Positions 1 through 64,000 of a stretch of 64,000 bases of DNA are shown here, in pieces. Made by a program: the position numbers and the translations under genes. Within the stretch, counting starts at the first letter, position 1; each line of letters starts with the position of its first letter. The DNA is from Syncephalis plumigaleata (taxonomy: Eukaryota; Zoopagomycota; Zoopagomycetes; Zoopagales; Piptocephalidaceae). The stretch lies in the NCBI GenBank assembly GCA_025201365.1, contig JAIXMF010000005.1, forward strand, positions 930,001 to 994,000, read 5' to 3'. The notes under the pieces were generated by a model. The model had not been told where the DNA came from and searched no databases. It saw only the letters and a program-made list of their open reading frames with translations.

Positions 1-1134
1 ACGCAATTATCCTCGTCATCATCATCATCATACTGAAATACATCGGAAAAGTGCTAAATATAATTCTTCATCATATTAAACTATGAACGCCCTTTTTTGA
101 TCACGCGGTACGTTTGTTGATTAAGTAGACGAGGCGATGGGTGTACAAACTGTGTACGTCTGTTGTTTGGCTTTCAAGACTGCATCGCTTGTATACACAC
201 ATACGCACAAGTATCGCCTTTAATTCAACTTAACGGTTGTCTTAATATGGAAGTAGCAAAACGTTTAAGCTAATGAAAGTCATGCTGCTTTGTATATCAA
301 CCGTGAAATACTAGCTTTCCATGATGATCGATAAGTAAACACACGCGTTTCTTTTGCAAATAAGCCATTACCGTTATCTTGTTGATTGTGTTTGCCATTT
401 TCGCCTACCTACCGTATGGTAAATAAATCGCATGTTTCTACACGCGATCACGATGACTGGACAACAGTTGCAATAACAATGACTGATTCTCGAGGTCCAT
501 GGGTATGCGTTTGTGTGCGTTTGTGTGTGTGTGTTGTGTGTGCGTTTTGTGTGTGTGTGTGTGTGTGTGTGTGGCACAGGTGTGTGTATGGACACATATG
601 TATGTGTGTGCTGGTTACCTATGCCTGCTTTCGTTATTCATGTGGCTATTCAAAGGTTGTCACAATTTTAGACAGAGTCCTCTCATGATGTAATTTCCAT
701 CTTGTTTGCGGGACCGTGGTACAGGCTTTGACCACAATCCCGGCTCTACACTCATAAAAAGATGAACAATGCCAGCATCAACGAATATCGAATCCATTCG
801 TTATTCTTGACCGCTCTTTATGCTTTCCATGTTATCTTTCTTGAGTCTTGCTTCTATCATAATTAGATCATACATTGTTTTGTTGTTTCGTGACATTTCT
901 AGTTTACTTGAATTTGTGTTCGATTACGGCATAGAACTCCGACAGCAGTAGTTTGTTGAGCGCGCTTTGCGCTAGTTAATCAATTCAATCTCATTACCAT
1001 TAGTATTATTAGTATTATTAGTATTATTACACTTTCATCAAGCATAATCGTTCAATTGGTACATCCCAGATAAACAGTACCGTGATCAGCATCATCATCA
1101 CTACCGTACACGACAATCTATTTATTAATTGGTT
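1..1134. other. Leading intergenic stretch with TG microsatellite
   Basis: No convincing gene. A (TG)n-rich microsatellite lies at about 498-605 and creates spurious Cys/Val and His/Thr frames on both strands. A short ATTAGTATT-type trinucleotide run sits at about 997-1028. The stretch probably holds the promoter of the gene that follows. Confidence 0.6.
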
Positions 1135-2305
1135 ATGAAGAAGATCTGCTCCCGTGCCATTGCTCGCCTCAACTCCAAACGTAAACGACCAATAAAACTA
1201 TGCGTTCGTAATAAGCACGAGTCACTCCAGCTCCTTGTTGCGGAATTCAGTCAGGGGAGGAGAATCACAATAGTAATCAATTGGCCGGTTGGACACAGAA
1301 GATCCAAGAGAACAAAGAGGTTACCGTGTCGTGGACGACCACTGGATGGGGCATACTCGGCCGTCTACATCTATGGATTGTACGTCAAAGCGCATCGAAT
1401 TCAATTGATTATTGCGCCGAGTCACCCATATCACCCGTGCACTTTATGTCTAGCATGTCAGAACATGCTGGATCTAGAGTTGATGTAGCACCTCAGGATG
1501 AAGATCACGATAACGATGCTAATGATATCGAGAGTACTCGGTCTGGCATATTCTGGCCAGAGGATAGAAATCAAATACCAATTGACTGCTGGGATTTCAA
1601 CGATGACTGTCACGGAGCCTCGTCGTCTATGGACGATTGTCAAGACTTCTTTCGTTCTAGTTCCGTTCCCAACAGCCCTTACAGTGGCAACTATTGCAAT
1701 AACAACAGCAACAACGATTATGACGACGATGACTACGATGATGATGGCACAACCGAGATTAACGTTGCTTCAATTATACGAACGCCAATCTCGTCATTCC
1801 CCACTATGGCGAGTTTCGAGCTACAATGGAGGCTACGCTACAACCCGGTCATCACGAATAACAAGCCATGGCAGCGTGCATTTCCCGATATATTTGACGT
1901 TCGCCTAGATGAAGAAAACCTGCTTACCTACAATGCCGAGCATGTTAATCAATGGCGAGTGGACAAGTCCAACTATGCCGTCGCCTGTACGGTGCTACAC
2001 TTTAGCGAGGCATTCGTACACGTAAAGGTGATGATACCTAAGGTAAAACACGATGCCACTATACTTGAGGTAACACTACATAGCCGGTCAGACAAGGATT
2101 TACTTTTCAATGATGGGTACGTTATATCGACAAGCACATGTGCATGCATGCACATATACACATACACATACACACATGCAATGTTACGCCTTGCTAACAT
2201 CCACCTCTTATATCACGATCATATGCACAGAACGACAAGGCACGATGCAGCGGATGAATCCGGGAATCGTTGTGGATTATGCGCCCAACATGACGCACTA
2301 GGTTG
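1135..2305 (+). CDS. Hypothetical protein with acidic Asn/Asp-rich middle
   Basis: I do not recognise the family. The long open frame runs from about 1215 to 2125 and holds an Asp/Asn-rich low-complexity middle followed by an ordered, Trp-containing C-terminal part (about 1810-2125). The only upstream ATG in a good context (1135) is in another frame and codes a Lys/Arg-rich start; joining the two needs an intron or the one-base loss seen elsewhere in this window. A GTACGT donor at 2127 and an AG near 2230, with a GCTAAC branch site between, suggest an intron and a short last exon. The NKEVTVSWTTTGW segment near 1310-1350 faintly recalls the start of a CBM21 glycogen-targeting domain, but the rest does not follow that family. 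Start and domain content are uncertain. Confidence 0.45.
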
Positions 2306-2685
2306 AATACTCACTTTTAGTCGTCAATTTTATCCGTCCTTCAGTATACGGTGGATCATTCTCTCTATCTATCTATCTATCTATTTATCTTTCTTTTTTG
2401 TTAAACTATTTTACTCGCTTTTGCTTGTTTATGGTCTTTTGCTTTTTTAATATAATTTCAGTGTGGCACACATCTCGATTAAACATAAGTTGCAACTATC
2501 GCACAAGTATAATAACAAAGTGTACTTTTATTTCATTTATTAGGATTAAAGTAAGTATGATTAACTGCTACTGCTACTTCTAATGTTGCTATTGTGGCTA
2601 TGGTTATAATGGGTTGGATAAGAAAAAAATAGGAATAAAACTAAAGAGAAATACACTTGATATGCACGACGTAGCTTCCGTGTGC

Positions 2686-4802
2686 TTAGTCATTCTGTGC
2701 TTTTGAGTAACCACCGTCTAAACCGAACAAATTACCAATAGGGCTCATCTGAGCGGTTCGCGCATATTCGATGGTCGTTCCGAGTTGTGTACGTGTGGTG
2801 ACGTTACGCTCGGATCGACTTGCCCCTGTTCTGACACCTCGAGCGTAAGGAACTCGTTCATTCATATCGGTGGCATTGAGATATTTCTGCCAAGTGGTAA
2901 GTGTGGCCCTTGAATCAAAGTGCAATTTAATATCAACTAGACGTGGCTCTTGCACATAGATACCTCCTATCGTCTCGTTTGGCAATTGTTCATGCGCGGT
3001 GAAAATAGAGCTCTCTAATGAAATGGACATCTAATAATAAATGTGATGCTTAGTTTAACGACTGTCAACCATTACCCGTCAAGCAATGATACGTTACCTT
3101 TAACGAGAACTGCTTATAATGTCCAGTTCGCTTCTTGAGGAATAGTAATCTATCGCGTAGTAGAATAACGCATATACTATTCCATGTTCCGCTTGCATCG
3201 TTTAATTTATACTGAACCATGTCCATTAGAAAGATGCGTTGCGTAGGTGTCATGATCGACTCTTTAATATTGGCTATGTTACTTTGCAACATTGCAACGC
3301 GTTGCACTTTTCCTATTTGTTTCAAGCTACGTTATACTCGTTAGTAGATATTTACCAATAACGATAGTGAGCAAGTGTTCAAAATACCACTTACAGAGGC
3401 CACATACGACGAACTAGTTCTTCCAGCCATTGCAGACTGATACGCAGTTTACGCATCGCGGAATCCGTTTGAGAATTGTGAAATCGTTCACGCATGGATT
3501 GTAGCACGGCTCCATAATACCACAGTCTTGACACAGGAATAGTGACGAGTAGTGCTCGTAATTTTCCATGCTTTGACGCATTATCACGATCCTAACCGCG
3601 GTATAAGTAGACGTGATAGATCAATGGATAGACGTACCTGAATAACCTGCGCTAATCTTTCATCGTTGAATACCAGTGTCTCAAACTCGGATAATGCCTT
3701 TGCGTGATGTTTGACATGCGTGTAGTATAAGGAAAGACGAGATATCTAGTGGAAGATGTATGTGTATGTTCAAACTCGCATTAGTTTACCGCTTAATCGT
3801 GTATTATCATTGTATACGCACATGATCTGAAAAGATATCTACCAAGACATGCGGCTGACTATCTAATGGTCGACTAGTACACGTTCAGTTAGATGGTGGA
3901 CAGGTATACACGCCAAGAAAGACTTGCTACTTACGCTTTCTTCAAAGCCACAAGGAATAGCGTGTGCTGCTCGATCATTCGGAAGAGCGTGCCAAACGGT
4001 GCCGACAGTATGTTTGCCACTTCCTGCGACGGTTGGAAGGTTGCTCGTCCGACCACGTCATCGTTGTTTAGCGCAGCATTACCCGGAAGATTCAGGGTAA
4101 CATTCGGGGCGCTACCACTTCTGGCCCTACGATTCTCTGGTAGCCCTAGGCTGGAGGTGCTTGCCTCGGCATTACTATAATCTGCGCTAGGTTCTTTGTG
4201 GAGCGTTTTCTATTAAATATGGACGAGATCAATGGCATACTTAATCCTCGACTACGAGGAGCGGCACGAGCCGGCTGCTGTCCCAGTAACGGTCGCATAT
4301 AATAGTCACGAAGGTATTCTAGTTGCGCCACGTATTCCTCCTCCGTTTCTTCCACCTGACTAAGCTTACCGCCAAAATGCAATGCACGATCCAGGATAAT
4401 CGATGATGCAATGGCATTTGCCGTCACTTTATATTGTGATGATTACAGCATTAGTAAATTAGCAGATCACAGGGTATGCAGTCACTTGCCTGGCATTTGA
4501 CTTATCGCTGACATAAGTTCGTCACCATGATCATTGGTATCGGGGGCTTCCTCCCCGCTGACCGATACTAGACCACCGGTCTGCGTAGCCGAGCAATACA
4601 ATAGGCCGCTCTTCTCTAGTGGTGTGTTCATACACGTATATCGATGCCATCTACGTCGTCGAGAGTTGCCGTAATCGTTACTTATCGTACTTTGGGTGCG
4701 ATTCTCCGGTGAACTATGATAGCCGGAAGAAGCATCATCCTCTATTTCTGTACGACTGCCACCGCTCGATGGCATACTCTCATTGCTATTCGCCTGACTC
4801 AT
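2686..4802 (-). CDS. Rho guanine nucleotide exchange factor (DH-PH)
   Basis: This gene codes a Dbl-type exchange factor that would load a Rho/Rac/Cdc42 GTPase with GTP at the membrane. The DH domain is spread over at least four exons: conserved region 1 (VEETEEEYVAQLEYLRDYY, near 4310-4360), a middle helix (SRLSLYYTHVKHHAKAL, exon ending about 3638) and a later helix (GKLRALLVTIPVSRLWYY, exon about 3398-3590). It is followed by a PH domain (ICVILLRDRLLFLKKR, near 3125-3180, and the exon 2686-3030 with its C-terminal helix ending LTTWQKYLN). The N-terminus is a Ser-rich disordered exon; I chose the ATG at 4802, while one at 4835 is also open. The frame slips by one missing base near 4185, between KNLAQ and a Ser-rich linker. 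Target GTPase unknown; the DH-PH assignment is firm. Confidence 0.82.
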
Positions 4803-4835
4803 TGGTATAAATACTTGCGGGTTAAGGAGGAGCAC

Positions 4836-5705
4836 TGATGCGTGGATACAAACAAGTGCAGGAAATTAAATGCTTTATAAGAAGAAGAAGGGAAAAGAAA
4901 TATAAGAAGACTGTGTAGCCAAACGATTTCACCGCCGGTATGAAATATAGAATGGACTGTATACCTGAAGATAACTATGTAATGCAATGTAAGAATAAAT
5001 GAAAGACAATCGGTAGGAGAACGGGAAGTTGCAACGGACGTATAGCATTTCCAAGGATCTTTCGAATACTTGTCAATTCCCTTGGGAATATGATCAATAT
5101 AGCAATAGGGCTACTAAATTGAAATCACAAGGAAATACCGCCATATTACCGCTTTGGTCGAGATGGAACTTTCAGATGCTAAATCTATCAACGGTATCTA
5201 TCGTGTCCGCTACTTATTAATCACGCCATGTAATATCGAGTATAGCTATGACGTCAAATCAATCATAATAATAATCGTTAGGGATACAAGCTGCCTAGTA
5301 TGCATAATTTGGATGGACATGTATTTGCTCCGTCGTCCTAATGTAAATAACGCCTATCGATCGCTTATGAATATAGACAGCCACAGCGACTATAATGCAT
5401 CCTAGTCTTTTATTCATTATTATTAGTATTGTTATAACTGAAATGAAATACTGGCATACGTATTATTATTCGTTTCGCAACGTGTAGCATTGTTTCCATT
5501 ACGTAGACGCCATGAGAACATTACAGAAAAGATCCCGGTTAGGAAAAACCCTGTAATCTAGATATATTGCCGCATCACCTATGTAATAAATGCCTGAAAC
5601 CCGCTTGTACATTATCTTTCTTTTAGCAAATAAATAATTGGCAAAATAGATTGTATTCCATGCCTTCTTCATTCGTGTAACTACGAAAGTAAAAAAGCAG
5701 CAAAA
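4836..5705. other. Intergenic, RhoGEF promoter side
   Basis: The stretch is AT-rich and its few short open frames (for example 5154-5405) look random: they have no recognisable motif and no supporting splice signals. It lies between the 5' end of the RhoGEF gene and the tRNA gene. Confidence 0.5.
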
Positions 5706-5778
5706 TGGAGATTCCGGGTATCGATCCCGGTACTTCTCGCATGCGAAGCGAGCGCTCTACCATTTGAGCTAAACCCCC
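5706..5778 (-). tRNA. tRNA-Ala (anticodon CGC)
   Basis: A full 73-nt cloverleaf is readable on the minus strand. The acceptor stem GGGGGTT pairs with AATCTCC (two G-U pairs) with discriminator A73; the D arm is GCTC/GAGC, the anticodon arm CTCGC-TTCGCAT-GCGAG and the T arm CCGGG-ATCGATA-CCCGG. The loop puts CGC at positions 34-36, which reads the GCG alanine codon. There is no intron and no encoded CCA. It stands alone between two protein genes. Confidence 0.95.
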
Positions 5779-6229
5779 ATCCTAAAAGGACAAATTTCTT
5801 ATGACATGATATAGCAAACATGAAAAATACTGCAATTTCCGAAAATTACGATTTTATATATAAACACTATACGTGATGCGAGCTGCCAAGCATACAATGA
5901 ACTAGTTGATCGAACGAATACGTCAGCTGACCAAGCATGCTGTATTATGTTCAGATTGCACTCATTCGCGTAATTCCACGTTACATTCCTTATTCCGGCA
6001 CATTTACTTTGCTGCGAATGCCGCCGTACTTGCGTAATAAAGGTAAAGAACATCATAATTTATCACTTATAGTCCATTTTAATTGTTTAATATCACCTAT
6101 ATTTATTTAGTAAATGCTACAGCAATGTCAAAAGAAAAAAATCACCTATTTATTTAGTAAATGATTGAATGTACTTGTAGATATACATATTGTACTATAT
6201 GCATATACTATATGCTGCTCTTGGCTTGT
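5779..6229. other. Intergenic, no gene seen
   Basis: AT-rich, with a near-duplicate of a short motif (TCACCTAT.TATTTAGTAAATG) at about 6092-6115 and 6142-6165. No coding signal on either strand. Confidence 0.5.
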
Positions 6230-6730
6230 TCACTCATCGAAATGGAAGGATTTCTTTATTCCTTTCCTTACGCTCCTGTCCTTTTGTCTCTTCCTCGAAA
6301 GCTTTTGAATAAACTCGTTTAGCATCTCTTCTTGCGTACTTTCCCTCTTGGCAGTTTTCTTCTCAATTCTAACAATGTAATCTTGAACCCAAGATTGCTC
6401 GGCTGTAGAATCACTACATATACTCTGGTTATTATTGTTATTGTTATCAGCAGAGGGTTCCATGTTGATATTGTCCTAAGGGAAGAGCAAGAGAAACGAA
6501 CGAACAAACGAAATGGAGTAATGAGTATGGAATAGAATGAAGTGGGGAATGGTTAAACTGTATGGTAGTTCTAGGGAAGTAGCACAGGCACCTTTGACTA
6601 ATTAAAATGACAGCGCACTGACCCTTAGCCACTTTTGTACTTCTTTACCGTATTTCTTTCTCGTGTTCTTTTTTGTGTTTCCATACGTTTCCTGAGTATA
6701 TGCATATTCAGTTTGCGCTGTATTACCTTG
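6230..6730 (-). CDS. Small basic protein, probably two exons, partial
   Basis: The downstream exon (6230 to about 6475) codes a poly-Asn stretch, an Ile/Val helix and a Lys/Arg-rich tail (KLSRKRQKDRSVRKGIKK) ending HFDE. An acceptor (CCCTTAG) just before it and a donor-like GTCAGT near 6620 allow fusion to an upstream exon reading KKYGKEVQKWLR, also strongly basic. YGKEVQ is the kind of string found in nucleolar rRNA-processing proteins such as Ebp2, but the rest does not match Ebp2 well enough to name it. I see no clear start codon upstream; the 5' end is unresolved. Confidence 0.35.
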
Positions 6731-7140
6731 TGCCTTCTACACGTTTGTACTCCCACTAGCTCACGATAGTAATTACTCATAGCATATATTCTACTCTACA
6801 CTACATAGTTATTCATACTATTGTGTACACTTTTGCTGCTTGTAAACTACGATTACTGCAGAGAAACACTTTCTTCCGTAGCACTTGATCTTGCCACGAT
6901 CTACTCTTGTCTAACTAGTTTAGTCGTTATTTCTTTCTGTACAACAAAGTCGCACACCCTGCTGTACTCATTGCCGTTGTATTTATCGTATTTCTATTCT
7001 ACAACTACACGCTATTTTATTCATTTATCTCGTCATAGTCATAGTAAGTGCTTTTATCCTTCGTCGTGCTAATAACCGTTATAGTAAGTATACTAACGAC
7101 TATATGCTATGTTGTAGGCACAGTTACACTTCTCGTAATC

Positions 7141-8151
7141 ATGGCTTGTGTTTATACTGTGCACCCTTCTATATTCGTAGGTCATAGCGCTCATAACCCC
7201 GCAAGCGTGCCACTCCGCACAATTGCATCGCCGGTTCAAACGAATTCGGCTGCAGCCGCTACAGTCTCCCGACAAACTTGCTGCGCGGAATACTTACTAG
7301 ACAGTATTGTTAGTGTAGTGAGCAAGCGACTACACCAACGGTTCTTCAATGCGATTGTATCGCTTTTCTATTGTATTAGCGGCAGTTATCAGCAAGCAGC
7401 CCTACAAGACTGTTGTGCCGAACATTTCCTATCAGCCATTCTTGATCCGATGAATAAGGTGTTATATGCAGGTGCACCATTTAAAAGCAATGAAACGAAG
7501 ACGCTGATGTTACGTTTTCACGATACCACGACTATGCCTCGTAACCGAGTAGCAAGACCACCGCATATTGCTCCTCCACCAATCCAGCGCACTCTTTACG
7601 TGATAGAGGAATCGCCACTCGAATCAGATAGCATCCAGCACTCGCTCAACTCGGTAGAGGCACTGCCACTCGAATCAGATAACGACCAGCACGCATCCAT
7701 GCTGCCAAGTACACCGGAAGAAGAGCTCATCTTTGTAATCGAGGACTACACGGATAAGGTAGCATCCAATCCGCGTAAACGACCATTAGAGGATGAAGCT
7801 GATCTCGCTACGAGCGACATGCCACGAACAAAGAAGGGTCGATTGCAAATCCCGGTCAATACGTGCCAATGGCCACGAACACGTAAACGCACAACCATAC
7901 GACGTCGTACGCAGCCCTCATTCAAACTGCCCGGCCTAGTACTCGTCTGCCCACCAATGAATGTAGACGATGACTATATGCTTAATACACCAACTACGCC
8001 AAATGATGCGCACTTTCCGATAGTGTCATTCTCTCTTACCCAAGAACTACCGTGGATGGCCACAGCCAAACAGGATTGGATCAAGCAGCACACGTTGTCG
8101 ATGCCTTCATTTGATTTGACGGAAGATGCTATGCTACTTGATACCTACTAA
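7141..8151 (+). CDS. Unknown protein with duplicated CCAE helix and basic nuclear-type segments
   Basis: Single open frame of 336 codons from the ATG at 7141 (MACVYTVHPS); the frame is open further upstream but that part codes a long hydrophobic run in what looks like leader DNA. Two related segments, TCCAEYLLDSIVSVV and DCCAEHFLSAILDPM, lie about 45 residues apart in the N-terminal third, so the ordered part seems built from an internal duplication. A second short duplication, ESPLESDSIQH and EALPLESDNDQH, follows. Basic clusters (RKRPLEDE; RTRKRTTIRRR) look like nuclear localisation signals. I know no family with this layout. The stop lies 128 bp before the satellite array. Confidence 0.65.
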   Translation: MACVYTVHPSIFVGHSAHNPASVPLRTIASPVQTNSAAAATVSRQTCCAEYLLDSIVSVVSKRLHQRFFNAIVSLFYCISGSYQQAALQDCCAEHFLSAILDPMNKVLYAGAPFKSNETKTLMLRFHDTTTMPRNRVARPPHIAPPPIQRTLYVIEESPLESDSIQHSLNSVEALPLESDNDQHASMLPSTPEEELIFVIEDYTDKVASNPRKRPLEDEADLATSDMPRTKKGRLQIPVNTCQWPRTRKRTTIRRRTQPSFKLPGLVLVCPPMNVDDDYMLNTPTTPNDAHFPIVSFSLTQELPWMATAKQDWIKQHTLSMPSFDLTEDAMLLDTY

Positions 8152-8268
8152 TCCAATTCAAGATCCATATACAACCACGCATCGAATGGAGTACTACCAC
8201 ATGGCTCTATGGACATTTACAATAGCAGCAATTCGAAATTGCTAAAAAACATCATCCTGTACCACTTG

Positions 8269-11200
8269 GTACCATTAGTAATCAGTGCTTCAGTAATCAG
8301 TGCTTCAGTAATCAGTGCTTCAGTAATCAGTAATCAGTAATCAGTGCTTCAGTGATCAGTGCTTCAGTAATCAGTAATCAGTGCTTCAGTAATCAGTGCT
8401 TCAGTAATCAGTAATCAGTAATCAGTAATCAGTAATCAGTAATCAGTGCTTCAGTAATCAGTATTCAGTGCTTCAGTAATCAGTAATCAGTATTCAGTGC
8501 TTCAGTAATCAGTGCTTCAGTAATCAGTAATCAGTAATCAGTGCTTCAGTATTCAGTGCTTCAGTAATCAGTAATCAGTAATCAGTAATCAGTGCTTCAG
8601 TAATCAGTAATCAGTAATCAGTGCTTCAGTGATCAGTGCTTCAGTAATCAGTAATCAGTGCTTCAGTATTCAGTGCTTCAGTGCTTCAGTAATCAGTGCT
8701 TCAGTAATCAGTGCTTCAGTAATCAGTATTCAGTGCTTCAGTAATCAGTATTCAGTGCTTCAGTAATCAGTATTCAGTGCTTCAGTAATCAGTATTCAGT
8801 GCTTCAGTAATCAGTGCTTCAGTAATCAGTATTCAGTGCTTCAGTAATCAGTAATCAGTGCTTCAGTAATCAGTGCTTCAGTGCTTCAGTGCTTCAGTAA
8901 TCAGTGCTTCAGTAATCAGTAATCAGTGCTTCAGTGATCAGTGCTTCAGTAATCAGTAATCAGTAATCAGTGCTTCAGTGATCAGTGCTTCAGTATTCAG
9001 TGCTTCAGTAATCAGTATTCAGTGCTTCAGTAATCAGTAATCAGTGCTTCAGTAATCAGTGCTTCAGTAATCAGTAATCAGTAATCAGTAATCAGTGCTT
9101 CAGTGATCAGTGCTTCAGTAATCAGTAATCAGTGCTTCAGTAATCAGTAATCAGTGCTTCAGTAATCAGTGCTTCAGTAATCAGTAATCAGTGCTTCAGT
9201 GCTTCAGTAATCAGTGCTTCAGTGCTTCAGTGCTTCAGTAATCAGTGCTTCAGTAATCAGTGCTTCAGTAATCAGTGCTTCAGTAATCAGTAATCAGTAA
9301 TCAGTGCTTCAGTGCTTCAGTGCTTCAGTGCTTCAGTAATCAGTGCTTCAGTAATCAGTAATCAGTAATCAGTGCTTCAGTAATCAGTAATCAGTGCTTC
9401 AGTATTCAGTGCTTCAGTAATCAGTGCTTCAGTAATCAGTGCTTCAGTATTCAGTGCTTCAGTAATCAGTGCTTCAGTAATCAGTGCTTCAGTAATCAGT
9501 AATCAGTGCTTCAGTGCTTCAGTAATCAGTGCTTCAGTAATCAGTGCTTCAGTAATCAGTAATCAGTATTCAGTAATCAGTGCTTCAGTAATCAGTATTC
9601 AGTGCTTCAGTAATCAGTATTCAGTGCTTCAGTAATCAGTGCTTCAGTAATCAGTGATCAGTGCTTCAGTATTCAGTAATCAGTGCTTCAGTAATCAGTA
9701 ATCAGTGCTTCAGTAATCAGTAATCAGTAATCAGTATTCAGTGCTTCAGTGATCAGTGCTTCAGTAATCAGTATTCAGTGCTTCAGTAATCAGTGCTTCA
9801 GTAATCAGTGCTTCAGTAATCAGTGCTTCAGTAATCAGTGCTTCAGTAATCAGTAATCAGTAATCAGTAATCAGTAATCAGTAATCAGTATTCAGTGCTT
9901 CAGTAATCAGTGCTTCAGTATTCAGTAATCAGTATTCAGTAATCAGTGCTTCAGTATTCAGTGCTTCAGTATTCAGTAATCAGTATTCAGTAATCAGTAT
10001 TCAGTAATCAGTGCTTCAGTAATCAGTGCTTCAGTAATCAGTATTCAGTGCTTCAGTAATCAGTAATCAGTAATCAGTGCTTCAGTGATCAGTGCTTCAG
10101 TAATCAGTAATCAGTGCTTCAGTATTCAGTGCTTCAGTGCTTCAGTAATCAGTGCTTCAGTAATCAGTGCTTCAGTAATCAGTATTCAGTGCTTCAGTAA
10201 TCAGTATTCAGTGCTTCAGTAATCAGTGCTTCAGTAATCAGTGATCAGTGCTTCAGTATTCAGTAATCAGTGCTTCAGTAATCAGTAATCAGTGCTTCAG
10301 TAATCAGTAATCAGTGCTTCAGTAATCAGTGCTTCAGTGCTTCAGTAATCAGTGCTTCAGTAATCAGTAATCAGTGCTTCAGTATTCAGTGCTTCAGTAA
10401 TCAGTAATCAGTAATCAGTAATCAGTATTCAGTGCTTCAGTGATCAGTGCTTCAGTAATCAGTATTCAGTGCTTCAGTAATCAGTGCTTCAGTAATCAGT
10501 GCTTCAGTAATCAGTGCTTCAGTATTCAGTGCTTCAGTAATCAGTAATCAGTGCTTCAGTAATCAGTAATCAGTGCTTCAGTAATCAGTAATCAGTGCTT
10601 CAGTATTCAGTAATCAGTAATCAGTAATCAGTAATCAGTATTTAGTGCTTCAGTGCTTCAGTAATCAGTGCTTCAGTATTCAGTGCTTCAGTATTCAGTA
10701 ATCAGTGCTTCAGTAATCAGTGCTTCAGTAATCAGTGCTTCAGTAATCAGTGCTTCAGTAATCAGTGCTTCAGTAATCAGTGCTTCAGTAATCAGTGCTT
10801 CAGTAATCAGTAATCAGTAATCAGTAATCAGTAATCAGTAATCAGTATTCAGTGCTTCAGTAATCAGTGCTTCAGTATTCAGTAATCAGTATTCAGTAAT
10901 CAGTGCTTCAGTATTCAGTGCTTCAGTAATCAGTAATCAGTATTCAGTAATCAGTATTCAGTAATCAGTGCTTCAGTAATCAGTAATCAGTATTCAGTGC
11001 TTCAGTATTCAGTGCTTCAGTAATCAGTGCTTCAGTATTCAGTGCTTCAGTAATCAGTATTCAGTAATCAGTGCTTCAGTAATCAGTGCTTCAGTAATCA
11101 GTGCTTCAGTAATCAGTAATCAGTATTCAGTAATCAGTGCTTCAGTAATCAGTGCTTCAGTAATCAGTAATCAGTGCTTCAGTAATCAGTAATCAGTGCT

Positions 11201-14088
11201 TCAGTAATCAGTAATCAGTGCTTCAGTAATCAGTGCTTCAGTATTCAGTGCTTCAGTATTCAGTAATCAGTGCTTCAGTAATCAGTGCTTCAGTAATCAG
11301 TGCTTCAGTAATCAGTGCTTCAGTAATCAGTGCTTCAGTAATCAGTGCTTCAGTAATCAGTGCTTCAGTAATCAGTAATCAGTAATCAGTAATCAGTAAT
11401 CAGTAATCAGTATTCAGTGCTTCAGTAATCAGTAATCAGTAATCAGTAATCAGTAATCAGTAATCAGTATTCAGTGCTTCAGTAATCAGTGCTTCAGTAA
11501 TCAGTAATCAGTAATCAGTAATCAGTGCTTCAGTAATCAGTGCTTCAGTATTCAGTGCTTCAGTAATCAGTATTCAGTAATCAGTGCTTCAGTAATCAGT
11601 ATTCAGTAATCAGTGCTTCAGTAATCAGTGCTTCAGTAATCAGTAATCAGTGCTTCAGTAATCAGTAATCAGTGCTTCAGTAATCAGTAATCAGTGCTTC
11701 AGTAATCAGTGCTTCAGTATTCAGTAATCAGTATTCAGTATTCAGTAATCAGTGCTTCAGTAATCAGTAATCAGTGCTTCAGTAATCAGTAATCAGTATT
11801 CAGTGCTTCAGTAATCAGTGCTTCAGTATTCAGTAATCAGTATTCAGTAATCAGTGCTTCAGTAATCAGTAATCAGTAATCAGTATTCAGTAATCAGTGC
11901 TTCAGTAATCAGTGCTTCAGTAATCAGTGCTTCAGTAATCAGTAATCAGTAATCAGTAATCAGTAATCAGTGCTTCAGTAATCAGTAATCAGTGCTTCAG
12001 TAATCAGTAATCAGTAATCAGTAATCAGTAATCAGTATTCAGTGCTTCAGTAATCAGTAATCAGTAATCAGTAATCAGTAATCAGTAATCAGTATTCAGT
12101 GCTTCAGTAATCAGTGCTTCAGTAATCAGTAATCAGTATTCAGTAATCAGTATTCAGTAATCAGTGCTTCAGTAATCAGTAATCAGTATTCAGTGCTTCA
12201 GTATTCAGTGCTTCAGTAATCAGTGCTTCAGTATTCAGTGCTTCAGTAATCAGTATTCAGTAATCAGTGCTTCAGTAATCAGTGCTTCAGTAATCAGTGC
12301 TTCAGTAATCAGTAATCAGTATTCAGTAATCAGTGCTTCAGTAATCAGTGCTTCAGTAATCAGTAATCAGTGCTTCAGTAATCAGTAATCAGTGCTTCAG
12401 TAATCAGTAATCAGTGCTTCAGTAATCAGTGCTTCAGTATTCAGTGCTTCAGTATTCAGTAATCAGTGCTTCAGTAATCAGTATTCAGTAATCAGTGCTT
12501 CAGTAATCAGTGCTTCAGTAATCAGTGCTTCAGTAATCAGTAATCAGTATTCAGTAATCAGTGCTTCAGTAATCAGTGCTTCAGTATTCAGTGCTTCAGT
12601 AATCAGTAATCAGTAATCAGTGCTTCAGTAATCAGTAATCAGTGCTTCAGTAATCAGTGCTTCAGTATTCAGTGCTTCAGTATTCAGTAATCAGTGCTTC
12701 AGTAATCAGTAATCAGTGCTTCAGTAATCAGTAATCAGTATTCAGTGCTTCAGTAATCAGTAATCAGTGCTTCAGTATTCAGTGCTTCAGTATTCAGTAA
12801 TCAGTAATCAGTAATCAGTGCTTCAGTAATCAGTAATCAGTGCTTCAGTAATCAGTAATCAGTGCTTCAGTATTCAGTAATCAGTGCTTCAGTATTCAGT
12901 AATCAGTATTCAGTGCTTCAGTAATCAGTAATCAGTAATCAGTAATCAGTGCTTCAGTAATCAGTAATCAGTATTCAGTGCTTCAGTATTCAGTGCTTCA
13001 GTAATCAGTGCTTCAGTATTCAGTGCTTCAGTAATCAGTATTCAGTAATCAGTGCTTCAGTAATCAGTGCTTCAGTAATCAGTGCTTCAGTAATCAGTAA
13101 TCAGTATTCAGTAATCAGTGCTTCAGTATTCAGTAATCAGTGCTTCAGTAATCAGTGCTTCAGTAATCAGTAATCAGTGCTTCAGTAATCAGTAATCAGT
13201 ATTCAGTGCTTCAGTAATCAGTAATCAGTGCTTCAGTATTCAGTGCTTCAGTATTCAGTATTCAGTAATCAGTAATCAGTGCTTCAGTATTCAGTAATCA
13301 GTGCTTCAGTAATCAGTAATCAGTGCTTCAGTAATCAGTAATCAGTGCTTCAGTAATTAGTAATCAGTGCTTCAGTAATCAGTGCTTCAGTATTCAGTAA
13401 TCAGTGCTTCAGTATTCAGTAATCAGTGCTTCAGTAATCAGTAATCAGTGCTTCAGTAATCAGTAATCAGTGCTTCAGTAATTAGTAATCAGTGCTTCAG
13501 TAATCAGTGCTTCAGTATTCAGTAATCAGTATTCAGTAATCAGTAATCAGTAATCAGTATTCAGTAATCAGTGCTTCAGTAATCAGTGCTTCAGTAATCA
13601 GTGCTTCAGTAATCAGTAATCAGTAATCAGTAATCAGTAATCAGTGCTTCAGTAATCAGTAATCAGTGCTTCAGTAATCAGTAATCAGTATTCAGTAATC
13701 AGTATTCAGTAATCAGTGCTTCAGTAATCAGTAATCAGTAATCAGTAATCAGTGCTTCAGTAATCAGTAATCAGTAATCAGTGCTTCAGTAATCAGTGCT
13801 TCAGTATTCAGTGCTTCAGTATTCAGTGCTTCAGTAATCAGTGCTTCAGTAATCAGTAATCAGTGCTTCAGTAATCAGTGCTTCAGTGCTTCAGTATTCA
13901 GTGCTTCAGTAATCAGTGCTTCAGTAATCAGTAATCAGTGCTTCAGTAATCAGTGCTTCAGTAATCAGTAATCAGTGCTTCAGTATTCAGTATTCAGTGC
14001 TTCAGTAATCAGTAATCAGTGCTTCAGTATTCAGTATTCAGTGCTTCAGTGCTTCAGTGATCAGTACCATTAGTATTCAGTATTCAGT
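8269..14088. repeat. 5.8-kb satellite of interleaved 7-bp and 8-bp CAGT words
   Basis: From 8280 to 14065 the DNA is an unbroken string of four short words, AATCAGT, ATTCAGT, GATCAGT (7 bp) and GCTTCAGT (8 bp), roughly 780 in all. Each ends in CAGT, and almost no other base is present: two AATTAGT (13355, 13480) and one ATTTAGT (about 10635) are the only variants I saw. The word order is irregular but long blocks recur. The 12-bp string GTACCATTAGTA borders the array on both sides (8269-8280 and 14064-14075), and degenerate units (ATTCAGT, ATTAGT) continue to about 14150. Mixing of 7 and 8 bp words shifts the frame constantly, so no long frame exists on either strand. The array sits between the 3' ends of two converging genes. 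Confidence 0.97.
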
Positions 14089-14281
14089 ATCTGGGTTATC
14101 GATCAGTTTTTGTATACAGGTTTATTAGTATTCAGTATTTTAGTATTTACGTTAGCATCTTCATGCTCACTATGGCAAATCTTTAGTACTCAACAATGGT
14201 AAAGTATCCTTTAATATTATATAATTATTTATTAATATTTAACTAATGTACTTAATTAATGTTTACGTAGATGATTAAAAA

Positions 14282-15326
14282 TTATTGCTTTAGCTTCTCA
14301 TCAATGATTGACTGCGTGAACGACCATAGTTTGTCTTGTAGTTCCTCGTTACACGCAAAACTACTCGGTGTGGAGCGTTTGCCGTATGGAATGAAAAACT
14401 GGCCGTTGTAGCCTTTCTCCTTAACCTCATTGGACGTTGCCGCGTAGAGCGAGGTTAGGGCACCATCTGCCGTGGACATGGCGAACACCCAGTAGAACAG
14501 TCGATTTCCTTGGTCGACAATCCATCCATGTGCATCGCGGAAGTTGCGACCGAGATCCGAATGGACAACACCAGGATGCAACGAGTTGATTAGCACCGTG
14601 GGTGCACCGTCCTCCTTAGCGACCTGTCTTGCCAGATAGCTTGCCGTCATAATGTTGGCCAGTTTCGACTGACCATAAGCCTTCATTGGACTGTAGCCCG
14701 TCTCCTCGTTGATGGACTTCAAATCGAGGTACACACCACTTTTATACGTCCATTGATGGGCGAGACTTGACGTGAACACGATACGTGCCGGATCATCGGT
14801 CGTGCCACTCTGACGAATGGTCGGCAATAAGCGCTGCGTGAACAGGGTAGGGCCAATATGATTAACGCCGAATTGCGATTCAATATGGTCATCGGTCTGC
14901 GTGTAGGGTAGAGCCATGACACCGGCATTATTGATAAGAATGTGAATGCGTGGTTCGGCAGCAAGCATTTCCTTCGCGGCCCGGTCGACTTGAGCCAGAT
15001 TATTCAGGTTTAGAGCTAGGAATTTGAGATCCGGCTGCGTGTTACCGCCAGATTTAGACGTCTTGATATCACTCTTGATGTTCTCGATAGCGGCGAGTGC
15101 ACGCTCCTGATTACGGCAAGCGACGTATACGCGACATCCTTGCTTCGCAAGTTGTAGAGCAATATGATAGCCGATACCCGTGTTAGCACCTGTGACTACA
15201 GCCACCTATTTGTCGAGTGTTAGTTAATTATATAAAGTATCAGCGTGTGTGCATATCATTGCTACATACCTTTCCCGTCAAACTTGGTATTTGCTTATTG
15301 CTGAATGACTTTCCAAACCAACCCAT
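14282..15326 (-). CDS. Short-chain dehydrogenase/reductase, retinol-dehydrogenase-like
   Basis: Predicted NADP(H)-dependent SDR of 326 residues in two exons (15270-15326 and 14282-15205; 64-nt intron with GTATGT donor and a CTAAC branch site). Exon 1 gives MGWFGKSFSNKQIPSLTGK, the usual lead into the Rossmann fold. Visible motifs are TGANTGIG (cofactor loop), ACRNQERA (the Arg suggests NADP preference), NNAGV, a catalytic Ser in FTSSLAHQ and YGQSK (catalytic Tyr and Lys), then HPGVV. The pattern is that of the retinol dehydrogenase 11-14/WWOX-like group common in fungi; the substrate cannot be told. The frame is clean. Its 3' end faces the satellite at a distance of about 190 bp. Confidence 0.9.
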
Positions 15327-16237
15327 AATGATGAATATATATGAAGAACAATGGAATACCAGTGATAACGCGTCAATAACAATGATTGTGATAGAATAAA
15401 GATGCAGTCGAGAAATCCAGGAAATGTGATAGCTTTTATAGATTAGGGAATACAGAAATGATACGATGGCGGAATGACCACGTGCGGAACTGGAACAATG
15501 CAAGAAGCCGAAATACAATTTACTAATGGTAGAAACCGGCTAAAATCATAATCACGAGTAAGTATAGAACACATGCAATATTATCAAACAAGAATAGGCC
15601 TTTATTGAAATACGAGTCATCACTCATTCCATAAAGCATTCCAATGAAACTGCGAAGGTTATTTCTTTAATCTACCATTTTTAGTAAATTCTTAAAAGTG
15701 TAATAGACGGCATGTTACTAGTCTTGGCTTAACAACGTAAACGTGATGCAACACTATACGGGTGAGGTCTCGGTATTTCGGTATTTATTATCACGTTCTA
15801 CTGTAACTTATTAAGAATTCGTAATTACTAAATTATATGATGATATCGTTCACTTACAATATTAGACAATGAATGAATGAATGGCTCGCTTGTTTTTATA
15901 TATATATATATATACTAATTAGCATTAAATAGCAAGAATATTTTAATAAAGACATTGAATAGCAGCAAAAGTAAACATATAAAATATTGCAGTAATTCTT
16001 GTATATGTCGTCGTGTATAAGCGGAAAACTAATTGATTATGTAAAAAAATACCAATCGATAAGACTGGACTATCTTTCCATAGAGAATATAGATGATATC
16101 CGATGAATTATCAATCAGATATAGATGATGCAGTCTATTCGTGTAGTAATGAAACAGTAACAGCAGTAGTGATGATAGTGACATCTATGTTATAAGCATT
16201 ACTAGGATGCTTACACTCTTTACGAGATATCATCAAT
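15327..16237. other. Intergenic, no gene seen
   Basis: AT-rich spacer with a (TA)n run near 15896-15914. Short frames on both strands have no motif or splice support. It contains the presumed SDR promoter and the 3' flank of the next minus-strand gene. Confidence 0.5.
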
Positions 16238-18564
16238 CTATACTTGGGTCATTACACCATTAGTAGCAGTGGATGGTTCATCATCCTCGGCATTACTATC
16301 ATCGCCACCGTGAAGTGGATCATGCTCGCTAGGTTCATTGAGATTGACACCTAATACTGGATCGACGGCATGCGTATCAGGATAAATGTGGCGTTGTCCG
16401 GTTAAGCCAACCTCTTCTGTGCTTTTCCCTGTCGTGCCGTTAGCGTTACCGTCAGATGATGTCATAGTATCGGGTATGTATCCAATACCAGCTGGTGGAT
16501 TATGAATAGATGTAAATGTTGCAGGTCCATTTTGACCGAGATGATTGCTGTTGTTGTTGTTGTTGTTGTTGATCGAATCAATGGTAGTTGCCGTATTGGC
16601 AGCATCGGCTGGTTGCGACGTAATTGTACTGACTCGACTACGTCGTGTTGAGCGACGTCGAATGTTGCCATTACCGTTGGTGGTAGCGTGTCCGAGCCCA
16701 TCATCCACTGAACCATCTGGACGCCAGCGTAGATCTAGACCGTCCATCCAGACAATGATACGTATCATGCCGCTGTTAAGCATACGTGGCGTGTAAGCAA
16801 CACGTTGATACTCTTGATCGTCCTTCTCCCATAGTTTACCGCCAGTTGCACGATGTTCTTCGACCGCCCATCGATGACGCTCCATAGCAAGACGAATGAC
16901 ACAAAAGTAAATGGCGTACATACCATAAGTGATGAAAATGGCCAATAGCACGTCTACACTGTAATGCATGTGCGTGCCGATAATCGTGTAAATGCCTGCA
17001 ATGACATGCAGGTAGACATAGTAGGCTATGTACTTTCTTCGTACGTAAATTCGCCAATGAAGCGCGCAACTAGTCAGGACCATTGTGTGACCGCTGAAAA
17101 TGTTGTCGGTACAGGAGATTGCACCGCCTGATAACATTTTAGCTACATTCTTGATCACCTGCACTATTGGTATACCCGTGACAAGCACCGGCTCACAAGG
17201 ACGAGGTGGAGGCAGGGTGGTCACCGAGATTGTCATGGCACGGTACAAATATAGGGATCCGGTGAGCCAGAACAGTCGGCGTATAACAATCTGGCGTGCG
17301 GGCCATGTGGGACAGAACCATAACACGCCGATAACCGTCATACCAAGCAATGAGAGAACGAAAAAGTCCGGTAGCCAATGTTCAGTCACGTCACTGAGCA
17401 GTATGAATCCCGTGTCGTATAACACTTGCTGATTGGGACGATGCTCTATCCATCGTGTATCCGATACTTGTTGCAACAGGGTCATTGCAAATGCAACAGA
17501 GAATAAATAAAGTGCCGAGGCAACGGTGCGGAACCATTCTGTATGTTTGACAATGTGTCGTGCACGACGTACCCATGGTCGAATACGACGTTGTAGCGTA
17601 CGTCGTTTCGTTTGATGAATACTACCGCTTGTGTGTGTGTTGCGTCGTCGTGTCCTACCCGCTTCGAGACTAGCTGTTGCACCATCCATGGGACCACCGC
17701 CAGCACCAGCACCATTGCTATTACTATTGTTCATGTTGCTCGGTAGGGAGTGTTCGTGAATGTTATGATAAAGTGCCACCGAATTGTCTTGAATATTGCC
17801 AAAGTCTTGTAGCGAGTAGAGTTCTACTTCGTCGTCGTCGAGGGAATCAATGTCCGAGGAGGAGGAGGAGTCGTACGCGTTACTATACCGATCGGCAAGT
17901 TCACGTTGATAACAATCGCAGCGAAACTGATATGGCGCGGGGTAAACAATCGCTCCTTCGTCGGCGTTGAATGTACTGGCACGACTGGTAAAGCTGAACA
18001 CGCTTTCCTCGTCCGAGCTGTAGTATCGTTCGCTGTCGTACTCGTATGAATCGTAGTCGTCGCTACGCCCGTCACTATACTCGTGCGAGGAAGCGTCGAG
18101 GTAGCCGTCTCGACGATGATGTCCTACCGCTTCCGCTTCTGAATCCTCCGAGTCGACGTAATCCTGTGTGCGTACACGTCGTCGTCGATGCTGACTAACC
18201 GGGACGTCGTGAACCACTAATGCTGCACTATCAGTGGTGGCCGATAGTTCCTCCTGCGATGTACTGAATGCTAAAGGAACTGGACTATTCGGAATGAGTA
18301 AGTGCTGATTATCGTCGATGTAGCTGAATGAATCGCCTACAAAAATGGCCGCTTCCGGGGTTAATCCACGTTTACGACGAGAATTCTTTGAATGAGAACG
18401 CGATGAAGGTGGCTGATTTCTTGTTGAGTTTTGTTCCGTTGTATCTACTAGAAAGACTTGTTTGATTTCCTCGTCGCTTGTGGTGTCTGAAGCTGCGAAA
18501 TGAGGTTGATGCCCTCGTCCGATTAGATGTCGTGTCAGATTTATTCTGCGTTCCGACAACTCAC

Positions 18565-18611
<47 letters not shown>

Positions 18612-19093
18612 AGAAATGGATTTTCACAAGTTGACTCGACTAGAGACGTATCTACCACGTTTGCGGTAAGTTTATATGACGACGACGACAACGATGATGC
18701 CGATAGACCTTGCGACTGCCGTTGCTCTATAGATGGAATGGCGTGTAGATAGGAATTGTGCTGCTGAACACCTTCTACACGCGAGATAGGAACTTGTAAT
18801 TCTTGCTCGCGTCGATAATTAGGACTAGGTAGCGGTGGTGATAGCGAAGATGCCACGTTGAATAGAGTACCGTGTGTCACTATTGTCGTTGGATAGTTAC
18901 TATTGCTACTGCTATGCTGGCTAGTTAACTTGACGCGATTTCCTACGTGCTTGGCTGAGCTCACGACGGTCGTCGGACCCCTCCTTGACGAGGTATTATT
19001 CTGCTTATTGGACGCCAGCGTGCCAGTAATGATAATATGACAATGCAACAGTTGTTGATCACAACAATGGGAAGCCAATAGCAATAATAGCAA
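16238..19093 (-). CDS. Sphingomyelin-synthase-like (PAP2_C) membrane protein with long disordered N-terminus; 5' end unresolved
   Basis: Up to 951 codons are open. The C-terminal half is a multi-pass membrane domain: a first segment near residue 520 (SALYLFSVAFAMTLL), then the catalytic loop CTDNIFSGHTMVL (near residue 660) and HYSVDVLLAIF (near 710), matching the His-His-Asp triad of sphingomyelin synthases and SMSr. Members move a phospho-headgroup between phospholipid and ceramide/diacylglycerol in Golgi or plasma membrane; whether this one makes an inositol, ethanolamine or choline product cannot be told. The first 500 residues are disordered, with Ser/Asp/Glu-rich, Arg-rich and poly-Thr parts; a trinucleotide run at 18567-18612 codes the Thr tract. 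The first in-frame ATG lies only near residue 450, so a start exon upstream is required; a GCTAAC branch site near 19110 supports an intron there. Confidence 0.78.
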
Positions 19094-22000
19094 TAATAAG
19101 GATGGAATACGTTAGCTAACGATAAATTAATCTCTGCGAGTAAATGATATAGAAAGGTGTGCAGTGCGTTTGTATGCGCATTCGTTGTTGTAGTTATGAC
19201 AAAGGAAAAAAAGACACGCTAGCTTCGCTTGACTCTAGTGACGAGTGAACATCAAAATAAAGCCACAAATGCTGATCCTATTCTGCCAAGCTCTCGGGTA
19301 TACTTTAGCACGCCAAGAAGTAGTCAAATAAAAGTAAGGGTCACCGCCTAAATCACGTTAAGGGTTTGATGGCGACACTCTTCAGACACTACCCGCGGTA
19401 ACAAAGAGCAGCGACAACAGCTTGAATAAATATAAGCCACGAATAAACCGAATCCAATATAGAGTCAAGTAATGCAATTAGAAACGAAAGAGTCGCGTGA
19501 ACCGATTACCAACTATATCTGCCGTTGTTCGCTTGTGTTAAAAGCGGTTGTAAATAAGGGATAAAGAATGAGGAGGTGGAGAGATTGAGATTATTGAAGA
19601 TGAAGCACAGCGAGTCGTTTTTTATATCTCTTGGCAAATACAAGGCAATGATAAGTGTAACTAGAGAATCAGACTAGAAATATTGGGCCGTACTATGGCA
19701 TGAATAAGAGGAAAAAGGGAATGGATGGCTTGGAAGTTGCAACCGCGCACAGTCGGAGTTAGGCGTACTTTGCAGGCAAGAACCGACACACACACACGCA
19801 CGTCAATGTGGCGCACAAGGAAAAAAATAAACTAGATATGATATGAAGTTGCAATAACAGGGAGAGAGGAAAGGACAAATGACTGGTAAGGACTACAAGT
19901 ATGTTTATATGGAACTATAGTGGCCAATATGGCTGGTACGTCACATGCACTTAATATTAATATATCAACGTATATATATATTAGAGGCAAAGTGGAAGAG
20001 TGTTAAAATAGCGTCGCAGTGAATTCAGACGCAGGCATTAGTTTTACAAGGAACACCGCAATAATAGAAATAGCAGTAGAAGTAGTAGCAAAGTGAATAA
20101 GCAAGGGGAGAGAAGCAAGGAGGATTGAATAGGATAGAAATGGAAAGAGCTACACACACATATATGGTTTGGAGATTGAGCACTGGCAAAATGCACCAAA
20201 ATTATATTCTCAATAATATTGGGGCAGTGGTGAATGATCGTTAAAGGGATGGAATGAGAGATGGCAACTCGTCGATTGTCCGGACTTTAAATGACAAGTG
20301 TCGAGTGTCAATAATAATACAAACATATCAGCCAAGCAAACAATCCACATCAATGGATTAAGCATCATCAGCATCATCAGCATCATCAGCATCAACACCA
20401 TCAATGTGGACATAAACTTTGCTATAAATACATGAATGCACTCGGAATCATGCTTGCCATAGAGAAGGTAGACCAGCTAACCAACTCGCTGTTTTGCCAT
20501 GATGCGACTTGGTTAGTTTAACACGCTACGAAACAACCATAATTATCAAGAGAAACGAGTGCATACAAGACCAGAATAGGAATAAATCTGCCACGATATC
20601 CATCATTGATTGTGGCTGGTCCATGAAGCCACATGGCCCAAAAAAGAACCTATTAGACATGTAGACACGACGATGTACATACGATATGCATACCACAAAG
20701 ATAACGCTGCTACTCGTTCATATCGCTTTACTTTCATTGTCTACTTACCGGTAGCGTAATAAAGAAGGTTAAAAATGAATGGATCGCTCGTTGTTAATAG
20801 AGCGATGGCTGCTTATTGATGCGAAACTGTTAGAGTATAATGCATGAGTTAGTACGCTGTTCAATAGGACTAATTACGCAGTATGCTTTGCTGGAAATAT
20901 ACAAATCAACAAGTGAACGAATAGTGCCAAGAAAAGAGCACTTGTTGGAGATGAGAGGGAGAGATAGAGAGATTCATCACTTATAACAGCAACAACAACA
21001 ACAGCAATAGAAACAAGCGTTGGCCAGGACTTTTCATTATCGTGTAACACTTTGGACTTCATTAACTTACCACGATTATTAAAGCGCTACCGCTACTACT
21101 ATTACTACGATGTATTCGCGTTCAATAGAGCACGGACAGTATAGCTGCGGAGGTGCACACCAATGTAACCCCTCACAGATGAATAAAGTGGACGGATTGT
21201 ATTATAGTATTGATTAATGATGTAAATATTAAAATATAGTGGAATTTAAAAAGCGAAGCGGTCTTTCAAGTGGCTGGGCGTTCGTCTAGATGAACAAGAA
21301 GGCGGGCACACACACACACACACGCGCAAAATAAGTAGGCCGTTGACGTTTAGCAAAGGTATTGTAGACAGATACGAGATAAGAATAAGTAAAGGGAAAG
21401 ATTAAAGTAAGAAATGCAATGGTGCACAGCAGTGCAGATGGCGGCAGCAAAACCAAGTAATCGGCGAGGAAACAACCGTGGAGCAAGAAAAAAAAGGTAG
21501 TGCAGCTAGACAGAAAAATAGGAGAGGATGTAAGAAAAAAATTAAAAAGGGGATTTGTGTGTGTGTGTGCGTGTCGGTGCTTTTGCGAGAATTAGTAGCA
21601 ACGCAAATAAGTATGCAGACGCGTGTCTTTCCACCGTCTTAACGTGGAATACTAACAAGAATGGAAGAGCACTCCAATGTGATGAATGCTATAAACAGAG
21701 AAGAGATAGATAGAACTAAGTACTGGTCAATAGAATGAAAAAGAAAAACAAGCAATGGTCACTGGAACATACATTCGAATGGATAAAAGAAGAGCAATCG
21801 ACATAATTGGTTATATACTGTGGTAGGAAATAATCACAATGCATCCAATGATTATTAGAATACAAGAAGAATGACTGAAATCAACAGTGATACAAAGGAT
21901 AGAACGGAAATAGGCCATTATTTGCAAGAATCATTTTCGAAGGAATGGTATTTGACAGGCCAAGAGTCATTATCACTGTGTAATAAAAGTGTAAGCATTC

Positions 22001-23046
22001 AATAGAATATAACTTGTTTGATGCACAATACAATGATTCTATTTACAGTTGACTACATCCAGTCTACAGTATTGAATTCAATTATACGCTTACCACTATA
22101 GTTATCCTTATCCAGCGCTCTATCTAGAAATATCCTATGACGTTTGCAATCAACAATGGAATGGCGAATAAAGCGTAGTTTCGATTAGTGTAGTATATTC
22201 CAGAATTCACACGAGCTAATGTAGCTGCGTCAAAGTAAATGATGCTGCTATTTTTACTACATCATTCAGTGAATTCCAACCATAAAAGACGCAATGATTT
22301 ATATGGACATAGCATTAAGTCATAGAGAGCAAATAAGAGGACGCGAAAACTTCCAGGGCTCCTTCTCCTATAGACCGTATACTACTTGCGGTAATACTGA
22401 TATGTTAAAAAGGGTTATCATGGGAAATACATGAGTTGTAGGAATGCGAAATGACATACGAATACATCGAGTTGTAGTTATTTTGGAAGTTGATAACAGA
22501 ATAACAGGTAATCCATTTACCCGCTGCCTCTTCAATTAAAGTAGGAGTTCCATTGTCGGACTAGTAATATTTAAATGGAATGTCATATGCTAATTCAGAC
22601 GATGCATTACCTAAAGCATAAAGTGCTGAGTTGAATGGTTTAATTGTCAGGGCTTTTTCGAGAATTCCATGTTGAAGTATCATTTGTCGTTTCGAAGGGT
22701 ATTGTTCCACTACAGAAAACTATATATAAAGCGTTCCTAAGCATGTACCGGCAAGTTATCTACATTCCTTTCTCCATCACTGCTTGCCATTATTATACTT
22801 TTCTTTAGGCTTGATTGTCTGGAATCTTTCAGCCGGTATTACTTTGCCACTTATTATTATACATCTACCCTGCTCTTATCATCAGCCAGGTTGCTTACTT
22901 TGCGCTTATTAACTTGCACTACTACTACTACTATCTATTATCTATTTAACCGCGCAACCATTATTATACCACTGTCAACTACGCAGGTCCTAATTGGCGA
23001 AACCGACTAGCTTTATTATCTTTTTTTACCTGCTATTCAATACAAC
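19094..23046. other. 3.9-kb gene-poor stretch
   Basis: No frame here shows a family motif. The plus strand is purine-biased and the short minus-strand frames (for example 20210-20413 and 21286-21486) are hydrophobic or Met/Leu-rich products of that bias and of a CAGCATCAT repeat near 20365-20395. Small CA and TG runs occur near 19785, 21307 and 21557. It should hold the missing 5' exon of the sphingomyelin-synthase-like gene and the promoter of the secreted repeat protein; a TATATAAA at about 22722-22729 is a candidate TATA box for the latter. Confidence 0.5.
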
Positions 23047-23803
23047 ATGCAGCTTACTCGTGTCACCGTTCTATCCAGTGCCATCACTGGCTTGCTATTG
23101 GCTATTACCATCGGCTCGACCAGCGCTATACCGTGTACCGTTTGTCACCAAAAGCCAGTGCATAAATGCTCAGCACCGGTAACAGCGCCAGCACCACCTC
23201 CAGCACCACCGGTCGTTGAAATCCACGTGCCAGGTTATGGTGAAGCACCGGCACCAGGACCAGTTACTCCTAATGTAACTCCCTCGACACCCAACAATTC
23301 CGGCACTACTACTCCAAATACCAATACCAATACTACTACTCCGGATAGTAGTACTAATACAAACACCACGCCAAATACCAACACGAATACCACACCAAAT
23401 ACTAATACTAACACCATACCAAATACTAATACTAATACAAACACCACACCAAATACCAACACGAATACTACACCAAATACTAACACCACACCAATACCAA
23501 CACCAACACCACTCCCAACACGAATACAAACACCACTCCCAACACCAACACGACCCCACCCTCTAACAATTCTTCCTTTGATCAAGTAAATCCACCAAGC
23601 TCTAGTGGTCCACCTACTTCAGTAGAAGGTAATGGAGACCGCTTCTGGGGTATGAGCATGGGAGAAGGAGGCGAGGAGAATCGCGCATGGGAAAGATGGA
23701 GAAGGAGGCAGAGAATCGCGCATGGGGAACGAGCATGGGACAAGAAGGTCAAGAGAATCGCTTTTGGGGAACGAGTATGAGCGATGGCTCGGTTAAGAGC
23801 TAA
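23047..23803 (+). CDS. Secreted Asn/Thr-repeat surface protein
   Basis: MQLTRVTVLSSAITGLLLAI followed by TSAIPC is a good signal peptide. Next come a short Cys segment (IPCTVCHQKPVHKC), a Pro/Ala-rich linker and about ten PNTNTNTT-type repeats, likely a glycosylated stalk. Downstream, DNA repeats code ENRxWGTSMG-like units (23620-23790) ending in SDGSVKS and a stop at 23801. Repeat periodicity shows one base missing near 23488 (inside the Asn/Thr array) and one near 23690 (between ENRxW units), so the uninterrupted frame that ends at 23589 is probably too short. There is no GPI-type tail. Cell wall or extracellular role is inferred only from composition. Confidence 0.65.
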
Positions 23804-24093
23804 ACTGTGAATATATTATCCTTAATAATCAAGCTCGCTATAAGATACCCGCTATAGCAATAATAAATCATAGTTACATTATAACACTTAATTGGACTGC
23901 ATACACATATAGATAATTCGGACGCAATGACTTTCTTTGTTTCCAATCATAACGTATGATTATGACATATTACCCTATTTATTGTGACTCGTATTACATG
24001 GATATACACTGAATGACACGAGCATTATTAGAGGTTTGAATTGAAGCGTGTACCTCTTCTTTAATGTTGCAATCAATGGGGATATATATCCAA

Positions 24094-24447
24094 CTATACG
24101 CCTATGAAGTTTTTAAAATGCCTGTAGGACTTTACTTTTTCAGCATTTTCTAATGGATCGCCATTACCGATATTCGCGCTTATAGTACTGGCATTTATAT
24201 TATCCGGAAATGTGTATGTAGCAGGAGTGCTTGCGGGCTGAGAGCCAGACCATTCGCCATTTGGTGCACTCTTACCACCATTGTCGTCGGGATGGTAGAA
24301 ATTCCAAGGATCACGCGGTTGCTCGACGGTTTCACTAGAGCCTAGTTTGATTGGCAAGTAAAGTGGGGCGGCATTGATTAGGGTGGCCAGGAAGCAGAGG
24401 ATCTGAAGACAGACTAATGATGCGAGGATATGCTGACTGAGAATCAT
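24094..24447 (-). CDS. Small secreted protein
   Basis: The frame is open from 24543, but MILSQHILASLVCLQILCFL at 24447 begins a convincing signal peptide ending near INAAP, so I place the start there (117 residues). The mature part is about 85 residues, Asn/Ser/Pro-rich, without cysteines, tandem repeats or a recognisable domain. It belongs to the run of secreted-protein genes in this part of the window. Confidence 0.55.
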   Translation of the reverse strand: MILSQHILASLVCLQILCFLATLINAAPLYLPIKLGSSETVEQPRDPWNFYHPDDNGGKSAPNGEWSGSQPASTPATYTFPDNINASTISANIGNGDPLENAEKVKSYRHFKNFIGV

Positions 24448-25516
24448 GGTAATTCTAGTAATTTTGGTAACGAAGGTGACTTGGATGGCACAGTAAAAGA
24501 ATCCGGAGACTGGTACACGATATACAAAACTTGAGTAGGCCAATGATGTTTGATGCTTATGATGCTTGATGCTTATAATGCTATAGGGATGCTAGGGGAA
24601 TGCTTAAACCACAATAAATTGTACAAATATGAGATGCCAATAAAAGCGGTAAAATGAACAAGAGATGCTGATATGCAAAAAGGAAAGTGAAAATTTGCTG
24701 GGAAAATCTAAGCATCGATAAGAGAGGAATGATGATTTTATACCTTTGCTACGCGTCCATTCTATCATTTACGAATTGTGGGGCCATTGATTTTATGCGT
24801 GATCCTTTGTAATGCCTATGATGACATAGAAAAGGTACTATTAAAAACAAGATAGTGCAGCATGATTCATGCATGGAACGAAAAGGCATACTCCCCACAT
24901 AGACGAGTCATTTACCAAATTTCTTTCGCTTTATTCCCTTTGGCGGCCAGCCTTAATGGTGTTATTCAGTCTAGTAGTAAATTGCGTAGCTGGCATAGAA
25001 AGCAATCAAGTAGTTTTTGATATAATCATATGAATTCATATTAGCATTGATGGTTTTCATTTCCGATTATGCGATAGAAGCGGACCTAATTTCACTACCG
25101 TAGTCTTTCCAACAATTATCAAATGAGTTCATAGTAGGTATTTTACATTGTATACCGCGTCTGTATGCTTTGTTCACTATCTCGGCTCATTCGCGACAGC
25201 CCGAAAACCCAAAGAATAAGGCCATTCAAAGGCTTGTCGCTTGTCTATTTTTAGCCGCCCCACGAATGATGGACAAATACACAAACTCATTCACGGGGGA
25301 ATAACCGAAGAAATGAGAACTGCATGTTGAAACAAACAAATTCCAGCTTAAAACGATGTTTGGCATGTCGTGTTTTTCCAAACAACTCAAGGCTTTCCAA
25401 TCTAGTCCTTTAAAGCAAATGTACATATATATAAACGTATAAATAATCGACATTTCTTCGATATTAATGCGGACACAAGCCTATACACTTTCTTTCTGTC
25501 TTTCTCCCAATCGTAC
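24448..25516. other. Intergenic, no gene seen
   Basis: AT-rich spacer with a short ATGATGCTTGATGCTTATAATGC repeat at about 24544-24582 near the 5' end of the small secreted protein gene. No other coding or RNA signal was found. Confidence 0.45.
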
Positions 25517-25741
25517 ATGTTGTTCTTTGTTTTGCATCTTGCGTCTAACATCAGTATTTTGTGTCGCCTTTCCAACTATGCATGCTACCACATCACATTC
25601 ATTGTCTATTGCATTGCCGTGCTGGCCACGGACATACGTGTTGACGCCGGAGTCATATACGTCGATGGACTGAACGTGACGAATACTGCTCTACATGGCG
25701 ATATGGGCACTATTATGTCATTGCAGGATGTGCTGGATTAG
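25517..25741 (+). CDS. Doubtful small ORF with signal-like N-terminus
   Basis: The 74-codon frame starts MLFFVLHLASNISILC and, after a second hydrophobic stretch, continues into VDAGVIYVDGLNVTNTALHG. It could be a small secreted protein like its neighbours, but it has no recognisable family, no clear promoter and no second exon. It may equally be chance. Confidence 0.22.
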   Translation: MLFFVLHLASNISILCRLSNYACYHITFIVYCIAVLATDIRVDAGVIYVDGLNVTNTALHGDMGTIMSLQDVLD

Positions 25742-25750
25742 CAACAGTAC

Positions 25751-25840
25751 TCGTTTATTATCGACACGCACTTGACATTCCCCGACATGTACACGTTTAT
25801 TATCGACACGCACTTGACATTCCTCGACATATACACGTTT
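25751..25840. repeat. 42-bp tandem duplication
   Basis: Two adjacent copies of a 42-bp unit begin at CGTTTATTATCGACACGCAC (25752 and 25794) and differ at only a few positions; a third copy starts and stops after about 7 bp. The unit is not in a gene. Confidence 0.85.
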
Positions 25841-26036
25841 GTTAAAAACAGCAACCACAGCCATTTACAAGATACACTGTTGGGTTCCACGATTGGATTC
25901 GGTTACACTTGACCATTAATGCTATAAATAAACATTTATTTTGATACATTTACTGATAATAACAATAGCAATAATAATAGCAGTATTTAGCTTGTTGAAT
26001 ACTTATCATGAATAGGTAAATAATACATCGATCCGT

Positions 26037-28115
26037 CTATGTACTTTGGACAGGTGAACTGTAGAGTTTTGCTAATAGGGATAGACGACGAATATAAACG
26101 GTTACTAGACCGGTACAAAGAATTAGGTACACCGATGATACAACACCAATAATGGCGTAAGTAGTGGAACGTTTGTGTCGAGGGCCATTCTCGGGTAGAC
26201 CAACGTAATAGGGCGCGTCTATCGCGTAGAGATATTGATGAGCCACTACCGATTGAAATCCTGCATTGTAGTCAAGTGCCACCTTAACAGTGTCAAAGCG
26301 GTTAGTATTACACGATATGCAGATGATATCATAGTCAACTCGCTCGCTCTCTTCCTCTTTCCCCTTACCTCGGACTGTTTCCAATTATTTCGTTGATCCT
26401 CATAGTCATCGATGAAGCTGGGTCCACCCACTACTGCGCCATAAAGTATATGCTCCGTATTGTATGGCTCATCAAGGTTCTGTAGACTCGTACCACCGTG
26501 TGCTCCCGCATGATGCGGATTTTTTGGCGAATTTGGATGTACACCAATGACATATGGAATACGTACGGGATTACGACCGAGCAAATAGTCAAACTGTGCC
26601 GTGGCGAAATTCTCGTAACGTTTACGTCGTGTGGAATTCACGGGAAGATTACGTGCCGCGTAAGTCAACAATAATTGTGCGGCATTAGAGGCGAACACCG
26701 TAGAGTCAGATTCACTGTTTCATCCCATGAATATTGCGAGCAATATGGTTGATTAGAAAGTAATCGCTAAATGATCCGGCACTAACCTAAGATCGTGATA
26801 CCACAACAGACCACCCGCCGTTAGTTCCGCATTCTGAAGGGTGACAATGGAATCCAAATATGCTTCGGCCCAATCCTTCCAATCCTGATCTGTATTTCCC
26901 TCTCCAATGCGACTACGAGCGATGGCGCCGACAACATAGCAACCACCGCGTCTTTCATCCCAATTAAACGGCGGCCTCGACGCTCTCAATTGTCCCTCGC
27001 GGATGTACTGTTTCGCACGATCCAAATAGGACTGCTCTCCCGTTAGACGCGCCATCCATACCATGGCCCAACAAAGATCGTCGTAATAGTTGCTAGACGC
27101 GTAGTAAGGTGTCACCGATGGTACCGATTCCTGGTAAAGACGCATAGGTCTCGATTCGGCAAATGCACATGTGTCCACGGCGTGTTGCTGTAGCAAATTA
27201 GCATAAGCCGTGTCATTGATGCGTCGTCGATAAAGAATGGCACCGGATGCAAATGCCGCGCACACCGATGCTGCAAGGTCAGTGCCCGGTCTACTCGCGT
27301 CGATACTATACGCGGGTCGTGGTTGTGGAATACCTGTATCGGGTCCCCAGTAATTATGGTCGATATTACCGTCGCCAACCTGCGCGTAGATCGTGTCATT
27401 GGTCGAATGTGCCTTCATTAACCAGTCTAGACCCCATCGTAGTTGTAAATCGAATGCCGACACCTGGCCACTCTCCTCGTAAGTCCTCCAGAATGCAATG
27501 CCACCCCAAGCAGTTGCGCTAACGAGAATGAAAGGGGAAATGTAAACTTCAGATAGTCACCTATCGAAATCATGCATCCTAGATTTAGTACTATTTCTGT
27601 TTAGCATTATGTTCTACCTCTTACCTGCATCATAATATCCCTGAATAATGAATAGGTACATGCATGGAATTAGTATGATATTGCATTGTCGTCCATTGAT
27701 TTACTTACACCGACTAAATCTGTAGCATTGTCTCGTCCATCATCGAGTGCAGAATCGTGACGCCTAGCCATACAACATTGATTGTTTGGTTAGTAATCCA
27801 GCTAGAAACCCATGTGTGTGTGTGTGCACACACGCATACGCACCAGCTAATTCGATTATTAGTGGACAGCTTGCCACTACGTTGCGCTTCATAGAATAGT
27901 ATATTGTAGCTTAGTAGTCGAACCCATTCTGTTTGAACGAAGGCATCCTTGCTAGCACTACTAACACGGCGGTTTGTGTTCTGACTCGTCACAATATCGA
28001 TTTCCTGGCCATTGGCCAATAGTGTCGCAAGTAGTGGCAGTGTGAACACGAGTCCGAATAGTGTCGTATGTTTACAGCTCAATATCCAACCATTGAATTT
28101 ACTAACAAGCACCAT
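26037..28115 (-). CDS. Glycoside hydrolase family 9, membrane-anchored endoglucanase
   Basis: Six exons: 27844-28115, 27709-27763, 27625-27640, 26787-27560, 26369-26714 and 26037-26282. An N-terminal hydrophobic signal/anchor (start ATG 28115) precedes the GH9 domain: SYNILFYEAQRSGKL, NNRISWRHDSALDDG, DLVGGYYDAGDYLKFTFP (the two Asp of the catalytic base region), the central barrel (NYWGPDTGIPQPRP), FDYLLGRNP, and GVHPNSPKNPHHAGAHGG, then SEVALDYNAGF with the catalytic acid Glu. After the domain, YAIIGVVSSVYLILCTGLV is a C-terminal membrane span with a short basic tail, as in several fungal GH9 enzymes. Role: endo-beta-1,4-glucan cleavage at the cell surface. One base is missing near 27515, between SFSLAQ and AWGGIAFW, which breaks the frame in exon 4. 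Exon 3 is only 16 nt. Confidence 0.88.
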
Positions 28116-29552
28116 TATCGTCACTTGTCGTTACGATATATCCAATACCTATCACGCAAGCGTACCAGTATGGTTGAACCAAGAAGAGTAATAGTACAAC
28201 TATATGTAATTACACCAAGTGGCAACCTAATTGAAAAGGAAAACAAAATATTGCGGAAGAAAAAAGGAGAAACTGTGCGGTAATAAAACTAGTGAGCAAA
28301 CCAATACAGTCACAGCTACGACAATTTTGCTAATGATATTCGCTCTTCTTTCATAGAAGAATGTAAGTAATATGAAATGAATAGTAGAGCTAATTGCTGT
28401 TGTTATTGCTCCTAGCTACAAGCAGGACATATCAGTGTAGTCTACATCATTGCAAATGGTATATATATATATATAAGTGTTGCGAATTCAATATCTACAC
28501 TTGATTGATTGATTGATTGATTGTCGCTAAGAGCGCACATACACACGCATACATATAAATTGACAAAATGAGATCCAGGGTCTTATTGCTAGAGGACTTG
28601 GCACATATGCTTTACCATCGCTGTTCACTTGCATTCATCGTGAGATGGAGAGGAGAATGTCAAAAAAGAAGGAGAATTAGCATTGTGGTTTCTTGACAAT
28701 GGCATCTTTTCTTTTCCCAGGTCGATCTACAGCATATCATACCACCATGTCATACTACCAATACAGCTTGTTCAATATGGAATGATCATGGTCTAGAAAG
28801 ACGATACTCACGCATACACATTCTCGCCGTCCAAGCATGAGTTACACACTTGCAGAGGGTATTTGTGAATCAGATGAGTTACGAGGCATCTTCCATTTTG
28901 GTCAAATTGCTCGGCATTATCGTTCTCAGTTCAAAAGTGCAATTTCACCTAAAATAGTCGCAACAATAAAATGTAGATGTTTTCGCTAAGGGAAAGAAAG
29001 GCAATCCTTTCCCGACAGCCAATTGTTCGTTAAACACGCCAATTATCAATTGCCAAAAATAGTCGTGAAGATGCAGGTCAGGATACGTTTACTAACTTTG
29101 TACCATCTCGCCGCGAACGCGTACGCCTATTCGTGTCTAAAATAAGATAGTTGCACAACCAAAGTGAATAGCGTGCTTTGACGATGATGTTACATTGTAG
29201 CAACAGAAACAGCAACAGCAACAACAGCTATTACAAGTAGGATACAGCAATAGTATTTAGACACGGTACTCGTCATTGATCCTTCAGAAAGGAGCCATTT
29301 AGTCTTTTATCTCCTGCTTTCAAGTTCGCTGACTAGTCTCTCACTCACTTTACAGTGTGCCTACAGCTGGCTGAAAAGCCACACTATTGTTGATCACTGC
29401 CTTCTACTACCTTGTTATAATCACACTATTCAATTTCATTTGTTTCCTAATAATCTATCTATACATTTAATTATTTAACCATACTATTGCATTATCACAA
29501 ATACATATATTCTTTCGGCAGAAATCGTTATTGCTATTATAAAAATATCATA
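28116..29552. other. Intergenic between divergent surface-protein genes
   Basis: AT-rich, with (TA)n near 28461-28475 and five GATT repeats at about 28503-28522. It carries the promoters of the GH9 gene (minus) and the proline-rich membrane protein (plus). The frame at 28068-28283 overlaps the GH9 first exon and is not supported. Confidence 0.5.
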
Positions 29553-30386
29553 ATGCTACCTAGCTTAATTCTATTCATATGGTATACACACTTTATTTGT
29601 CTTGTTAACGCTGCGCCTGTACCTCTACTAGGCGGTCTCTTAGACCATGTACCTATTGTTGGACCTACACTTAATGGAATAACCGATGGCTTGACAAAAA
29701 CACTTTCTCCACCACCATCTCCACCACCATCTCCATCTCCACCTCCACCTCCACCTCCACCGCCATCTCCAGCTCCTCCTTCACCACCAAGCCCGGGTCC
29801 AGCTCCAGCTCCTTCACCAGTGTCAACCCCCGCTCCACCGCCACCGCCACCATCAGCGCCACCGCCATCTCCACCGCCAGCACCAGCATCTGATTCCAGC
29901 TCTGATTCAGTTTCTAATAATAATGCGGGCACAACAACTAATAATAGTAATAATAATAATAATCGAATCACTTCTACCGTTAGTAGTCCCGCTTTGATGG
30001 TATCAGCCGACGGGTCAACCACTACTTCGAATGTAAAAAATAATGGCAATACTCCCGGTGTAAAGGATGCGGCAATACCTGAGAATCCGATAGATGCTGC
30101 CTCAAACCCATTATTTCCTGGCAATAATTCATGGGAGACATCCACGAGTATGATCGTTTCCGTGGTGGTATCGGGCGTTTTTATCATGGCCATTGGCGTT
30201 ATCGTAGGCGTATCCTACTATCGTCATCGACGCTCTAAGAAGACGGAAAACTTATTTAACACCGGGGAATGGATGAGTGTCGAGGAGATCCAACAGCGGT
30301 ATGGTAACGGCAATCTATCGACCATTGTACCCGCTCAACGAGTCAAATCCACGAATAGTTGGCATAATGTAATTCGTTACAAGTAG
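29553..30386 (+). CDS. Type I membrane protein with extensin-like Pro-rich ectodomain
   Basis: I start at the ATG at 29553 because MLPSLILFIWYTHFICLVNA is a signal peptide; an earlier in-frame ATG (29487) adds 22 non-signal residues. After a Gly/Leu segment comes a Pro-rich stretch (SPPPSPPPSPSP type, about residues 55-120), a Ser/Asn-rich linker, and one membrane span (SMIVSVVVSGVFIMAIGVIV) with a stop-transfer RHRRSKK and a cytoplasmic tail of about 50 residues (GEWMSVEEIQQRYG). The layout resembles fungal wall-spanning sensors such as Mid2/Wsc in form but has no WSC cysteine domain. A wall-sensing role is a guess. The reverse strand frame over this gene is a shadow of the Pro codons. Confidence 0.7.
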   Translation: MLPSLILFIWYTHFICLVNAAPVPLLGGLLDHVPIVGPTLNGITDGLTKTLSPPPSPPPSPSPPPPPPPPPSPAPPSPPSPGPAPAPSPVSTPAPPPPPPSAPPPSPPPAPASDSSSDSVSNNNAGTTTNNSNNNNNRITSTVSSPALMVSADGSTTTSNVKNNGNTPGVKDAAIPENPIDAASNPLFPGNNSWETSTSMIVSVVVSGVFIMAIGVIVGVSYYRHRRSKKTENLFNTGEWMSVEEIQQRYGNGNLSTIVPAQRVKSTNSWHNVIRYK

Positions 30387-30754
30387 ATATAAATACATAC
30401 AAATATGCATACTTGCAACTTTATTAATCAACGTACAAGTATGCACATTCTAAATTAATTCACTTGTAATATCCATGTATATAGCCCATAGTAATAATAG
30501 TGATAATAATAAAATTCTATCTTGACATTATAAGTTACGGTTGTTGAGCAATAATTAATGTCTCCAAGTACTATAATTGCAAGATGCTAGGCAACACAAA
30601 GATACTTGTAGTTGTGCCATGTATATTAGCGCGACATCGCTCAAAGATTCCTCATCTAGTGTAGATTTCCTTTGGCTTAGCAAACGTATCACTGTTTAAT
30701 ACCTCATTGACATTTAGATTTCTTAGCACGAATTGTACAGGTGATCTACGAAAG
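30387..30754. other. Intergenic, no gene seen
   Basis: AT-rich spacer between two plus-strand surface-protein genes, with short TAATAATAG runs near 30490-30510. No coding signal. Confidence 0.5.
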
Positions 30755-32890
30755 ATGAAACGTTTATCATGCACGCTTATTGCCGCTGCAATGCTACTTG
30801 TATCTGCATCGGCAATACCTATACTCGACAAGTCGAATGGGTCATTGAATGGCAATCAAGCATCTTTGACGAGAAACGCTAGACGAGCCACTAGAATGCA
30901 GAGTGCACTAGCATCGGATGACGTCGTCACATCTGACAGCGATGACTCGGATCAAACGACTCGGAATAAATCGAAATGGATGGATGAGATCGAAGATGCG
31001 GAAAGGGAACTTCGAGAGAGTATCAACTTAATCATCAATAGTAACAGCGACAATGACAGTGGAAAGGACACGGAGGACAGGCAAGCGGTAAAGAGCGATA
31101 CGCTGATGGACGAGAATAGCGGCAGTAATACCGAGCATGAACCAACTAACCCGTCTACACGCCAACTCTTTGAGATGGCCAATGCTGGCCAGGAAGAATT
31201 ACCGCAGCATTCGACTGCCAATTCGGCACTTGTCGTCAAAGACGGTAAACGACCTGTCAGTAGGATCATCCAACATGTGGAGAAGGGAATAAGGCTGATG
31301 GGCCCGTATCGTCGCTCTAGAAACGATAAGAAACGACATGGTAGTCAGGATAGCACCGTAACTGATGCTACCATAACAGCCAACCACGTTGTTAAACCAT
31401 CCTCACCCAGCGATAATGCTGCATTTGGTCCATTTATCGAACAACAAATGACAACAATGTCTAGTGACACGTCAACATCGTCGAATAATGTGGTAAAAGA
31501 TGAGACGAGCAACGTGTCACCACTCCTTAATGATGATGATGATCAGAATGCAGATGAACTACCGGATAATGATCGTCAACCCATTGCAGCATCAACCAAC
31601 TCATTACCCACTGATGTATCTATCGAACCATCGGCAAAACCGAATAATCAACTTGTCTCAGCAAAAGATAAAAGCAATAAGAAGGATAGCAATAATAATA
31701 GCAGCAATAATAATAAAGCTGCACCACTCGTTTGGACGGTTGTCAAGCATACGGCTGAATCAGCCTCAACCGACAATGAGCAATCATTGAGTTTAGCAAA
31801 TGATAGAATAACCGAAGAGCCAAGAATGGCCACTGATGTCAAGCCGTCACCGCAAACTACAGTTGATCCCAGTCTGTCAACTCCACCGACCGCTACTTTG
31901 TCGACAAATGCAGCTGATATTAATCTATCCAAACTGAATACGAATAACAGCAATAATAACAATAACAAGAATGTAGCAACACCATCACCACCTGCTACTG
32001 CACCTACTGCACCTCTTAATACAGGATTCATTGTATCCGGTCAACCGCAAATGGGAATGATGCCTTCTAATGGGCCATGTCAGTAGCTAGTCCAAAAACG
32101 ACGACACAGCCTATAAGTCATTTGAATACCATGACACAAGAGCTTTCACCTACAATGCCACACCATTTTACACCATCCATCTATGCCTACCAATGCCACC
32201 ATTTACGCCGTCTATGCCTAATATGCAAGGTAGGATATTATACACTTTTAATTGTCATTACTAACAGATATATGTGATTTAATGAGCTACAGGACCATTT
32301 ATATTTTTAATTATTGTTTGGTTCATATAATTCCATTTGTTTGAATACTATCTATGCCGTCTATGGTATATTATACACTTTTAATTCTATTACTAACAGA
32401 TATACTGTTTAATGAGCTACAGGACCATTTAATAATATGTTTGGTCAAAGTCATTTGAATACATGACACAGGAACTTACGCCTACAATGCCACCATTTAC
32501 ACCATCTATGCTTAGTATGCAAGGTAGGCCAATTACAATGTATAATCACAATTACCAGTTGCTAATATTATTTAATGAACTACAGGACCATTTAATAATA
32601 TGCCCAGTCAACACAATATGGTTGATCCTTCACTTTTCAGTATGCCTCCTCGTTCAATCCATTCATGCCCAATCCAATGGCCGGACCACTCTTTAACTCG
32701 CCCATAAGTGACAGTACCCATTGGAACGATGATGCTGGATTCAATATGAATATGGCCGATATTGATAGTGATGATGCAGATTCCTTGCAGATTCTTTTGC
32801 GGATAATGACGACGATCTATCACTAAATGTACTCAATGATGCTGACGCTGAGACGACGACGACATGTATTGACGCAATAATAGATGAATA
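30755..32890 (+). CDS. Secreted acidic, disordered protein with duplicated 3' exons
   Basis: MKRLSCTLIAAAMLLVSASA is a signal peptide (start 30755; an upstream in-frame ATG at 30707 would hide it). The mature protein is a long Ser/Asn/Asp-rich disordered chain. The uninterrupted frame stops at 32086 (443 codons), but the next frame continues at once (MSVASPKTTTQPISHLNT), consistent with one missing base near 32077. Downstream lie Pro/Met/Thr repeats (MPPFTPSMPNMQ) split by short introns (32229-32291 and 32524-32585) and a final acidic part (PMAGPLFNSPISDSTHW, then DDDLSLNVLNDADAE) ending near 32890, again with one-base frame changes. The true C-terminus therefore probably lies near 32890. No known domain. 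Confidence 0.55.
32105..32640 (+). repeat. Tandemly duplicated exon-intron units, one decayed
   Basis: The intron with its flanking exon is present three times. Introns at 32229-32291, 32365-32421 and 32524-32585 share GT(A)..TATTATACACTTTTAATT, CTAACAGATATA and GAGCTACAG-like ends (the third is more diverged). Each is followed by an exon start GACCATTTA(AT)AATATG. The middle exon copy (32292-32364) has lost its coding sense while keeping recognisable letters, so it may now be spliced out as part of a longer intron. Confidence 0.75.
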
Positions 32891-33000
32891 CATATACATT
32901 TTGTTTAGAATAAAAACCAGCACTGATTAGTAAACAAAGACGAATTGATGTCATGGATGTGGATAGTTATATACGTTTATTGTAGTGGTTGCTAGTTAGT

Positions 33001-34636
33001 TCATAGGTTTAACGCTTTTGCTATCGTCTCAATTTCATGTACTGTATCCACAGGTCTACGCGTAACATCATTTATGTTAGTTAACGTGTAATGGCATTAA
33101 ATACTCGTATAGCTCACCTTGAATGATCGAGTGGATGCTCCTTTCTCACTAGATTGTACAATACACGACCTGGTCCGATGGCCAACCAATCGTGTACTCC
33201 ACGAGACTGTCGACAAAATTCAATGGATGATGCCCATTGCACGCGTGATGTCACTTGCATTAGTAGCGAGTCAGCAATCGTACTAGGATCAATATGCTAT
33301 GTAATTGTTTAATTGTTAGCTCATCTCACTCACTCTTCTTATGCTAGTAATCATGGTTACTTGCCGGTCTAGCGGTGACATTTGACATGACCGTGATACA
33401 CGGTTTACTAAATGATACGTTATTCAATGCTGGTCGCAACTCATCCACGGCGGGTGCCATTAAACTGCAATGAAAGGGTGCTCTGTCATGAACAATGATG
33501 AATGATTAATTATTATATACAGAGGATATACATTAATCCTACTTACGATACTGGTAGATCCACGGCACGCGTAGCCAGTTGCCATTCTTGTAGTAGATGT
33601 GAAGCACGATAAACACCAGCTGTCGTACCACTAAGCACCGCTTGGAATGACTAGATGATGATGATGATGATGATGATAGATTAGCCATTATGCAGTATTA
33701 ATGATCTAGGGTTCATTACCGCGTTAACATTGGCAAGTTCCGCCAATTCTCCTGGCTTAAGTTCACCGGGAATCTTGGATGACATGGCCTCCTCGAGTGC
33801 CTCCAATTTATTTCGCTTCACTACTAGAGCGGACATGGCAGTTGGCGTTTTGATGTGGTTATCCACCGTGGCACTCATGGCTAATCCGCGTACTCGCACC
33901 AATCGTACGGCATCCGTCAATGAGAGTGATCCTGCTGCCACGAGTGCGGTATACTCGCCGAGTGAATGACCCATCGCTACCGAGGCATGATCTTTAACCG
34001 AGAAACCAAACTCCTTCTATAATTGTAGGATAGAGAAAATCATCACAACATCATTCCTATTATTTAGCGCTCGTCTTGTTTACTCGGTTTATTGTATCGT
34101 GTAAACGTAATTCCACTCACCTCAAGAACACGTAGAATAGCAATGGATGTGACTAGAATGGCCGGTTGAGCATTCTCCGTCAAAGTTAACGTGTTTTGCG
34201 GTCCATCGAATATCAAATCTCTCAGGTGCATTTGAAGTGCTTCATCCGCTTCTTGAAATACAGCGAACGCTGATGGAAATATCTCGTAGATATCCTTGCC
34301 CATGCCAACTCGTTGTGCTCCTTGACCTGTCGTAGTTAACAAAGCGTTAGCATAGCTGCATCATACACACGATATGAGCTACCTCTTAATACTTACCCGG
34401 GAATAATAAACCGATATTGCCGCATGCTATCGCTTGTGTTGTCTAACCGTCGAGTAAAAGTGTTTATCAGTTATGACTCAATGGAATACATGCTTACTAT
34501 ACCGATTGACTATTACCTTTAAACGACGCTGCAATAAACATGCTGTTGTTGACGGCAGCTTTGCTGTACATTTCCGATAAACATGGCCGTCGAATGGCCG
34601 GCATCGTGTCCAGCCAGCACGATAGAGTGAATTCAT
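33001..34636 (-). CDS. MCT1: Mitochondrial malonyl-CoA:acyl-carrier-protein transacylase
   Basis: Mitochondrial FabD-type enzyme that loads malonyl groups onto ACP for type II fatty acid (and lipoate precursor) synthesis. Eight exons: 34517-34636, 34397-34442, 34121-34326, 33720-34016, 33547-33650, 33361-33482, 33118-33296, 33001-33055. The start ATG at 34636 gives an Arg-rich targeting sequence (MNSLYRAGWTRCRPF). Motifs in order: GLLFPGQGAQRVGMG, LTENAQPAILVTS, the nucleophile elbow GHSLGEYTALVAAGSL, the malonate-binding Arg in AVRLVRVRG, NVNASFQAVLSG, APFHCSLMAPA with the catalytic His, NVTARP, and IGPGRVL. Phase agrees at every junction but one: between 33361 and 33296 the frame is off, so one or two bases near 33361 are probably missing. 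It diverges from CWC27 with 162 bp between the starts. Confidence 0.92.
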
Positions 34637-34798
34637 ATGGACGTAAAGAAGAAAACCGATAATGACAATGAATCTGCTTGCACATCACACACAAACATTC
34701 AACACATCACATTACACTCTCATGCACCAGTTTACTACAGAACTTTTCCCTTGTTATTGTTATTGATTAGATTCGCGTCATTCCATGTTATTTCTATC
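34637..34798. promoter_or_regulatory. Divergent promoter between MCT1 and CWC27
   Basis: Only 162 bp separate the two opposite start codons. It includes pyrimidine-rich plus-strand DNA next to the CWC27 ATG. No defined factor site was recognised; the call rests on geometry alone. Confidence 0.55.
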
Positions 34799-36822
34799 AT
34801 GAGCCAGATCTATATTCAGGAACCACCCACTAGGTAAGTTGTTTATACGTAACGTATATTCTATCAAGTAAACAGCTTATTATAACGAATTATTCACACT
34901 AGTGGTCGCGTTATTTTACATACAACTATCGGCGATATCGACATTGAGCTTTGGTGTCGTGAAACACCCAGGGCTTGTCGTAACTTTATTCAACTATGTC
35001 TCGAAGGCTACTACGATGACGTTATATTTCACCGTGTAATAAAGGACTTTATCGTCCAGACGGGTGATCCCACTGGCACGGGTATGGGTAAGTAGTGCGC
35101 GAGTGTAGATATGATCAAATGATGACAATGACGGTAGTAGTAACGCGTATTGCACTAAATAATCTACCATAGGAGGTGAATCGATTTATGGCGAGCCATT
35201 TGCCGATGAATATCATTCACGATTACGTTTCACGCGACGTGGACTGGTTGGTATGGCCACTGCTTCCATTAATGATAATACATCGCAGTTCTTTATTACA
35301 CTCGGTGCCACGCCTGAATTGCAGAATAAACACACACTCTTCGGTAGAGTAGGTGGTGACACGATATTCAACGTGTTGAAGGTGAATGATTTGGCACTGG
35401 ATGAGGAACGACCCATTAAACCGCCCAAAATCATTGGAGCCAAAGTGTTGGATAACTTCTTTGATGATATTGTCCCGCGTACAACAGCTGCAGAAAAGCG
35501 AGCTATACGAGAGGCCCAGGAGAAACGACGTGCAGCATTGGAGGCGGAAAAGAAACGACCCAAGAAAGGAGTCAAGTAAGTGTTTAACCATATGATGATG
35601 CTAGCATATAATTAACTAATCATTGTTGCATTATAGAAATAAGACACTACTCTCATTTGGCGATGACGAGGATGGTATGGTGGAAGTCAAGAAATCAAAG
35701 CGTGATCATGTAAAAATACGTAGCAGCCATGATGTATTGGACAATGATCCACGTCTAAGTCGACAAGTGGCAGTTGATGTTGCCAATACGGAAGTAATGG
35801 TAAATAATTGGTTAATTACTAAGGGATGACATATTATGAAAGTATAGAATACTCATATCCTATATAATAGATGGTTAAAAAGCCAAAGACAACTACAGAT
35901 GAGACATCAAAGCCAGCGACATTACATAATGATGATACGATAAAACCTGAAGAACAGTTCGATAAAGAGATGCGAGAAAAGATATTAATGGAGAGAGAGG
36001 CGAAAGCGGCCAAGAAAACAACAAAGTAAGAGTTGAGATTACGAATAATGAATGTAATACTAATACAACTACTTCAGGAAACTTACAGTAAATGATGAGA
36101 TTGCTCGTGTCAAGGATAACATACGAGCTATGGAAGCAAAACGAAAAAGTGACAATGAAGCAGCAGCCAGCGATGCTTCCGCATCTAAAAAAGAATCATG
36201 GCTTGAACAATCTTTGGCACAGTATAAGAATACAGGCAAATCGATATTCGGTGGACGTAAACGGCGTAAAGCAGCCGATGAATCACAAGTAATTATATAC
36301 ATATATACATATACATATGAATAGTAACATGACTGATTGTTTCATTAGACATTGGCTATGTTGGATGCGTTTACATCGAAACTTGCAGCATTTCTGATAC
36401 ATCTACTAGTATTGATCATACAGCATCGTCACCTTCATCTACTCGCACTAAACAAGTATGCGAATTGCATCAAGTAGTTGATTGCGAGTCATGTAATCGA
36501 CAAACAAATCCTACTACTACTACTACTCCTGATAATAATGATAGTCAATCTAATCCAGCAATGGAACAGTAAATGAATTCACAGGAGAAACATGGGATGA
36601 ACAAGGATGGTTGAATCATCATTTAACATTTGAGAAAGATACTAAAGGCAAAGATTTAATGAAAAGAAGAGACAATATTGACGATTATGTCGTCATTGAT
36701 CCGCGTGTACGTGATGCACAGGCTAAACGACTCGACAAATCCGATCGATCCTCTTCTACTCGTCGTTACTCGGAACGTAGAGATAGAGACACGGATCGTA
36801 CACGGCATCGACATCGTAGGTA
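34799..36822 (+). CDS. CWC27: Spliceosome-associated cyclophilin CWC27
   Basis: The cyclophilin-type isomerase domain of the CWC27/SDCCAG10 family, part of activated spliceosomes, is followed by the family's long charged tail. Exons: 34799-34833, 34903-35086, 35173-35575, from 35637, from 35871 to 36025, 36078-36288 and from 36349. The N-terminus MSQIYIQEPPT is diagnostic. Then come GDIDIELWCRETP, FIQLCLEGYYDDVIFHRV, GDPTGTGMGGES and the domain end. The Arg-Phe-Phe-Gln-Trp-type active-site set is altered (FFITLGATPE), as is usual for this poorly catalytic family. The tail includes TLLSFGDDED, SSHDVL and TLAMLDAFTSKL, and the conserved C-terminal block DEQGWLNHHLTFEKD. The tail changes frame near 36391 and 36560, each time by one missing base. 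It converges on SNU23, another splicing gene, 197 bp away. Confidence 0.93.
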
Positions 36823-37018
36823 ATACTAATGAACAATAATAAATGTTGTCGCCTACTACTATATAACTAGATATAACTAGCTATATATATATATATAGTT
36901 TGTCCATTATTTTTTAGAGGTACTAAATCCTGAAAATCTATTGTCCATATAAATAATAAAATAGATATGTTAGCGTTGATTAGTAAATGTCTACCTCTCA
37001 TTATGTCAACTATCATTA

Positions 37019-37978
37019 TTACCCCATCATGGCTGCCATCTCATTGTCAGTACCGCCCATGGCATTTACGGCTTCTTGTTCGCGTTCCTTATTCTCTTCC
37101 TCTACCCTTTGCTTCTTAGCTTGTTGTCTAGCCTTTCTCTTATCACGCTCCTCTTCTTGCTTTTGTTTTTGTAATGCAATTTGTTCATTCAAATCTATTT
37201 ATGATTATTAGCTTGCTATTCAATGTATATCATATCTGTTACTTACTATAAACTTTTTAATCTGTGCTCGTTTACGTTTCAATAAGGCCAATCGTGCTCT
37301 AACTTGTTCGAGTGTACTACGCTCCACAGTCATAATCTGACCCATATTGATTTGATCTACAAGTTTATGTCAATAGCAATAGTAAGCATCTTGTTGGTTG
37401 TCGGTTATTCTCGTCAATGTCAAGTGTCGCCATTCATTGTTACCTACGCTTTCGTCCATTAATATGATCCAGATAGCTGATGTTATCTTTTAGCACGCAG
37501 TCGCATGCCTCGCAGTAGAAACCAGGCTGACGCTGACCGCTAGGTTAGCGATTGCTCCGTCAGTCTCGCCACTATCGGCTGTCGTGGAAACAGCAATGTG
37601 CGTTTTACCAACTCGTGCATCGAGATTCAGTTTGCCTTCCCGTTGTTTGAGCAATGCTTTCGGTGTATCCTCCTCAGGATCTTTAATCTTCTTGGGTGGT
37701 AAACCTGTCATGTCGGTGAGTATTAGCATGAATGCAGTAGATTTGTCAATAGCATACCAAGTTTGCGGCGTTCATCGTTTTGCGTCAGTTGTCGATCGTA
37801 TGCTTCTCGTTCAATAGCTCGTTTCTTATACTCATCGAGATTCCAAGTTCTTCGTGTACTTGTATCCTATACTCATAGATATGTTACTCTTCCGCTGAAT
37901 AAACGATATGCGTATATGTGTGCGTGCTAATACTAGCTATACACTTACTGAAGTTGACTGACCGTAAAAGTTCGACAT
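37019..37978 (-). CDS. SNU23: U4/U6.U5 tri-snRNP zinc finger protein SNU23 (ZMAT2-like)
   Basis: Tri-snRNP component with one matrin-type C2H2 zinc finger. Exons: 37949-37978, 37758-37866, 37448-37704, 37243-37356 and 37019-37194. Family marks in order: [26 protein letters not shown], the linker [10 protein letters not shown], the finger [10 protein letters not shown]...DHINGRKH (two Cys, two His; His in the last exon-exon codon), and [14 protein letters not shown] followed by a Lys/Glu coiled coil. It ends NEMAAMMG as in homologues. One base is missing near 37548, just before the finger. That this essential gene is otherwise intact argues for a consensus error. About 200 residues, as usual for the family. 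Confidence 0.9.
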
Positions 37979-39096
37979 GATTACAAGAAAAAGTGAATTG
38001 AATGTTCGGGGTAAACCTTTGTTGTTGCTATTCACAATATTTTACACCATTAGTAATATTGCAAGAGTTCATCGTTGCATTTGCTGTTCACGATTGGTGT
38101 CGTGTCATTATCTCCAATAACAAGACATTTTCATATATTTATAGTCAGTACACTTGGTCGACTTACCATACTAGCATCCCTTTATAAATGAACGCCCCTT
38201 TCTACGATGAAGGATATCGTATACGTCACCTCCTGGGCTAACCCCTGGATGTAATGATGAACATAGCCTGCTTGTTGGACTATTTGCACGCAGGGTACAT
38301 GAATGGGTTACGCCATATCATTAGTGGTTCCTCTCGTCTATGATACTAGTTGTTCTTGTTTTACTCGATTAACCAGTATTCGTTAGGTTTAAGCAATCTT
38401 TATTGCAATTACATCCATAATTTACTATATTATATTGCTGTTACAACTGTATTGTTGCCTTGGTTAACTAATGCTTATTACTTGCTAAGCCATTAGCCAC
38501 ATCCATCGATACCGATTCTTTGCCGGTCATTTCATTTAAACCACACACACATATATATAGTAAGTACTACTTTCATATTTCCTTTTAGAATGACGATATG
38601 CTATAATGGTACTAGTTTGCTAATTAGCTATAGCTGCAATAGAACGGTACGCACATCACTATTACTATATACGTATTTCGTATTGTCATAGAAAGTGAGT
38701 GAGTATGCCTAAGCCTTTCTTTCTATATCGGCTAAAGGAGAATGCTTTTATTTGTCTTTTCATTCTCAAGTCGAAGCATCCTTGATACCGTCAATGCTGC
38801 GCGCACTTGGCAAATTCTAGATTGCTACGCTGAATTCAACAAAAGAAGTTGTTAATAGCTTATCGTGTTGATTTCTTTTCATATTACGAGCAACCTAGTT
38901 TGCTTGTAAACATCCTTAATATCATATTACCAACAATACTTGCACTATTTGTGTATCTGTTCATTATCCCCTCTTTATTTGCACATTGATATATGTATAG
39001 AGAGAGTATAACTACTTACTAACATAGTGTGTAGTTATATCATTATCATATAGGTATTTTATTCAATTGGATTCATTAAATCGACAGCGTAAGAAT
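37979..39096. other. Intergenic between divergent SNU23 and chitin deacetylase
   Basis: AT-rich, 1.1 kb, with several pyrimidine-rich blocks. Short frames such as 38002-38187 show no motif. It contains the promoters of both flanking genes. Confidence 0.5.
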
Positions 39097-40596
39097 ATGC
39101 ATATTTCATCTATGCACGCAGCAATGCTGGCAAAGTCGCTACTTTGCTTGGTGTTATGCGGTTTCCATGCCCTCGATGCAGTGGGTACAACTGGTAGTGT
39201 TGCCGGTACCATGACAGCGACAAATATCGTCAATAATGAGGTAAATGCCGTGAAATCTCGATCCACCAACAGTAATACTAGTCCCAATAGCATACCGACA
39301 ACTGTGGCACTAAAGCATGGTGCCTCAACTCATGGACTAGCGAGTACTAGCACGGCCGTTTCCTCCGTTTCCTCCGTATCCCCAGCTGCCCCTGTACCTT
39401 CAATCGCACAACTACGCACTGACTGGACAGGCCTAGTTGATCCCAGTAAATTGCCCGTCGGTGTAGGACCCAAAGCTGTAGGCAGCGGAATATGCGCCAA
39501 TATTGCTTGTGGTCCCGGTGACTGCAAAAAATGCTGGGAATCTTGTGGCACCTGTCCCGAGGAACGTGATATCTACGGCTGTAGCAAGGCAAATCAATGG
39601 GCGCTGACATTCGATGATGGTCCAAGGTAGATCTACGCTGTAATTAATGCTCTAAATACTTACTATTACCATTACTATTATTATTATCTACTACAGCCCA
39701 CATACCGAATCACTATTGGATATACTCGACAAGTTAAAGGTCAAGGCCACCTTCTTTTTCTTGGGCAGTAGTGTTGCCCAGCGGCCTAGTGTCGCTAAAC
39801 GAGCATACGATGCAGGCCATTTAATTGCATCGCACACATGGTCACATCCACATTTGATGGTGAGGAAGTGATGGTGTCTGCTTTCTTATGCGGATTAGAA
39901 TGAGCTAACGAATTTACTGTTTAGTCCATTCCTGATGATCAAATCATTGCCGAAGTTAAAATGTCAGAGGAGGCTATTTTCAATGCTACTGGTGTACGCC
40001 CAGCTTACATCCGTCCTCCGTAAGTAAGATGGAAATATAATGACTAGTGATATTGATTTAATCCATTGACGCGTAGATATGGCGAAGCTGATGAACGAGT
40101 CAAGGAAATATTCAAACAACTTGGCTATCGTGCTATTATGTGGAATATGGACTGTAGGGACTATGCAGTGGTCGAGGGTAAACAAGAGCCGGGCCAGATC
40201 CTCCAAGCATTCCGAGATGCATTCGTTAAACCAACGGGATTGAACCCGAAGAATGATGCGGGATTCATCTCGCTACAGCATGATCTGTTCCAAGAAAGTG
40301 TCAACCTAGAGGAGCAAATCATCGGTCTCATTCGTGATAGTGGGCGCACACTTCATACAGTGGCCGAATGTGCCGGTGATGCAGATTTCTATCAAGATTC
40401 AACGCGGGAAACCAAGGGGAAAATAGCCAAGAAGCGATCTAATAATGCAGGTGACAATATAGTCTCGATTACCGCAACATCCGGTGTGCCTGGTGATCGA
40501 CCACTTGCCTCCACTAGTAAAAGTGCAACCTATTTCATAATAGCCACTACATTTACAGGACTACTTGCTGCGACATTCTCGGTCTTCATATTCTAG
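39097..40596 (+). CDS. Chitin deacetylase (carbohydrate esterase 4), probably GPI-anchored
   Basis: Secreted polysaccharide deacetylase that turns wall chitin into chitosan. Four exons: 39097-39626, 39697-39859, 39925-40019, 40077-40596. A signal-like segment (SLLCLVLCGFHALDA) follows the start at 39097; a long Ser/Thr/Pro linker leads to a Cys-rich module (CANIACGPGDCKKCWESCGTC) typical of fungal chitin deacetylases. The NodB domain shows motif 1 ALTFDDGP, motif 2 HTWSHPHL (metal-binding His pair), motif 3 RPPYGEADERV and the later SLQHDLF. A hydrophobic C-terminus (YFIIATTFTGLLAATFSVFIF) after a small-residue linker fits a GPI signal. All junctions keep frame. Codon phase and motifs make this one of the safest calls here. 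Confidence 0.94.
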
Positions 40597-41040
40597 TGCT
40601 TGCAGTTCAGCTGATATAACTAAATAAATAAGCATTAGCACATTGATCGAGAATGGAAAAGAATGCCCAGGTGGATTTAAACACCGTCAATAATAATCAT
40701 AATAATTAATATATCGCCGCTTTAAACGCGGTTTTACTCTCAGAGTGATTGATATTACAGAAGCATTGACTACAAAACCTCTTTCTTTTATTCTTTTGCT
40801 ATTATATAATATAGGAAGGTATTGCAAGTAAGTATAATACGCAGTGTTCATTATAGTCCTGTTGAATTTTACATGATAATGGTTAACTATTAATTGAATC
40901 GTTCTGATAGCTCTATGCTTCTTATTCATTATTGACTCTTTTTTCTCCTCTTAATTTTCTCCATTTCATTGAACCAATCCACTCTTCAAAGCAATAAGCC
41001 GCTTTCCTCTCTTTCCTCTCTCTCTCTCCCTTCGTACAAC
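40597..41040. other. Intergenic, no gene seen
   Basis: AT-rich with a CTCTCT-rich pyrimidine block at about 41005-41035 just before the next start codon, the usual look of a fungal core promoter. Confidence 0.55.
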
Positions 41041-42068
41041 ATGTTACTGCCCTCCTCTAGCTATCCTTTACAAGGAATTGCCTACTTTATTCTGCATCCC
41101 GCACTATGGGCCAAATGCTTCTGTGGTAGGTATAACTTATCGAGTATTATCATACCTCCACTAATATATATATATCCTGTCAGCATTCTTTATTGCACTA
41201 CTGGTAGCTCTTGGTTCGTTAGCAGGCAGCTTCACTGCTATGCCATTTATCGCACAGGCACTTATACGCGCTAATTGTCCAAGTGGCCTAGCATGGGTGG
41301 TAGCCGTCATTATAGCCCTTCTCATGTCGGCTCTTATCCTGCTTATTGCAGTGCTTATTATCATCCCCGCTCTAGCGGAGAGTATGGTTGACTACGTCTG
41401 GCACGATAAAGGACTGCCGTTGTCAGACCGACCAGACGCATGTTGTCGCGGCTGTGCCACTGACTGTGGAGTATGCTGCACTCACTCGGTCGTCAGCATT
41501 ATCCTGCTTATCGTTACTTTCCCACTCAATGCCATTCCTGTTGCGGGCACTATAATCTTCTGCTACGTGAATGGCTGGATGTACGCATGGGAGAAGCAGA
41601 CACGTTATCACGTTGAGGTGAAAGGATGGGATTTCAGGCACAGCCGAGCCTATGCCACTCGTCACTGGCGTGCTTATGCCGGTGAGTAAATCATTGCTGA
41701 TATGGGAATGTACGCTAATATCGCAAGAAAACGTAACGAAACAAATAGGGTTTGGCATGATATGCTACCTCCTCCAATTGATTCCAATTGCCAATATCTT
41801 CTTTTCCTTCACTAATGCAGTTGGTGCCGCGCTATGGTCTGTAGCGCAGTGGGAGGAGGAACAAAAGCTTTTAGCGCAATACGGTGTTAATGCCGATTCT
41901 ATTGAGGCATCAGCTGAGGCAAACATCGTTCAAGAGGCGATATCAGGCAATGTTGAAGCGGGTCATGCGGATGCCACGCCATTTGGACCAATCGATGTAT
42001 TGGCATTACATGAGGAGAAGACCACGGCAGTCGAGACTACGGGACGTACCACCGATGGAACCAACTAG
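41041..42068 (+). CDS. EI24/Rrt8-like multi-pass membrane protein
   Basis: Three exons: 41041-41125, 41184-41681, 41749-42068. The N-terminal YPLQGIAYFILHPALWAKCF, the later NAIPVAGTIIFCYVNGWMYAWEKQTRYHVEVKGW and the C-terminal FSFTNAVGAALWSVAQWE are typical of the fungal EI24-domain family that includes yeast Rrt8 and Lds proteins, which sit on lipid droplets or spore-wall membranes. Four or five hydrophobic segments are visible, with a Cys-rich loop (DACCRGCATDCGVCC) in the middle that is unusual for the family. The C-terminal 70 residues are soluble. Biochemical role unknown. The frame is clean. Confidence 0.8.
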
Positions 42069-42495
42069 AATTATACACTCTATGAATACTACATATATAT
42101 TAGTAAATTGCTTATATAATAGTTATACATTTAGTAGAAATTATCATGTAAATAAATGTGTAGTAATAACATAACATATATACAATGATTGCACGTAGTA
42201 ATTCACTTATTCTTCTTTTTCTACCGCTTTTTATTAAACAGCTAGACAAACAGACAAACAGACAGACAGTAATGGTATTTACTTGATCCATGTTACTGAC
42301 ACGATGTTGTAGCATCGAGTACTCGAATGACTTATACGAATGAAAAGTCACTAACCGTGATGATCTCGTTGGTTCGTCGTACTTTTGTATTCATGACAGT
42401 CGACCAATGCTTAAGGTAATGTGGATAGACACTACGCGTGGTTCCATTTCTCAAATCGATTACGGTACCAAGCTTGTTTCGCTTCTTCTTCACTA
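42069..42495. other. 3' intergenic between converging genes
   Basis: AT-rich, with three short CAGACAAA repeats near 42243-42267. No gene seen. Confidence 0.5.
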
Positions 42496-43907
42496 TCAGC
42501 ATATTCCGAGAATGTTATAAAAGTTGCCGATTCTATCGTGTACCATGGTATGAACCAGGGTGCCATCGCTGATCTTATACACAACAATTGTATTCTTATG
42601 GAATGCGATGAATCTGTCGATATTCAGGCAAACGTATCGAATGCAGAATTGCTTATTTACCCGGATTTTCCAAATTATACCTGCATCGTGTGGTTGCGGT
42701 AGCATTCGATGATGATCGAGTGTAGAATCGAATCGATAGAGGAACACGAAGAATCCGGTAGGATCCTCGACATCGAATAGAATGCGAGACTCATCGACAC
42801 GCCAGAGTGGCATGGTATACCATGGTCGAGAGCAAATATTCTTGATTGGTATGCTGACGTCATGCAGACAGATGGACATCTCGTCATCGAACGACAGTCT
42901 CCACCAGGTTAGATTGAGCCGTGGAATACTGCCATCGCTTTCACGTTCAATGTTGGAGCGTACGTAGATAAGAGCGTCGTTGTTGTACTTTATAACGACA
43001 CAATGAGTTCGATTGCGAGCTGTGCCGTCCTGCGCCATCGGGAGCCATCGTCGTCTGTCCACGTTGTAGACTCGATACGCCACCGCGTTACGATGTCGTG
43101 GCCATCGAATACGGAAAATGCACCAAGGGCCGGCTATATCACGCAAGGCATGATGCACTTGTATTCCAGGACGGAGTCGCTGGTAAGCTCCAGGGCCTGG
43201 TTTAGTAGCTCGGAAATATTCCATAGCATCGTCGTACTTGTCATTCTCGAATGGATGTATGCTGAAGTTCTTGCCACGATAGAGCGGGGTAAAGTATACC
43301 GGTGAAAAGTACACCTTGTAGAACTGTATCAAATGATTGTTGGTCGCGCGCATAGCCACCGTTGCGTACGATTTGCAGTCGACCTTCTCGTAGGGCGGCT
43401 CACTATACATGAGGACCGGTGCTGCCTGGCTGGAGCGAGTGGGCGGCTTCGAGGTAAACAGGCATATTTTATCACGGCCCTGTCAATTCCTACTGAGACC
43501 CATGGATTGATGAAACGAAAGCGCCAAATCCACTTTAGTCTTATCTCGGGACAGAGGAATGAACGACATCTCTGCGCAAATAGATTCTCCTCAAGTTTAC
43601 TTCGTAATTCGTAGGCACTCAGCCAGCATATAGGTCGTGAGGTGATATTGCGACGAGAACCAATGAACCAGCGCAGCCACTCGGCCTCTTTGGGGTCGGC
43701 AGTCGAATAGTGTCGGACGTAGCGTTGATACCGACGACGACGCTCTTGAACCAAGAATATATACGCTTGCTTGCATGTGAGCGACAAGTAACGTAGCTCG
43801 GTTGCTTCCAGATAAAAGCCCAGCTCGACGTAGATATCGCCTGGCAACGTCTGGAACGCGCTAAGCTGCCGCTGCCCTTTACCATCAATCTTGTTCCAGG
43901 GACTCAT
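42496..43907 (-). CDS. F-box-like protein 1
   Basis: Starts at the ATG at 43907 (MSPWNKIDGKG). Residues about 17-55, FQTLPGDIYVELGFYLEATELRYLSLTCKQ, form an F-box-like helix set, suggesting an SCF ubiquitin ligase substrate adaptor that binds Skp1. The rest is a Trp/Tyr/Arg-rich all-beta-looking region (WWRLSFDDEMSICLH, MPLWRVDESRILFDVEDP) without a named repeat; substrate unknown. The frame changes by one missing base near 43470, between an N-terminal frame ending at 43329 and a C-terminal frame from about 43480 to 42496. It looks related in layout to the second F-box protein at 49.7-51.4 kb. Confidence 0.6.
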
Positions 43908-44359
43908 TGTTGAAAATGAGAGGAAAAGAAAATAAGGGAAAAGAATGATGTAAGCCAAAAATCAAGTTCCCATCACACATTCTATTTATTTCTGCTCAAG
44001 CAATTGATTAAATTCGATTTGAATCAACCACACTGATGTAATAAGTGTTAGTACGTATTTCTAGTGGATTAATGAATCAATTACGAATGTTACTTGATTA
44101 TGGTGAATTGAATACTGCCTCCATAATCTATTAGATATCATAGCTGGACTGTATTCCTTATTACAAACTACGAAATGATCATATACTACGTTCACTTGAT
44201 AATTATTGCTTAGAACAATATAGCTGATAACATATTAGTCATATAGCATCAAACTACCATGCAGTTTATTTTTAGATATTTCCATAAAAGTCTAGCCTTG
44301 CTTTATCGTTTCTCCTATGAAAGAAGAAGTCTAGACGCTCTAATCGGGAAGCATATCTC
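43908..44359. other. Divergent promoter region, F-box protein 1 and CTR
   Basis: AT-rich spacer between two divergent genes. No repeats or RNA genes seen. CTR genes are usually copper-regulated, but I could not pick out a GCTC-type copper element with confidence. Confidence 0.45.
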
Positions 44360-45336
44360 ATGATTCGTAAACTTGCTCCTTTTCTTCTCTTTCTTCTTTC
44401 TTTACTATCTTCCCCGCCTCTTCTTACTCTTTCCTTTCTATCGTCTAGCTGTTCTGCTATTGCTCTTTTCTTAACTACGGAACATCATTCAGGACACCAT
44501 ATTATGATGGAATCTGCACCTATGCCTATGCCACATGACGGTCACGGTGGTCACGGTGGTCACGGTGGTCATGGTGATGGCGGTTCTAGTTGCTCCATGA
44601 GCGTAAGCTACTTCTTATTGATAATCATGGTTGCCATATCCTGTTATTTACAATATACATTATCTAGATGACATTCAACTGGAATACACATGGTGTATGC
44701 GTCATATTTGACTGGTGGCAAATACATGGTCTTGCCTCGATGGTCCTATCATGTGTATTGATAGCAGCTATCGTGGCCAGCTATGAGGCATTACGCAATA
44801 AAGCACGTAAATACGATGCACGACTTGTTGAGGCCGAGCTACGTCGTCAACGAGCCAGTCATGAAGAGGAGAATGTCGGTGAGCAGGATGCTTTACGTGG
44901 AAATGCATTTAACCTTTCATTGCTTCGGTAAGTAGTGATACTACATCAAAAGCTACTTTATTATGAAGATGACAATGCTTACAATCAATATTATAGAATT
45001 AGTAATGATGAACAACTGGTGCGTGCTTTCCTCTATGCATTGCAAACCGGTATCGGCTACATGATTATGCTTATATTTATGACGTACAACGGTCATTTGA
45101 TGCTTGCCACCGTCATCGGTGCAGGTGCAGGCTATTTCTTGTTTTCTCGTAATATCGGTGCTGAACGAGCACTCTCTGCCATTAGGTCATCCAGACTGAT
45201 TGATGGAATAGGATGCACTTTTATAGTGCAACAATTGACATTCTACATAAACTGTTTTTCTCAGTGTGCATCATCATTGCTTGCTACTTTAGTGAAACAT
45301 TCCAGTATCGATTGCCCATACGGCAGTGTACTTTAG
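44360..45336 (+). CDS. CTR-family copper transporter
   Basis: High-affinity Cu(I) importer of the plasma or vacuole membrane; CTR proteins work as trimers. Exons: 44360-44602, 44668-44927, from 44997. The ectodomain is Met/His-rich (MMESAPMPMPHDGHGG, then three GGH repeats). It leads into CSMSMTFNW and VCVIFDWWQIHG at the first membrane span, with the membrane-proximal Met of the family. The second and third spans are YMIMLIFMTYNGHLMLATVIG (the usual MxxxM motif reads MLIFMTYN) and GAGYFLF with the GxxxG packing motif as GAGAGYF. A long cytoplasmic loop links spans 1 and 2. The last 45 codons before the stop at 45336 look unlike a CTR tail and overlap the 3' end of USB1 by 52 bp, so the true end may lie near 45203. 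Confidence 0.9.
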
Positions 45337-46633
45337 TAATCCATGTAGAGGATGCTCGTGCCAATTGCTCCATTGGTTGAATGGCTTTTTCAGCTGCACA
45401 AATAGCTAGTGTATCAATTTCTGTCGTCGTTTCACGTAGACACCAAGCGAAACTGGCATGGAAATGAGCTGGCTAATAACACACACACACCTGTTACTAT
45501 ACTGATATACATATGTATGATTATTTATACTGGCTTACTTGATAGAATGCAGCTGTCGAAACTGAGTTAAAACCTCATCGACTGCAGCTACACATTTTGC
45601 TAACTATCATATCATCAATGTTATTAATACCATCACTACTAGTAGTTCTATTACTTGCCTGTGGTTGTCCATGACCCACGCTTAAACTGATAAACTCTCG
45701 TGTTAGCTCTTCATTGTCAAATCGTACTATTTTAGCAAAGTTAATATGGAATCTAATACAAATATTCATTTCAACTACTGATTAATAATCAATAAAACAT
45801 ATTACATGATGTCACTCTATATACGTTACTTTTCTATATCTTGTAGCCTCTCTTTGAGTCGTCTCGTAAATAAATCGAGCTGATAGAGTTCAAATAGCAT
45901 GGTCGTGACAATGAGAGATGTAGATTCCAATCTTCATCTAATGGTCCATGATTTACGGGTGTACCATCCTCTTGCTTGTCAGTACGCATGCCATTTACTG
46001 TATTAGTCGCCTGAATCCATTGTAGACCGGGTACACTATGCTTAGTCGCTTTAAACATTTTCTGCAATAATACCGATAGTTCTTCTGATGGATGTACTGT
46101 TTTCACACTATTAGTCTGAATGATCTACTTACTCGCTAATAGTCACCTACTAGATAAATAGACGTGAGTGGCCCAATTACCACGAATATGTGGTTTAGCA
46201 CGTATTCTACCCTGATGCTGTAGCGGATTATCGCGTGGTCCATCTATCATAACATGATACTAGATAAATACGTTTGATTATAATACGTGTTACTCTTGCC
46301 ACTTACTTGATCTAGGAAATAAGTTATGAAATGCTTCTGGTGGTGGTGGAGGACGTCGTTTCAATGTAGCATCCTTCTTATTCTGTGCCGTATCTTGTTG
46401 TTTACTATCACTACTGTCACTATTATTAAGCGTGTACTTGTTAATGACTATTCAGCGACTATTCCTATTACTTGCCTGTTTATTATCAAGTTGCCTGACT
46501 GATCTGTTTCTCGTTTTCGTTTAAGAATATCCTTCTTGTCCTGTTGTACCTTTGTATTAGTGGCAGTATGCTGATTATCGGCTGATTCGTCGTCACTTGA
46601 AGTGTCATAATCAACGAGTGGTGTGTGTGACAT
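45285..46633 (-). CDS. USB1: U6 snRNA 3'-5' phosphodiesterase USB1
   Basis: 2H-phosphodiesterase that trims the U6 snRNA 3' oligo-U tail in the nucleus. The start at 46633 ([17 protein letters not shown]) is nearly the family N-terminus. Next are [35 protein letters not shown], the first catalytic tetrapeptide in [10 protein letters not shown] (His-Leu-Ser), a middle [21 protein letters not shown], and the second one in [11 protein letters not shown] (His-Ala-Ser) at 45430-45470. It ends [15 protein letters not shown]. Exons lie near 46472-46633, 46311-46430, 46150-46250, 45840-46110, 45540-45770 and 45285-45472. One-base frame losses are seen near 45902, 45600 and 45550, and the first intron is out of phase by one. 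USB1 and NPL4 diverge with 111 bp between starts. Confidence 0.9.
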
Positions 46634-46744
46634 GGTGAGTCAAGTAATAAAAAGATAAACATTCATATCAGGATGACGACAGCATTCCAAATGAAATATT
46701 CAATGTCATTCTTTATTCGTGTATACACTGCTACAATTACAACA
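46634..46744. promoter_or_regulatory. Divergent promoter between USB1 and NPL4
   Basis: The opposite start codons are 111 bp apart, so the two genes must share one nucleosome-free promoter. No specific motif recognised. Confidence 0.55.
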
Positions 46745-49319
46745 ATGGTATGTTATGCTTTGATAGATCGCACCCAATAACTAGCCACTAAACATGTATA
46801 TACTATTAGATTATTCGTGTTCGTTCAAAGGAAGGTATGCATCGCGTGGATGTTGAACCCACGGATGATGTATTTGTATTACGAAATAAGGTATGCCATG
46901 ACAATGAAGTTGCGCTAATATGCTCGATAAACTAACTGAAGTACCTGTTATTTGCTGTGACAACAACTGAAAATATGCAATGTGTAGCTAGCCAATGTGC
47001 TTAGTGCGTATAACTTGCATGATATTATAATATCTCGTCAACCTACTGGTAGTGAAGCACTCGATCAACCGGGCGTATCTTTCAGTGATTTAGGCATCAA
47101 GTAAGTGTGTACCATAGTAGTCTATGCAATAGTACTAACATGTTGTGATTATAATGTTTCTAGACATGGTGACATGCTTTATGCTCAGTTATTGTCGAAA
47201 GATGCCATGTCCGAGGTCAGCAAGGGTAAACAACCTGCAACGAGTGAAAGTGTACCCGTACCAGTAGCAAAAACCGATAAAAATGTAATACCAAAGGATC
47301 CACTTGATGAACAACTGGAAAGATTAGATGGTCGTATTCCACAAAAGAAAGATTCTCGCTTGTAAGTGCTCATCTATGACTAGCTTTATTATATATATAT
47401 GTATCTATATCTATTAATGCATTTATTATAGATGTCATCATTCAAAAGGTGTTTGCACTTATTGCATGCCATTGGAGGTAGGATATCAATAGCAATAATA
47501 GTTATACATATGACATTGATCACTAATTGTATTGTCTAGCCTTATGATGAAGCGTATAGACAAGAGAAGAATATCAAGCATCTATCGTTCCATGCTTACT
47601 TGAAGAAACTTAAAACCAGTTCAAATCAAGCGAGTGCTAAGCAGTTTTCCAAATGGCATGGCATCAATGATCAACCATTGGAGATGCCCGATTATCGCGT
47701 AAAGCCTAATTGTCCAAATGGTCATGCACCATGGCCAAAGAGTATATGCAGCAAATGTCAACCGAATGCAGTTACGCTAAAGCGACAAGAGTTTCGTATG
47801 GTAGATCATGTGGAATTCTCGTCGCAAATGATCATCAATCGATTCTTGGATGCATGGCGACAAAGTGGATCACAACGATTTGGCTGGCTTTATGGACGAT
47901 ATGAGCGATATGACGCCGTTCCCTTGGGCATTAAAGCGGTAGTCGAGGCAATCTACGAGCCACGACAAACGGATAATGCTCTATGGGTTGAGGTTGCCGG
48001 TGTGGAAGATCCTAATTTCGAGGGTGATTGTCGAGCAGATGAAGTGGCAGCTGCTGTGGATTAACAAGAGTAAGTTACTAGTGTATTCATATGATTCTAC
48101 AATGACAATAGTGACAAATATTGCAACTATAGGTGGGTATGATATGGACAGATCTCACGGATGACGGTCTCGGTAAGGGTGGTGTCATTTGTAAGCGACA
48201 TGTCAAGTCGTTTTTCATGTCTGCCCAAGAGTGTCAGTTCGCCGCTGTGATGCAACATCGTCACAAGTACATGACTAGTTTGTCATCTAGCGGATCATTT
48301 GGTAGTCGATTCGTCACTTGTGTTGTATCAGGTAAGTTGCCTGTATAGTTATATGAATGATGAAGATGAAATACTAATGCATGTATACAGGCGATACACA
48401 AAATCAGATTGAAGTCAATGCTTATCAAGTGTCTAATGAGGCCATGGCCATGTCCGAGGCCGATCTTATCGAACCAAGTGTTGAGCCGTCATTATTACGC
48501 GTGAAACCCGAAGCACCCGGTCGCTATATACCTGATGTATTCTATTCGCGCAAGAACGAGTATGGCTCACAGGAGAGTGGTAGTGCCAAACCATGCTTCC
48601 CCGTTGAATACTGGCTAGTTACGGTGAGTATTATTGGACAAGTAGATTCAATGAATGCGCTAATACATACTTTATCGACGTATGCTTAGTTAACTCATGG
48701 TGCACCGACCAATCCATCACCGCTATTTAATGATACGCACAAGTTTACCATTGAGAATCGTCCTCTTAGACGTGAGGATGCCATGGAATTACAGCAACAT
48801 TTCTCGCCTATATTCAAAAATAATATGGATTCAGTGCGTGATCTATTGGCAGACTTTCACGTATTGCTATCAATCAGTAATATGGCAATATTAGACAAGG
48901 TACGCTAGAGTATTGCATTATGAAACGGCTATCTAATGCATGACATGAATGATCATAGGAGGAACTTGCGTGGATCGGTAAATGGATCCAAGAAGGTGAC
49001 AATGATGGTGCAGCATCGATAGCGACACTACAGAGATTACCCGGTTGGCAAACACTTATGGCACTGTTAAATGAAGGTAAGATGAAGCTATAGAGTAACT
49101 ATCGACTTTTACTTATATATCTGCTTGTTTATTTGTTTGTTATTTGTAGTGGCATCATCTGTTCCCATTAGTAAAGAGGAAACGCACGCGCCATCTTCCA
49201 CCGGTCAAGGTCAGCAGTCTAGTACGCAAGAGGATGGACCATGGCAATGTCCGCATTGTACATTCCTCAATGAGACATCTACAGGTGACTGCGCCATGTG
49301 TGGCTTACCTCGACTCTAG
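46745..49319 (+). CDS. NPL4: NPL4, Cdc48/p97 cofactor
   Basis: Subunit of the Cdc48-Ufd1-Npl4 unfoldase that extracts ubiquitinated proteins, including ERAD substrates. Exon 1 seems to be just ATG (46745-46747), followed by a 62-nt intron and exon 2 IIRVRSKEGMHRVDV at 46810, the ubiquitin-like N-domain. Then come KHGDMLYAQLL, the zinc-finger region CHHSKGVCTYC and CPNGHAPWPKSICSKCQ, and the MPN domain (RQEFRMVDHVEF, RFGWLYGRYERYDAVPLGIKA). A long C-terminal part follows, ending in an NZF ubiquitin-binding finger, WQCPHCTFLNETSTGDCAMCG, which yeast Npl4 lacks but animal NPL4 has. About ten exons. One base is missing near 48060 (AAAVGLTR before VGMIWTDL), in a run of G. Confidence 0.94.
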
Positions 49320-49736
49320 ATCTTAATCTAAGATGAGGGCACATATATATAATATATAATACAGGGTTTTTCCAATCGATTAGCGCTGTTAGCCTTTAAC
49401 TTTTATGTCTATTAATAAATAAATTTGCACAATCGTTAACACCAATATGGATGCTTGTTTTATTCAGTGCATCTTTATAATGGCATTCGAGATGATTCAG
49501 ATAGCAAGCTTCAATCAAGCAGAGTGAAATGATGACGCAGTACATGTGCTACCGAGCAACATCTCTATGCATTGAGGAGCATTCATTAGTTTGTACAGAT
49601 TGATGTCTCAATTGCTACTATACTTGATTTATTCAATTAATCATCCAATTCATAGAAAGTATTAGCATGAGGTATGGTTTAATGATGTATAAGCACTACA
49701 CTTATTAACTAATACAGTATGATTTATTGATGCTTG
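49320..49736. other. 3' intergenic between converging NPL4 and F-box protein 2
   Basis: AT-rich, contains an ATATATAATATATAAT stretch near 49343-49362 and AATAAA-type polyadenylation signals (for example 49415). No gene seen. Confidence 0.5.
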
Positions 49737-51362
49737 TTACAATTCACCATATTCTTGTATCATTTGCACACGACTGTCATAAGGACTACATAGCATACCA
49801 GCCATTGCATACCTATCCAAGCTGAAGACCCTAGTTGGCATTTCCAATTTAGGTATTATTTCCTTTGTATTGATGTCTATAAGGAATCGAATGTATCTAT
49901 CATTATTCACTATTGCAATAAAAATATAGAGATCTCCAATAATATGTCTGATGGAATCCGTACCCGGTATCTCTAATACTTGATCATTATTGTAGGATAA
50001 ATCTGTCCATACTTTTGTTGGTCTGGAACTAAGTAATGAATACTTGCATCCAGCCCTTAACAATGGAATAGGTATATGTTGGTCAGTTATAGTGTAGCAA
50101 TTACGTGGAGTATGACTTTGGCCACTGGATGCTACACTATGAATTATGTATGGATCATAATTCGAATGGCCACCAAATTCAATTATCATATACGAATCGT
50201 ATGAGTTATATGTCTTTAACCACCCAATCTCTATCCCTTCAGGTAAATAAAACCAGCCACTACGCACTTGTATAACAGGATTATTGCTCGAGAACTGGTA
50301 TAGTGCCCATTCAATACGATTTGTATCATCATTGATTCGCCTTGCCGTGTATACTATTGCTGTATTATTGATTGTTTTGTAGAAACATGTCGCATCCCAT
50401 GTATCATCAATGCCCCCTGGGCACATGATACTATTCTCTATATCGAATACCATTATACCATCTAAATTCATTAATGATTAGTACTAGTTATATTGCATCA
50501 TTGTATAGTTACTACATTTACAAATTCGCGAATCATCAAATAGCTCTAATGATTCACGCTCTAGTAATACCCATTTCCCCTCGATTGTCTCCACTTCATA
50601 TGGTGCTGGAACATCGAATGTAGTGATAACATCACCATGTTTGCGAGAAAGTATTTTTACATTATAGTTGGTATCGCTCTCGATTTTCCTAGGAGATACG
50701 GCTATGTAATGGTCACCCGTGACATAATAATACTGAGTTCCATTACTACTATCCAGCCGAAGAACATTTGACGATGTGGATAGCGTACTGTTATACACAG
50801 TATTATTACCTGATCTAAGATTTGAATGCGGCAAATATTCTAAAATATAACTATAATCTGGCGTTTCGTCTGAACGATCTTGCTGCGCAATAAATATACG
50901 ACTATCACTACTATATCTGTAATAAGATATTCCATTCTTGTCAGGTTTCATATCGATACGCGTGGTCTTGCATCGTCCATATCGCCAATTATTCTCGGTG
51001 CTCACTCGTCGACGATATGTGTTGTACCAGTCCACATTCTCTAGTAGATCGGCTCGTTTATCCGATGTACATGGATTGTTGACATCCATGCGTATACACC
51101 ATAGTACGAATTCCATTTCTTTGTCGTAATACGCTCCTGATAGGAAATCCCTATGGTATCGTTCTTGCCATAATATTGTATCATTTTGAATACTGCTTCT
51201 TAACGAGCGACAACATGCTGATAAACGCACTAATTCGATATGACCAAGTAGACTACGAAAGACACGCTGGTCATGAAATGGAAGACTATTCAGACAAACT
51301 AGTAATCTACAAGACGAGTTGGAATTACTCGATATTTCAGTAGTAGTAATAACAGTAGACAT
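49737..51362 (-). CDS. F-box-like protein 2
   Basis: Two exons, 50513-51362 and 49737-50461, joined across a 51-nt intron (GTAACT donor, TACTAATC branch site, TTTAG acceptor) that removes an in-frame stop. The N-terminus LPFHDQRVFRSLLGHIELVRLSACCRSLRSS is an F-box-like helix set followed by LWQERYHRDF. The remaining 480 residues look like short beta strands with aromatic residues (SYYRYSSDSRIFIAQQ, YYYVTGDHYIAV), possibly a propeller-like substrate domain, but no repeat is recognisable. Layout and size match F-box-like protein 1, so the two may belong to one lineage-specific family. Substrate unknown. Confidence 0.65.
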
Positions 51363-51981
51363 AGTGGAATGGAATAAGAAAGGTGATATGGGATAGAGAA
51401 ATACAATGACGTTATTTTAATCAAGAATACACAAATAAATCATACTCAAGTGTGGATAACAATGAAGCATGGTGTTCAAGTATTTCTAATTGACGAGATA
51501 TCCTACTGTCACTTGTCATGCCTTCTTACTATGAGTACAATCTATAACAATATACTCATTCATTATTCTATTAGATGCACACATCAGAATTGTAAAGATG
51601 ACATGAAGGTAAAGGATTCGAGTATCATGTATGGAATCGGGATATGGCAGCATGTCTGAATTTATTCTGATTATTCTCAGTATTCGGAATGGAAACGGTG
51701 TTCCAACACAATTACATCAAAGTGTCATTACTTCTAAACATTCAAGAAAAGGAGGACAAGGACAACAAGAAACAACTTATCCCTGATGCTATTGCTTCCA
51801 CATCTAAATACGTATTATCATAACTATTAATTATTAGTAGAAGCAAAAGGTCAACTGCGCTAATCAGAAGGAGAAATCCTGTATATCATTGTTACGCGTA
51901 ATCATGTTTATTAAAAAAACTAACTCGAAAAACATATATGTATGTGTATGTGTATTGATTATCCATTCATTTTTACTAATA
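51363..51981. other. Intergenic, no gene seen
   Basis: Spacer between the F-box protein 2 start and the NOP14 3' end, both on the minus strand. The frame at 51450-51659 has no motif. Small TG/TA run near 51935-51955. Confidence 0.5.
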
Positions 51982-54900
51982 CTACTTGCGTGCCTTACGT
52001 TCCTGCTTATTCTTTTCACCTTGCTCGTCCGTAAGCAATCCGGTAATATGACGAATCTTACGCTTGTATGCGTCATCCTTTTCTTTCTGTTCACGAGCAC
52101 GTTCCGTAGCAATAAACTGATTATCACGACGTAACTCGCGCATGGCACCTTTACGCTCTTTACGATGTTGTGCGCGTAGTCGTTGTACCTCAGCACGCTC
52201 TCTATCGGGATCATAATGTTTATCCACCGAGTAGTTCTCCTCGAACTTGGGCTGATGCGAGGCAATGGCCATGGGACGATGACGTTGCAGTTGTAATGGC
52301 TTGCGGCTCTGTCCATTCAATTTAATCATACGTTCGAGTTGCTCTATTACTGCGGTAATTCGTGTCTAATCATCATCATCATTATCAGTAAACTATACTG
52401 TTTTATACATTGTGTATTTATAACTTACTATCACCGTATCAGACCATTTTCCTTGTTTTAGCGGTTGCAATAAATCAATAGCAGGTCTAAATAGTTCAGG
52501 GAATGCAGTGGAACCGGTGGCTAATTCGGCCAATTGTTGAATAAGTCGAAGTATTAGGAAGAATGCTGACACTCTATATTAATGCATGTATTAATATATC
52601 TATAACGAGAGCATAGATCGTAGTATTCATTCGGTAACTTACTTTATTTGTGTGGATACAGGCTCTAGTTGGCGTAAAGTACGCTGTTTGGTTGAAAGAC
52701 ATTTCATTGGTATAGCTATAGGATTTATAGCTGATAAATGATCATCATTAGCTATATCCAATGACCAAGTATCAGGCAATGATATGGCACTGGAAAAGTA
52801 GCCAGGTAACGTATTATTATTAATATTAGATGATGATGATGACTTCAATAATAATCCAGCTAATAGTCGATATAGATAATTAAATACTTCAGGCATTATT
52901 CGTTTAGATATGGATTGCGACTATTCATTCAATGATAGATTAATATCATGTATGTGATAGAATCATTAGTACATACCTCAATGTAAAGTTGACACATGAA
53001 TAAACCGGACAACACGTCTCTATCGGTGCGTACAGGCATCTGAGCCAGGCATTGACCAATGTAGAGGAATACAGGTGTAATAACTGGATGTAGTTTATCA
53101 GATGTAGGGAACAATCGCATGATCACCATAAGGAATAGTAGTTCCTGTGATGATGGAAATACGACAGGATCGGAATCATCTAAGTGTACATATCAATCAA
53201 GTAACAAATAATGATTAGATACGCTTCTTTGTTGTCCTATATCGACATGCTTACCTTCTGTCATACCCGTTACCATGTTTGACTGCCATTCGAATAGCAC
53301 TTTACGTGCATGTTCAGTGGCTACTTCCGGGAATTGAGTGGCCAATGCGTAGATATGTGGAAACAGTTGATTTACTACTGCTACCTGTGGTGTCTTTAAT
53401 GATCCACAATAAATAACATGATCCAGTAGAATAACGAGTAATTGCTACAATGATAAACATATATACATGTATGAGTGAGTAAGTACAATAGACTGTCATC
53501 GAATGAATACTGCTTACCTGAAGTATATCTCGATTACCTGCACCGAGACTGACATGATAAATGGTACGTAAACGCTTGACTACAATGTCTTGTTTATCGG
53601 CATCGTAACCTCGTACTAAACTGAGGAATGCTTTGTGATCTTCAGGAGCAGAGAATGTGTAGGGAACCTCACGTTGAGCAGTCAGCTTATTCTCGCGTTT
53701 ATCCGTTTCATTATCGCTGACTTCGTTATCGTTCCTTGTTGATGTCTTTGCATTAGTTGTTTTACGTGATGAAATCTCGTCTTCCTCCTCATCTTCTTCC
53801 AGATCAGATGCTTGACTATCTTCACTCTCTTCATCATCATCACTATCTTCTTCTTCGTCTTCACTTTCCTCGTCTTCATCTTCATCATCTCACTGCCTGA
53901 CTCAGTAATTGTTTTAATCCAGTACCAAATCCAGTAGGATCAACCAGGTCTTCGTCAAGTACGAAATCATCTTCAATATCATCACCTTGCGGTGCATGAC
54001 CCTTCCTGCGCTTCTTGGCTGCCGTTGATTCACGTCATCTTCAGTGTCGGAATCATCTCCTGCCATACGTCGTTTACGATGTCTCTAATAAATGATACAT
54101 GTAAGTATATGCACAAGCATGTTTAATTAAACGTATATTTTACCTCTGCTTTCTCTAGTTTCTCCTTCTCCTCTGTGCTAGTTCCGCCTCGGTCTTTAAT
54201 CGATCCGTGGCATGTGCACGACGATCCGATGCCAGTTCACGTACTAACATGTCATAATTAAGTGATTTATCATTATCATCCTTCTTCTTCTCGTTCGATT
54301 CCTCATCTGCTGCTGCTGCTTTATCCTGTGCTTCCTGTAACATTACATATCATTCAATTAATAGGCATAGTGGCAATAGCATAGGTAGCCTACCTCATTC
54401 AATGCCTGAGCCTTACCGAACAAGGCACTTTGTGATGGCAATGCTCGTCGTGTTGTTGCTGCTGTCGCTGTTGGTAGCATACTACCATCGGATGGTGCAG
54501 CAGCGAATAACAATGACTGGATACTACCGAGATCTTCGTCCAATTTACGACGAAGTGCCTCATCGACTTCCTTCTCTTGTTGACGCTCGTATTTGTGCAT
54601 CTTACTCTTGGCGATCACTTCCTTCATAATTTCCGCTCGTGTTTTCTGTGCACCAGCTGCTACAGGCTCGAATCCACCGAAATGCAACTGACTAACGGTG
54701 TCACGATCGATTGCACCTTTACTGTTGGCAGTATTACTACCATCGTCGTCATCAACCGCTAGGCCATAATCGTCGAACTCGTCCATATCCGCCAATGACT
54801 TGCCCATATGAGTGAGTCCCATGAGACCATCGTCATCGCCATCGCTGTCCGCTTCCAGGTTGAATGTACGACCGCGCGATTGACGCTGACGCTCTTTGGT

Positions 54901-55442
54901 GAAACGTTCGAGCATTTTATCCTCTAGCGACATGGTTGGATCATTCTCACCAAATCGACGATCAACAATGCCTCCTGCTTTGGTTTTACGCTGCATTTCC
55001 ACCAGTAATGTTTGTCGACGCTATAGGTGTTATTCATCATGTGTTAGCAGCAGCAGCAGCAGCAACAGTAGTGTATTCATTATTATTCATCAATCTATAA
55101 TGTCACAGCGTATAATACCTTTTCTTCGCCAACTTGTTTCGTCACGGTAGGACGACCCGTGACACCCTTCGTCTTACGTCCTATCACTTCATGCTTCTGA
55201 CGCGTTAATTTCATCTCGAATGGATTCATGGCGCTTTCAACCTGCGCTAACTTCTTCTTTCTATCAGCACGTAGACCAACATCCGATGTATGAGCCAATG
55301 CCCGTTGCTGTCTGTGCTTCTTCTTGCCATGCTGAGTTTTGGCAGTAGGTCCAATGAGGCCGGCAGTTTTCAACGATTCCTTTAGTCGTTTAAGCGCTGA
55401 TGCATTACCACCAGGCTTTTTCCCTTCATTATTGGGTGCCAT
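51982..55442 (-). CDS. NOP14: NOP14, small-subunit processome protein
   Basis: U3 snoRNP/SSU processome component needed for 18S rRNA maturation in the nucleolus. The N-terminus (start 55442) is basic, with ESAMNPFEMKLTRQKHEVIGR, a family hallmark. Next are GGIVDRRFGENDPTMSLEDKMLERF, LTHMGKSLADMDEFDD and SKMHKYERQQEKEVDEALRRKLD. An acidic domain at 53770-53900, a helical C-terminal region (YTFSAPEDHKAFL, HPVITPVFLYIGQCLAQMP) and KPLQLQRHRPMAIASHQPKFEENY with a Lys/Arg-rich tail follow. At least eight exons; short introns. One-base frame losses are seen near 54176, 54030 and 53890, all in low-complexity or purine-run parts, while the conserved blocks on both sides stay readable. Confidence 0.93.
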
Positions 55443-55842
55443 ACTATACTACTACTACTATTAAATATCGTACAACAACTAGACCCTTCACCAATACTAA
55501 TATTGCTACTATAAGCTAACAGTAACAATAATAGCAGAAATGAAAAAGTGAAATGGATCGTTTGCAAGAAATAAAAAGAAAAAGAAGAAAAAGAAAATTT
55601 ACAATAGAAATGGGAATAGTCTACATCGTATCAATGTCATGTCAAATTATTCACTATGATATTCGGATGTTGAACACAAAAGTCTACACAGCCAATCAGA
55701 TGTAGACATCGAATAATGATAATAACGATATGAGCAGAATGGAGAACCCAACCTTAACCTCTTACTTCTTCTATACACACTTGTTACTTGAATTCACCTA
55801 TCAATTATTCGATAAAGCTATTGAACACCTATTGCTATTGAC
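55443..55842. other. Divergent promoter region of NOP14 and the PDI-like gene
   Basis: 400 bp of AT-rich DNA, with an A/G-rich run (AAGAAAAAGAAG type) at about 55570-55600. It must serve both genes. I looked for an unfolded-protein response element in front of the PDI gene and saw none I would defend. Confidence 0.5.
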
Positions 55843-57638
55843 ATGCACTCGAGTTGTTGGAAAACACTACTGAAACTAGTACTGGCAACAGTTACAGCAG
55901 TACAGCAAATAAGTCATGTCGACGCACTCTATAACAAAGGTTCAGCGGTTAAGCAGATTAATGCGTTTCAATTTGATGAAGTAGTCTATAAAAGTAATGT
56001 ACGTCTATTATTTGCAATTAAGCTGTATATATATATATATATATCCATGGATGACTAACGTATCCTATTAGGGTGTGGTACTCGTGGAGTTTTACGCACC
56101 ATGGTGTGGACATTGTAAACAGTAAGTACAAGTGAAATCAATAGAGGATAGCTATTTCAATGATGTAAAATAGACTTGCGCCAGAATATAATAAAGCGGC
56201 CAAGAAGCTGAAGAATCAAGTGACGGTTGTCGCGATAGATTGTGATGCGGAAGCGAATAAACAATTATGTGGTATGCAGGAAGTTCGTGGATTTCCTACC
56301 ATAAAATTGTTCTATCCACTTCAGAATAAAAACAAGGGAAAGGACAAGGGAAAGAGCAAGACTAGCAAGAAGGCAGTAATTAGAAAAGGATCTGCAGGTA
56401 ATGTAATACGCTATGTTGTGACTATATACGATAAACCTATCATCTATCTAATGCTATCTCTATAGATTATCAGGGAGAGCGAAAGGCAGAAGCTATTGTT
56501 GAGGCGGCGTTAAACCGATTGCCGAATTGGTCGACTACGCTATTGACCTCGGAGAAATCGACTATTGCTCGAGCCAATATTGAACTATTCCTTAAGGACG
56601 AGGATACATTCCGTAATAATTTGCCAAAGGGACTGCCCAAGATTCTTCTACTGACCGACAAGCCTAAAGTGGCACCGCTTATTCAAGCATTGGCCCTCGA
56701 TTTCTACGGTCGTGTTCGTGTTGGTGTAGCGCGTGATAAGAAATTGATCAAGCGATATAATGCAAAGAAAATGCCTACCCTTTTAGCTTTACCGAATGAT
56801 ACCGAGGAATCAAGCGATGAACCAATTGTTTATCAAGGTAGCGTATACATAGTAGACAATACGGCATTATAAGCTACGCGTGTATTAACGGAGAATAATC
56901 AAATTATCTTAGATAAGTTTGTTTATTCAAAGATGCGTGAATTCTTTGAAGAACATGCAACTACCGGTAAATCCACTAAAAAGGTCAAGAAAGAGACGAC
57001 GAAGAAGGATAACGAGGTCCCATCATCCAATAAGGCACAAAGCGATGATGAGATGACACAAGATACTAGCGAGGATAGTAAGCGACAACAAGGTACGTGT
57101 ATCATCATCATTAGTAACGTAATTGCTAGCTAACTAACTAACTAACTTTGATAAAGCTGTTATTGCTGTGGAGTCACAGGCCGACCTTGATCGATGTCTC
57201 GATGGACCTGAGTTCGCGTGTATTCTGGTATTATTGGACAAGGTCGATCCTAATGATGAGGAGCAAGTGAAGGCAGACAAGCAATATCTTGATATACTCG
57301 AGACCGCTCTGGAAAAAGATCGAAAAGCCGATGGTCCATTTGAGTTTGCCTATCTACGTGCACCTAACGATGGACTCATCGCTAAACGACTGGATCTACC
57401 GACGAGGAGACCAATGGCTATTGCTATCGAATGGAGAACTCGCTTGTACTCGATCCTAGAAGAGGATCAATCGTTTACGCTAGAGAACATACAAATAATG
57501 CAAGTATTGCTAGTCAGTAAGCGTGGTGATAACTTGCAGCCTTTGGCATTACGACCCGAGTTCGGGCCGACATCAGTCCCAAAGAAGAAGAAGAAGAAGG
57601 AGAGTCAAAAGAAGGAGACGGAACACGACGAACTCTAG
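55843..57638 (+). CDS. ER protein disulfide isomerase with one thioredoxin CGHC site, HDEL tail
   Basis: ER-lumen thiol oxidoreductase of the P5/Mpd1-like group. Exons: 55843-55998, 56072-56121, 56174-56397, 56466-56837, 56913-57092 and 57157-57638, about 487 residues. A signal peptide (MHSSCWKTLLKLVLATVTAV) precedes the thioredoxin domain: [21 protein letters not shown] and the cis-Pro in VRGFPTIKLF. The later part is a degenerate thioredoxin fold (LPKILLLTDKPKVAPLI, KKMPTLLALPND) without a CxxC, and an acidic/basic tail that ends TEHDEL, the ER retrieval signal. An apparent stop at 56870 falls inside a normal 75-nt intron (GTAGCG donor, ATTAAC branch site, CTTAG acceptor). Only one active site is visible. 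Confidence 0.92.
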
Positions 57639-57995
57639 TAAATTACGCGGAGATTAACAGTAGCCCGCGTCTACCTAGCTGATAATGCCTACTAGGTAAT
57701 AGTATGATAATAAACAGTATTTCCATGATAAAGATTGTTATCAAATAGTAAGGAGGATATTGCAATTTACTAAATTATCTCTTCGGAATATGAAATATTA
57801 CATACTGGTCAGTGTAGATACTGATAAGCACGCAGGTTTATTAGATTACATGAGAATGTTTGATTAAAATGGTTTGTTTGCCGATTCATCAATCGTGTTT
57901 GTCACACTGTAGTTGGGGGGGAGAAGAGAGAGGAAGCTACCACTCGCTGATTCTTCCCTTTCTACTTTATTCCTAGCGTGTCTCATTATACTACT
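57639..57995. other. Intergenic, PDI-like to ferrochelatase
   Basis: AT-rich spacer, with AATAAA-like signals and a GGGGGGGAGAAGAGAGAGGAAG purine run near 57914-57935 just before the next gene. Confidence 0.55.
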
Positions 57996-59612
<1,617 letters not shown>

Positions 59613-60983
59613 TAGCCGTGTAGTACTTTACATTTGCGCTACTTTTACATATTATTGATATATAATTAAATTACTGAAAGTTAACTTCTTAAGAAGACCC
59701 ATGCAAACTTGCGGATGTTACATGTTTCCAAATTATATGTCGTACGATTATAAAACATTTTTTGTTATAAAAAAGATGAGCTTTTATCATATTAAAGGAC
59801 AAGGACTTATTGCTCTGAATTAATCACTCATTGCTCTCTATGCAATTAACCGTAAGTATTATCACTATAATTTATTTATTAAATACACGATGTAAAATGC
59901 TCATCGAATACAGCATATGATTATGGAGTATGCGAGTATTTGTAATGTGAATCCGATTTATTTGATATGGTATAGTGGACACTGTAGACTATCATTAAAG
60001 CATTTGGTAAAATCGAGTATTGCATTCTCGCTGTAAGTACTCATGCATACGTGATCATTCCATTCACTAGGTTGCTAGCCATTAAATTGTTAATAACATT
60101 AGCCGAATATGACTACAAGATAGCACAAGACTTACGGGTAAGATGATAGCAAAAGACATGTATATATATAAATCCATTTAATAAATTGCACTAAATTTAT
60201 TGATTTTGAATCGAATGAAGTAGAGCCAATGGTCATAGCAGCAATGGATGTATTCGAACTAGGTGGCAATAATAATACTTTGTGTGCGCATTCTAATACA
60301 GCGTGAACACGGATATTTATTATGATATACTTGTTATCTATATTCTTGCCAATGCTATTACGCAATAAACATCCATCTTTACAATAGCTATATGCTGATT
60401 CTTCGAGCAATCATTATTCTACATTAATGCAAATGGTGTATGTCGTGGATGAATCTATACTAGATGATTAGCCTTGCTGGATTTTGACGACGACTGCAGC
60501 GGTTAGTCCACCCACTGACCGAGAATAACATCCGATTCCATTCTAATTACCGAATGCTTGCTGCGGTATGTCAGCCATGTGATATGCCCAGTTTAATCTA
60601 TTGATTGAGATGACGACTGCCCATACTCATATAGAATGCCGTCAATAGTAATAATCGAGTGTTCGCTATGTTGGCAGTAATTAATGTAGCATATATTGCA
60701 TAATAGTAGTATCGCGTGTATCAATATCTATCATTGATCATATCATATGGATGTTAATAGACTGGTGATGATGATGATGGTATCATTAGTAGTAATAGTT
60801 GCTAGCTAATCATTCTAATCCATTCAACTAATAGTGAATATCGTACACGAATACAGTATGATAAAGTAACGGTTTATAATTGGTATGTGTCTAACAACTA
60901 GGTTCTATGTGTTCAGGGTGATCGAATGAATCAGGTCGTTATTCAATAGGCTTGCTAGTACACCATCGATGGGATGTTGCTAT
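59613..60983. other. 1.4-kb intergenic, no gene seen
   Basis: AT-rich, between the ferrochelatase 3' end and the IleRS 3' end. I see no tRNA, no long frame and no family motif; a GATGATGATGATGG run is at about 60766-60780. Confidence 0.5.
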
Positions 60984-62168
60984 TAGTTATATGAATGCAT
61001 AGCAGTATCAATGACGTGTCCCTTGTTATTGTTCACAACAAGTCGGCATCGATTGCATAGACATTCCGGTTGATCAGATCGATAGCTCCAACATCTCGGG
61101 CATTTATGTCGTGCCGATAAACGTAGAATCATTTGACCAGATGCACCATTCATAGTGTCTATTATGTTGCCGATTAATAGTCATTATCATGCCACACTCA
61201 TACTTCATACTTCATACTTACTTGGTAATGCTATTGTCTCACTAATAAGAACAGTGTCATTTCTCGTGGTTAATGTCGACTGTGCAGCAGCATTAACCGA
61301 TACACATAAGAACGGTTCAGGCAGCTGTGATGCTAATGCGTATTGCTTAGTAAATATGTACAAATAATATCACTATCGCTATTATTATTATTATCGTCTT
61401 ACCGTATTTATGTAGTAATTGGCCTAGTGGAGACATTGCACTGTCTTCTGGTTCTAGTGTCAGATCGATTTGCTCGCTTGTCTTGACTCCCCTGTCAGTC
61501 AATGAGATTTGTAAATAAATCATTTGGTATACTGCATATAGCACTTACTTGACCTGTCGCACCTTCTCGACTAGCTGATAGTACTGACTACGAAGGTGTC
61601 GTAGCACTGTCCAGTCTTGTTCCAAAGCAGTATTATGCCAACGGTCATCCTATTCATATCAATGCTCGAGTGTTAGACCATACATAGCACAGTGATTGCA
61701 AGTGTTTACCAGAGATATCCATCCCGACTGGAATACGCTATCAAGTGGTGTCGACCAACTCGACGAGGAAAAAAGCTGAATCTCCTCGGCTAAATGACAA
61801 GTAATTAATGCGAGTGTGCGTGTGTACACCTCAATTATCTATGCAGTATTCCTTGCTTAGCTACAGTTGCATATCAAGTATCAATCACTTACGTGATATA
61901 CGGCAGTCTGCGCTGATCTTCGTGCCAACGATAATTTGTCGTCAGCGTAAAGCTGCCTCTTGATAGATTCAAAGTAGAACGCCGATAGTTCTGAGTTGGT
62001 AAAGCGATTCAATTCTTGAATAACTACAATAAACAAGGCAAGTATTAGTTCTACCGTTGCGTATGCTATTTACACTTCTTATCGACATACCTTTATTGAA
62101 CGAGAATACTTGGTAAGTATTGCTAATTAACGTGGCAGAACAATGTAGTTCATATAAAGTGTATTGGT
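60984..62168 (-). CDS. C-terminal part of mitochondrial-type isoleucyl-tRNA synthetase
   Basis: Only the anticodon-binding domain and the zinc tail of an IARS2/ISM1-type enzyme are here. Exons in reading order include QYTLYELHCSATLI (ends near 62090), ELNRFTNSELSAFYFESIKRQLYAD...RSAQTAVYH (to about 61890), EEIQLFSS...SVFQSGWISL, DDRWHNTALEQDWTVLRHLRSQYYQLVEKVRQV, GVKTSEQIDLTLEPED (near 61420-61500), a further exon near 61230-61350, and a tail with CPRCWSYR...CLCNRCRLVV, the family zinc finger, and a stop at 60984. All junctions keep frame and the sequence looks under constraint. The Rossmann fold (HIGH, KMSKS) and editing domain should precede the exon that begins at 62168, but the next 1 kb has no such coding and a kinase gene follows. 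Confidence 0.8.
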
Positions 62169-63233
62169 CTATCAAGTGACGATGAGAATGCAAAAAGGTT
62201 GTCGTAATCAATATACATTATTGCATAGAGGTAGCAACGAGTGAACAAATAGAATACACGATAAACAATGTAATAAACAAACAGTAACTAGTAGAATGAC
62301 TGACTTGTCACGAACGAGCAAGGAATGAGCAAGGAAGGGTGCATGAGCACGTATGCCAGTTTATTCGAAGAAGCAGTGTATGCTTGTAGGTAGATAGAGT
62401 ATGTAGATGGCAGTAAACAAATAAAAATACAAATAAAAGCATGACGTAAGGGTGGCATACAAACAGATGACGGAAAAGAGCGGTAAAAGTGAAAGATACA
62501 TATTACAACGAGAGTAGTAAACGCTTAAACATTGATAAATGAGCAGGACAGTGATAGAAAACAAAAGACTAGAACAAACAATAAACAACACTTATTGGTA
62601 TAGTAATAATAACGACAAGTGAGCATGTAGATAGTTTAGAGGAAGAGGAAAACAAAGAGATAAATAAAAGTCATAGAGATAGTATGGCAGAATAGCTGCT
62701 ATTGGGGATGTGTATGCTAAAGTGAAAGAGGGAGTAAGTGGAATGTGAATGACACGAAGAAGACGCGTATTACTGAGAAAGTAAAAGAAAAAATTAGCAT
62801 ATAGTTGAGAGGAAGTAGACGCGTGTTGTTTACTGACAAGTGGAATGTAGTTGACACAAAGAAGTGTGTTATTGAATGACAAGGGAAAAGAGATTAGCAC
62901 GAAGAGAGTATATGAAAGAAGGAAACAAGGGAAACAGCTAGAATGCAGTTGACACAAAGAAGACGCGTGCTGTGTAAAAAAGTAAATGACAAGGGGAATG
63001 AGCAATAGGTGGAATAGTGAATACATGCAGTGTGAAATGGGAATAGTGGCAAGCATTTGTATGTAGTGGAATAAGGTAGAACGATGGAGATAAATAAGTA
63101 TAGTGAATAGAGAAAGCAATAGTAGAATGAATGGAGTGGCAAGTATAGAAATGTTTGTATGCAGTAATTTAAATTGTTAATGATAAAAGAAAAATTTATT
63201 GAACAAAATTGTATAGTACACTAGAGACGGCAT
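62169..63233. other. Purine-rich spacer with degenerate repeats
   Basis: The plus strand is strongly purine-biased, which opens long Leu/Phe/Ser/Tyr-rich frames on the minus strand (62592-63119, 62894-63142) that look like composition artefacts. Within about 62735-62990 a unit of roughly 60-100 bp recurs at least three times in diverged form, marked by GTTGACACAAAGAAG and AGACGCGTG(T)T. No coding similarity to the missing IleRS half or to the kinase was seen. Confidence 0.6.
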
Positions 63234-64000
63234 TTAGGGAGCGCACCGTGGTCGCTTTGGCGATTGCCCAGGCTGCTCGGATTGCGAGAGGCTGTCAAGT
63301 TCGCGCTTGTTATTGTCTTCCAATGAATTAAGCCATGGATGCTGCAGGGCATCCTTGGCCGTCATTCGTTGGGCAGGATCCATTTGGAGAAGCCCATTAA
63401 TAAAATCAATACCTAAACAGTATTAATTATAGTTAGCTGCTTTATTACTGTAATCATAACTTACATTCATGCACGGGCTCATTAAAATTTATAGTTTTAA
63501 ATGGTGTTTGTTCATTTAAAACTTCCTTTAGGCACTCTTTATAATCATTATTATTCATACATCCCGGGAATGGATGTTCACCTATAGTATATCGCGTTAG
63601 CTATCATTAATTTTAAATAGAAATTAACTTACCGCATAGCAGCAAATATGTAAGCACGCCTACGCTCCACATATCACCACTTTTGCTGAATCCAAGATAT
63701 GTACTTGGAATATAGGCGACTTTCTTCATGCCGATATCACCTTGATTCTTGAAGCGTTGAACGATTGTATCCGCCTCTGGATGGCACAAGAGGATTTCAG
63801 GTGCCGTATACATTGGGGTACCAATATACCCTATTACATAGTTAAATGGATCTGTGAATTTCCATGACAGCCCAAAGTCTGCCAGGAGAGTGTGTGTATG
63901 ATCCTCGTCCTTGAAAAGAACATTCTCCAGCTATATTTGTGTTAGTATTTGTAATAAAGCAAATAATCAAATCACTTACTTTTATATCTAGTGGTAATTG
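63234..64000 (-). CDS. CAMK-like Ser/Thr protein kinase, 3' part (runs off window)
   Basis: The gene enters from beyond base 64000. The catalytic loop exon ends QLPLDIK and continues LENVLFKD, so the HRDxKxxN motif reads PLDIKLEN: the catalytic Asp, Lys and Asn are kept, and His-Arg are replaced. Then come LLADFGLSWKF (DFG), a plain TPMYTAPEIL (APE), SGDMWSVGVLTYLLLCG (subdomain IX), HPFPG and MDPAQRMTAKDALQHPWL (subdomain XI). A Ser/Pro/Arg tail of about 30 residues ends at 63234. The long insert LCHPEADTIVQRFKNQGD between APE and subdomain IX is unusual. The closest general pattern is the CAMK group; the specific family is unclear. At least four exons lie in the window. Confidence 0.85.

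What the first reader, a model, noticed from the sequence alone, without database searches (positions are those of the whole stretch)
8269..14088. A 5.8-kb satellite written with two word lengths (7 and 8 bp) that share CAGT
About 780 words of AATCAGT, ATTCAGT, GATCAGT and GCTTCAGT run without a break. An ordinary satellite repeats one unit; here two lengths alternate in non-random strings, with only three point variants in 5.8 kb. Such low mutation together with such free word order means that the array is either very young or constantly rewritten by recombination or slippage. I know no named fungal satellite of this kind. It could be a silenced block, a replication or transcription barrier between converging genes, or a binding platform for a protein that recognises CAGT; these roles are guesses.
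Basis: partly seen in the sequence, partly recalled or inferred. Interest (0 to 1): 0.9.

Follow-up and report, generated by a model that had tools for sequence, protein, structure and literature searches.

The report
Runaway repeat inside one element copy
In the assembly of a small fungus, a tiny tandem repeat carried by a multi-copy DNA element has grown in one copy into a 5.8-kb block of nearly 790 short words, which gives a before-and-after picture of how such repeat blocks are born.

Summary
788 words (394 AATCAGT, 270 GCTTCAGT, 110 ATTCAGT, 11 GATCAGT, 3 one-base variants) run unbroken from 8280 to 14065 in non-random order. The genome is Syncephalis plumigaleata; array patterns are essentially confined to this locus.

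The key lies in the flanks. Both belong to a dispersed repeat of about 4 kb with an ORF, found in ten copies. In the nine other copies the array site holds only one to three degenerate ~10-bp units ending in CAGT. So this is a single-locus minisatellite that grew from a seed inside one element copy. It carries 0.05% point variants against 3.4-8.1% private change in its flanks: young, or constantly rewritten. Exact internal copies up to 367 bp, and a mutation carried through a 125-bp tandem duplication, indicate block duplication besides short slippage. Array strands fold worse than shuffles, so hairpins are an unlikely driver.

Closest known kind: satellites born from 3' tandem repeats of mobile elements (Ogre; PMC7004042). 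No function is indicated. The element's class is unresolved, and raw reads could not be checked.

The parts
8280..14065 (+). Array of 788 words of 7 and 8 bp (AATCAGT, GCTTCAGT, ATTCAGT, GATCAGT and 3 variants)
   Evidence: Complete tokenisation of the stretch; TRF rows 8277-14090.
8269..8280 (+). Left border GTACCATTAGTA, read as a worn 10-bp seed unit
   Evidence: Same 12 bp at the right border; ordinary elsewhere (24 in the genome, 27 for the reversed control); sibling copies have 10-bp units here. Reading as worn unit is inference.
14064..14088 (+). Right border: GTACCATTAGTA (14064-14075) followed by ATTCAGT words to 14088
6400..14262 (+). Truncated copy of a ~4-kb dispersed repeat that contains the array
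   Evidence: Left part 94-95% to nine other places, right part 81-85% to the same nine; ends from alignments with four copies.
7048..8151 (+). ORF of the repeat (367 aa, no Pfam family); stop codon 128 bp before the array
   Evidence: protein hits only from the same species; dN/dS 0.34-0.83 in ten pairs of five copies.
13274..13530 (+). Adjacent tandem duplication of a 125-bp, 17-word block that carries AATTAGT in both copies
   Evidence: 2.06 copies; AATTAGT at 13355 and 13480.
10920..11286 (+). First member of the longest exact internal repeat (50 words, 367 bp)
12116..12482 (+). Second member of the longest exact internal repeat, offset 1,196 bp
14125..14139 (+). TTAGTATTCAGTATT, array-like patch in the right flank where sibling copies read differently
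   Evidence: Only two places in the genome, here and 14070; sibling sequences. Copying from the array edge is inference.
14282..15205 (-). Converging short-chain dehydrogenase gene
   Evidence: PF00106; 100% to BDF22DRAFT_619020 of Syncephalis plumigaleata.

Best explanation
A young, single-locus minisatellite grown from a seed. A dispersed repeat of Syncephalis plumigaleata carries, just downstream of its ORF, a tiny tandem repeat of a ~10-bp unit ending in CAGT. In one truncated copy this seed changed into 7- and 8-bp words and grew to 788 of them, mainly by repeated tandem duplication of blocks of a few to several tens of words (unequal exchange or synthesis-dependent strand annealing between sister arrays), with short slippage as a second process; the mixed word order is the record of these events. 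It most likely has no function. Shown in the assembly: nine copies with seeds only, one with the array, the block copies, the scarcity of point variants. Inferred: the path from 10 to 7/8 bp, the exchange mechanism, the lack of function.
For: Both flanks belong to the same repeat in ten copies; nine of nine other copies have one to three ~10-bp units at the array site and no 7/8-bp array; the two-unit seed pattern has 7 genome matches, 7 in element copies, none in the window. 445 of 788 words lie in exact repeats of 16 or more words against a mean of 31 and maximum of 193 in 40 order-3 Markov strings; a 125-bp tandem duplication carries AATTAGT in both copies. In a toy simulation (12 runs per setting, 20 settings) steps up to 40 words come near the observed coverage and longest repeat, steps up to 10 words do not. 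0.05% variants in the array against 3.4% and 8.1% private change in the flanks.
Against: No reads, no second strain and no related genome could be compared, so growth is inferred from one allele. Gapped word-level self-alignment hardly beats its null (532 against at most 524 in 12 strings), so the blocks are not collinear over long stretches. The best simulation setting gives more adjacent pairs (median 5 against 1) and fewer words in short-period runs (0 against 80) than observed, so no single step size fits everything. The element's class and mobility are not established.
Confidence: 0.8

Rival explanations
1. Assembly product: a real but shorter or differently ordered array was inflated or scrambled by assembly or polishing.
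For: Array with exact internal repeats up to 367 bp; the assembly is in 383 contigs, many of them small; no reads are at hand.
Against: The array lies inside a 1.41-Mb contig with unique flanking gene sequence on the right. The word string is locally varied and its variants are regionally distributed (10 of 11 GATCAGT before 10,450), which a simple inflation by copying one read segment would not give.
Confidence: 0.1
2. Rolling-circle amplification: a small circle from the seed was amplified and put back as a long array in one step.
For: Exact copies lie at a distance more often than next to each other (15 distant and 1 adjacent pair of 16 or more words).
Against: Offsets of the long repeats vary from 125 to 1,981 bp without a constant period, and no strong higher-order unit is seen.
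Confidence: 0.06
3. Selected function: the array is kept as a binding platform for a protein that reads CAGT, or as a transcription or replication barrier between the converging genes.
For: All 788 words end in AGT and 785 in CAGT; the array lies between the stop codons of converging reading frames.
Against: Nine of nine sibling copies do without it; uniformity follows from recent duplication. On the - strand AATAAA signals lie at 14233 and 14126, before the array for the converging gene, so that gene need not run into it. No binding data.
Confidence: 0.05
4. The array is old and was lost or shrunk in the nine other copies.
For: The window copy is the most divergent of the five full copies compared (61 private left changes against 17-28), so it could be an early branch.
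Against: Nine independent losses to 10-bp units, none with 7/8-bp remnants, are less simple than one gain; the array has almost no point variants.
Confidence: 0.03

Closest known systems
Satellites from 3' UTR tandem repeats of Ogre LTR-retrotransposons, Lathyrus sativus (Vondrak et al., PMC7004042; twelve passages seen)
   Same: Short tandem arrays near the 3' end of a dispersed element, variable between copies, occasionally expanded to long arrays.
   Different: There many loci, longer units and a known retroelement; here one locus, words of 7 and 8 bp, and an element of unknown class in a fungus.
Tetris and TIR-220 satellite, Drosophila virilis (PMC4079207; abstract and outline seen)
   Same: Tandem repeats inside a non-autonomous element served as building blocks of kilobase arrays.
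   Different: 220-bp units in terminal inverted repeats, heterochromatin; here a ~10-bp seed downstream of an ORF.
Human minisatellite MSY1 (PMC2599865; abstract and outline seen)
   Same: One array built of several repeat types in blocks; change by gain and loss of units and by conversion.
   Different: Change was observed directly there, in steps of 1-3 units; here it is inferred, and blocks of tens of words are needed as well.
Short simple satellites with related units in Drosophila (e.g. the 7-bp family of D. virilis; recalled, only a search listing seen)
   Same: Very short related units in long arrays.
   Different: Those are megabase-scale heterochromatic satellites (recalled); this is a single 5.8-kb locus.

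Membership tests
Minisatellite (variant-repeat type) | Tandem array of short units (about 6-100 bp, recalled) at a single locus | tested here: met
   7/8-bp words, 5,786 bp; patterns confined to this locus save one stray match.
Minisatellite (variant-repeat type) | Several unit types interspersed along the array | tested here: met
   Four main words, non-random order.
Minisatellite (variant-repeat type) | Length polymorphism between individuals | not testable with these tools
   Only one assembly of this species is held; no relatives.
Satellite DNA | High copy number, long arrays at several places | tested here: not met
   One array in 32.6 Mb.
Element-born array of the Ogre type | Sibling copies carry a short tandem array at the same place | tested here: met
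   Nine of nine other copies, one to three ~10-bp units.
Element-born array of the Ogre type | Array lies downstream of the element's coding part | tested here: met
   128 bp after the ORF stop; whether it is transcribed as 3' UTR was not testable.
Element-born array of the Ogre type | Host is an LTR-retrotransposon | tested here: inconclusive
   No Pfam domain in the ORF and protein hits only in this species; the ends of the element were read in part only.
Telomeric repeat | Lies at a chromosome or contig end | tested here: not met
   938-944 kb on a contig of 1,413 kb.
Hairpin-forming expansion repeat | Strands fold better than shuffles | tested here: not met
   Six of six folds less stable than the shuffle mean, z +0.61 to +3.34 (three places, both strands).

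The most novel reading that the evidence does not exclude
The repeat tract downstream of this element's ORF is a built-in expansion-prone site, so that any copy can turn into a kilobase array. If the ORF is transcribed through it, this copy makes an mRNA with a 5.8-kb array in its 3' UTR: a natural fungal parallel to 3' UTR repeat-expansion alleles, made by a DNA that does not form hairpins.
Probability: 0.12. Interest if true: 0.6.

Novelty: new member of a known kind. Interest (0 to 1): 0.4.

Why it matters
It is a natural before-and-after experiment inside one genome: nine copies with the unexpanded seed and one with 788 words, in an early-diverging fungal lineage for which two searches of the held papers listed no report of such an array (listings only). 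The array is also a large expansion of DNA that folds worse than its shuffles, so it could test whether secondary structure is needed for expansion.

Tried and rejected
One-sided flank mutagenesis: in an alignment of nine copies (C1 dropped for its insertion) the right flank of the window copy had 13 private substitutions in 162 bp against 0-3 in the others, while the adjacent left 145 bp (ten copies) had 2 against 0-4. This looked like mutation spreading from the array. With the five copies read in full, the right flank still exceeds the left as a whole (13 of about 160 against 61 of 1,817, Fisher p = 0.007), but the far left end of the copy is as divergent (14, 13 and 7 private changes in the first three stretches of 131-160 columns). 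I therefore dropped one-sidedness; the low divergence of the middle may reflect ORF constraint or conversion.

Hairpin-driven expansion: not supported.

Coding array: the longest stop-free run is 83 codons, stops recur in all six frames. Rejected.

Flanking 12-bp repeat as target-site duplication of an inserted array: sibling copies hold related 10-bp units at the same place. Rejected as less simple.

Clean higher-order repeat: gapped self-alignment hardly beats its null. Rejected.

tRNA-gene targeting of the element: a tRNA lies at 5706-5778(-), but ARAGORN found none in eight loci around five other copies (C135, C87, C223, C201, C351) nor in four neighbouring 10-kb loci. The surroundings of four copies were not searched. 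Not supported.

Other arrays of the kind: TRF on nine 10-kb loci of this genome (90 kb) showed none; this is a small sample.

Paper searches gave comparators but no report of this array by title or abstract.
Full report
What is there. From 8280 to 14065 the window reads as 788 words without remainder: AATCAGT 394, GCTTCAGT 270, ATTCAGT 110, GATCAGT 11, AATTAGT 2, ATTTAGT 1. The order is not random: GCTTCAGT is rarely doubled (15 against 92.5 expected) and ten of eleven GATCAGT are followed by GCTTCAGT, the eleventh being the last word. Ten of eleven GATCAGT lie before 10,450, so the array differs along its length. It has 36.7% G+C, no CpG and no long open frame.

Where it is. The converging gene at 14282-15205(-) is a short-chain dehydrogenase, 100% identical to BDF22DRAFT_619020 of Syncephalis plumigaleata on a contig of 1,413,401 bp, the length of contig C329 that holds the window. 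Of 150 matches of a looser pattern 148 lie in the window; the other two are three-unit ATTCAGT tracts.

The host element. The left flank (6900-8268) matches nine other places at 94-95% over nearly its whole length (92-95% for 7700-8268). The right flank (about 14096-14265) matches the same nine places at 81-85%. In eight of the nine, the two aligned parts are 8 to 31 bp apart; in C1 an insertion of about 270 bp separates them further. So the array sits inside one copy of a dispersed repeat with ten copies found; the tool calls its counts lower bounds. No two of the copies are identical in the stretches compared (at most 98.6% left, 96.9% right). In C135 and C223 the repeat aligns over about 4 kb and borders tandem repeats of 81-83 bp, on the left in C135 and on the right in C223. 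The window copy is truncated to about 6400-14262. The repeat carries an ORF (7048-8151) with two protein hits, both from this species, in a search that reaches only relatives sharing short exact words, and no Pfam family. dN/dS is 0.34-0.83 in ten pairs of the five copies read in full, so the ORF is probably real. The class of the element is unresolved.

The seed. At the array site nine of nine other copies read one to three degenerate units of about 10 bp: one in C223 and C201, two in C135, C68 and C87 (there one unit reads TTTAGT), three in C1, C351, C356 and C364. The pattern ATTCAGTAYYATTCAGTA occurs seven times in the genome, all in C1, C351, C356 and C364 at the element, none in the window. 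The window copy keeps related units at its borders: GTACCATTAGTA at 8269-8280 and 14064-14075, a 12-mer that is ordinary elsewhere (24 in the genome, 27 for its reversed control). The simplest history is that the seed unit shortened in this copy and then expanded; the path from 10 to 7 and 8 bp is inferred.

How it grew. 445 of 788 words lie in exact repeats of at least 16 words, against a mean of 31 and a maximum of 193 in 40 order-3 Markov strings (for 12 words 486 against 255 and 406, for 20 words 330 against 3 and 44). The longest is 50 words (367 bp) at 10920 and 12116; others have offsets from 125 to 1,981 bp. AATTAGT was carried through an adjacent 125-bp tandem duplication at 13274. 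In a toy simulation with 20 settings of 12 runs, steps of at most 2, 4 or 10 words come near the observed values in no setting, while steps up to 40 words with some word change come near the coverage (447.5 against 445 words) and less well the longest repeat (37.5 against 50); the same setting gives too many adjacent pairs (5 against 1) and no words in short-period runs (0 against 80), so short slippage is probably added. Gapped alignment of the word string hardly beats its null (532 against at most 524), so there is no clean higher-order unit. I read this as many tandem block duplications later cut up by further exchange. Six of six folds of array pieces are less stable than the shuffle mean, so secondary structure is an unlikely driver.

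How old. Among the five full copies (of ten) the window copy has 61 private changes in 1,817 left columns and 13 in 160 right columns. The array has three variant bases in 5,786, probably two events. Point change in the array is thus some 65 to 157 times rarer than in its flanks: the array is much younger than the copy that carries it, or turnover keeps erasing mutations. The word classes themselves differ by one or two changes and must be earlier changes that spread, so the contrast holds for later mutations only. One change beside the array may be copied from it: TTAGTATTCAGTATT occurs in the genome only at 14070 and 14125 (the reversed control once), the second place reading differently in the sibling copies.

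Rivals. An assembly product cannot be excluded without reads. Rolling-circle birth is disfavoured by the varied offsets. A function is not indicated: nine of nine siblings lack the array, and signals for ending the converging gene lie before it. The + strand shows none of the three poly(A)-like words sought between ORF stop and array and one, ATTAAA, at 14274, so transcription through the array is possible but untested.

Known kinds. Closest is the birth of satellites from tandem repeats in the 3' UTR of Ogre retrotransposons, which occasionally expand (PMC7004042, passages), then Tetris of Drosophila virilis (PMC4079207, abstract and outline). At least 23% of human minisatellites and satellites are reported to derive from mobile elements (PMC3389668, abstract and outline). 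Several repeat types in blocks are known from human MSY1 (PMC2599865, abstract and outline). Two searches with the genus or its phylum, with genome and with satellite or tandem-repeat terms, listed one and five papers, none reporting such an array by title or abstract start.

Verdict. Real in the assembly and well explained as an element-born minisatellite, a new member of a known kind. What stands out is the one-against-nine comparison and the contrast between array and flank. Reads across the locus are the decisive test.

Noticed in passing
996-1029: A small tandem repeat of ATTAGTATT that starts with ACCATTAGTATT, the same 12 bp as the right border of the array (14066-14077), about 7 kb away. 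May be chance.
   Followed up: partly
6144-6195: A short stretch 83-86% like the far right end of the element in C135 and C223, lying 0.2 kb to the left of the truncated window copy.
   Followed up: partly
L023:3392-4358 (C223) and L035:1711-3211 (C135): Tandem repeats of 81-83 bp border the element, with longer periods of 326 and 407 bp in C223.
   Followed up: partly
L031 (C1:1419200-1420200), about 328-594: An insertion of about 270 bp in the right part of the C1 element copy, absent from the others compared.
   Followed up: no
5706-5778: tRNA gene on the - strand, 0.6 kb from the element copy; none near five other copies.
   Followed up: yes
23047-23589: ORF with a signal-peptide-like start and imperfect Thr/Asn/Pro-rich tandem repeats (TRF rows 23345-23553); looks like a secreted repeat protein (my inference).
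   Followed up: no
L026 (C46) and L027 (C29): A 68% relative of the dehydrogenase gene is found with the same score on a 727-kb and a 35-kb contig, as if some small contigs were duplicates or second haplotypes of larger ones.
   Followed up: no
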